Part shown: piece after piece, positions 1 to 35,569 of the stretch
Layout: every line of letters begins with the position of its first letter
Position numbering within the stretch: position 1 is the first letter of the stretch
From: a virus
Length of the DNA: 35,569 bases
Direction: 5' to 3' (one strand)
IMG/VR virus record: IMGVR_UViG_3300017987_000219
Span: 1 to 35,569 of that record
Program-made: the position numbers and the translations under genes
The notes under the pieces: generated by a model
What the model was told of the DNA's origin: nothing
The model's database searches: none
The model's input: only the letters and a program-made list of their open reading frames with translations

Positions 1-270
1 CCACCGCGGGTCCTGTTCCAGAATGTCCACGAGTTCCAAGAATCTTTCTTTATTCTCAAGGTCCGATTCTTGAATCGCCCGCCGAAAAGCTACAAGATTT
101 TTCGGTCTATAATAATTTGGGCGGCCATCATAAGCATCATAACTTACATCGGGGGTGTAGTTTGCGGATAGAAATCTCACAAAGTCGTGGTCCGCACAAT
201 ATCTTGTTGAATCCCATTCTCGTGGTTCTTTGCCGCTGGCCGGATCTCCAACACAAAGATTTAATCCCAT
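1..270 (-). CDS. Hypothetical protein, 3' part missing (runs off left edge)
   Basis: The reading frame is open from an ATG at 268-270 to the first base of the window, giving 90 codons and no stop. A good Shine-Dalgarno (GGAG, about 6 bases before the ATG) supports the start. The protein begins MGLNLCVGDPASGKEPREWD, is polar and rich in Asp, Tyr and Arg, and shows no signal peptide or membrane segment. It follows the lysis genes with a 12-base gap, so it is probably the next gene of the same late transcript. I do not recognise the family and cannot see the C-terminus. Confidence 0.7.
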   Translation of the reverse strand, partial: MGLNLCVGDPASGKEPREWDSTRYCADHDFVRFLSANYTPDVSYDAYDGRPNYYRPKNLVAFRRAIQESDLENKERFLELVDILEQDPRW

Positions 271-282
271 TTTATTCTCCTA

Positions 283-537
283 TTACCATATCTTACCGCC
301 GATATCGCCGAGCTCGTCGGTGGTCTTTTTGTCAAGTATCTTTGGGACGATATTCTCCTCGACCCGCTTCTGTTGCTTGATAAGCTCCTCCGCCTCCACC
401 TCGTTGCGGGCCCGGCTGTTTCTGACCGAGAGCCACATATTGCTGGCCATGAACAGCACAATGACGCCCAGGAGGATCGCCAGCTTGTACCTATTCAGAT
501 ATTCGAGGATTATCGTTATCCGTTTCATAGTTCCCAT
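283..537 (-). CDS. Small membrane-anchored coiled-coil protein, possible i-spanin
   Basis: An 84-aa protein with one membrane segment at about residues 19-36 (KLAILLGVIVLFMASNMWL) followed by a charged, helical tail rich in Glu, Lys and Gln. That N-in/C-out layout is typical of Rz-like inner-membrane spanins. It overlaps the holin candidate by 47 bases and closes the lysis cluster. The first ATG has a GGGAGG Shine-Dalgarno 7 bases upstream; a second ATG lies three codons in. No overlapping lipoprotein gene with a lipobox was found, so the spanin assignment rests on topology and position only. It could also be a holin regulator. Confidence 0.6.
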   Translation of the reverse strand: MGTMKRITIILEYLNRYKLAILLGVIVLFMASNMWLSVRNSRARNEVEAEELIKQQKRVEENIVPKILDKKTTDELGDIGGKIW

Positions 538-727
538 TAGCGAACCTCCCCACGAATTTATTCGCCACGTTGCCGGTTACGTAGGCGATGGTTATTGTGA
601 CTATCCCCTTCAACCCCACGGGACCGGAGACCCAGCCGGCGACAATTAGAGACAGGGCGATCACTATTCCGACCATTGCGACGACGAACTTCCGGCCGCC
701 CACGGTATCGAGACTTTTTTTTACCAT
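491..727 (-). CDS. Two-TM holin candidate
   Basis: A 78-aa protein starting MVKKSLDTVGG, with two hydrophobic stretches at about residues 11-30 (FVVAMVGIVIALSLIVAGWV) and 33-51 (PVGLKGIVTITIAYVTGNV) and a polar C-terminus. Size, two membrane helices and position between the M15 peptidase and a spanin-like gene fit a class II holin. The start at 727 lies 7 bases inside the end of the peptidase gene, with a GGAGG-like sequence just upstream. The frame stays open further upstream, but that stretch is antisense-like and reads through the peptidase gene. The 85-aa protein at 1194-1451 is a competing holin candidate; the pair may act together. Confidence 0.65.
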   Translation of the reverse strand: MVKKSLDTVGGRKFVVAMVGIVIALSLIVAGWVSGPVGLKGIVTITIAYVTGNVANKFVGRFANGNYETDNDNPRISE

Positions 728-1197
728 TCCGCCCCCCTCCTCCAGTTGCGCCTCATCACGGAGTTCTTGTTCGGGTGCTTGTAGGCCATATCGATATGGA
801 CAAAAGACTGGTATCCCATCCAGCCGATGCGGATGTCGGGGTAGGTGTCCCTGATAAGGTCCCGCATCTGCATGGGCGACGAGAAGTGCCCCACGATGGA
901 TAGGTCGATGGCGTATGATCTTTTTCCGCCCGGGATCTTCCGCGGGACGTGGGGCGAGCACTTTGAATTGCCCACATCCTCTTGATGCCACTTGCAACGC
1001 ACGGCGGAGTTTATCCTGATCGGCTTCCCGCCAAGCTTCTCCCTTATCTCCTCGAATACGTCCAGTATCCCGGGGTCGATGGCGTTCAGCACCTCGTCTC
1101 TGGTCTTAAATTTACACCCCCTATAGCTACACCCGCAGGCGATCTCGTGCAGTCCGATATGCGGCCACCTCACTGGGTCAAGCAGTATTACGCTCAT
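721..1197 (-). CDS. Endolysin, M15 (VanY/DacB-like) peptidase
   Basis: A 158-aa zinc peptidase predicted to cut peptidoglycan stem peptides at lysis. The M15 signature is visible: a Ser-Pro-His at residues 81-83, then S-Y-A-I-D-L-S with the metal-binding Asp at about 98, and a C-terminal F-V-H-I-D-M (His134, Asp136). The N-terminal part (HEIACGCSYRGCKF) holds a Cys cluster like that seen in related phage M15 enzymes. No signal peptide, so release would depend on a holin. The start overlaps the upstream membrane protein by ATGA, which suggests translational coupling. Confidence 0.87.
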   Translation of the reverse strand: MSVILLDPVRWPHIGLHEIACGCSYRGCKFKTRDEVLNAIDPGILDVFEEIREKLGGKPIRINSAVRCKWHQEDVGNSKCSPHVPRKIPGGKRSYAIDLSIVGHFSSPMQMRDLIRDTYPDIRIGWMGYQSFVHIDMAYKHPNKNSVMRRNWRRGAEW

Positions 1198-1451
1198 TTG
1201 TTCTTCTCCTTCAGCTGAAGCTCGATCAAAAAGTCGAGCTTCTTTTTTATGTACGCCATATCCTGTTCGTACCGATCTTTAGACACAAACCTCTCGTTTA
1301 CCGTATTCTGAAGATCGGCTATTTTCTCGGAGTTCTTGTCGGCGCGGGATATGGCATATTTAAAACCCCCTCCGATCACGCTGATTACCAGTCCGGCAAC
1401 GATGGGGATGGCGATCTTCAGCCACCATCTCCCGTTATTTTTCTCCGCCAT
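1194..1451 (-). CDS. TM plus coiled-coil protein, XhlA-like lysis accessory or holin
   Basis: An 85-aa protein with a membrane helix at about residues 9-31 (WLKIAIPIVAGLVISVIGGG) followed by a heptad-like helix (ADKNSEKIADLQNTV onward) ending in lysines. Topology resembles XhlA/haemolysin-type phage lysis proteins. It directly precedes the M15 endolysin (ATGA overlap). I chose the ATG at 1451 because GGAG lies 7-8 bases upstream; a TTG seven codons earlier lacks such a site. The paired dyad element at 1464-1492 sits just upstream of this Shine-Dalgarno, so this gene is the first of the lysis cassette behind that element. Confidence 0.65.
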   Translation of the reverse strand: MAEKNNGRWWLKIAIPIVAGLVISVIGGGFKYAISRADKNSEKIADLQNTVNERFVSKDRYEQDMAYIKKKLDFLIELQLKEKNK

Positions 1452-1463
1452 GACATTTCTCCA

Positions 1464-1492
1464 ATTTGACAAGATTTAAAGTTTGACAAACT
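1464..1492. promoter_or_regulatory. Paired dyad element, copy 1 (lysis cassette)
   Basis: Two near-palindromes on the plus strand: TTTGACAAG at 1465-1473 and AGTTTGACAAACT at 1480-1492. The second is a perfect 6-bp inverted repeat around a central A. Centres (1469 and 1486) are 17 bp apart. The element overlaps the stop codon of the upstream gene (1491-1493) and ends just before the Shine-Dalgarno of the 1194-1451 gene. Four other copies share the 17-bp spacing. Function is inferred: operator or phage-specific promoter. Confidence 0.6.
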
Positions 1493-1763
1493 ACCCCCTG
1501 ACCACAGTCGAGGGAATCCAAACGTGGGCCGACCTTCCGGTTATCGTCCACCTGCCGCTCTTCGCCGTCCGCACGAGATCGACCGTATATCCTGTATAGA
1601 TAGTGGCGTTCGACGGCATCGGTATCGTTATAATATTGCCCGACTTTAGCTCAACGCTCACGGTCCGTCTGTCGGAGCTCACCGCCGTCACGAACCCCAC
1701 CGCGTTCTGCGGGTAGATCTCCTGCCGGGCGATCTTCCTGAATGATTTAACGACCCTTGCCAT
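1491..1763 (-). CDS. Small beta-rich tail-region protein
   Basis: A 90-aa protein starting MARVVKSFRKIARQ. The middle (AVGFVTAVSSDRRTVSVELK and following strands) alternates hydrophobic and polar residues as in a small beta-barrel of SH3 or OB type. Its start codon shares TAATG with the stop of the 1763-2092 gene, so the two are coupled. The last gene before the lysis cassette, it closes the distal tail/adhesin block. I do not recognise a family; a small tail-tip or fibre-attachment role would fit the place. Confidence 0.6.
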   Translation of the reverse strand: MARVVKSFRKIARQEIYPQNAVGFVTAVSSDRRTVSVELKSGNIITIPMPSNATIYTGYTVDLVRTAKSGRWTITGRSAHVWIPSTVVRG

Positions 1764-2092
1764 TACTCGAACCTCACGCTCGTTTCCATCTCCACGGTCG
1801 AGAGGGTGGACCTGCGGTCGGCCCCGCACTCGTGGACGTTGGTAACTCTGCGGGTCACACCGCTCGATATTATCCCGACGCGGGGATTGTTGATCTCGTG
1901 GATCTGCCCCTCATCCAATGTTATGTCGAACGGGACCTTGAGCGTCCGCCACTTCCCGAGATACCACTGCTTATAGAGCTCGGCCCGGCCCCTTCGTGTG
2001 GCGACCTCCTCGTCCGGTATTAGGGCGTCGGTTATCGTCGCCATCTTCCTCGTACCGTCGCCCCCGATTATAACTCTGACCGAAATTGCCAT
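1763..2092 (-). CDS. Hypothetical protein, distal tail block
   Basis: A 109-aa protein starting MAISVRVIIGGDGTRKMATI, mixed alpha/beta with no membrane segment. The ATG at 2092 has an AGGGG Shine-Dalgarno; the frame is open further upstream but that part overlaps the end of the Ig-like adhesin gene and lacks a better start. It sits between the adhesin and a small beta-rich protein, joined to the latter by TAATG overlap. A role in fibre assembly is only suggested by position. Confidence 0.6.
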   Translation of the reverse strand: MAISVRVIIGGDGTRKMATITDALIPDEEVATRRGRAELYKQWYLGKWRTLKVPFDITLDEGQIHEINNPRVGIISSGVTRRVTNVHECGADRRSTLSTVEMETSVRFE

Positions 2093-2103
2093 ACTAAAAA
2101 CCC

Positions 2104-3861
2104 CTATATCAACGGCACCACCCTGAAAAGTATCAGGGCATAGTAGTTTACCTCTTCCCATATCTCGTTGTAGCGGCTGGGGCCGTCCGCCAGGTCGTTC
2201 TCGCTTATCGGCAACGTCACTTCCTGCGTTGGCCAGTTCGGGGCCGATACCGTTACCTTGTGCGAGCCCAGCCTCCCGTACTGGAAATGCGAGATTGCGT
2301 CGCCGGTCGAGTCCCGCGTCTCCTCAAGATTCGGAACGGTAACTTCGCCGTAGTTGCTCCAGATTATTTCAAGCTCGTGGTTCGGAACCGGATAAAGCTC
2401 GTCTTTGCCCTTCTTCTTCCCCTGGACGTATATCTGCCCCCAGATGTAGCCGTCCGGCCCCACGTAAGGCTTCTCCACGAGCTTCGACTTGCCGTTGACC
2501 CAGAAGGTTACGCTTCCGTCGTTGTCGACATCGACCTGGCAGTTCTTTTCGTCCTCGACCCTGACCTCAAGCTCCCTATCCGGCCCCACGGAGCACCCGT
2601 CGTCTATCAGCGCCTTGCGCAGGTTGATTTTCCCCGTCAGTCTCGGCTGCGTCTCGGATCCGAGAAACGCCCCCTTTATCTCCTTATAATGCCAGTCGCC
2701 GGCCGTGCCCTCCCCGCCGGAGCCCGAAGACGACCTTGACGATGTTTTCGACGGGTCTCCGATGACGATAGAGGGGGCGCAGTCCTCCATTCCGGCGAGG
2801 CACTCCGCCCATGCTTCGCCCTTCTGTGCGGGCACAAAAGTCACGGAAGCGCACCCGCCGCTCTTGTATGTGACGTATACCCGCGTCACCACCTTCGGCA
2901 ACGCCTGATTCAGTGTAATCTGCCTGTCGAGAAACGTCGCCCCCGCCACGTAGTCCCGCGCAAACTCCGACTTCTCCGTCTTTATCGATACGAGCTCCGA
3001 TATCGGATTGTACGTGGATATCGAAATCTCGTCGGTGCTCCAGCACTCCTCGTACTCTATCTCCGTGGTCTCCGTGTAGGCCATCGGCGCCGAGAGGTCG
3101 CCGAAGCTTTCGTAACCGGGTTTCATGGAGAAATACACCGGCGTGCCGTCGGCCACGGGGTTCCCGCCGGGCGCTGTGACTCGGGCGATAAGCTTCGAGG
3201 TCTCGATCAGCTCTATGTTCCCGGGGACGAATTCCCCCGTGATCCTGTCCACCGTCGGGTCGCTGAAGGTGATGCGGATCTGGTCGTCCATCCCCTGGAA
3301 GGTCCCGGTGACGACTCCGTAACCCCCGCCCCCGGCCCGGGCCGTTAGCCTTGCCTTCGCCTTTCCGCCTATCGCGGGGACCTCCTCCGGGAAGATGTCG
3401 CCGTGGTTGTCTATGGAGAAACTTACCGTCTCCGCCCCCTCATAGGTGACGATATGGTCGATTCTTTCCATATCTGTGGAGGTGATAATTTCCCGCTCCG
3501 ACCACGACTCCACCGGTATCTCGTCTCCCTCCTCGTCCCCCACCGCCTCAAAGACCCTCGGTCGGCCGGTAATCCAGTAACTGGTTTTTATCAGCCTCTT
3601 ATCGGTGGGGGTTACTTTATCCCTGCGGGACTCCGCATCGGCCAGCCCGCCGCCGGGCAGCCTTACGTCGGCGTATATCCGGCCCCAATCCACGCCGTTG
3701 GAGAGAAGCGTGCCCTTTGAGGCCGACAGCCTGATGTACGGCCAATCGTTGTCGTTGAGGCCGGTGTCGTCGTCTTCCACGGTAATGCAGTTGCACGCCT
3801 CGGGAAGCTCCACCCTCTCGTCAAGGAGTATTATGTGATCTTTTTCGTCAAATTTCGCCAT
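2104..3861 (-). CDS. Large Ig-like tail or adhesin protein
   Basis: A 585-aa, beta-rich, acidic protein. Around residues 222-250 the stretch SKLIARVTAPGGNPVADGTP strongly resembles invasin/Big_1-type Ig-like domains (the pattern GNPVADGT.V.F is characteristic). A Ser/Gly-rich linker (SSRSSSGSGGEGTAG) near residue 380 separates N- and C-terminal parts. The C-terminal third has another Ig-like strand pattern (ELEIIWSNYGEVTVPNLEE). Such domains usually sit on phage tail surfaces and aid host binding. It follows the glycosyltransferase gene with a 3-base gap, so its surface could be that enzyme's substrate. No signal peptide. The Shine-Dalgarno is weak, consistent with coupling. Confidence 0.65.
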   Translation of the reverse strand: MAKFDEKDHIILLDERVELPEACNCITVEDDDTGLNDNDWPYIRLSASKGTLLSNGVDWGRIYADVRLPGGGLADAESRRDKVTPTDKRLIKTSYWITGRPRVFEAVGDEEGDEIPVESWSEREIITSTDMERIDHIVTYEGAETVSFSIDNHGDIFPEEVPAIGGKAKARLTARAGGGGYGVVTGTFQGMDDQIRITFSDPTVDRITGEFVPGNIELIETSKLIARVTAPGGNPVADGTPVYFSMKPGYESFGDLSAPMAYTETTEIEYEECWSTDEISISTYNPISELVSIKTEKSEFARDYVAGATFLDRQITLNQALPKVVTRVYVTYKSGGCASVTFVPAQKGEAWAECLAGMEDCAPSIVIGDPSKTSSRSSSGSGGEGTAGDWHYKEIKGAFLGSETQPRLTGKINLRKALIDDGCSVGPDRELEVRVEDEKNCQVDVDNDGSVTFWVNGKSKLVEKPYVGPDGYIWGQIYVQGKKKGKDELYPVPNHELEIIWSNYGEVTVPNLEETRDSTGDAISHFQYGRLGSHKVTVSAPNWPTQEVTLPISENDLADGPSRYNEIWEEVNYYALILFRVVPLI

Positions 3862-3864
3862 ATC

Positions 3865-6447
3865 TTAAAAATGATTCACAACGGTATTTTCAACGCCTGC
3901 CTTAATCGTTGGAACCGGCTCTGGCTCGTTGTATTTATCCCAGTATTCCTTGAACGGCGCCCCGTTGTGCCAGGGTTTGCGCTTCCCGTACCAATTAAGT
4001 ATCCACATATCCTTCTCACTCCTCACCATAGTTTTACCGGCCTTCCTGCCGACGGGGTTGTTGTTGACCCCGACGCACCATCGCCCGTCCAGCGGGTAGT
4101 AATTCCCCTCGATGGCTATCTGGTAGAGCATCATATCGCCTATAGCGTAGTCGGAGTCGTAAAGCTCCATGATCTTCCTGTAAAGCCGCTGCCTGCAAAT
4201 CTTCGTGTCGATCACGAGAGAGGCAAGCGGGAACGTCACGACCCTGTTCCACCGCTTCTTTGCGGGATAACCGCTGGTGTAGTTCTTCACCCTCCTGTGC
4301 AGGAACGGATAATTATTTGCCCTGCTGAACGCCTCCGTTTGCGGGATAGCCGCCACGCCGATGTTCGAGACCCTTGTGTCGTAGAGGGGCTTGAGGGAGG
4401 TCGTGGCGATCATATCTATCCCCTGGATGATAAACCTCGGTACGTCCAGGATGTCGAGCGCTTCGATATAATTATACGGCGCCGCCGACCCGTTGATGTA
4501 GCCCTTTGCCGCAGGAAACCCCTCGAACCTCCTTTTTGGAGTGTTCCTGTAGTACGCCACCTGCGGATGGTTAAAGAGGTGCCTCTCCTCCACGTCGTCG
4601 GTTATGATGGCGTGGATAACCACGCCCGGGGTCGTCTCTATGATCGACTTCATCGAGTTGTGGCTGTGCGGCGCATAGTTATTATCGAATGTCTGGAGCA
4701 CGTGGACCCCGTTCCTCCCCGCCCGTCTCGACGGCCTTATGGTTTTTTTTTTGGCCTTTATGTTCGAGTATTTCAGCCTGTAGTCCTCCACCATTTGGAA
4801 TATCTCCGGTTCCCCCCTTTTGAACATCTTCCTCACGTTCTCGTGCCTTCCGCTGTACCTAGCGCACACGTTCTCGGTCTCCACTATTTTCTTATCTTCC
4901 GCCATCGCCTTGTATAAAAGCGCCCACTTCCACACGTGTGTGTCTTCGACGGGGGCCCTCTTGAAGGCCATATACCCGGATTGGCTTCCGCCCTTGGTAA
5001 AAACGCGACCGTTCCAGCCTATCTCGGGAAGGCCCATCACGCCTTTCTTCTCGTCGTCATATTTCAGAGCAACCACGTCGGCATTCTTCGCTGCTTTCTC
5101 TATCTCCTCTATAGCGTTTGGATAAAGCTCATCGTCTACGTCAAAGACCAACACCCAGTCCCCCATCGCCTGTTCTATCCCCTTGTTTATCAGCGTTCCA
5201 AGGGGCCGCCGAACCGGTTCCTTGACGTACTTTATCCCCGGCGGTTTCATCTTCAGGCCATGCGCCTCCGACAGGACGACGATTACCTCGTAGGGTTTTA
5301 CCGTTTGATTTTCCATATACTCCAGGAACTTGGGAACGTGTTTTCCGTATCCCCCCCACGCAGTCGACACAACGGAGATTCGCGCCCTTGGGGCCGGCGG
5401 CGGGGGCGCATCGGGTAGTTTCGCTGGCGCCTCAACCGGCATCCCCTCGGGCAATCCCTCCAGGAGATCCCCAACCCTCCTGGTGCACGAGTTCTGATCG
5501 TAATAGCAATATTTTTCGATGTACCAGTAGAGCCACTTGTCCTGTGCCTCCATGTCAAACCAGTCGAACTTTATCGCCCTGGACAGATCCGCAAGGTATC
5601 GCAGGTCGTAGGCAACCCAGTGATATTCCGGCTTGCCCCATGCGATGATCGGTTTATGGTGCATCATTGTGTCTATTCCGGAGCCGGAGTTGCCGAGAAT
5701 CACCGCCCTGCAATTTCTGATAAACTCATGTATGTCCACCTTACCCTTATAGACATGGACCTTCGGAGACAACGCAGTCAGCGTTTTCTCCATCTTGTCG
5801 GACTGAACCGTGTGTCTCCCCGTTATGCCATCCATGTACGGGTGGAGCTTAACGACTATATCCCTGTCGTCTATCCGAACGAGCTCCTTCACCACCTGGG
5901 CCATCTTTTTATTGTAATCGCCAAAGTCGTAACGGGTATTGGTCGTGTCCCCTGGAACCTGCCCTAAAACAAGCCAGTAGTCTTCATAAGGAACGGCGGT
6001 TTTCTTAAAGGTGGCGCTGTACTTCATTGTCCCCCGATCTATCCAGTTCCTGACCTTGGTATTAAAAAACTCCTTGACATCCTTCATGTCCACAGACTCG
6101 TAATCCGGCCTGTTGAACGAAATGTCGGAATAGGGGCCGAACCCGAGAATATCGACGGTTGTGTGTATCCCGTCCGGCACAGTAGGTTTAAAAATCCATC
6201 TTTGACGGGCCTCCACGAGGTTGCCGGGAACCTCGAACACGTCGGTGTGATTGTAAACGCATATATCGCACGGGTTGTGTTTTTCCGGGCTGTACGTGCC
6301 GGCAATAAGACCGTTGCACGTAAGATTTTTTGACACCACCTCGAACCCGTATGACTTCAGCGCCTCGGCCAGCCATATCATCTGCTTTGTCCAGCTTGAT
6401 TTTAAATCGCTGTATTTATAATTTTCCAATACCGCTATCTTCGCCAT
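3865..6447 (-). CDS. Three-domain glycosyltransferase
   Basis: An 860-aa protein with three sugar-transfer-like parts. Residues about 1-335 resemble capsule-polysaccharide (KpsS/KpsC-like) transferases: a GQVPGDTTNTRY motif, VVKLHPY, and GNSGSGIDTMMHHKPIIAWG. A proline-rich linker follows (about 343-354). Residues about 355-560 form a GT-A family 2 domain (ISVVSTAWGG, VFDVDDE at 435-440 as the DxD metal motif). Residues about 575-845 look GT8-like: FIIQGID near 672, and a C-terminal KRKPWHNGAPF. No signal or membrane segment, so it should be cytosolic. It starts with a GGAGG site right after a terminator and is embedded between tail genes, suggesting modification of virion surface or host glycans. 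Confidence 0.8.
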   Translation of the reverse strand: MAKIAVLENYKYSDLKSSWTKQMIWLAEALKSYGFEVVSKNLTCNGLIAGTYSPEKHNPCDICVYNHTDVFEVPGNLVEARQRWIFKPTVPDGIHTTVDILGFGPYSDISFNRPDYESVDMKDVKEFFNTKVRNWIDRGTMKYSATFKKTAVPYEDYWLVLGQVPGDTTNTRYDFGDYNKKMAQVVKELVRIDDRDIVVKLHPYMDGITGRHTVQSDKMEKTLTALSPKVHVYKGKVDIHEFIRNCRAVILGNSGSGIDTMMHHKPIIAWGKPEYHWVAYDLRYLADLSRAIKFDWFDMEAQDKWLYWYIEKYCYYDQNSCTRRVGDLLEGLPEGMPVEAPAKLPDAPPPPAPRARISVVSTAWGGYGKHVPKFLEYMENQTVKPYEVIVVLSEAHGLKMKPPGIKYVKEPVRRPLGTLINKGIEQAMGDWVLVFDVDDELYPNAIEEIEKAAKNADVVALKYDDEKKGVMGLPEIGWNGRVFTKGGSQSGYMAFKRAPVEDTHVWKWALLYKAMAEDKKIVETENVCARYSGRHENVRKMFKRGEPEIFQMVEDYRLKYSNIKAKKKTIRPSRRAGRNGVHVLQTFDNNYAPHSHNSMKSIIETTPGVVIHAIITDDVEERHLFNHPQVAYYRNTPKRRFEGFPAAKGYINGSAAPYNYIEALDILDVPRFIIQGIDMIATTSLKPLYDTRVSNIGVAAIPQTEAFSRANNYPFLHRRVKNYTSGYPAKKRWNRVVTFPLASLVIDTKICRQRLYRKIMELYDSDYAIGDMMLYQIAIEGNYYPLDGRWCVGVNNNPVGRKAGKTMVRSEKDMWILNWYGKRKPWHNGAPFKEYWDKYNEPEPVPTIKAGVENTVVNHF

Positions 6448-6460
6448 CAGTTTCCTCCAT

Positions 6461-6486
6461 AAAAAAAGGCGGGCTAAAACCCGCCT
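6461..6486 (-). terminator. Rho-independent terminator
   Basis: On the minus strand, AGGCGGG and CCCGCCT pair around a short A/T-rich loop and are followed by seven T residues. It lies between the methyltransferase stop (6511) and the Shine-Dalgarno of the glycosyltransferase, so it would reduce or gate glycosyltransferase expression from the tail transcript. Confidence 0.85.
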
Positions 6487-6510
6487 CTGCGCATCAATAT
6501 ATAAATGAAA

Positions 6511-7053
6511 TTATTTTAATATAACCCCTATGCCGGTAGCGCCGTATTTACTCCCCGGCTCCTCGATCTTAAACTCGATGATCTTCGTCTCTTCGCCCTT
6601 CTGCTCCATCTCGTCCCAGAATATTTTCACGCCGGGATACTCCGGGTTTTTTGTAACAATGTCGTGGAAAGCGATTATGTCCGCCAGTGGGCCGTAGAGC
6701 TCGTAGTCCCGCTTGACGGCCTCGTAGGAATGATCCCCATCAATGAAGAGAAGGTCTATCCGCCTGCCGTCAAGCCACTCTTTAAGTGTCTCCAGCGTCT
6801 CCTCGCTGCCGCTGTCGCCGCAGATAAACTCAATACCATCGATCTCCACAATATCTATTCCCCTGTAGTCGGCGTCCAGAAGGTACTCGTAAAAAGGTCT
6901 CTGTCTGCCCTTGCGCACACCTATCTCCACAACCACCGGTTTCGGCGGGAGCTTGTCTTTGACGAATTCGAGAAAATATCTAAACTCGTGATATCCCTGA
7001 GCCGGGTGGCCGTTTTCCCATAGGTCATCGAAATCTGTCATAAAATTCTCCAT
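6511..7053 (-). CDS. Class I SAM-dependent methyltransferase
   Basis: A 180-aa protein of the Methyltransf_24 type. VVVEIGVRKGRQ at about residues 40-51 is the SAM-binding glycine motif I; the LLFIDGDHSYEAVKRDYELY segment near residue 100 and the following IIAFHDI are hallmark motifs of this family, common in sugar and cell-surface biosynthesis clusters. Two starts are plausible: ATG 7053 (AGGAGGG 7 bases upstream) and ATG 7041 (GGAG 6 bases upstream). It lies between a tail-hub-like gene and the glycosyltransferase, so a glycan or tail protein is the likely substrate rather than DNA. The substrate is inference. Confidence 0.8.
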   Translation of the reverse strand: MENFMTDFDDLWENGHPAQGYHEFRYFLEFVKDKLPPKPVVVEIGVRKGRQRPFYEYLLDADYRGIDIVEIDGIEFICGDSGSEETLETLKEWLDGRRIDLLFIDGDHSYEAVKRDYELYGPLADIIAFHDIVTKNPEYPGVKIFWDEMEQKGEETKIIEFKIEEPGSKYGATGIGVILK

Positions 7054-7056
7054 TTA

Positions 7057-9051
7057 TTAACCCTCCTCCACGTATAGGTGTTCCTTCACGCAGATTACGG
7101 CCCCGCCCCCGCTCCTGATGTGCGAGCCGTCCACGCCGGCAAGTCTCTTCAGTGCCTCAAGGGGATATTCGTCCTCGACGGAAAACCGCCCCGCCGGAAT
7201 CGTGAAATCCGGCACGAGGTAATCCAGCGTCAGGCCGCAGTCCTCGGCTATCTCCCGCATTATGTTCATCCGGGTCGAGCGGTCGTTCCACACCCGTGTG
7301 ATCTTCACGGCATATGGATAGGTAAGCAGGGCGGCCCTATTACGCCCCCATATCTGCCACGTGGTGCTCTCCGGCTTCTCCGACATTTCAAGCTTGTCGA
7401 TGAAATAGTCGTCTATCAGATAGCCGTCCACGTACAGCGACAACCGCGGCTCCATAAAGTCGGCGTCGGCGCGGGTGTACATCCGCTTTATGACGTACAG
7501 ATACTCATCGGCTATATCTACCCTGATCGTGTTTGGGACCCGGGCCTCGTCCATCTGCCACTCGATATTTGTTACCTTGTCGGTGATGTCCTCGCCGTCC
7601 ATGTAAAGGACGACTTCGTGAGTATCAACACCCGGGTCCTCGTAGCCGATGGAGTTAATGATCAGCAGATCCTCGCTATCCTCGTAATCTTCCCCGATGG
7701 AATTTATCAACATGTCAAGATCGGCGCCGAACTCCTCCCGGATGGAGTTGATGATCTCCAGCGAGTCCCCGCCCCAATTGACCGTGGGGGAGTATTCCGA
7801 GTCGTCGAGGATGCGGTTGATGATCTCCATCTCCGGGGTGCCCCATTCCACCTCCCGGCCCCACACCGTGGTGTATTTCCTCGACCGGTTTTCGAGGCGT
7901 ATCGTGCCGGAGTTGACCTTTAGGTTATCGACCTCCCATACGTTGGCGGCGGCGTTGGAGATGAATTGGACAGCAGTATACAGGTTTGATTCCAGAAAGC
8001 CGGTGTATGTCCCTATCTGCTGCCATGAGCCATCCCAATAATAGCCGGTGACAACATCGCCCACCCTTGTAATCCTTAACTTGGAATCTTTTAAGGCCGT
8101 GGCCGGATTCGCCGAATAAACCTGCCCGCCGTCTACATAAACCTGAAAATAAAAACGCTCGCCAGTTTGGGTTCTGAATTTTAGGGCCCTAATATAATTG
8201 TCGGCATCCAGCATCATATATAGGGTGAGGAACCGGTTCGCCCCCGCCCCGGTGTCCAGCGTCGTCTGATTGAAATCCAGCTGAATATCAAAATCGCCGG
8301 AGACCTGAAGGCCTTTATCGAAATATAGATTTACGTTTTTCTCCGCCCCGCCGCAGTCGAACGTGACCTTATCGTCTATCGTTATAGTGTCGTCATCGCC
8401 GTCGAGATAAAAATACGGTTCAACCTGCTCACCGTCGAACCCGTAGCCATCAGAGAACGGCTCGTCTGTGTAGGGTGAACCACAGCAGAAATAATGGTCC
8501 TCGTGCGTCGAAAAGCCGTAAACTCCTACCGGATCGGTCTGGGTTATGATCTCGTCCTCGTCGTCGTAAAGCGTGACGACGGCTTTTTGGTCTACCGTCC
8601 GCTCTAACACCAGCCTGTAGTCGTCCTCCTGGTCGAAGCCCTCCGTGGTGGCGGGTATCGTTCCCGTCTCCCACGAGTCGCCGTCCCACGTGTAGACATT
8701 GCCGTCCGTCCCGAGAACGCAGATATGGAGCACCTGCCACCCGGCCGACCATATCCATATCCTACGGGTGGCGTCGAACGTCGATTTGTCGGTTATTTCG
8801 GGCAGGGATCCCCCGACTATACAGGCGAGGTAGCCGGTTGCCTCAAGGGGGTAATTATGGATGGTAATCCTATATGTTGAGGGTAGCACAGATGGGTGCC
8901 GGAGGATCCCTGCGTTTCCCGATTCCGTTCCAACGTACAGATGCCCAACGCCGTCAATCGCACTGTAGTAGGCCCCGTCGGAGGAAATGTCCTCCTCAAG
9001 GAGCAGGCTCCCGAGCTCGTTGAAATTGTCCTGTAAAAAGACTTCCGTCAT
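7057..9051 (-). CDS. Tail hub-like protein with lectin-like N-terminal domains
   Basis: A 664-aa protein. Residues about 205-395 (for example FDIQLDFNQTTLDTG, WDGSWQQIGTYTGFL) look like a concanavalin/LamG-type jelly roll that often binds sugars; residues 1-200 may hold a second divergent copy. Residues about 408-471 carry four degenerate acidic repeats with the core INSI. The C-terminal part (about 478-664: YMDGEDITDKVTNIEW, YFIDKLEMSE, YPLEALKRLAGVDG) resembles baseplate hub proteins of the gp27/late-control-D fold. The start overlaps the previous gene by ATGA. It likely sits at the tail tip and combines structural and receptor-binding functions. The hub call is by pattern, not alignment. 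Confidence 0.65.
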   Translation of the reverse strand: MTEVFLQDNFNELGSLLLEEDISSDGAYYSAIDGVGHLYVGTESGNAGILRHPSVLPSTYRITIHNYPLEATGYLACIVGGSLPEITDKSTFDATRRIWIWSAGWQVLHICVLGTDGNVYTWDGDSWETGTIPATTEGFDQEDDYRLVLERTVDQKAVVTLYDDEDEIITQTDPVGVYGFSTHEDHYFCCGSPYTDEPFSDGYGFDGEQVEPYFYLDGDDDTITIDDKVTFDCGGAEKNVNLYFDKGLQVSGDFDIQLDFNQTTLDTGAGANRFLTLYMMLDADNYIRALKFRTQTGERFYFQVYVDGGQVYSANPATALKDSKLRITRVGDVVTGYYWDGSWQQIGTYTGFLESNLYTAVQFISNAAANVWEVDNLKVNSGTIRLENRSRKYTTVWGREVEWGTPEMEIINRILDDSEYSPTVNWGGDSLEIINSIREEFGADLDMLINSIGEDYEDSEDLLIINSIGYEDPGVDTHEVVLYMDGEDITDKVTNIEWQMDEARVPNTIRVDIADEYLYVIKRMYTRADADFMEPRLSLYVDGYLIDDYFIDKLEMSEKPESTTWQIWGRNRAALLTYPYAVKITRVWNDRSTRMNIMREIAEDCGLTLDYLVPDFTIPAGRFSVEDEYPLEALKRLAGVDGSHIRSGGGAVICVKEHLYVEEG

Positions 9052-9617
9052 ACATTAATGCCCCATATCTCGAACGTCATAACGCCTTTATTTCTATAGT
9101 TGGCGATGTCCCTTATTCCCCAGTAAACAAGGTGGTCGCTCCCCACACTCAATTCGGCGGTCGCCCCGTGAAAGGCGTTCAGGGCCGCCTCTTGGTTGTA
9201 CGCAAACGAGGGGAATGGGCCTATTCGCGCATAATCTATCTGGGTGATGACGTTTATGAAGGCCCGCCAGCCGCCGTCGGGAGGATAGTCCGCTGTTCCG
9301 TCAAGCCAGGCCGTTCTGCCGCCCACAACCTTCACCCTGTTATATTTGGTCGTTATGTGGCCGGCGTAGCCAGAATAACTACCACCGACGAATGTATCTA
9401 TCGTGTAGCTGTCTTTACTGTCTACCGAAAACGTGCCGAGCTTCACCCAGTCCTCTTCCGGCTCCTCGTCCTCGATGGTCAGGACGTAGGGGCCCCTCTT
9501 TTCCGGGGCGTCGTCCTCGATGGTTAAAACGAACATGCCGGTGTGGTCTGGTTCGTCGTCCTCGATAGTCAGGACGAGGCGTGGCTCTCCCATATTTTTA
9601 AAGCGGGGGAGGCCCAT
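9048..9617 (-). CDS. Distal tail protein with three 15-aa acidic repeats
   Basis: A 189-aa protein starting MGLPRFKNMGEP. Residues 15-57 hold three tandem copies of a 15-residue unit with core VLTIEDDEP; the rest is a beta-rich domain (GTFSVDSKDSYTIDTFVGGS onward) that looks like a carbohydrate-binding or tail-tip module. I chose ATG 9617 because the upstream gene stops at 9620; the frame is open upstream but there it overlaps that gene. No clear Shine-Dalgarno, suggesting coupling. The end overlaps the hub-like gene by ATGA. Function inferred from position only. Confidence 0.6.
   Translation of the reverse strand: MGLPRFKNMGEPRLVLTIEDDEPDHTGMFVLTIEDDAPEKRGPYVLTIEDEEPEEDWVKLGTFSVDSKDSYTIDTFVGGSYSGYAGHITTKYNRVKVVGGRTAWLDGTADYPPDGGWRAFINVITQIDYARIGPFPSFAYNQEAALNAFHGATAELSVGSDHLVYWGIRDIANYRNKGVMTFEIWGINV
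9444..9575 (-). repeat. Three tandem 45-bp coding repeats (VLTIED unit)
   Basis: Codes for three consecutive 15-residue units: VLTIEDDEPDHTGMF, VLTIEDDAPEKRGPY and a partial VLTIEDEEPEEDW. The first nine positions are nearly invariant and the last six vary. This suggests tandem duplication followed by drift outside a conserved strand. Confidence 0.85.
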
Positions 9618-9619
9618 CG

Positions 9620-10933
9620 CTAAAATCTGTATATCGCCTTCAACCCACACCTGTTGGGCGAAATCCTCTCGCAGTCCGCCTCGCCGATATTCTCCAGCCA
9701 GAAACCCTCCGCAGAGGCGGCGGTCGTCACCACAATGGTGTCGCCCTCGGCGAACGTCCCGGAAAATCCGGCGGAGTATATCGTGCAGTAAACCCCGCTT
9801 CCGTGAGCCGGCGACACGTCCTCGGAGGTCTTGCAATCGGTGGCGATTGTTCCGTGGTTCACGGATGATATCGAGTAGGTCTCGTCGTCCTCGAACGTCA
9901 ACGTCAGCACGTCATCCACCGTTCCAACCGGATCCGGCAGGATGGGATAATTAGAGTTGTCGTACTCGCCGTCTCCCACCACCCCCGAGGTGTCCACACT
10001 CACGATCTCCGGCTTGATATCCCCCAGTAACAGCCCCGCCGCAATGATGGAACCGTCACAGCCACGGTGTTCGTTCGTATCAAAGCCAAGTTCCGTCAGG
10101 GCGTCGCCGGCAGTTATCTTGAAGTAATGGTGGTAGTAGTAAAGGAGATGGTCTATCCGCACCTTTCCTGCGGATGCCGTGGCCTCAAGATAGTCGCCCA
10201 GGGCGGTGTTCATCGTCTCGGCGACCTCCGCCGCCGTGGTCTCCGTGGTGAACTCCACCGTCGCGGTGTATTTGCCGTCTATCAAAAGGGTCAGGTATTT
10301 GCCCGAAAGCGAAAATGCCTCCGTCCCCGTCCCCTGCATCGTGGCCTTCTCCTTTACGGGATAGGCGTTCTCCGTTACGCCGGTGGCGGTGAGCTTCGCC
10401 CCGTAAAACCCCGGCCCCGTGGGTCCCGTGGGCCCCGATGCGCCCCAGTCCCACTCAACACTGTCGAGCGTCAGTCTCTCCCATGTGTTGGTGACCCTAT
10501 TGAGCAGGAAGATCACGTCTCCGTCGTGGAAGCCCTCCTCGTACTCGCTCTCGATATAGAACTCGGAGTCGCCAATCTCGATTGCCTCCGCAACATCCCC
10601 TGCGCCGTACCACTCGTCACCCTCCGGGCCGGTCGGCCCCGTCGGGTATTCCTCGGCGTCGTCCCACACGTCGTCCTCGGTGCCGGAGTGTATGAGAATC
10701 CTATCCTCGCCCTCGGTCAGCCTCGATATGATGAGATAAACGCCCGACGCCATGTCGTCCGACTCGTTCTTGACGAAGCCCTTTTTCCCGATTATCCATC
10801 CGGCCAGCCGTGTCTCGTCGTCTATCTCCGGCAGAAAATCGTAGGGGATGCCGGTTTGGATGTCGGTGTTCGCTATCGAGAGTACCCCCCCCTCCGAGGT
10901 ATTTGCATGTTTGAATTTAATCAAAAGTCCCAT
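9620..10933 (-). CDS. Tail fibre-like protein with collagen-like GPT triplets
   Basis: A 437-aa acidic protein. Short collagen-like runs occur twice: PTGPTGPEG near residue 97 and SGPTGPTGPG near residue 166; such Gly-X-Y runs are common in trimeric phage fibres and as linkers. The middle part (FSLSGKYLTLLIDGKYTATV, DALTELGFDTNE) looks like repeated beta modules. The C-terminus ends GLKAIYRF. No signal or membrane segment. The start ATG at 10933 follows the previous stop by 4 bases. It lies within the distal tail block; a fibre or tip-decorating role is likely but not proved. Confidence 0.6.
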   Translation of the reverse strand: MGLLIKFKHANTSEGGVLSIANTDIQTGIPYDFLPEIDDETRLAGWIIGKKGFVKNESDDMASGVYLIISRLTEGEDRILIHSGTEDDVWDDAEEYPTGPTGPEGDEWYGAGDVAEAIEIGDSEFYIESEYEEGFHDGDVIFLLNRVTNTWERLTLDSVEWDWGASGPTGPTGPGFYGAKLTATGVTENAYPVKEKATMQGTGTEAFSLSGKYLTLLIDGKYTATVEFTTETTAAEVAETMNTALGDYLEATASAGKVRIDHLLYYYHHYFKITAGDALTELGFDTNEHRGCDGSIIAAGLLLGDIKPEIVSVDTSGVVGDGEYDNSNYPILPDPVGTVDDVLTLTFEDDETYSISSVNHGTIATDCKTSEDVSPAHGSGVYCTIYSAGFSGTFAEGDTIVVTTAASAEGFWLENIGEADCERISPNRCGLKAIYRF

Positions 10934-10937
10934 AAAT

Positions 10938-11375
10938 TTAGCCCGTCCTGATAAAGATAAATTTGAGCGCGCCGGTGTAGGCCCGCTTCTTGTACATGTC
11001 CACCGGACGCATGTCGAGCTCCGTTACCTCCGGGTCGTGCTCGACAATATACTTCGTGGCGCCGTCGTCTTGGCTCAATTCGAGTTCGCCGCCGGCATTA
11101 ATGAGGGTCTGTATTTTAGCGAGATCTGTGTCAAATATCAGGCCAAAAGTCTCGTCGCCCTCAAGCGTGATCGTCCTGCCGGTTTCGAGTCTCGCATAGC
11201 TCTGCCTGTGAAGCCCCCCGCCCACCGTCCTGAACTTCGAGCCGTCCCTGTCGAGTTGTGTCAGGCTGTCCACCCACGCCGGCGCCGTGATGAAATAGGC
11301 CCTGTCCTCTTCGGCCGCTCCAATGGCGGAGATGTAAGTGTCGGACTTTACCGTTTCGTTGACGTAATAGCTCAT
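10938..11375 (-). CDS. Tail-associated hypothetical protein
   Basis: A 145-aa protein starting MSYYVNETVKSDTYISAIG. Mixed alpha/beta, with a C-terminal beta-rich end (YTGALKFIFIRTG). It overlaps the upstream 164-aa gene by ATGA and precedes the fibre-like gene, so all three are co-translated. Size and place suit a distal tail or tail-tip adaptor, but I do not recognise the family. Confidence 0.6.
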   Translation of the reverse strand: MSYYVNETVKSDTYISAIGAAEEDRAYFITAPAWVDSLTQLDRDGSKFRTVGGGLHRQSYARLETGRTITLEGDETFGLIFDTDLAKIQTLINAGGELELSQDDGATKYIVEHDPEVTELDMRPVDMYKKRAYTGALKFIFIRTG

Positions 11376-11866
11376 CCCCTGTACTCCAGTTCGGCCTCGA
11401 TGGTTATCTCCGCCTCGTCCCCCTTCCTGACCATCGCCGATTTACCGAAGACCAGGTCGAAGTCCGTCCACAGATTATTGTTCGTCTCGCCGGCCGGCAT
11501 GTTGAGATCGACGAGCTCCACCACGTCCTCCCACAACTCCGCCAGGAGATCCTCCCGAACGATCTTCTCGAAGGGCAGGGCGCCTTCCTCCTCGTCCAGC
11601 CTGAAAAGCACCTCGCCTTCTTTCATAAAGACCCAGTCGCGGGGCACGGAAAACGTGATGAAACATGAGCCGGTAACACGTGATATTTCCCACCGTGATA
11701 TTTCCCACGTTCCCCATACGAAATCTCCCGTTTCTTCGGCGGGACAGTAGCGATACCACATGGCCCTAAACTTTTTTCCCCTCCTGACCTTGATGTCGTC
11801 GATTGTGTGTAACTCCATCAGGAAGTCGTTCAGGCTCTCGATGTTTAATAACGTAAAGTCGGGCAT
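11372..11866 (-). CDS. Tail-associated hypothetical protein (first gene of distal tail block)
   Basis: A 164-aa acidic protein starting MPDFTLLNIESLNDFLMELH. It contains an in-frame duplication, WEISR-WEISR, near residues 54-63, caused by a perfect 15-bp tandem repeat. The ATG has a GGAGAG Shine-Dalgarno. The paired dyad element copy 2 lies directly upstream, so this gene opens the block that runs through tail, glycosyltransferase and adhesin genes. Not recognised; a distal-tail protein is the likely role by position. Confidence 0.65.
   Translation of the reverse strand: MPDFTLLNIESLNDFLMELHTIDDIKVRRGKKFRAMWYRYCPAEETGDFVWGTWEISRWEISRVTGSCFITFSVPRDWVFMKEGEVLFRLDEEEGALPFEKIVREDLLAELWEDVVELVDLNMPAGETNNNLWTDFDLVFGKSAMVRKGDEAEITIEAELEYRG
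11679..11708. repeat. Perfect 15-bp tandem duplication in coding sequence
   Basis: CGTGATATTTCCCAC occurs twice back to back (11679-11693 and 11694-11708). It is in frame in the 164-aa gene and duplicates the residues WEISR. The copies are identical, which suggests a recent slippage event. Confidence 0.9.
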
Positions 11867-11876
11867 AATCTCTCCG

Positions 11877-11904
11877 GTTTGACAAACTTAAAATTTTGAC
11901 AAGA
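11877..11904. promoter_or_regulatory. Paired dyad element, copy 2 (distal tail block)
   Basis: TTTGACAAACT at 11878-11888 and TTTGACAAG at 11895-11903 (plus strand), centres 11882 and 11899, 17 bp apart. It overlaps the stop codon of the 35-aa membrane peptide (11888-11890) and abuts the Shine-Dalgarno of the 164-aa gene. Same layout as copies 1 and 3. Confidence 0.6.
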
Positions 11905-11995
11905 ACTCCAGAATGGTCGAGAGAAACATAAGGCTAACGACAATCTTTACGACCAACAACACCAGTCCCGCCTTTATAATTTTTGATACAGCCAT
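11888..11995 (-). CDS. 35-aa single-pass membrane peptide
   Basis: ATG at 11993-11995 and TAA at 11888-11890 give a 35-residue peptide: a short basic start (MAVSKIIKAG), one long hydrophobic helix (LVLLVVKIVVSLMFLSTILE) and a short tail (FLSKF). It overlaps the end of the patatin gene by 22 bases and its stop lies in paired dyad element 2. The Shine-Dalgarno is weak (GGGAA). It could be a small toxin, holin-like peptide or partner that brings the patatin enzyme to the membrane. Coding status is supported by composition and position, not homology. Confidence 0.5.
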   Translation of the reverse strand: MAVSKIIKAGLVLLVVKIVVSLMFLSTILEFLSKF

Positions 11996-12792
11996 TTTTC
12001 CCGAGCCTCCGTCCAGCCGTGCTCCATCGCTTCAAAGATGTGGTCCCTGCTGAACTTTATCGTCCTCGAAAACTTCCTCTCCGGCGCTATCACCACCAGA
12101 TCCCCCCGTTCCTCCATCTTCCCATGCAGGGAAAGCCTCGTCTCCCTCAACTGGTGGAGCATAATCTCTATCGTCCGTTCGCCCATCAGGTGGGCCGAAA
12201 CTATAGGGGACATCTCCCTCGGCAGGCAGCGGGGTGAAGCGAGTATCAAAACAATCTTCTCCGCCCCGAGCTTCAGGGCGTCATCCACCGCCACGGCCGT
12301 CGTGAGCCCGCCGTCGAAATATCTATTGTTGCCGATCTGCCTCATTTTAAAGTAAAACGGTATTGAGGTCGAGGCAATGACCGCATCGAGAAATCCGTCC
12401 TCCTCCGGCCCAAACCACCGGGGCTCGCCGGTATCCCAGCACGTGGCACACACCCTTACGACCCTCCCCCGCGCGTTCAGCCTCTCAACGTCCACGTTCT
12501 CCCGTATAAGATCGCGGAGGGGCGAGTTGTTGTATTTCCAGTAACGCCTCAGGTAGACGGCGTAACTCAACGGGGGCTTCCTGTATATCTTCCTGTGCGA
12601 GTCCAGCCCAGACCATATGTCGACGAGCCTGTCAACATCTCCCTGCGCGGCCATGACCGCGTTGAGGGCCCCGGCCGATATCCCAAGGTATATGTCCCAC
12701 TCCATTTCCAGCCGCTTGGTAAGGAACTCCAGCGCTCCGACCTGAAATGCGGCGTTTGCCCCGCCGCCAGTTAGAATGACGGCGGTCTTCAT
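11974..12792 (-). CDS. Patatin-like phospholipase
   Basis: A 272-aa lipid acyl hydrolase. All patatin hallmarks are present: the oxyanion glycine-rich loop GGGANAAFQVG at residues 9-19, the nucleophile elbow G-I-S-A-G with Ser39, and the catalytic Asp160 in F-D-G-G. The layout resembles bacterial RssA-type proteins. No signal peptide, so it would act from the cytosol. ATG 12792 overlaps the secreted-protein gene by ATGA, so the two are coupled. In phages this is a cargo gene: it might help lysis, change host membranes or alter defence, but nothing in the sequence decides between these. Confidence 0.9.
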   Translation of the reverse strand: MKTAVILTGGGANAAFQVGALEFLTKRLEMEWDIYLGISAGALNAVMAAQGDVDRLVDIWSGLDSHRKIYRKPPLSYAVYLRRYWKYNNSPLRDLIRENVDVERLNARGRVVRVCATCWDTGEPRWFGPEEDGFLDAVIASTSIPFYFKMRQIGNNRYFDGGLTTAVAVDDALKLGAEKIVLILASPRCLPREMSPIVSAHLMGERTIEIMLHQLRETRLSLHGKMEERGDLVVIAPERKFSRTIKFSRDHIFEAMEHGWTEAREKWLYQKL

Positions 12793-13529
12793 AAGCAGAA
12801 ATTCCACTCCTCTATTTCAACGTAAATATATCCGACACCGAAAAACTTCTCCGGGAAGTAAGACGAAACCGAGACGTGTTTAGTGTCCCCCGCCTCGATA
12901 GTCTCGTTGTGGTAAGCCCGAAATCTGTCCTGACACAAAACTTCGCCCGTCTCCTTCGACCTTATACTTACGAAGAGCTTCACACCGACCGGTGTGTTGT
13001 TGGGGTTTTTTATGTGGCACGTGGTCAGCACCTTCCTCGTCATTACGCCCTTAACCTTTTTAGCCCCAAGAACGAGGTGTACGGGCTGGTCGGTGAAGTT
13101 TGGCGAGTCGAGAAGCAGTTCGTTGCCCTGGATTTTCCTTAAGGTGGGCGGCTTTCCTACCGGGCTCACGGCCATCTTGCCAAGGTTGTCGGCCTGTTCA
13201 AAGACGGCTTTAGGAAAAACAAACATCGGATAAAGGGGTTTTTCCTCGTGCGCATCTATAGAGAACACATTCCCGTACTTATCTTTTTCAACAACCTGTG
13301 AGGCAACCACCCCGCCGTTCTTTGGCAGAACAAATTTAAAGGCGAGTCTCGTACCGTAATTGAGGTCGTTTTTCACAATGGCTTGCGGATAAACGATAAC
13401 CTTGTTGCCCTCATCGCACGTTATATACCCACTACCCTTAACAAGATAGACATCCTCCGCGCTGGCCGTTCCCGTAAAAAGAAAAAGGGCCAACAGGCCC
13501 CCCAACAGAAAGATCGCTAACTTTTTCAT
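12789..13529 (-). CDS. Exported protein of unknown function
   Basis: A 246-aa protein with a clear Sec signal peptide: MKKLAIFLLGGLLALFLFTG, then TASA before a likely signal peptidase I cut and EDV. The mature part is beta-rich (VYLVKGSGYITCDEGNKVIV, KLFVSIRSKETGEVL). The ATG at 13529 shares TAATG with the upstream membrane gene and has an AGGAGG site; a longer frame upstream overlaps that gene and is not favoured. It would reach the periplasm or cell surface. With the patatin and two membrane proteins it forms a cargo cassette. Family not recognised. Confidence 0.75.
   Translation of the reverse strand: MKKLAIFLLGGLLALFLFTGTASAEDVYLVKGSGYITCDEGNKVIVYPQAIVKNDLNYGTRLAFKFVLPKNGGVVASQVVEKDKYGNVFSIDAHEEKPLYPMFVFPKAVFEQADNLGKMAVSPVGKPPTLRKIQGNELLLDSPNFTDQPVHLVLGAKKVKGVMTRKVLTTCHIKNPNNTPVGVKLFVSIRSKETGEVLCQDRFRAYHNETIEAGDTKHVSVSSYFPEKFFGVGYIYVEIEEWNFCL
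13476..13500 (-). terminator. Terminator-like hairpin inside signal-peptide codons
   Basis: On the minus strand GGGCC-TGTT-GGCCC is followed by TTTTTCTTTTT. It lies within codons 10-18 of the exported protein. The shape fits an intrinsic terminator, so it could attenuate the cassette when untranslated. It may also be a by-product of Leu/Phe/Gly codons. Confidence 0.45.
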
Positions 13530-13801
13530 TACCCGCTCCTCCTTTGTATGCGGTAGTGGCCATAACAAGAAAGGGCTATGGCAAGGGTGAAGACGGCCGC
13601 GAGGTATTTTCCGATCATCAGCAGCCATAAAAAGCCCACCACGTTGCCGACGACAAGAAGCACAAAACCCGCCTTTCTGAACCATGCGTCGTTTATCGCC
13701 AGGATGTTTACCCCGACGAGAATCAGCAGGTAAGTCAGCATGGTGACGACGACCTCAAAACAACCCCACACCGCCTCAACGACGGCGTTAAAAAAATCCA
13801 T
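13529..13801 (-). CDS. Small multi-TM membrane protein
   Basis: A 90-aa protein with three likely membrane helices: about residues 12-33 (CFEVVVTMLTYLLILVGVNI), 43-62 (AGFVLLVVGNVVGFLWLLMI) and 64-80 (KYLAAVFTLAIALSCYG), ending basic (YRIQRRSG). It opens the cargo cassette: AAAGGAGGG Shine-Dalgarno, with paired dyad element 3 just upstream. It is coupled to the exported-protein gene by TAATG. It could be a holin or a partner of the patatin; not recognised. Confidence 0.65.
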   Translation of the reverse strand: MDFFNAVVEAVWGCFEVVVTMLTYLLILVGVNILAINDAWFRKAGFVLLVVGNVVGFLWLLMIGKYLAAVFTLAIALSCYGHYRIQRRSG

Positions 13802-13823
13802 TACTATCCCTCCTTTTTTTTAA

Positions 13824-13852
13824 ATTTGACAAACTTTTTATCTTGTCAAACT
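13824..13852. promoter_or_regulatory. Paired dyad element, copy 3 (patatin cassette)
   Basis: ATTTGACAAACT at 13824-13835 and CTTGTCAAACT at 13842-13852 (plus strand), in inverted orientation; centres 13829 and 13846 are 17 bp apart. It overlaps the TGA stop of the metallophosphoesterase gene (13846-13848) and lies just before the Shine-Dalgarno of the membrane protein gene. Confidence 0.6.
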
Positions 13853-14685
13853 ATGCTTTCCACCTCCACGACCGATCTGATTCGGTTCGGGCGGAGCGTG
13901 AACCGGGCGCACCCAAGGACCTTCGGGCTGTAGCCCTTCATCTCCGAGTAGGTCGGCTCCTTTCGCTCTAAAAAGGTCTTGAGATACGTCCCACACTCTG
14001 CGACGTAGACCCTCTTCTCCTTGAACCCCTCGCCCCTCACCTTCGGCTCTATCCTGACCATTGGGTGGGCCCACAGGCCGTGTGTGTGGCCGAAGAGGTA
14101 CATGTCGGCGTAGTAGTACATGATCGTTCTGGAGTATTTCGTTATCGCCGCGCCCTCGGTCCTCGCGGCGGATCCCCAGCCGTGGTTGACATAGATGACG
14201 AACTTCATGCCGCTGCCCCTGCCACCCTTTTTCGTCTGGTGAAAGTTTAGAACTACCATATAGTCGTACCCGCCCCTGTTGACGTAGCCTATCCGCTCGC
14301 AGAACATCTTCATCGGGTCGGTCGAGTTTTCCTGTATAAAGTGCTGTTCGTGGTTGCCGTCCCCCACCGCAAGCCACTGTTCGGGGGCGGTGTGCTTCAT
14401 TATCACCGCCGCCAGATCGTCATAGACATCCTCTATGTATGAGTCCCTGCCGTAATATCGCGGGTGGAGTTCGCTGAACCGGAACCGGCGGTCCCTGACC
14501 TTGATGTTGTTACCAAAGTCTCCCCCACCAATAAAAAACGTTTTATCCTTCAACCCGAATTTTTTCAGGTCTCTCGCAAGCTCGTCCTCGGCGCAGGCGG
14601 CCGCGCCGTAGTGGATGTCGAACAAGCTGACGAGCGTAAATTCGTCGCCGTCCCTATACTCGACATCCCTGGAAAACTTCAGCAT
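13846..14685 (-). CDS. Calcineurin-like metallophosphoesterase
   Basis: A 279-aa enzyme with the full metallophosphoesterase motif set: D-x-H at residues 23-25 (LFDIHYG), GGDFGNN with Asp56, GDGNHE at 108-113, a lone His168 (YVNHG) and GHTH at 199-202. These bind two metal ions and cleave phosphoester bonds in nucleotides or nucleic acids. No signal peptide. It overlaps the small 62-aa gene by 7 bases and is the last gene of the tape-measure block. Similar enzymes occur in phage tail regions; a role in DNA or nucleotide processing at entry or in defence evasion is possible but inferred. Confidence 0.88.
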   Translation of the reverse strand: MLKFSRDVEYRDGDEFTLVSLFDIHYGAAACAEDELARDLKKFGLKDKTFFIGGGDFGNNIKVRDRRFRFSELHPRYYGRDSYIEDVYDDLAAVIMKHTAPEQWLAVGDGNHEQHFIQENSTDPMKMFCERIGYVNRGGYDYMVVLNFHQTKKGGRGSGMKFVIYVNHGWGSAARTEGAAITKYSRTIMYYYADMYLFGHTHGLWAHPMVRIEPKVRGEGFKEKRVYVAECGTYLKTFLERKEPTYSEMKGYSPKVLGCARFTLRPNRIRSVVEVESIV

Positions 14686-14867
14686 ATAATCCTCCTTAAC
14701 AGGACTGGATAGTCCTTGGGATCGTTTGGGTTAAACGTCATAAAGTACGGCTTAAAGGGCAGCTGGGGTTCGGTGTCGATCTCCCACCCGTCCGCAAGAA
14801 AGGGGGCCGTCTGCCCCCTTAATACCTGCATGAACTCCACCCTGTTCCAATTATCTTTCCAGGCCAT
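14679..14867 (-). CDS. Small hypothetical protein after tape measure
   Basis: A 62-aa protein, MAWKDNWNRVEFMQVLRGQT..., aromatic and proline-rich, with no membrane segment. The ATG has a GGAG Shine-Dalgarno supplied by the last unit of a 16-bp tandem repeat. It overlaps the metallophosphoesterase start by 7 bases. The place right after the tape measure is where short tail-tip proteins are often found. Not recognised. Confidence 0.6.
   Translation of the reverse strand: MAWKDNWNRVEFMQVLRGQTAPFLADGWEIDTEPQLPFKPYFMTFNPNDPKDYPVLLRRIIC
14800..14820 (-). terminator. Terminator-like GC hairpin inside the 62-aa gene
   Basis: An 8-bp perfect stem (AAGGGGGC paired with GCCCCCTT) with a 5-base loop on the minus strand, followed by TCTTG. 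The T tract is short, so termination may be weak. It lies in codons for LRGQTAPF and may tune the level of the metallophosphoesterase. Confidence 0.35.
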
Positions 14868-14940
14868 TATTCTCCAAGGCCATTATTCTCCAAGGTCGTT
14901 ATTCTCCAAGGTCGTTATTCTCCAAGGTCGTTATTCTCCA
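14861..14940 (-). repeat. Five tandem 16-bp repeats carrying Shine-Dalgarno sites
   Basis: Five copies of a 16-bp unit, on the minus strand TGGAGAATAAyGrCCT. Three read AACGACC and two read AATGGCC. The first unit holds the tape measure stop codon (GGA GAA TAA) and the last unit supplies the GGAG and ATG of the 62-aa gene. A 16-bp unit is not a multiple of three, so the array is intergenic, not coding. Confidence 0.9.
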
Positions 14941-17807
14941 CTCATCAATTCCTCGCTCACGGAGATGCCCGCGCCGCCGCCAGTTCCGCCCGAGAGGTTA
15001 ATATTAGATGCCCTTTCGAGTTTTTTTATCATCGTGTCTATTTCTTTATTAATCTCGCCGAACATCTTATGTGTGTTGTTGGTATGGTCATATATAAGAC
15101 CGAACCCGGGTTCAAGGCTTGTTGTGATTTTTTCGTTCATCGTGTCTATGGGCGTAGACATTTCTTTTATGCTTTTTAAGGCTTCAGATATGGGTCCCTT
15201 GCCACCAAGGACGCTGTCAATGCCCAGCCCCATTTCTTTCATGTCATTCGCAGCGGCCTTCGCCGAATTAGCGAGCCCTCTCATCGCCTCCTCGTTCTGT
15301 GTGACAGCAAGAACGTTCTTCGAGAAATAGTCTTCGCCGGTAATCTTCCCCAACTTGTCGTAGAGGTCCGTGATCTGTTTGTTGAACGCCTGTACCTGTG
15401 ACGGATCCCCGAGGTACTTCATGGCGTTGAGGTAGTCTATCCTCCTGCGAAGCGACCGCTCATCTTCCATCCCGCCCTTGATCGTAAAATCCGCCTTCAT
15501 CCGCGCGACCGACCGGTTGAGCTCGTCCTGGGCCTTCTTCTGCTTCTCCATTTCCCGCGTAAGCTTGGTGTACACGTTTAGGACATCCCCGCCCTCCTTA
15601 ACCTGCGTCATTAGGCCGCCCTTGACCGCCTTATTGTATTCGTCCATTTCTTTCTTTAGCGACTTCGTCAGGTATGCCATATATTCGGCGTCGGTCAGCA
15701 TGTCGGTTTCGCGGAGGAAGTTAACCATCTTATCCATAGGGAATTCCGTGGCCTTTTTGAGCGATGTTTCCATGCCGTTAATTGCTTTCTCTGTTTTTAA
15801 AATTGCCTCCCACGTTTTGTTCCACTCCTCCTCGTCGGCAATCTTTGTAAGAGATTTCCAAAGGCTTTTTGATTGAGTCTCAAGTCCTTTTATAGCGTTA
15901 TTTGTTATATCAACGGTTAGCTTCCCCTCGGCAACCGCAAGATTATATTGCTCCTGTGCAGACAGAATTGATCTTATACTCTCTGATATTTCTTTATATT
16001 TATCATGCAACCCTCCAAGTAAAAGCTCCGCTTCGTTTAAGCTCTCGATATATTCTGCCCCGCCAGCCTTTTCTATTTGCTTCATTGCACTTTTAATATC
16101 CATCCCGCCCTTAAGAACGCCATAGATATTAGCAATTAGTTCGGCACTGCCCACGAGGTTTTTCCCGATCTTGCCGGTCGATAACTCATAGCGCTCAACC
16201 CACTTCCACCAATCCTGCCCCTGTCTCTCCTTTTCAAGTTGGCTTATTTTTTCTTGTGTTTTAATCCACCACTCTCCGGCATCTGCGAGACCCCTAAAAC
16301 CAACCTTGGCATCCCCAAGAAACGGTCTTGACAACTCCGCCGAAACCGCTTTTACGGTTTCCTTAAACCTCCCCCACTGGGCGTTCAGCGTGTCCATCCT
16401 CGTCGCTGCGATCTTCGCGAGGGCGCTTTCTACGTCTCCGGCATTAATGTCATCAAGAATATCTTTGAGCTCGTCGAAGTTTCTTACAAGCGCTATCAGT
16501 GCTGGCCCGCCGCGGAGACCGAGGCCCTTCATCCACCGGGTAAACTCGTCCATCGACAGGGCCCCCTCGCCGATGCCCTTGTTAAGCTGGGAAAGAATAG
16601 AGAACAGCTGTGGGCCGAGGGGCTTTGCGGCGTCGTAGACGAGGTTGTATTTATCGGCGACCTCCGGCAGGAAAACATTGAGTTGAGACAACATCCGGTT
16701 TACGGAGCGACCCGCACGCCCGGACATTATCATGTGGTTATTGAGGGTTGCGATTACAGCGGAGAGTTCCTCAAACCCGAGTCCCGTCGCCTCGGCAGAC
16801 GCCAGAGAAAACTTGAAGGACTGCGTCAGCGTGTCTGCGTCCACCATGCTTCGGTTCATGGTATAGGCAAGAACGTCCCCCATGTACTCGAACGCTTCTG
16901 CGGCATCGCGGCTCCCCATTAACTCGTCCCGGAACGTCATAAAGATGCCGGCGGTCATGCGGGTTGCCTGGCCGATGTTCTCGATCTCGGTGTACATCAG
17001 CATCATGTTGGCCGCAACGCCCGCCATCGCCTCAGACGTAGAAAGGCCGGCCGACTTTAACTCCCACTGAACCTTGCCAACGTCCTCGAACGCCTTGCCG
17101 TACCTGATGGCGTTTTCGGCTATCGAATACCACACCTTGTTGTAAGATATAGCCGCGCCCTCCGCCACGGTAATCGCGGACATAACCTTCATCGTCTGCT
17201 CTTCGAGTTCAGCAAACGACCTGACCGTCCCCCTTGCGGCGGCTGAAAGGCCCGCAATCGCCCCGAACATTATGGCTATCACCCCAAAGCGGGATGCGGC
17301 GACAAAGGCGAACGCCTCGCCAAGAGATTTTGCGGCGAACGCCATTCTTGTCATTCCGGTGGTGGCCTGGAAGCTGGCGGATGTGAACAGCCGCAACGCC
17401 TGAACCGGACGTCTTGCCACCATCTGTGAAAACAGGGCGAAACCCCTTGATGCGGAATAAATATTTGCCTCAAGGTGTTCTATCGCAACGCTGCCGCCGT
17501 GGATGGCTTTAGCGGCTTTTTCAAAGGCGTTTAATTGGCGGGGGATTTTAGCAGTGGATGTGGCGGCGTTGTTGGCGCTCTTACTGATATGCTCAAGTTC
17601 CTGCGCATAGCCCCTTGCTCTCCGAGACATTTCGGCGAATTTGTTACCGCCCGCAACCGCAGCAACGCGCCCCATCTCAGACGTGAGCACCCTTGCGGTA
17701 TTGCCGAGTTGGGTCATGGTCTCGTTGAGCTTACGTAATTCTTGCCCCGCCCGCCGTAGCTCTGAATCTTGAGCCCTAAAAGTTATGTTTCTTGTGATGT
17801 CTGCCAT
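14931..17807 (-). CDS. Tail tape measure protein (TP901 family core)
   Basis: A 958-aa protein and the longest in the window, which sets tail length and travels through the tube. Its N-terminal 100 residues are coiled coil. A hydrophobic stretch (about 165-195, RFGVIAIMFGAIAGLSAAAR) is followed by the TP901-type core (about 215-460: LKSAGLSTSEAMAGVAANMM, SASEATGLGFEELSA-like helices, MIMSGRAGRSVNRMLSQLN). The rest is helical with an Asn/Gly-rich end (INLSGGTGGGAG). It follows the tail completion gene by one base. The stop is part of the 16-bp repeat array. Confidence 0.92.
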   Translation of the reverse strand: MADITRNITFRAQDSELRRAGQELRKLNETMTQLGNTARVLTSEMGRVAAVAGGNKFAEMSRRARGYAQELEHISKSANNAATSTAKIPRQLNAFEKAAKAIHGGSVAIEHLEANIYSASRGFALFSQMVARRPVQALRLFTSASFQATTGMTRMAFAAKSLGEAFAFVAASRFGVIAIMFGAIAGLSAAARGTVRSFAELEEQTMKVMSAITVAEGAAISYNKVWYSIAENAIRYGKAFEDVGKVQWELKSAGLSTSEAMAGVAANMMLMYTEIENIGQATRMTAGIFMTFRDELMGSRDAAEAFEYMGDVLAYTMNRSMVDADTLTQSFKFSLASAEATGLGFEELSAVIATLNNHMIMSGRAGRSVNRMLSQLNVFLPEVADKYNLVYDAAKPLGPQLFSILSQLNKGIGEGALSMDEFTRWMKGLGLRGGPALIALVRNFDELKDILDDINAGDVESALAKIAATRMDTLNAQWGRFKETVKAVSAELSRPFLGDAKVGFRGLADAGEWWIKTQEKISQLEKERQGQDWWKWVERYELSTGKIGKNLVGSAELIANIYGVLKGGMDIKSAMKQIEKAGGAEYIESLNEAELLLGGLHDKYKEISESIRSILSAQEQYNLAVAEGKLTVDITNNAIKGLETQSKSLWKSLTKIADEEEWNKTWEAILKTEKAINGMETSLKKATEFPMDKMVNFLRETDMLTDAEYMAYLTKSLKKEMDEYNKAVKGGLMTQVKEGGDVLNVYTKLTREMEKQKKAQDELNRSVARMKADFTIKGGMEDERSLRRRIDYLNAMKYLGDPSQVQAFNKQITDLYDKLGKITGEDYFSKNVLAVTQNEEAMRGLANSAKAAANDMKEMGLGIDSVLGGKGPISEALKSIKEMSTPIDTMNEKITTSLEPGFGLIYDHTNNTHKMFGEINKEIDTMIKKLERASNINLSGGTGGGAGISVSEELMSGE

Positions 17808-17808
17808 A

Positions 17809-18303
17809 TTAAGTCTCTATGTTGGGCCAGTTTGGGGGTGGATCTGCGTCTATCGTCCCGTCGCCCAGAACCTTAATGTTAGTAAAGCCGTGTTTCCTTA
17901 AAACTTTCTCGAATGCATGGGACTCGGCCCGGGGATTTGCCATCACTGACCTGCCGAGCCTCTTTGTCCTTGATACCTCGCTCTTGGTATGGGCCTTTTT
18001 AGAGCGGTGCATGTCGTGATCTTCGGGCCATTTATCGAAGTACTGCTTCGTCCCGTAACCGAGGGGGGAATAATAAGATCCCGCCTTATTTCGAAGCTCT
18101 ATCCCCGCCTCCTTACGGCCGGGAACCGAAACAAGTTGCAGGGCCCTCTTAAGGTTTCCCATAAGCATTGGGAGCATGGCGTAAATATCGCCAAAAATCT
18201 TCTTGAGGTCCCGCTGGAGCGCCATGTAGGTGCTCATCCCCATCGCTTCGAGCTCCTGGGCCTCCTTCTCGAAGCTGTCTCCCGAAATCTCGACTTTGAT
18301 CAT
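17809..18303 (-). CDS. Tail completion-like protein (HK97 gp10-like)
   Basis: A 164-aa protein starting MIKVEISGDSFEKEAQELEA. The N-terminal helix with Leu/Met spacing and the basic middle (NLKRALQLVSVPGRKEAGIE, HRSKKAHTKSEVSRTKRLGR) resemble phage gp10-type minor tail or head-tail proteins. The start overlaps the chaperone T frame by ATGA. Its place between chaperones and tape measure is unusual for gp10 (normally before the tube), so it may be a distinct minor tail protein. Confidence 0.5.
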   Translation of the reverse strand: MIKVEISGDSFEKEAQELEAMGMSTYMALQRDLKKIFGDIYAMLPMLMGNLKRALQLVSVPGRKEAGIELRNKAGSYYSPLGYGTKQYFDKWPEDHDMHRSKKAHTKSEVSRTKRLGRSVMANPRAESHAFEKVLRKHGFTNIKVLGDGTIDADPPPNWPNIET

Positions 18304-18596
18304 TTCTCGTACCCAAAAAGTCTATTTACAATGTTGTAAATCAGCGTGTCGGAGGTGTCGTGGACAAGCTCCATCCTTATTATCCTGCCGTCCTTGGTTA
18401 TTGTGCCTGGCGGCGCCTTGAACCCCTTTTCTCCGACCTCGGGCTTCTGCTGGGCCCTCCTGTATGCCGAGATCGCCCTCACCCAGTCGAGAGTGACGAC
18501 CGGCTCCGCGTCAACCCCGTACCATATCTGGTGAAACGTTCTGATAATTTCCTGCGCCCCCCCGAATTCGGAGGAGAGACTGAACGCCCAGTTCAT
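18300..18596 (-). CDS. Tail assembly chaperone, downstream (T) frame
   Basis: The downstream part of a G/GT-type pair: 98 residues from its first ATG, MNWAFSLSSEFGGAQEIIRT. That ATG has GGAG directly next to it, too close for good initiation. The frame is open upstream through GTA GCG GCC CTC CCG GAG to the slippery heptamer of the G gene, so it is probably made only as a G-T fusion after a -1 frameshift. In the known system, GT binds tube subunits and the tape measure during assembly. It ends with ATGA overlap to the next gene. Confidence 0.65.
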   Translation of the reverse strand: MNWAFSLSSEFGGAQEIIRTFHQIWYGVDAEPVVTLDWVRAISAYRRAQQKPEVGEKGFKAPPGTITKDGRIIRMELVHDTSDTLIYNIVNRLFGYEK

Positions 18597-18610
18597 CTCC
18601 GGGAGGGCCG

Positions 18611-18982
18611 CTACTTTTTTATTTCTTCGTCCGTGAGCACCCCGGACAGCGACAGCATATCGCCCATGACGTGCTTCAGCATGAAGTTCTGGAGCTGATA
18701 GAAAACGAGGTCGTTGACCTTGATCTCGTCTGGGCTATCCCATGCAAGGTTCCCCTCCTCGTCGCGCATGCCCGCGGCGGCTAAATACTTGATCATCTCG
18801 TTAGAAAAGGCTGCATCGTCATCACCCTCGGCCTTCTTCTTTGCATGATCGGTGGCGTTTAATATCAGCTTCTCTTCCGGCACGGGATTAAAAACGAGAT
18901 TAAACTCCTCCCCGCCCGCAAATATCGTCAGCGGGATCTCCTTCCCGGAAAGCTCGTTAATCCTGTCTCCAATTTTTCCCAT
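18611..18982 (-). CDS. Tail assembly chaperone, upstream (G) frame
   Basis: A 123-aa acidic protein starting MGKIGDRINELSGKEIPLTI and ending GVLTDEEIKK. Its location between tube and tape measure, its size and a slippery sequence at its end match lambda G-type chaperones. ATG 18982 has an AGGAGGG Shine-Dalgarno; the frame is open for 38 more codons upstream across a terminator and is not favoured. A typical G/GT ratio is set by frameshift efficiency. Confidence 0.7.
   Translation of the reverse strand: MGKIGDRINELSGKEIPLTIFAGGEEFNLVFNPVPEEKLILNATDHAKKKAEGDDDAAFSNEMIKYLAAAGMRDEEGNLAWDSPDEIKVNDLVFYQLQNFMLKHVMGDMLSLSGVLTDEEIKK
18614..18620 (-). promoter_or_regulatory. Programmed -1 frameshift slippery site A AAA AAG
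   Basis: The last codons of the G gene read ATA AAA AAG TAG. The heptamer A AAA AAG is in the correct phase (X XXY YYZ) and sits just before the stop at 18611-18613. A -1 shift continues into GTA GCG GCC and then the T frame. A AAA AAG is one of the most efficient bacterial slip sites. Confidence 0.8.
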
Positions 18983-18994
18983 AAATCCCTCCTG

Positions 18995-19024
18995 AAAAAT
19001 GCAGGGGGAGGGCACCACCCCCCC
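18995..19024 (-). terminator. Probable terminator before tail chaperone genes
   Basis: On the minus strand a G-rich arm and a C-rich arm (five GC pairs plus two more beyond a mismatch) enclose a short loop; a TGCATTTTT tail follows. It lies between paired dyad element 4 and the Shine-Dalgarno of the G gene. It would lower tail gene expression from the head transcript. Confidence 0.6.
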
Positions 19025-19069
19025 ATTCAATAGGCCCATATTAGTTGATGCCGGGCCGTCCATTTTGGA

Positions 19070-19099
19070 AGTTTGACAAACTCCAGGGTTTGACAAACC
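19070..19099. promoter_or_regulatory. Paired dyad element, copy 4 (tail assembly block)
   Basis: AGTTTGACAAACT at 19070-19082 and GTTTGACAAACC at 19088-19099 (plus strand), both near-perfect palindromes with centres 19076 and 19093, 17 bp apart. Unlike copies 1-3 it lies about 90 bp before the next start codon, with a terminator in between. Confidence 0.6.
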
Positions 19100-19107
19100 T
19101 TACTGTT

Positions 19108-19276
19108 TCCTCCGTTGGAGGATCAGCTACGCTGGTCTTTTATGTGCGCACGGGGACCTACCAGCAAATCCGTCGGCTTAATACCGGTTTTTCGTGCGCG
19201 CGCCACGGGGAAACCGGCAAACCAAAATCCCGGGAGCTCTGGCAACCCGGGGCCCGTAAAGCCGTGGCCTTACGGG
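19108..19276. other. Structured intergenic region with five consecutive hairpins
   Basis: The gap between the tail tube gene and dyad element 4 holds five good inverted repeats in a row: 19108-19122 (TCCTCC/GGAGGA), 19121-19137 (GATCAGC/GCTGGTC), 19184-19217 (CCGGTTT/AAACCGG with an inner CGTG/CACG), 19229-19251 (CCCGGG/CCCGGG) and 19253-19276 (CCCGTAA/TTACGGG with an inner GCC/GGC). No T tract follows the hairpins. No convincing gene was found in it. It could be a structured RNA in the late transcript or an RNA-processing region. Confidence 0.5.
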
Positions 19277-19287
19277 GAGAATAACTA

Positions 19288-20199
19288 TTACGGTCCGGTT
19301 CCCGCCGCCGGGTTCAGCACCGCCTTGTGGTAGACGGCCGAAGCCTTACCTTTTAGGGTCACCATCGCGGGGTTGTCTCTGTCTACGGCGTTCTTCGTGG
19401 TAGGAAGCTCGTCGAGCTCGCAACCCTGATATATCTCGCCGATTAGCTTCAGGTCCTCCGCATCCGTGTCTGTGGTGAGATGAAAATACGCAACAAAGAA
19501 CGGATCCTCGTTCTTTAGTAACTCGTTTATCGATCCCATTTCCGACAGCTTGTCGCCCTCGCTCGCGGCGACCGGCAACGTAAAATCGTCTCCGTAGATC
19601 ATCTTCAGCGCCTGCACGCCGGGGTAGGGGTTGTGCCTGTCTCCCACGTCAACCGCTATGTCACAGGTAAATGTCGGGTCAGCCCCCTCGTCCCTCGTCC
19701 ACCGGTACGCCTCTTTCTCCTGTGCGGCGATAAACAGCTTGTTGGTGTTTAGTGATATAGAAGCGGAACCTTCAAACGAAGTCGCCGGCAGGTTGCCGCA
19801 CAGTGAAGCCGTGATGACATCGCTCGCTCCCTGTTCGGCCGAAAAAATGATCGTGCCGAGATCGCGGTCTACCGAATACTCGCTCTCGTCCACTATCTCA
19901 AACGCCCCCGTGCCGCCGCTCTGCCTCAAAACAAAGAAGGGTATCCTTGAGTCTATGGCGCCGTAGGTCGTAACAAAGTCGGCGTTCTCCCAGTAGTCCT
20001 GTATCTCGTAGGTCAGCTGATCTGCTGTAGACGTCGGCAAGTCGAACCAATACGGATTAAACAACTTGTCCAGCTCCGTCTCCAGGTTATCGAAATCCGT
20101 GGCAAGGGACTCGTTCCCCGTGTATGCGGCCGCGATTATAAGAACACGCTCGCTCGTAAATCCCTTAATTTCCCTCTTTGGGAATATAGAGGTTCCCAT
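19288..20199 (-). CDS. Probable major tail tube protein
   Basis: A 303-aa acidic, beta-rich protein starting MGTSIFPKREIKGFTSERVL. Size, position between the neck-region genes and the tail chaperones, and features such as ASISLNTNKLFIAAQEKEA and AVDVGDRHNPYPGVQALK fit a siphophage tube subunit. The C-terminal part (TLKGKASAVYHKAVLNPAAG) could be an extra domain. AGGAGGG lies before the ATG. I could not match a specific tube family; a sheath-like fold is the alternative, but it is too short for most sheaths. Confidence 0.6.
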   Translation of the reverse strand: MGTSIFPKREIKGFTSERVLIIAAAYTGNESLATDFDNLETELDKLFNPYWFDLPTSTADQLTYEIQDYWENADFVTTYGAIDSRIPFFVLRQSGGTGAFEIVDESEYSVDRDLGTIIFSAEQGASDVITASLCGNLPATSFEGSASISLNTNKLFIAAQEKEAYRWTRDEGADPTFTCDIAVDVGDRHNPYPGVQALKMIYGDDFTLPVAASEGDKLSEMGSINELLKNEDPFFVAYFHLTTDTDAEDLKLIGEIYQGCELDELPTTKNAVDRDNPAMVTLKGKASAVYHKAVLNPAAGTGP

Positions 20200-20237
20200 T
20201 CGTCCCTCCTAAAATTTGCTCCTCTCCCGAGGGAAAT

Positions 20238-20657
20238 CTATTCGCAGGCGATCTTAAAAACCGCCTCGTTTTCTTCTTTGAAATTTATTACTGTATCGGT
20301 GGTGTCGAGCCGCCTCCCGGTGCTCACGCCTTCCGAATAATAGTCGATTGAATTCGCCTCCAGTTCCTCTCCTATCCTTCTCACTATGTCGCCGATCTCC
20401 GTGTCGTCGTGAACGTCCTTCAGCCGGTTGTACGGTATAATGATTCCGATCTCCACGTCGTAGGCGTCCGTGGGGTTTCCCGCTATCGTTTTGGAGGCGC
20501 CCCCCTTACGAATACCGACGAAGTTTACCCAGAGACAGTTCTTGCCCCTGACCTTCTGCGGTTCCGGTTCTTTGTCTTCGAACCGCCAACCAGACAGATA
20601 ATCCTGCCCCTCGAAATGCGTCCTGAAGGACTGTACGATCTTTGCCGAATCAAGCAC
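20238..20657 (-). CDS. Probable tail terminator or neck protein
   Basis: A 139-aa alpha/beta protein starting MLDSAKIVQSFRTHFEGQDY. The pattern (N-terminal helix, YDVEIGIIIPYNRL strand, helix GDIVRRIGEELEA, C-terminal beta strands TVINFKEENEAVFKIACE) is like lambda gpU/SPP1 gp17-type tail terminators. It lies between the adaptor-like gene and the tube, with a 2-base gap to the former, which also fits. The family call is by shape and position. Confidence 0.55.
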   Translation of the reverse strand: MLDSAKIVQSFRTHFEGQDYLSGWRFEDKEPEPQKVRGKNCLWVNFVGIRKGGASKTIAGNPTDAYDVEIGIIIPYNRLKDVHDDTEIGDIVRRIGEELEANSIDYYSEGVSTGRRLDTTDTVINFKEENEAVFKIACE

Positions 20658-20659
20658 GA

Positions 20660-21655
20660 TTAGCCCCCAAAGTAATTTTTTGCATATCTATTTGGAGGCC
20701 CGTCAAACCTTGCTGGCGCCGTCTCCTTCGGCCTGATCTGTTTATCGTCGAAGTAACCGGCAACCTCTTTTCTGGTGCTGTAGATCATCCGCTCAAGGTT
20801 GTCGGCGGCGTCCACCATCCCCTCATAAAGAGCCCTTACCCTCAACCTCTCAAGGTAGTTGGCGTAGGCCAGTCTCACGAGATAATCTGCGTTCTCGGCG
20901 AGATTCTTCACCGCCCAGATGCTCGCCCTCATACTGTGGACCTTGGGCGACGTTGCGGTCGTGCTCGAAAGCGTCAGCTTAAATACCAGATAGGTCGATG
21001 TATAGTTGGATACGTCTATCTCCGTGTCGGCGGCTATTTCCATAAAGCTGGAAAGCCATGTCCGCCCGCCGTCAAGGGAGATGTCGATAGCCACTGTCTG
21101 GTCGTCGTTCGTGTCCTCGGTAACGAGCTCCACCTTGATGGCGAATATCCCGTCGTGTTTCTTCGGTAGGTAGTATTTGTCGTCGGTTTCCCCGTAGGTC
21201 GTTGAGTCCTCGTAGTAGTCGTTCATGTTGACGAACCCGCCGTACCTCGTCCTGTAGTAGATGGTCCGCTCGTAATTAAAGTCGGTCTCCTTGATCTCCC
21301 TCGTCCGATCTATACTGATCTGCTCAAAGTCCCTCGTGGTCTCGATATAGCCGGAAGAGGGCGCCTCTTCGAGATAGAGGCTGTCGTTCACCACAACGCC
21401 GCTGTGGTTGCAAAAGAGATTCGGGTCAATCGAAAGAACGTCTTCGTCCTCGTCGGGATCGTAATATGGGAAGAACTCCTCCTCGCGAATCTTGAACCAC
21501 TGCGTGCTTCCCCTGTACTGCGGAATCTGCGGTATCGCGTCCCTGATCAATTCCCATGCGAGGTCGTCGGAGATCTCGGGCCGTAGCTGTACCGGCGTGT
21601 CGCTGTCTGCGTCAAGCTTCTTTTTCAGGCGCTCTTTTATGTCGGCTGTGTCCAA
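20660..21655 (-). CDS. Head-tail adaptor-like protein with inserted beta domain
   Basis: A 331-aa protein. N-terminal (about 1-60: SDDLAWELIRDAIPQIPQYR) and C-terminal (about 255-310: NADYLVRLAYANYLERLRVR) parts are helical, like gp6/gp15-type adaptors; a long beta-rich middle (about 65-250, DISLDGGRTWLSSFMEIAAD) may be a decorating insertion. It starts with TTG at 21655: no nearby ATG, and GGAG lies 6 bases upstream. It follows the capsid terminator. The adaptor call is inferred from position and helix layout. Confidence 0.5.
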   Translation of the reverse strand: MDTADIKERLKKKLDADSDTPVQLRPEISDDLAWELIRDAIPQIPQYRGSTQWFKIREEEFFPYYDPDEDEDVLSIDPNLFCNHSGVVVNDSLYLEEAPSSGYIETTRDFEQISIDRTREIKETDFNYERTIYYRTRYGGFVNMNDYYEDSTTYGETDDKYYLPKKHDGIFAIKVELVTEDTNDDQTVAIDISLDGGRTWLSSFMEIAADTEIDVSNYTSTYLVFKLTLSSTTATSPKVHSMRASIWAVKNLAENADYLVRLAYANYLERLRVRALYEGMVDAADNLERMIYSTRKEVAGYFDDKQIRPKETAPARFDGPPNRYAKNYFGG

Positions 21656-21667
21656 CGATTACTCCAA

Positions 21668-21696
21668 TAAAAAAGGGGGGCCTTGTGCCCCCCTTA
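21668..21696 (-). terminator. Rho-independent terminator after major capsid gene
   Basis: On the minus strand AAGGGGGGC pairs with GCCCCCCTT around a 5-base loop and is followed by T residues (TTTTTTATT). It is directly downstream of the major capsid gene, a common place for a partial terminator that keeps capsid levels above those of later genes. Confidence 0.88.
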
Positions 21697-21708
21697 TGGG
21701 TTTTCTCC

Positions 21709-22722
21709 TTACGACGGTGCGTTGCAGGATGTCCAGATGTTGACTATGGCGTCGTCTTCGAGGATCTTGGTTTGATAACAAAGGTTTACTGCAAAACCCT
21801 TGTTGAACTCGTAGTCCGTGTTCTGTGCCGTCATCTTGATCGGAAGCTTGCCCTTGTAGAAGTTGCCAAGCGCAAATGCAAATGCATCCGCCCCCATGAC
21901 AAGCACCGGAGCCGCATATCCAGAGGGCCCGGTCGGGCCCGTTCCCTCGGTAACGGCGGTTCTCGGAACTCTCGTGGTCTCGAAGCACCACACCCCGTCC
22001 CACAATCCGATGAAGTTAGCGCCTACGTAGTGCTGGAACAGCGGGTTCGTTACTCCGCGAATGTCAGCGTCTTTCTTCCCCAACACCCAGCCGTTGGTGT
22101 CCTGTGTAAGCTGATAGGCGTGGTAGGTGTGCATTATCGCAACCAGTCCCTTGCCCGACACCTCGGGAATGTTATTGGCCCTGATGGTCGCGGCCGCCTT
22201 GGAAAGTAGGTTTGCGGTCAGAATGTCGGCGGAATCCAGATCGTCCACCTCGTCCACCCCGCCCGCTAATATTTCCTGGGTCGCTCCGGCAGCCACCGTG
22301 TAGAAACTGTCGTCGACTTCCTTACTGGCCCACTCCACAAGCTTCTTCTTCGCTACGTCGGCAAGCTCAAAGAGCGCCCTGTTGTCTGCGAGTTCCGTGA
22401 AAGATACCCCGTGGCGGTAAAGCTCTGGAGTAACTTCGATCTCGGTGAACTGGAGTTTTTCCTCGTTCCCCTGTAGCACGGCCTCCCCGGATACGCCAGA
22501 TCCAGTAAGCGACAACACCTTCTCGTACTTGACCGTATCGCCCGGCTTTTTTACGAGATCGCTCTTCATTATTACGGGCATATTGCTTTTCGGGTCACCC
22601 ATGAACTGGCTGAACAGAAGCGCCCCTAAAAACTCTTCCCGTAAATCAAGAGACCACCATACCGGTATGATCGTCGATATGTCGGTGGTCTTTGTCGTGT
22701 TCTGCTGTACAATGTCTGTCAT
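21709..22722 (-). CDS. Major capsid protein (N4 gp56-like HK97 fold)
   Basis: A 337-aa protein starting MTDIVQQNTTKTTDISTIIP. WWSLDLREEFLGALLFSQFM near residue 22 and the following pattern PGDTVKYEKVLSLTGSGVSG, then EVTPELYRHGVSFTELADN, are typical of N4-gp56/P22-type capsid proteins. Near residue 265 there is a short Gly-Pro-Thr run (TGPTGPSG), probably an exposed loop. It follows the protease/scaffold gene and is followed by a terminator. The ATG has GAGGG upstream. Confidence 0.85.
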   Translation of the reverse strand: MTDIVQQNTTKTTDISTIIPVWWSLDLREEFLGALLFSQFMGDPKSNMPVIMKSDLVKKPGDTVKYEKVLSLTGSGVSGEAVLQGNEEKLQFTEIEVTPELYRHGVSFTELADNRALFELADVAKKKLVEWASKEVDDSFYTVAAGATQEILAGGVDEVDDLDSADILTANLLSKAAATIRANNIPEVSGKGLVAIMHTYHAYQLTQDTNGWVLGKKDADIRGVTNPLFQHYVGANFIGLWDGVWCFETTRVPRTAVTEGTGPTGPSGYAAPVLVMGADAFAFALGNFYKGKLPIKMTAQNTDYEFNKGFAVNLCYQTKILEDDAIVNIWTSCNAPS

Positions 22723-22814
22723 TATTCGCCCTCATAAAATGCTGATATCCCTCCCGGGACGAATAAATGACCGGTATTAAATAGATCCCTCCATCAATAG
22801 TCGGTTCTGTTTTT

Positions 22815-24512
22815 CTATTTCGTTAGTTCCAGTAATTCCTCCCTTGCCTTATCCCGTATCACCCTGTATTCCTCAACGCCGAGGGATGCGGGCCCTTCCG
22901 TTTTGGACTTTGCTGCTATAGCGTCGAACCTCTCCCTCTCCGCCCTTTTCTTCCTCTCCTCTTCGGTCGTGCCTTCGGGGGTGCCGTAGATAAGGTCATC
23001 GCCCTTGCCGAAGCCCTTCTCTTGTACGGTCCTACCAATGCTTGCGGTTATCATCTTGTCCACCTCGTCGACGGTTACTCCCTTCTGTGCCGTAAGCTCC
23101 TTCACCGCCGGAACGTCCTTTAGGGCGTCCACGCCCAGAGAACTCACCGCCTCCATAAAGTTCGGCAATCCGGCTATCTTATCGGCCGAAAGCGCCTGGA
23201 GGTGTTCCTCGTAGGTTTTTATCCACGGAAGTTCCTCCGCCGCTATCTCGCTCTCGAAAAGCTTGCCCTTTACGTCGGCTGGCGTGTAATACGCCACAAT
23301 CTTCTCGTTTCTCTTTGTGGCGAGCTCGTTAAAAGCCTCAGTGTTGTCCGCCGCCAGCAGGACGATCTCGGTCAATACGTTTTCCCCGTCGAACTCCTTT
23401 GCGGCGAGCTCCTTTGTTTCGGCGAGAACGGCCTCCCTAAACTTTTCGTGTCCTCGAAGGTCTTCTGCGGAAGCGTCCTGTAATTTCTTTATCTCTTCGC
23501 TCATCGTTTCGCTCCTTATTTCGCTTGTTGCGATTTCCTCCATTGCCTGCATTTCTGCCGCAATAGGTTCAACCCTTGTGCCTCGCGCGCCAGCTTCCTT
23601 CACAAGAGCCATTCCTTTGTACTTCTTAAAAAGACGAATTGGTTCCTTGTAGCCGCCCTCGTGTTCCTTCTCTTCGGTAGCGTATGCCTCGATGCTAAAC
23701 TGGCCGTAGGTTTCTTCGTCCGGGTTAAGGCCCTCCAGCTCCCGCATGGCCCCGATTTCCTCATCTTTAAGTATATTTGTAATGACTTGGTCGTCATAAA
23801 GGTGTATCCAAAAATAGGGGTTCCCCCCGACATTTTGGTAACAGATTATCACGCCTATTTTATCCCTATAGTCGCTGCCCCCTATGCCGTAGTGTCCCTT
23901 ATAAATTGGGGCCCATCTGAAGTCCGGGCCCATCTTGTCGTAAAATTCCTGGCTGAAATAAACCTTCTTGCCGTTGCCGATCTCAAACCTCCCCCTTTGC
24001 AGGGCGACCCTCCTGATAAAAACATCGCCGCCGTTGGGGGACTTAAACCTGTCCCTCGCCTTTAAAACCTCGTCGGGGAGTTCTTCGTCCGGTAGATACT
24101 TAATTACGCTGGCAATGGGGGCCTCGTTGATAAACCCGCCCTTGGCCGCTATAACAACCCTGCTCTTTTTTACGTCCTCTTCGGTCCAATTAAAGGGCTC
24201 GCCCATATCGAAATAATATTCCACAACCATGTCGTCGGATTTAAGGGCATATATTCCCTTTTCCTCGTTAAATATGCCGAATTGAAGGTCGTCGAAATCT
24301 TGATATCTGGCAACCGAAACAGGGATGTGCCCCTGGGCGCCAATTTTATCCACCGCTGCGTTGGCCTGACGGATGGCCGATGCCTCACAGTCCGGTTCGC
24401 CTTCGGCCTGACATTTTTTTAGGGCGCTATTTGCGACCTTTACCCAAATTTTTTCCTGCTTCTCGGATAAATTTTTCTTGTGCCTTTTTACGTCGTCCGT
24501 AGTCCAGGGCAT
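22815..24512 (-). CDS. ChaB-like / head maturation protease / scaffold fusion
   Basis: A 565-aa protein. The first 60 residues (MPWTTDDVKRHKKNLSEKQE, then an ALKKCQAEG...CEASAIRQANAA stretch) match the ChaB-like domain often fused to phage head proteases. About 65-320 looks like a Mu I/XkdF-type protease or protease-like domain (VFIRRVALQRGRFE, then GMALVKEAGARGTRVEPIAA). The C-terminal 230 residues are a highly charged helical scaffold (KKLQDASAEDLRGHEKFREA, ERKKRAERERFDAIAAK). One base separates it from portal. Catalytic residues could not be assigned with confidence. Confidence 0.7.
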   Translation of the reverse strand: MPWTTDDVKRHKKNLSEKQEKIWVKVANSALKKCQAEGEPDCEASAIRQANAAVDKIGAQGHIPVSVARYQDFDDLQFGIFNEEKGIYALKSDDMVVEYYFDMGEPFNWTEEDVKKSRVVIAAKGGFINEAPIASVIKYLPDEELPDEVLKARDRFKSPNGGDVFIRRVALQRGRFEIGNGKKVYFSQEFYDKMGPDFRWAPIYKGHYGIGGSDYRDKIGVIICYQNVGGNPYFWIHLYDDQVITNILKDEEIGAMRELEGLNPDEETYGQFSIEAYATEEKEHEGGYKEPIRLFKKYKGMALVKEAGARGTRVEPIAAEMQAMEEIATSEIRSETMSEEIKKLQDASAEDLRGHEKFREAVLAETKELAAKEFDGENVLTEIVLLAADNTEAFNELATKRNEKIVAYYTPADVKGKLFESEIAAEELPWIKTYEEHLQALSADKIAGLPNFMEAVSSLGVDALKDVPAVKELTAQKGVTVDEVDKMITASIGRTVQEKGFGKGDDLIYGTPEGTTEEERKKRAERERFDAIAAKSKTEGPASLGVEEYRVIRDKAREELLELTK

Positions 24513-24513
24513 C

Positions 24514-26073
24514 TTATTTCTGCTCCATATTTTGCTCGTCTTTCCGAGCGTCGCCGGATCCCTCCTGCTTTGTGATTGGAGTTTCCGCCCCGTCCCTGGG
24601 GCTTCCCTTTGCCTGCTTGTTTAAATCCTGTGGGTCGTCTTCCCGGTATTTAGTTGGATCGACACCTGCCTCCTTGAGCATCTTATGCTCCTTAATGACC
24701 TGCTCAAATTCCTCATCGAACGTTGGGAAAGTTCTGCCCTCAAATGCGCTCTTCCTTGAAAGCCTGTAGCTCGCTATCTTCGACTCGTTAATCTTCTCCC
24801 GAATCGTCTGCGAGTCGAAGCTCGTTTCCGGGAAGTCCGCCTTCATCTTCACGCCGACGATCCCGTGGAGCATCAACTCCCGCTCAATTATCGGCCTTAA
24901 TATTTCCCACCACTCGAACCGATTCGCCTCACGGATCATCAGCTCGGTGTGCTTCTTCATTATATCGAGGGTCTCGCCGTTTAGAGAACCCTTGCCCTGA
25001 TACCCCGCGAGATACGCCGGAAACCGAGAGCACATAAACAACAGGTCAAGTTGAACCAGTATGTCCTCTTTACGGATACTGTACATTCTGTTGTCGTTGA
25101 CCGTCTTCACGTCATCGGTCCCAGAGAGAAACAGCATTGAGCCGGCCGTCAACACCTGCTCCCACCCTTCGCCATCGATGCCGACCAGCTCCTCTTTAAA
25201 TTTTCTTATCTGTTCCTCGCTGGCCCCCGCCTCTCTCCCCATTGCGTTGATCGTAAAAACCAGTATGGGCGCCATCGAGAAGTGTGAATCAAGAACGCTG
25301 TCCTCCAGCATCAATTGCGAGCGGTTAAACTGCTCCCGAAGAGAAGTAAACTCCGGCCGGCTGTACCAAATATTGCCGTGCCGCAGGTTGTTCCACCTTG
25401 GGTGAATGACGTTTATGTGAGGTATAAATTTTGCGTTTTCCGGCGGCTCGTCGCCGGGAAAGCCGAGATAGTTTTCCCCTATTTGAAAATAGGCTCTGGC
25501 GGAATTTATCGGCCTGTCGTTGAGGTCGAACCACTTATACGTGTGTTCGGGCGGAAGGTGCCTTAAACCCGTTATGTGGCCCATTATCCTGCCCTGCCTT
25601 ACCAGTTTCAGCACCCTGTCGAGCTTCTCCGTTTTAAGATATCCAAGAATTTCATCGTCGAAATCTATCTCGGTGAGTATGAATTCTTCCCTAAATATTG
25701 CATTGTATAGAAATTGGCCCCGTAATTTCTCATAGGCGGTTCGCTCAATCAGGTTTTCGTATATCTCTTGGGCCCTCACCTTCAGGTTGCCGCCGAACGT
25801 CACGTTCGGCATCGACTCGGACAGCCATGAGATGAAATATTTTGCCGGCCCCTCCATGAAGGAGTTGAGCATCACGTCCATGTCCCGGAGCACCTTGAGC
25901 CGCCCCACCTCCAACGCCAGCCTCTTGAAGAGGTATCCCCAGCGCTGGTCATTCATCGCCGGAATCGAAAACGCCCCCTTGGTCTTATCCTCCCCCTTCT
26001 TAAGTGGCTTCCCGAACTGGTTAACTATAACCGCGTCCAGTTTTTCCTTATTTTTAGTGGATATTCTTCCCAT
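24514..26073 (-). CDS. Portal protein
   Basis: A 519-aa protein between terminase and protease/scaffold, the standard portal location. Residues about 85-125 (VRAQEIYENLIERTAYEKLR) and 305-360 (VDGEGWEQVL-type and KEDILVQLDLLFMCSRFPAY) have the pattern of the DUF935/SPP1 gp6 portal group, and MSR/CSRFPAYLAGYQGKGSL is like portal crown segments. C-terminal tail is polar and disordered (DPQDLNKQAKGSPRDGAETP). Its start lies 20 bases inside the terminase gene. Confidence 0.82.
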   Translation of the reverse strand: MGRISTKNKEKLDAVIVNQFGKPLKKGEDKTKGAFSIPAMNDQRWGYLFKRLALEVGRLKVLRDMDVMLNSFMEGPAKYFISWLSESMPNVTFGGNLKVRAQEIYENLIERTAYEKLRGQFLYNAIFREEFILTEIDFDDEILGYLKTEKLDRVLKLVRQGRIMGHITGLRHLPPEHTYKWFDLNDRPINSARAYFQIGENYLGFPGDEPPENAKFIPHINVIHPRWNNLRHGNIWYSRPEFTSLREQFNRSQLMLEDSVLDSHFSMAPILVFTINAMGREAGASEEQIRKFKEELVGIDGEGWEQVLTAGSMLFLSGTDDVKTVNDNRMYSIRKEDILVQLDLLFMCSRFPAYLAGYQGKGSLNGETLDIMKKHTELMIREANRFEWWEILRPIIERELMLHGIVGVKMKADFPETSFDSQTIREKINESKIASYRLSRKSAFEGRTFPTFDEEFEQVIKEHKMLKEAGVDPTKYREDDPQDLNKQAKGSPRDGAETPITKQEGSGDARKDEQNMEQK

Positions 26074-27724
26074 TTCCTATTCCAACCGACGTCAGGGTTC
26101 GGATGCCGACAGACGTGATATTGCTCCCGCCGGGGATATTCGATCTGCCGCCGTACCTGTCGGTAGTTTTAACGCTTGCCATTGACGGCGCCCCCCACGC
26201 CTGGTAGCTCCCGTCAAGGGCCCTGTATATGCCGTAGTTGACCGCCTTTATTAGGTCGGTCATCTTCTTGCCGGTTCTTTTCTCGCCAGACCCGTACCGC
26301 TGATAACCCCGTTGGATATCTATGTCCGGCGGCATAGCGAGGTCTCCCTCCTCCATCGCCACCAGAGCCAGGTTGTCCACCTCCTGCGATCTCTTCGAGG
26401 AGTCGGTGTCGACAAAGTCTATAGGCAACCCCTCTTCCTGAAGCACCGCCACAATCGCCGCGCCGGGGTTTATGTCCACATACCCGCCCCTGACCTTTAA
26501 AGCTTTATAAAGCCACCTAATCTTGTCCATCAGGGCGTTAATGCTGATATCCTTGCGGCATTCGGGCTTCGAGCTCTCCTCATTCCCCCACTCGGTGGCG
26601 TATCTCACGACCACCCGTGGCTTTTTATCCCTGATCTCGATAACCGAGATCGCCGCTGCGTCGGAGACCTGCCCCTTCTCCCCCTTGCCCTTATTGGGAT
26701 CGCACCCCAGATAGAGCCCGCCGGTCTTCGCCGCCAGTTCGTCGCCGTGTTTTTCGATGTATTCGTCAGTCCAGAGATACTCGTCAAGGTTGAGCACTCC
26801 GCCCGGGAAATTCTCTATACACCGCAGTATCAGCTTCTCGGGATAGAGGCGGTATTTCTGATCCTGGGGGATGGCGAGGTATTCCTCGTCATATACTTCG
26901 GGACAGCCCTTCTCTATAAGCCTTTTCTTTATTTTTAAGAGCTCTTTAAGGTCCTTGTATTTGTTCAGGTGTGATTGAAAAACTCGCTTTAAAAAATCTC
27001 TATCAACGCTACAGGCGTAAGCCATGTTGTCTTTCCCGTTTGGGGTGGTCATCGAATGGAAAATGCTTCCCCCCTGCATGCTTAAATATGGTTCCACGGA
27101 TTCTTTAAAGAAATCCTGGTCAACCACATAGGCAAATTCGTCACAAACGACGATGGTTCGCCCGATAATCGTCCTGCCGAGTCTCCCCGAATAGTAACTG
27201 TACGGGTTCAGGCCCCTTGCCGAGTTGCTGGACGCCCGAACGTGGTATTCCGTCCCGTTCCGCAATTTCAAAAACATCTTGCTGTCGTTGTTCGGGTCGA
27301 TCTCCTCGGCGAAGAGAGGATGAACCGCAAGGAAGTTCCTGATATACCCCAAAAGCTGTTTCGCGGTGTCGAGGTTGTTGCCGGTGATGACAAACCGGAC
27401 TGACATCGGCCTCTTGGTGTCGTAGATCACGCTCTCGGCATAGGGGAGGACAACCCCCCAGTACGCCCACTTTAGGGCGGCTATGTACATCGACTTTCCC
27501 ACCCCCCTGCCACAGAAGTCCATCTGTCTCTTCGAGTGAATATTAAGAAACGCCCCCACCTGATATGGGTCGCTCTCTATCTTCCCGTCTTCCCCTTTTC
27601 GGACCTCTCCCTGAAGCTCCACCTCGAAGAACTCCTTGACGCCCAGGTACGGGTAGTTGTACAGGTTGAGTAGTAGATCCGCCTCAAGATTCCTGAGCCG
27701 CCTGACGTGCTTCGGTTTTTCCAT
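26054..27724 (-). CDS. terL: Terminase large subunit
   Basis: A 556-aa packaging motor and nuclease. Walker A G-R-G-V-G-K-S at about residues 72-78, Walker B VVCDEF at about 192-197, a TTPNG coupling motif near 226, and RNase-H nuclease acids in LGCDPNKGKG (Asp342) and GGYVDINPG (Asp417). It cuts concatemers and pumps DNA through the portal. I chose ATG 27724; a GTG three codons upstream is also possible. It overlaps the previous gene by about 40 bases and portal by 20. Confidence 0.93.
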   Translation of the reverse strand: MEKPKHVRRLRNLEADLLLNLYNYPYLGVKEFFEVELQGEVRKGEDGKIESDPYQVGAFLNIHSKRQMDFCGRGVGKSMYIAALKWAYWGVVLPYAESVIYDTKRPMSVRFVITGNNLDTAKQLLGYIRNFLAVHPLFAEEIDPNNDSKMFLKLRNGTEYHVRASSNSARGLNPYSYYSGRLGRTIIGRTIVVCDEFAYVVDQDFFKESVEPYLSMQGGSIFHSMTTPNGKDNMAYACSVDRDFLKRVFQSHLNKYKDLKELLKIKKRLIEKGCPEVYDEEYLAIPQDQKYRLYPEKLILRCIENFPGGVLNLDEYLWTDEYIEKHGDELAAKTGGLYLGCDPNKGKGEKGQVSDAAAISVIEIRDKKPRVVVRYATEWGNEESSKPECRKDISINALMDKIRWLYKALKVRGGYVDINPGAAIVAVLQEEGLPIDFVDTDSSKRSQEVDNLALVAMEEGDLAMPPDIDIQRGYQRYGSGEKRTGKKMTDLIKAVNYGIYRALDGSYQAWGAPSMASVKTTDRYGGRSNIPGGSNITSVGIRTLTSVGIGNGKNIH

Positions 27725-28577
27725 CTGTTTCACCCGCTGGTTCCGAGAGCCATCTCAAATCTATGTCGTCCGCCCCCTTCTTTTTCCCCTTTATATTGTT
27801 GTTATCTTCTTCAATCTTTTCTCCATTAAGTTTTTTCATCTCGTCCATAAGGTCCGACGTGGCGATCCCCTCCTGGGCCCTTTCCTTCATAGCCTCCGCC
27901 GATTTCGCCAACCCCACGGCCCCGTCCGTCTTGTGTTTCTTTAGCTGGTCGTCGGTGAGGCCGAGAATTTGTAGATATTTCCCCTGGCTGTTGCGGAGAT
28001 CCTTGACAATATCCCACTCGGCTTTGGTGGCGATCTTGCCATTGGCATGGTTCTGCGTCATTATTTTCGAGATCTGGGCTATCTGGGCGTTTACGATAAC
28101 CAGGTTCATCGCCACGTTTCTCAACTGCCCCGTCTCGTCATCCGCCAACATCGGGTAGAGCCTCAACAACTCTTCCTTTGCAAACGGCCAATCTACGTCG
28201 CCGATTATTTCCTTTAGCCGCTTTTCAAAGGCGTTGGACACTCTCAAGTCATCGCCCGGCGTCAGTGAAATTATGTCCGCTACGCTCTTTTTCCCCTTTG
28301 GAATCTTTACACGATAGCCCGGGCACTTCCGGCAGAGGAAATCCACCAACCCGCCCTCTTCGTTCTCGTCAAGGGCGTCCCTTAACCGGCAGAAGGGGGA
28401 GTCTCCATCCTTCGCCGTCTTGTTCGGCTTCCTGTAGATGTACAGGTTCTCCCCACCGATCACCTTCTTGGCGAGCTTCAGGGCCATAGCCGTCTTGTCA
28501 GTATCCCCCCCGTAAAATTCAGACACGACATTCTCGAAGCCCTTATACGAGAGGTATTTTACCTTCCCCGCCGTCAT
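27684..28577 (-). CDS. Hypothetical protein, possible small terminase
   Basis: A 297-aa protein immediately before terL, the usual place for the small terminase. It is basic and helical; about 125-190 (NAFEKRLKEIIGDVDWPFAK, LRNVAMNLVIVNAQIAQISK) could form an oligomerising helical core. The C-terminus is polar (NNNIKGKKKGADDIDLRWL). No obvious N-terminal helix-turn-helix as in classical TerS proteins. It is coupled to the upstream gene by ATGA. The TerS call is by position; it may be a terminase-associated protein. Confidence 0.5.
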   Translation of the reverse strand: MTAGKVKYLSYKGFENVVSEFYGGDTDKTAMALKLAKKVIGGENLYIYRKPNKTAKDGDSPFCRLRDALDENEEGGLVDFLCRKCPGYRVKIPKGKKSVADIISLTPGDDLRVSNAFEKRLKEIIGDVDWPFAKEELLRLYPMLADDETGQLRNVAMNLVIVNAQIAQISKIMTQNHANGKIATKAEWDIVKDLRNSQGKYLQILGLTDDQLKKHKTDGAVGLAKSAEAMKERAQEGIATSDLMDEMKKLNGEKIEEDNNNIKGKKKGADDIDLRWLSEPAGETDGKTEARQAAQES

Positions 28578-29104
28578 AGCCTGTTAAAATACCCGTATTG
28601 CTTGTCAAAATCGGCCCTGTCTGCCGGATCAAGATTTTTGTATCTTTCAAAGAGCTTCTGCCCCTTCGTCATCAGATCGGACTCGCCCCTTATCTCCTTA
28701 AACCCCTGCTCCTTAAGAGCCTGGTTCAGGTCGCTTATCGCAAGGTCCCTCGCCATCCCGAGGAGATATTCGGCATTTTCGCAGTCTATGCAGTCGATAA
28801 GGGGGTACAGCTTCGTGTGGGGGATGTCTCCAATTTCTTGGAAACTTAACCCGAGCTCCACGATAAAAACTCGGTATAGGTCTGCGTAGTAATATGCCGT
28901 CGACTTCCCTATGGAAATCTCGGGCTGGCTGATGAATTCAAGGAAAGACTTACAGTCGAGCAGAGTATAAAGCTCGCTCTCTTTTATCTCGTAAAGGACC
29001 CGGCCGAGCTCAAACACGTCCATCGTCCGCCCGGCCACCATCGACTTAATCTCGTTAAACAGCCGGTGAGCCCTGTCAGCCCTTTCTTGACCATCTCTTA
29101 CCAT
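28574..29104 (-). CDS. Hypothetical DNA-binding-like protein
   Basis: A 176-aa helical protein starting MVRDGQERADRAHRLFNEIK. The stretch FELGRVLYEIKESELYTLLD and then SQPEISIGKSTAYYYADLYR reads like the helix-turn-helix of phage proteins that precede terminase (similar patterns occur in DUF3102-type proteins). It overlaps the HNH gene by 29 bases and the next gene by ATGA. It may be the DNA-recognition half of a small terminase system. Function inferred. Confidence 0.5.
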   Translation of the reverse strand: MVRDGQERADRAHRLFNEIKSMVAGRTMDVFELGRVLYEIKESELYTLLDCKSFLEFISQPEISIGKSTAYYYADLYRVFIVELGLSFQEIGDIPHTKLYPLIDCIDCENAEYLLGMARDLAISDLNQALKEQGFKEIRGESDLMTKGQKLFERYKNLDPADRADFDKQYGYFNRL

Positions 29105-29345
29105 CGAAATATATACCGTACTTCTTTATAAAACTTTGCCGCCCGAGTCTTCCCACCTCGTCGTGGTGGTAATGACAGAGCGGCATGAGATTTTCTATCG
29201 TATCGTCGCCCCCGGCGCCCCGCGTTTTCACGTGATGTGGCTCGGTTACGCCGATACAGTCCCGATTATCTACCAAACACCCCCATAACCTTACGCTTTT
29301 AAGGATTGCCTCGCTTTTTATCCTCTTCGGCTTCGGAATCTGCAT
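29076..29345 (-). CDS. HNH endonuclease near packaging genes
   Basis: An 89-aa nuclease, first gene of the packaging block. Signature: CLVDNRDC, then EPHHVKTRGAGGDDTIENLM and LCHYHHDEVG, that is a Cys pair, His-His, Gly-Gly-Asp-Asp, Asn, and a C-x-x-H-H. Phage HNH proteins of this type often aid terminase cleavage. ATG 29345 is the natural start by family pattern, yet it directly follows the T run of a terminator and has no Shine-Dalgarno. A GTG at 29381 lies in the hairpin and also lacks one. Expression may depend on readthrough. Confidence 0.82.
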   Translation of the reverse strand: MQIPKPKRIKSEAILKSVRLWGCLVDNRDCIGVTEPHHVKTRGAGGDDTIENLMPLCHYHHDEVGRLGRQSFIKKYGIYFDGKRWSRKG

Positions 29346-29375
29346 AAAAAAATGGGGGTGGATTTCTCCACCCCC
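29346..29375 (-). terminator. Rho-independent terminator abutting the HNH start
   Basis: On the minus strand GGGGGTGGA pairs with TCCACCCCC around a GAAA loop (a stable tetraloop), followed by A and seven T residues. The T run touches the HNH ATG. It would stop transcription before the packaging/head genes unless transcription is antiterminated. Confidence 0.85.
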
Positions 29376-29393
29376 CAACACAAGGAGGTAATT

Positions 29394-29501
29394 ATGAAGG
29401 GCAGTTTAACGTCATGCCCGGGATTCCTAACTTATACCGCCGATGCGCCAGGCTGGTTCAGCGGAAACCTTTTTACATTACCTGCCACTGGCAGGGAATA
29501 A
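29394..29501 (+). CDS. Plus-strand 35-aa mini-ORF with strong Shine-Dalgarno
   Basis: AAGGAGG with a 5-base gap to an ATG (29394-29396) opens a 35-residue frame, MKGSLTSCPGFLTYTADAPG and on to LPATGRE, ending TAA at 29501. It is the only well-supplied ribosome binding site on the plus strand and it is followed by a bidirectional terminator. No plus-strand promoter was found. On the minus strand the same region has a 31-codon frame (29432-29527, MNPPLSGFFYSLPVAGNVKR...) with a weaker start. The region may encode either peptide or act as a leader or antisense RNA. I do not recognise the peptide with confidence. Confidence 0.4.
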   Translation: MKGSLTSCPGFLTYTADAPGWFSGNLFTLPATGRE

Positions 29502-29524
29502 AAAAACCCGCTCAATGGCGGGTT
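29501..29524. terminator. Bidirectional terminator in control region
   Basis: AACCCGC (29505-29511) pairs with GCGGGTT (29518-29524) around a 6-base loop. On the minus strand a T run follows directly; on the plus strand CATCTTTTT follows. It lies between the promoter at 29609-29637 and the terminator before HNH, so minus-strand transcripts face two stops in a row. A further small hairpin (CCTGCC/GGCAGG) is at 29481-29495. Confidence 0.8.
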
Positions 29525-29573
29525 CATCTTTTTCGGCGCTTACATCCCGGGGGAGTGGCCGATAAGTTTTTCT

Positions 29574-29599
29574 TCAAGTACTTGAGTATATTACTCAAG
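29574..29599. promoter_or_regulatory. Overlapping palindromes at transcription start, likely operator
   Basis: TCAAGTACTTGA (29574-29585) is a perfect 12-bp palindrome. CTTGAGTA-TAT-TACTCAAG (29581-29599) is a perfect 8-bp inverted repeat with a 3-bp centre. They share the half-site CTTGA. On the minus strand they lie at about +3 to +28 from the predicted start of the promoter at 29609-29637, a normal place for a repressor operator. Confidence 0.65.
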
Positions 29600-29608
29600 C
29601 ATTGTCTA

Positions 29609-29637
29609 ATTATAAAATCTCTTTATTGCTTTGTCAA
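29609..29637 (-). promoter_or_regulatory. Consensus sigma70-type promoter, leftward
   Basis: On the minus strand TTGACA (29632-29637) and TATAAT (29609-29614) are both perfect and 17 bp apart. The predicted start is near 29602. It is in the only sizeable AT-rich gap in this half of the window and points at the packaging and head genes. The -35 sits in CTTGACAAAG, which resembles one half of the paired dyad elements. Confidence 0.88.
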
Positions 29638-29671
29638 GAAAAAAATGCAACGTTAGAAAAAAATAATATTT

Positions 29672-30079
29672 CTATTGCTCCTCCATAAGAACAACAAGGG
29701 CCTTGATGCAGGCGAGATAGAGGATTCTATCGCCACACGTACGGAGAAGATTGCCTGACGAATAATCAACTCTCCACTCGTCACTATACCAAAACCCAGC
29801 ATAAACACTCATAGATCTAATCTTCTCCATCACCCACTCCAGCGGGGGGATGAGGATGCCATGAACGGCTCCATCAAAAACGGTTCCTTCATAACCCGTT
29901 GTCTCGAAAAATGGGTATTCCGTTGGCCAGATTTTTGTTATTAAAACGGGATAAGGCTCAAGGGGACTCCCATTTTCTCCCATTGGTACAAACCACCACC
30001 CCACTTCCGGCTTTTTTATCAACGGTCGTATCTTCTCTGCTTCCTTTATGACCTCTTCATTTATCCAGTCTGGTTTCAT
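29672..30079 (-). CDS. Hypothetical protein
   Basis: A 135-aa soluble protein starting MKPDWINEEVIKEAEKIRPL, rich in Trp, Tyr and Pro in the middle (VGWWFVPMGENGSPLEPYPV). The C-terminal helix (ILYLACIKALVVLMEEQ) is amphipathic rather than a true membrane segment. It overlaps the zinc-ribbon gene by 23 bases and is the last gene before the control region. Phage proteins of this layout are common in early accessory regions; function not recognised. Confidence 0.65.
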   Translation of the reverse strand: MKPDWINEEVIKEAEKIRPLIKKPEVGWWFVPMGENGSPLEPYPVLITKIWPTEYPFFETTGYEGTVFDGAVHGILIPPLEWVMEKIRSMSVYAGFWYSDEWRVDYSSGNLLRTCGDRILYLACIKALVVLMEEQ

Positions 30080-30317
30080 ATATCAAATTCCTTTTTTCTT
30101 CTCCCGTAACTTTACTATAGGATGCTCCTGAAAAATATCCGCCACATAAAGATAAAGTCCTTTTTCCTCCTCCAATTACGGGGTGATAAAATAGCCACAA
30201 AGAAGCACCACAAAAAAGACAGGGTTTTTCCCACATGGGTTCAGCAAAATGGACCTCCGCCTTACACCGTGTACATATAGATATGGTTTTGTCATAATTA
30301 ATTGTTATCTCGGCCAT
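30057..30317 (-). CDS. Small zinc-ribbon-like protein
   Basis: An 86-aa protein with a C-x-x-C pair at residues 15-18 (ICTRCKAEV) and another at about 33-36 (KPCLFCGASL), an arrangement of small zinc ribbons. The rest is short strands and a basic tail. AGGGAGG lies upstream of the ATG. It may bind nucleic acid or act as a host modulator; the family cannot be set. Confidence 0.6.
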   Translation of the reverse strand: MAEITINYDKTISICTRCKAEVHFAEPMWEKPCLFCGASLWLFYHPVIGGGKRTLSLCGGYFSGASYSKVTGEEKRNLIYETRLDK

Positions 30318-30330
30318 TCATATTGCCTCC

Positions 30331-30990
30331 CTAAATACTATATTTCCTGTGCTTCCTCCTGTACTTGAACTCAAAGCTGTCGTAACCTTGTATCCAGTAT
30401 GCCGGATCGTCGAAAACCCATCGTCCGCCCTTTAAATATTTTATGCTGTAATCAAGGTGCGGCCCTGTAGCGACTCCGGTATTGCCCATCGTGCCGATTT
30501 TCTGGCCCCTCTTGACGAAATCCCCCTCCTTCACAAGGAATCCCTGGAGGTGGCCATACCGTGACACCAGCGTGTCGGTGTGCATGATTACTATGAAATT
30601 CCCGTAACCCCGTTTCCGCCCGACAAATATCACCCTTCCGTTCCCCGTGGCGTATATCGGAGCCCCGCATCTGTGCCGGTATTTCTCGTCGACGAGATCG
30701 ACGCCCCTGTGGTTTCTACTCCCCCTTGATATTCTCCTATAACCCTTCTCGGACGTTACGAGGGCGTTATCCACCGGAGATCCCAGTGGCAACCTCCACA
30801 TCCTCGGGTCTCCCGTGTGTTTTCTGTACCACCTGCTGGCCTCTGCCAGCGTATTACATAGCTCGACCGTCCTCTCGTGAGATTTCTTCATCTCCCTTTC
30901 GATTTTTTCAAGGTCCTCGAAGTCGGCGTAAAGAACCGACGGTAAAAGAACGGCCACCAGAAGAACAATGATTTTCATAAATCTAATCAT
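30331..30990 (-). CDS. Exported M23-type peptidase, variant metal site
   Basis: A 219-aa protein with a Sec signal peptide (MIRFMKIIVLLVAVLLPSVL, then YA before the cut). About residues 70-195 form an M23 (LytM/lysostaphin) domain: NHRGVD (His94, Asp98), RYGHL (His147), and TGPHLDYSI. In active M23 enzymes the last motif is H-x-H with the second His as zinc ligand; here it is H178-x-D180. The residue may be a substitute ligand or activity may be lost, as in M23-like structural proteins. It would act in the periplasm. It overlaps the upstream gene by 8 bases. Confidence 0.82.
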   Translation of the reverse strand: MIRFMKIIVLLVAVLLPSVLYADFEDLEKIEREMKKSHERTVELCNTLAEASRWYRKHTGDPRMWRLPLGSPVDNALVTSEKGYRRISRGSRNHRGVDLVDEKYRHRCGAPIYATGNGRVIFVGRKRGYGNFIVIMHTDTLVSRYGHLQGFLVKEGDFVKRGQKIGTMGNTGVATGPHLDYSIKYLKGGRWVFDDPAYWIQGYDSFEFKYRRKHRKYSI

Positions 30991-31546
30991 TCATGCCTCC
31001 TCTTCTCATAAACTCCAGATAAGCGGAACGGTCCTCTTCCGAACCGAGAACAAAAAGCTCAAGGATATATTTGTCTTTCCTCATCTGTTTGATCTGGTTG
31101 TCCTTAAGGTTAAGCGCCGAGTCTTTTGACTCGACCATGTATTCGTAAAGAATTTTATCCCTTTTCGCCCTGTGCTTATACCGGGAATCGAAGAGTTCCC
31201 CCAGGTCGTCGGCATAGAAGGGCGAAAGGAACGCCAGGGCCGTCACCGACAAAATAAAAATTGAAGCGGCCGCCACGACAGAAACCTTGAACTCCGGCCA
31301 CCACCATCCGCCCCGCCTCACCCTGCCGAGTTCCGCGGCAAGCCGGTTGATCTCCCCCTCGAAGTCCCTGCACGCCCCCGCATCTTCGCCGTAGACCCTG
31401 GCGATAGCCTCCTTCCTGATGTCGCTGGCCCCGCTTATAAGCCGGGAGAGGGTTGATGTATCACCTATCAGTTCTTTCTGATCCCGGGTCATCTTGGCTA
31501 TTTCCCGGTTGACCCTCTTCAGTCCCCCTTCCAATGGATACTTCAT
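30983..31546 (-). CDS. Membrane-anchored coiled-coil protein
   Basis: A 187-aa protein starting MKYPLEGGLKRVNREIAKMT. Residues 1-85 are helical and charged; one membrane helix follows a WWW motif (about 92-118, KVSVVAAASIFILSVTALAF), and a second long charged helix ends the protein. ATG 31546 has GGAG 8 bases upstream; a GTG 14 codons earlier is weaker. It precedes the M23 peptidase and may anchor or control it, or act in superinfection exclusion. Not recognised. Confidence 0.6.
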   Translation of the reverse strand: MKYPLEGGLKRVNREIAKMTRDQKELIGDTSTLSRLISGASDIRKEAIARVYGEDAGACRDFEGEINRLAAELGRVRRGGWWWPEFKVSVVAAASIFILSVTALAFLSPFYADDLGELFDSRYKHRAKRDKILYEYMVESKDSALNLKDNQIKQMRKDKYILELFVLGSEEDRSAYLEFMRRGGMND

Positions 31547-31594
31547 GTCTTTTTCTCCATTTTTCGTGTTTCTTACTATATTTTTCACACATCT

Positions 31595-31759
31595 CTATGT
31601 GACCCCAATGGTTTCAAAGGCTTTTCTTCTCTCGCTGTATAGCTCGCCCAGCGTAGAAACTATAAACCCCCCAACATAAGCGTTTAGCCTAAACCTACAA
31701 TCCCATGCCCGACAAAAATGCCCGGGGTGAGCCATCCATATCCAGCCACGCCTATCCAT
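31595..31759 (-). CDS. Small conserved-looking phage protein, 54 aa
   Basis: A 54-aa frame, MDRRGWIWMAHPGHFCRAWD then CRFRLNAYVGGFIVSTLGEL, ending TIGVT. The W-M-x-H-x-G-H-F ... C-R-F ... V-G-x-[FY]-I-V-S-T-x-G-E pattern is one I associate with short phage early proteins of unknown function. GGGAGA lies 5 bases before the ATG, which overlaps the end of the previous gene by 8 bases. Cys and His residues suggest metal binding. Confidence 0.65.
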   Translation of the reverse strand: MDRRGWIWMAHPGHFCRAWDCRFRLNAYVGGFIVSTLGELYSERRKAFETIGVT

Positions 31760-32294
31760 TAACATCTCCCGCTATCCTGTCCGTTGACAAGTCCCCGAGC
31801 TTGTCAATCTCCACGTAAAGCCCCCTCTTCCAGAACTCGGGGGCCACCGTAACGACCGCCCTGTTATATTCCCTGATTATCCGCTCCTCCGACAGCCCCG
31901 TTACCCTTCTTAATTCCACCATCGGGTTTTCCCTCCCGCCCGGCGGGAACATCCCCTTTAGGACTATTTTCCCCGGGTCCCCGATGCCGTCGAGTATCTT
32001 GTCGACATTACCCAAATATGCCAATGCCTCGCATTTAAGCAGGCCGAAATGGTCGGATTGGTGGGTATTTAAAGAACACCTTATTCTTAATACTCCGTCT
32101 CTCAATTTGTGATAGTAATTAATTACTCGCTTTGCTATAAACTCTGGCGTCGGGAGCGTCTTCCACAAAATCGAGTTCTCCTTCCCGCCCCTGATGATCG
32201 TCGCCACGCCGTCGTGAAATTCGACCTTTTCGCCGTTTTCGGCCCCCAGTATTCTCCTCGCAAGGTCCCACCGGTTATTTATTGGCTTTACCAT
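31752..32294 (-). CDS. Hypothetical protein, DNA metabolism block
   Basis: A 180-aa basic protein starting MVKPINNRWDLARRILGAEN. It contains HDGVATIIRGG, a KTLPTPEFIAKRVINYYHKL helix and a C-terminal helical part (GLSEERIIREYNRAVVTVAP). It overlaps the resolvase by 20 bases, suggesting a linked role in replication or recombination. No motif is clear enough to name a function. The DNA coding its last part holds paired dyad element 5. Confidence 0.6.
   Translation of the reverse strand: MVKPINNRWDLARRILGAENGEKVEFHDGVATIIRGGKENSILWKTLPTPEFIAKRVINYYHKLRDGVLRIRCSLNTHQSDHFGLLKCEALAYLGNVDKILDGIGDPGKIVLKGMFPPGGRENPMVELRRVTGLSEERIIREYNRAVVTVAPEFWKRGLYVEIDKLGDLSTDRIAGDVNG
31784..31807. promoter_or_regulatory. 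Paired dyad element, copy 5 (inside a coding sequence)
   Basis: TTGACAAG at 31784-31791 and CTTGTCAA at 31800-31807 form a perfect 8-bp inverted repeat with an 8-bp spacer; centres (31787, 31804) are 17 bp apart as in the other copies. It is within codons near the end of the 180-aa gene, about 25 bp before the start of the 54-aa gene. It may be chance or a real site under coding constraint. Confidence 0.4.
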
Positions 32295-32751
32295 AAATTA
32301 TAAAATACCTCCCGATATTTACGGCGTCCGCCTCGTTATCGTCCCAGATTTGCTTCTTTGCCGCGTCAGACGCCACTAAAATTGATTGCTGTTTCCTCGT
32401 TTTTCTGTCCATGTTTTTGGAAGACCCCAGCATTTTCGACTGCCATTGGTTCGGCGTGACCGTCTCCGTTACCACCCCCACAAACTTCACGGCGGCCAGC
32501 ACGGGGAAAATCGCCTTAAATCGCTCCAGCACCTTCAGCGTCTTTATGTTTTTCCCGTAAAACGTGTCCTCGATGACCAGCCAGTCCAGCGCCTTCAGCC
32601 CGTCGACGACTTTTCCACATTTCCCGACCGCATCCTCGAAGCTTTCGGGTGAAATAACCCCGCTTTTTCGATATTGCCCGTTTTCATACAGCGCCCACCC
32701 CATCTTTTTTGAAGACGGGTCCACCGCCATCACCGTTTTTGTGTTCGACAT
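32275..32751 (-). CDS. RuvC-like Holliday junction resolvase
   Basis: A 158-aa RNase H-fold nuclease. Acidic catalytic residues are in place: MAVDPSSKKMGWAL (Asp10), LVIEDTFYGKN (Glu near 61) and a C-terminal WDDNEADAVNIGRYF (Asp/Glu pair). It would resolve branched DNA before packaging. It overlaps both neighbours (68 bases with the HTH gene, 20 with the unknown). Length fits phage RuvC-like enzymes. No recognised Shine-Dalgarno, so coupling is likely. Confidence 0.85.
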   Translation of the reverse strand: MSNTKTVMAVDPSSKKMGWALYENGQYRKSGVISPESFEDAVGKCGKVVDGLKALDWLVIEDTFYGKNIKTLKVLERFKAIFPVLAAVKFVGVVTETVTPNQWQSKMLGSSKNMDRKTRKQQSILVASDAAKKQIWDDNEADAVNIGRYFIIYGKANK

Positions 32752-32968
32752 ATTCCGTTATAAATTTCCTCGTCCTGTTCAGGCGTCCCCTGACAGCCAT
32801 TTCTGTGGTCTCGAAAAGCTCCGCTATCATTTTCTCGTCAAACCCCTCGATGAAAAGCCGGAAGATGTAGGCGTTCTCATCGCTTAACCTGAAGACCGCC
32901 TCGATCAATATCCCCACGGTCTCCCTCTTGATAAGCTCGCTCTCGGGATCCAGTGTCGTCCCCGACAT
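32684..32968 (-). CDS. Small sigma-region-4-like HTH protein
   Basis: A 94-aa protein. Residues about 28-70 (LSDENAYIFRLFIEGFDEKM, then IAELFETTEMAVRGRLNRTR) have the pattern of sigma70 region 4 / LuxR-type helix-turn-helix: a hydrophobic helix, I-A-E-L-F, then a recognition helix A-V-R-G-R-L-N-R. It lacks region 2, so it cannot be a full sigma factor. It may be an anti-sigma, transcription regulator or RNA polymerase-binding protein. AGGAG lies before the ATG. It is a candidate binder of the paired dyad elements, by inference only. Confidence 0.65.
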   Translation of the reverse strand: MSGTTLDPESELIKRETVGILIEAVFRLSDENAYIFRLFIEGFDEKMIAELFETTEMAVRGRLNRTRKFITEYVEHKNGDGGGPVFKKDGVGAV

Positions 32969-32978
32969 TTTTGTTCTC

Positions 32979-33092
32979 CTAAATTAATCTCATTTGCCTT
33001 GTTTCCTCTTCGATACGCTTGTTTGCTATCTCACAGTATTCAGAGTTTAACTCAATACCCATGTAATTACGCCCTAACTTATGGGCGGCTAT
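32979..33092 (-). pseudogene. C-terminal remnant of a DNA methyltransferase
   Basis: A 37-residue frame, IAAHKLGRNYMGIELNSEYC then EIANKRIEEETRQMRLI, ends at TAG (32979-32981). The pattern A-A-x-x-L-G-R-N-Y-x-G-I-E-L-x-x-E-Y-C-E-I-A is the usual C-terminal motif X / I region of phage N4/N6 amino-methyltransferases. An in-frame TGA precedes it and no catalytic D/N-P-P-Y is nearby, so only the tail of the gene is left. It lies in the short gap between the Sak4-like and HTH genes. Confidence 0.75.
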
Positions 33093-33097
33093 TCACC

Positions 33098-34273
33098 TCA
33101 AAAAGGTATGTCTTCCGGTGTATTATCCGGAATGCCCTTCTTTTCCTTTGCCTTTTTGGCTTCCTCCTCGTAAATCCGCTCCCTGTGTTGGTTCACGATT
33201 GAGGTCACATCAAAGTCCCCGCCATCCCGGAAAACATCGCACACTTCCTGCAAGCAAGACAACAACACCCCGTGTCCGTCGGCCAGCTTTCCAACGTCCA
33301 TGTTTTCAATGGCGGTCCAGCTGTGCGTGTCAAATATCGCCTTAAAAAGCCTGTTCATGAAAGCCTTGGCCGCCTCGGTTTTGCCGAGCTGCTGATTTGT
33401 AAGCTCGTTTTTAATCTCCTCCACCAACACCTCTCGTTTTATCTTTCTGTCCCGATATGTATAGTCGTCCTTTTGAAAAAGCGCCTCGGAGTTCCTCATA
33501 ATATCCACGGATTCGTGTTCGCCGCCGATGTTAAGGGCGCTCCAGTGTGGGCTGAAGTCTTCAAATTTTGGGTTGGGAAATTCCTTAAAATTAATCTTGT
33601 CCGACCTGTCTTTCATTACAAACGCGACATTTTCCATCTTGGCGCCCTGCTTGCCCGCCTCGTCCTCTTTTCTTCGCAGATACATCTCTATAGACAGGTT
33701 CGGCTCAAAGCCGAACTCGGACTCCGCCTTCATTTTTGTCCCTGTTTTGATGAGCTCTTTCTTGCCGTCGTCGTCCTCTTCCCATTCGTACTCGTAACCG
33801 GCCCGACCGCAGACTATCGTATGAATAGGGAACGTGATAAATTTATCGGAGAACTTTCCCCATTCCTCTTTTATGTCCCCCCAGTGGTGGAAACTCAACT
33901 TGTTTACTTTTTTCTTTCTCTTGTAACTCTCGGTCAGGTCCCGCCATATATGTGTGAGGGAATCTATTATGATCACGAGACAGCCTTCTTCTCTCGCCGC
34001 CTTAAAAACGTCCAGTACGTCGATAAAGGCCCTTGTCCTCGCCACCAGAAGCTCGTAGCCCGCCTCCTCGAATTTTGCGTTAATGAAATCGGATCCCGTC
34101 TCCGTGTCGAGGAAAAGACACTTCATCTTCTGTTTGGTTCTTTTCTCGTGCTCCTTTAAAAGTCCTATAGCTATCAAGGATGCCGTAAACGTCTTTCCAG
34201 ATCCCTGGAATCCCATGATCCCAACCTTGGCATAGGCTTGCTTGTTTCCTGCATTTTCCAATTTAATCCCCAT
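33098..34273 (-). CDS. Sak4-like RecA-fold ATPase
   Basis: A 391-aa NTPase. Walker A GFQGSGKT is near residues 22-29; Walker B LVIIIDSLTHIW is near 99-110; SFHHWGDIKEEWGKFSDKF near 128 and the GYEYEWEEDDDGKKELIKTG hairpin with EFGFEPNLSIEM are typical of phage Sak4-type (AAA_24) recombination ATPases. It probably helps strand annealing or exchange with an SSB partner (not seen here). The C-terminal 110 residues (about 280-391) are helical and polar. It follows the helicase by 26 bases. Confidence 0.85.
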   Translation of the reverse strand: MGIKLENAGNKQAYAKVGIMGFQGSGKTFTASLIAIGLLKEHEKRTKQKMKCLFLDTETGSDFINAKFEEAGYELLVARTRAFIDVLDVFKAAREEGCLVIIIDSLTHIWRDLTESYKRKKKVNKLSFHHWGDIKEEWGKFSDKFITFPIHTIVCGRAGYEYEWEEDDDGKKELIKTGTKMKAESEFGFEPNLSIEMYLRRKEDEAGKQGAKMENVAFVMKDRSDKINFKEFPNPKFEDFSPHWSALNIGGEHESVDIMRNSEALFQKDDYTYRDRKIKREVLVEEIKNELTNQQLGKTEAAKAFMNRLFKAIFDTHSWTAIENMDVGKLADGHGVLLSCLQEVCDVFRDGGDFDVTSIVNQHRERIYEEEAKKAKEKKGIPDNTPEDIPF

Positions 34274-34299
34274 AAAAATTTTTCTCCTGTTTCTTTTTC

Positions 34300-35569
34300 T
34301 TAATTTTCCCCACGAAAATCCCCCTCCATCTTTAGGGCCCCTATTAGAAACGTCTTCGCTTCATAATTACAGTGCATTATCCCGAGGGGCCCGTCTTTAT
34401 GTTTGGCGATGATCACCTCCATCGATTTATCCTCCGGCTTGTTGATGTCCCGGTGCAACAGCAGTATCACGTTGGCGTCTTGTTCGACCGACCCCGACCC
34501 CCGCAGATCGTACATTTGGGGCTTGCCGCCGCTTCTTTTGGTTGGATCTCTGTTTAGTTGGGAGAGCAGCACTACCGCAATATCAAGTTCCCCGGCGAGC
34601 TCCTTGAGCTTGCCTGTAATGTCGCCGATCTCTGTATTTTCATTCTGGCCGGGCCTGCTGATCAGCTGGAGGTAGTCGATTATGACAACATCTATCCCTT
34701 CTTTCTGCCTAAAATAGTTAATCTGCGCCTCTATGTCCTCTATGGTTAGGCCCCTGGAGTCGTTTATCCATATCGGCAGTTCCGCAAGGTCTTTGCCGAC
34801 GACGTTCAGTATTTGGTTAAAATCGTTTGTCCCAATCCTCGCGTCACGAATTCTCGTGTTCACAATCCCCCCATACCTGCTTAAAAGCCTCCTGATAAGC
34901 TCCCCGCCGGACTGGTCGTTAGAAAAGAAGAGTACCTTTGCTTCTTTTGCGAGGTCCTTTATCATATTCACCGCAAAGGCCGTTTTACCGACGCTCGGGC
35001 GGGCGCCCACGATAATGAGTTGTTTTCTCTGTATGCCCCCGATGGTCAAATTGAGTTGCGTGAATCCCGTATTAAACCCCGGATACCCGGGCCCGGTCTT
35101 TATCCTTTTTTCTATTTCCTTTATCTCTTCGGCAAGGACATCCTTTATGTGCTTCGCCTCTTTTTTGTGGTTCGCCGTCCTTATTAACTCGGCGCAGAGG
35201 GAGCTTCTTATCTTGTCTTCGCCGCTTTTAAGGCTGTATAGATCCTCTATTGCGGCCCTGCAAAGCGTGATGGTTTGTCGGGCTATTGATTTTTCCTTAA
35301 TGATTCTGGCGTAGTGCTGGATATTTGCGGCCGTGGGCGTTTCGTCTATGAGTGATGTGATAAACGCGAGGCCGCCGACGCTGTCGAGCTTCCCGTGTTT
35401 CTTTAGTTCGTCCTGTAGGGTAATTATGTCCACGGGCTCTCTTTGGCCGGCGAGATCGGTCATGGCCTTAAATATGTGGGCGTGGACCATATAATAGAAG
35501 TCGCTCGGCTCGACCAACAACATAACCTTGTTAATCGCCTTCTCGTCCAGTAACATCCCGCCCAGGACG
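34300..35569 (-). CDS. dnaB: Replicative DNA helicase, DnaB family (N-terminus outside window)
   Basis: The frame is open to the window edge, where it reads VLGG before MLLDE, so the true start lies outside. About 418 residues are seen. The N-terminal domain (HAHIFKAMTDLAGQREPVDI, GGLAFITSLIDETPTAANIQ) and RecA-like domain are present: Walker A GARPSVGKTAFA, Walker B VVIIDYLQLI, LLSQLNRDPTKR and DLRGSGSVEQDANVIL. The usual F-S-L-E-M segment is FFSNDQSGGEL, so the conserved Glu is Asp. It unwinds the replication fork for the phage. Confidence 0.94.
   Translation of the reverse strand, partial: VLGGMLLDEKAINKVMLLVEPSDFYYMVHAHIFKAMTDLAGQREPVDIITLQDELKKHGKLDSVGGLAFITSLIDETPTAANIQHYARIIKEKSIARQTITLCRAAIEDLYSLKSGEDKIRSSLCAELIRTANHKKEAKHIKDVLAEEIKEIEKRIKTGPGYPGFNTGFTQLNLTIGGIQRKQLIIVGARPSVGKTAFAVNMIKDLAKEAKVLFFSNDQSGGELIRRLLSRYGGIVNTRIRDARIGTNDFNQILNVVGKDLAELPIWINDSRGLTIEDIEAQINYFRQKEGIDVVIIDYLQLISRPGQNENTEIGDITGKLKELAGELDIAVVLLSQLNRDPTKRSGGKPQMYDLRGSGSVEQDANVILLLHRDINKPEDKSMEVIIAKHKDGPLGIMHCNYEAKTFLIGALKMEGDFRGEN

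Follow-up and report, generated by a model that had tools for sequence, protein, structure and literature searches.

A candidate lambda pR'-tR'-type late-promoter switch with a double palindrome in an uncultured phage fragment

Results and discussion

A putative late-promoter switch between two gene blocks

The virus fragment IMGVR_UViG_3300017987_000219, a 35,569-bp IMG/VR record of an uncultured phage analyzed here over its whole length (the window), carries on its minus strand a compact control region in which a consensus sigma70 promoter is followed by two overlapping perfect palindromes and then by two intrinsic terminators. This control region is real and non-random, and we give an even chance to its being a late-promoter switch resembling lambda pR'-tR', in which a short leader would be antiterminated. 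By analogy with characterized systems, such a switch, which could also be named an AlpA/PA0807-like late promoter under the same reading, appears to be the likeliest explanation of the region.

In the mechanism that we propose, host RNA polymerase would start at about 29602 from the consensus promoter and its default product would be a short leader of ~100 nt, or of ~250 nt once past terminator 1. A phage factor would modify the polymerase near the promoter, leading to read-through of both terminators and transcription of the genes for HNH, terminase, capsid and tail. Most likely, the double palindrome would gate this modification of the polymerase as a site bound either by the antiterminator/activator or by a repressor acting as a roadblock; this double palindrome downstream of the start is the one unusual feature of the control region.

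All recognised genes of the fragment are carried by the minus strand, and since its right end cuts DnaB the fragment is incomplete, with one genome end absent. The longest gap in the gene map, of 326 bp, extends from ORF 29672-30079 to the HNH ORF (start at 29345); it holds the promoter, the palindromes and both terminators, and it separates two minus-strand gene blocks. The upstream block includes DnaB, a Sak4-like ATPase, a sigma-region-4-like ORF, a RuvC-like resolvase and an M23 peptidase, and the downstream block the HNH, terminase, major head protein and tape measure genes, with the capsid and tail functions. The control gap lies where the replication/recombination genes (DnaB, Sak4-like, RuvC) give way to those for HNH, terminase, capsid and tail. 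The HNH endonuclease gene (29076-29345, minus strand) is the first of the late/packaging operon, in which the terminase large subunit lies further downstream (26054-27733, minus strand; phrog_2, E 4e-18).

Some further features of these blocks were recorded. The ATG of the HNH gene directly abuts the terminator 2 U-tract. It lacks a Shine-Dalgarno sequence, its 0.2 kcal/mol being one of the two poorest values for 36 starts, and translation of HNH may call for some special arrangement. Adjoining HNH, 28574-29104 encodes a 176-aa protein with a weak likeness to phrog_17202, which also resembles, below the family cut-off, the Borrelia borfam_49 replication/partitioning family; it is possibly a small terminase or a partition-like protein. 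For a 180-aa protein encoded after RuvC, structure prediction gave low confidence.

Promoter and predicted transcription start

The initial annotation had placed a consensus sigma70 promoter at 29609-29637, and the sequence TTGACA-17 bp-TATAAT found there on the minus strand does agree with the consensus at 12 of 12 bases. It is the single 12/12 site in the window, no other site exceeding 10/12 in a sigma70 consensus scan; a 12/12 site was absent from all 60 dinucleotide shuffles of the whole window and was present in 0.015% of shuffles of the 326-bp gap. The predicted transcription start, judged from the sequence, is at 29602, ~7 nt past the -10 box. The spacer between -35 and -10, AAGCAATAAAGAGATTT, was read directly, without statistics, and displayed no palindrome and no clear Q-type binding element, just a short A-rich repeat of AAAG, with copies 8 bp apart. 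The initial transcribed region contains -10-like hexamers of the sigma-pause kind (TAATAT at +10 and TATACT at +13) falling inside the palindrome, against a background in which 33% of the 36-nt windows of this genome have one.

On the minus strand from 29350 to 14000 (~15 kb) no sigma70-like site above 9/12 was found, and the 9/12 sites of this stretch occur at the chance rate. Thus, with no promoter above chance downstream and a leader that is predicted to be terminated, the late operon most likely depends on read-through from the promoter at 29637-29609.

Terminators and leader RNA

The stem of terminator 1 (29504-29525, minus strand) begins at about +78 and is followed by TTTTATT, its hairpin being available on the plus strand too. 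The stem of terminator 2 (29354-29375, minus strand) begins at about +228 and is followed by ATTTTTTT, the U-tract reaching 29346; with its predicted -20.5 kcal/mol, it exceeds in strength every other hairpin plus U-tract of the minus strand. Terminators had earlier been assigned to 29501-29524 and 29346-29375, and the stems at 29525-29504 and 29375-29354 bear this out, the coordinates first given for the control region being correct within a few bases. Two terminators in the gap were obtained in 0/1500 shuffles, and one or more, under the same rule, in 1.1%.

The terminated leader RNA predicted from these features (29495-29602, minus strand, ~100 nt) opens with a 5' hairpin, continues through an A-rich linker into a middle hairpin and closes with the terminator. 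Its fold (-33.6 kcal/mol, z = -4.48) was equalled in stability by none of 200 shuffles. No Rfam family matched the window at its gathering score, there being just weak sub-threshold matches, and the best matches to boxA- and ops-like elements were too poor to use.

Strong intrinsic terminators were also seen within the late block, one at 21673-21695 behind the gene for the major capsid protein (-18.3 kcal/mol), the other ahead of the gene at 3865-6447 (-16.0 kcal/mol, U-tract from 6465). A long late transcript would also need to pass these inner terminators (tails at 21672 and 6465). On the plus strand, 29382-29501 holds an antisense mini-ORF of 35 codons, MKGSLTSCPGFLTYTADAPGWFSGNLFTLPATGRE, that stops just short of the plus-strand form of terminator 1; a perfect AAGGAGG lies five bases ahead of its ATG at 29394, an arrangement displayed by 0.14% of the gap shuffles. 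This mini-ORF had no phage match, and a good plus-strand promoter for it was not seen.

Two overlapping palindromes past the predicted start

Two overlapping perfect palindromes past the promoter had been reported in the initial annotation, and both are present. The first is a perfect 8-3-8 palindrome, CTTGAGTA-ATA-TACTCAAG (29581-29599, minus strand, about +4 to +22); the second, TCAAGTACTTGA, is 12 bp long (29574-29585, minus strand) and overlaps the right arm of the first, so that together they span about +4 to +29. They contain three CTTGA half-sites in alternating orientation, the third of which is contributed by the second palindrome and lies 21 bp past the first half-site. An 8-bp arm within 40 nt past the -10 box was obtained in 0.26-0.4% of shuffles, and both palindromes together in 0.0017% (1.7e-5).

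The palindrome could be a DNA operator or an RNA hairpin. As RNA, the first palindrome gives a 10-bp hairpin whose stem is 2 pairs longer than the DNA palindrome (one G-U, one U-A), and a good RNA stem is possible from the first palindrome only. The three alternating half-sites favour a protein-binding site, and the double palindrome is most likely a site of this type, which would gate the late switch from within the initial transcribed region.

No second copy of the palindrome is found in the fragment, the CTTGAGTA arm being exact at this site only. The initial annotation had suggested looking for the palindromes in relatives; the exact 19-bp form was in no viral contig searched, and its relaxed-centre form was in 10 stretches versus ~14 by a rough chance estimate, that is, about as often as chance would give, none of the 10 adjoining a comparable promoter. 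Among the proteins scanned, from a fragment that is incomplete, no repressor gene was recognised.

A sigma-region-4-like protein as candidate regulator

The initial annotation had identified no antiterminator gene in the window. Here, too, no homologue of Q, AlpA, N or GafZ passes a family cut-off in the fragment, which is without one genome end and may be missing the gene; the initial annotation did miss, as a candidate regulator of the late genes, a 94-aa protein resembling sigma-70 region 4 (32684-32968, minus strand), encoded 3 kb upstream of the promoter. Its match to Sigma70_r4_2 (E 1.5e-5, 25.0 bits) is just under the Pfam cut-off of 25.7; it also matches ECF sigma families below their cut-offs, and its match to Phage_antitermQ is not significant (E 0.065). 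A structure model was of low confidence (pLDDT 57.6) and the fold search gave no match.

This ORF is a reasonable candidate, given that the fold of 21Q helices H3-H6 resembles that of sigma region 4 (PMC6606751) and that a sigma-like HTH is predicted in GafZ (PMC11150451). Nevertheless, 21Q and AlpA need an N-terminal ring segment as well (PMC9371919), and the ORF has no obvious N-terminal nozzle segment, its 94 aa leaving little room for one. The protein may equally be a late activator.

Comparison with known systems

The experimentally worked-out units that match the layout are those controlled by AlpA at PA0807 and alpB (PMC7969949, PMC9371919). In P. aeruginosa, the PA0807 terminators begin at +26 and +247 and the alpB terminator at +54, and AlpA carries the polymerase past them (PMC7969949). 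As here, where the terminators begin at about +78 and +228, a sigma70 promoter is followed by one or two intrinsic terminators before the first ORF. However, AlpA promoters have the binding element GGGACG-N5-GGTA between -35 and -10, whereas the palindromes described here are only downstream of the start, and a relative of AlpA was not detected in the fragment.

With the lambda-type pR'/tR'/Q systems (lambda Q, 21Q, 82Q) the region shares the location at an early/late boundary, a constitutive promoter and a short terminated leader with a 5' hairpin, as well as a RuvC-type resolvase and a sigma-region-4-like gene upstream. Lambda pR', folded alongside as a control, has a 9/12 promoter, and its leader likewise starts with a hairpin (+2 to +25) and finishes with a terminator. 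The fragment differs from it in having a full consensus promoter and two terminators, in the lack of a Q homologue and of a clear Q-binding element, and in a late operon that opens with HNH/terminase and not with lysis genes.

GafZ/GafY of the Caulobacter GTA cluster is comparable in that the promoter of a packaging/capsid operon carries a palindrome and that the antiterminator is sigma-HTH-like (PMC11150451), a sigma-HTH-like gene being present here as well, although the GafZ palindrome is between -35 and -10 and the terminator there comes after the first gene. The region is a candidate addition to a class already known, that of late promoters whose leaders are terminated. If so, late-gene antitermination of the lambda/AlpA style would extend to a phage without close relatives in the collections searched. 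The compact leader would then hold, past the start, a site at which loading or repression may take place, and the small sigma-like protein would be the first candidate factor. Since the known Q-like antiterminators are dissimilar in sequence, the authors of the AlpA structure expect that more of them will be found via structure (PMC9371919).

Alternative explanations

The initial annotation had likened the region to a repressed, antiterminated switch. The anatomy fits a promoter whose transcript would stop ahead of the late operon unless the terminators are bypassed; no repressor was recognised in the incomplete fragment, the palindrome is single-copy and the Phage_antitermQ match is insignificant. 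A credible but unlikely alternative is that the promoter is purely repressor-controlled, the palindrome being an operator at which a repressor bound at +4 to +28 would block initiation or early elongation; derepression with partial read-through would switch the operon on, and the terminators would merely limit leakage and keep early transcription from running into the late genes, thus shielding them. Two overlapping palindromes with a common arm and three half-sites would be expected of a DNA operator and are unneeded for an RNA hairpin, and such shielding would be needed, as there is no terminator between the upstream gene stop (29672) and the promoter. Against it, neither a repressor gene (in a fragment missing one genome end) nor a second operator copy was recognised, and terminator 2 is predicted to be so strong that derepression alone would yield little late RNA. 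Within the antitermination reading, we consider it improbable that the antitermination factor, possibly a short protein of sigma region 4 only, loads at the double palindrome of the initial transcribed region and not at the spacer, or that a repressor roadblock and antitermination act on one leader.

Other explanations concern the leader itself. The promoter, leader and terminator 1 might form a self-contained gene for a ~100-nt trans-acting phage sRNA, with the late genes driven otherwise. The compact transcript, having a 5' hairpin, an A-rich single-stranded linker and a U-rich terminator, as well as its folding z-score, would suit this, and such leaders can double as sRNAs, as is the case for IsrK of Salmonella Gifsy-1 (PMC4825925), a short phage transcript that is terminated but, on read-through, enters the next genes, and that has a Q-like gene nearby. 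We regard the sRNA explanation as rather improbable, as it leaves the second terminator and the drive of the late operon unexplained, and the leader has no sequence or Rfam-level match to IsrK, no match to any other Rfam family and no relatives found; it would be compatible with the lambda-type switch rather than exclusive of it. Equally doubtful is an ordinary operon boundary without a dedicated switch, in which a constitutive promoter is followed by an mRNA-stabilising 5' hairpin and by terminators of moderate efficiency that attenuate late expression. Terminators recur elsewhere among the late genes (tails at 21672 and 6465), hence attenuation may be routine here, and the RNA stem does extend 2 pairs beyond the DNA palindrome; yet two predicted strong terminators in series, ahead of the entire structural operon, would waste most of the initiation from a perfect promoter, and the overlapping second palindrome would be unexplained. 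Finally, a cis-acting antiterminator RNA like the put RNA of HK022, working without a dedicated protein, is highly improbable. There are two hairpins directly past the promoter, and putL too has a -10-like sequence near +23 (PMC9378689), which bears on the suggestion made with the initial annotation that a put-like RNA be looked for; but a ~16-nt A-rich linker parts the two hairpins, unlike the compact ~70-nt put element, which serves early genes (PMC9378689), and a cis element would be always on, giving the late genes no timing.

Searches for relatives and other repeats

Protein-seeded scans with the terminase, major capsid protein, HNH and Sak4-like ATPase, together with two genome scans, found no relative, and no relative carrying the control region was present in the collections searched, which may omit records very near the window. 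DnaB and an ATPase alignment with phiES15 gave 4 and 72 loci; these have in common with the window essentially the seed protein (or DnaB) only, so they offer no control region to compare. When the intergenic region was compared with phages and plasmids, only short pieces around terminator 1 matched.

A dispersed repeat was observed on the minus strand of the late region, consisting of pairs of GTTTGTCAAAC-like near-palindromes exactly 17 bp apart (1454-1491, 11867-11904, 13814-13851 and 19061-19098); every pair lies shortly ahead of the start of a gene. At one mismatch or fewer there are 9 matches versus 0.45 expected, a result seen in 0/100 shuffles. The core of the repeat, TTTGTCAA, is found over the -35 box as well (29630-29637), and the pairs are candidates for operators or stoperator-like sites of some regulator. 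Separately, 14851-14940 is a tandem array of TTATTCTCCAAGGCCA-like units with a 16-bp period, which reaches the start region of the tape-measure gene.
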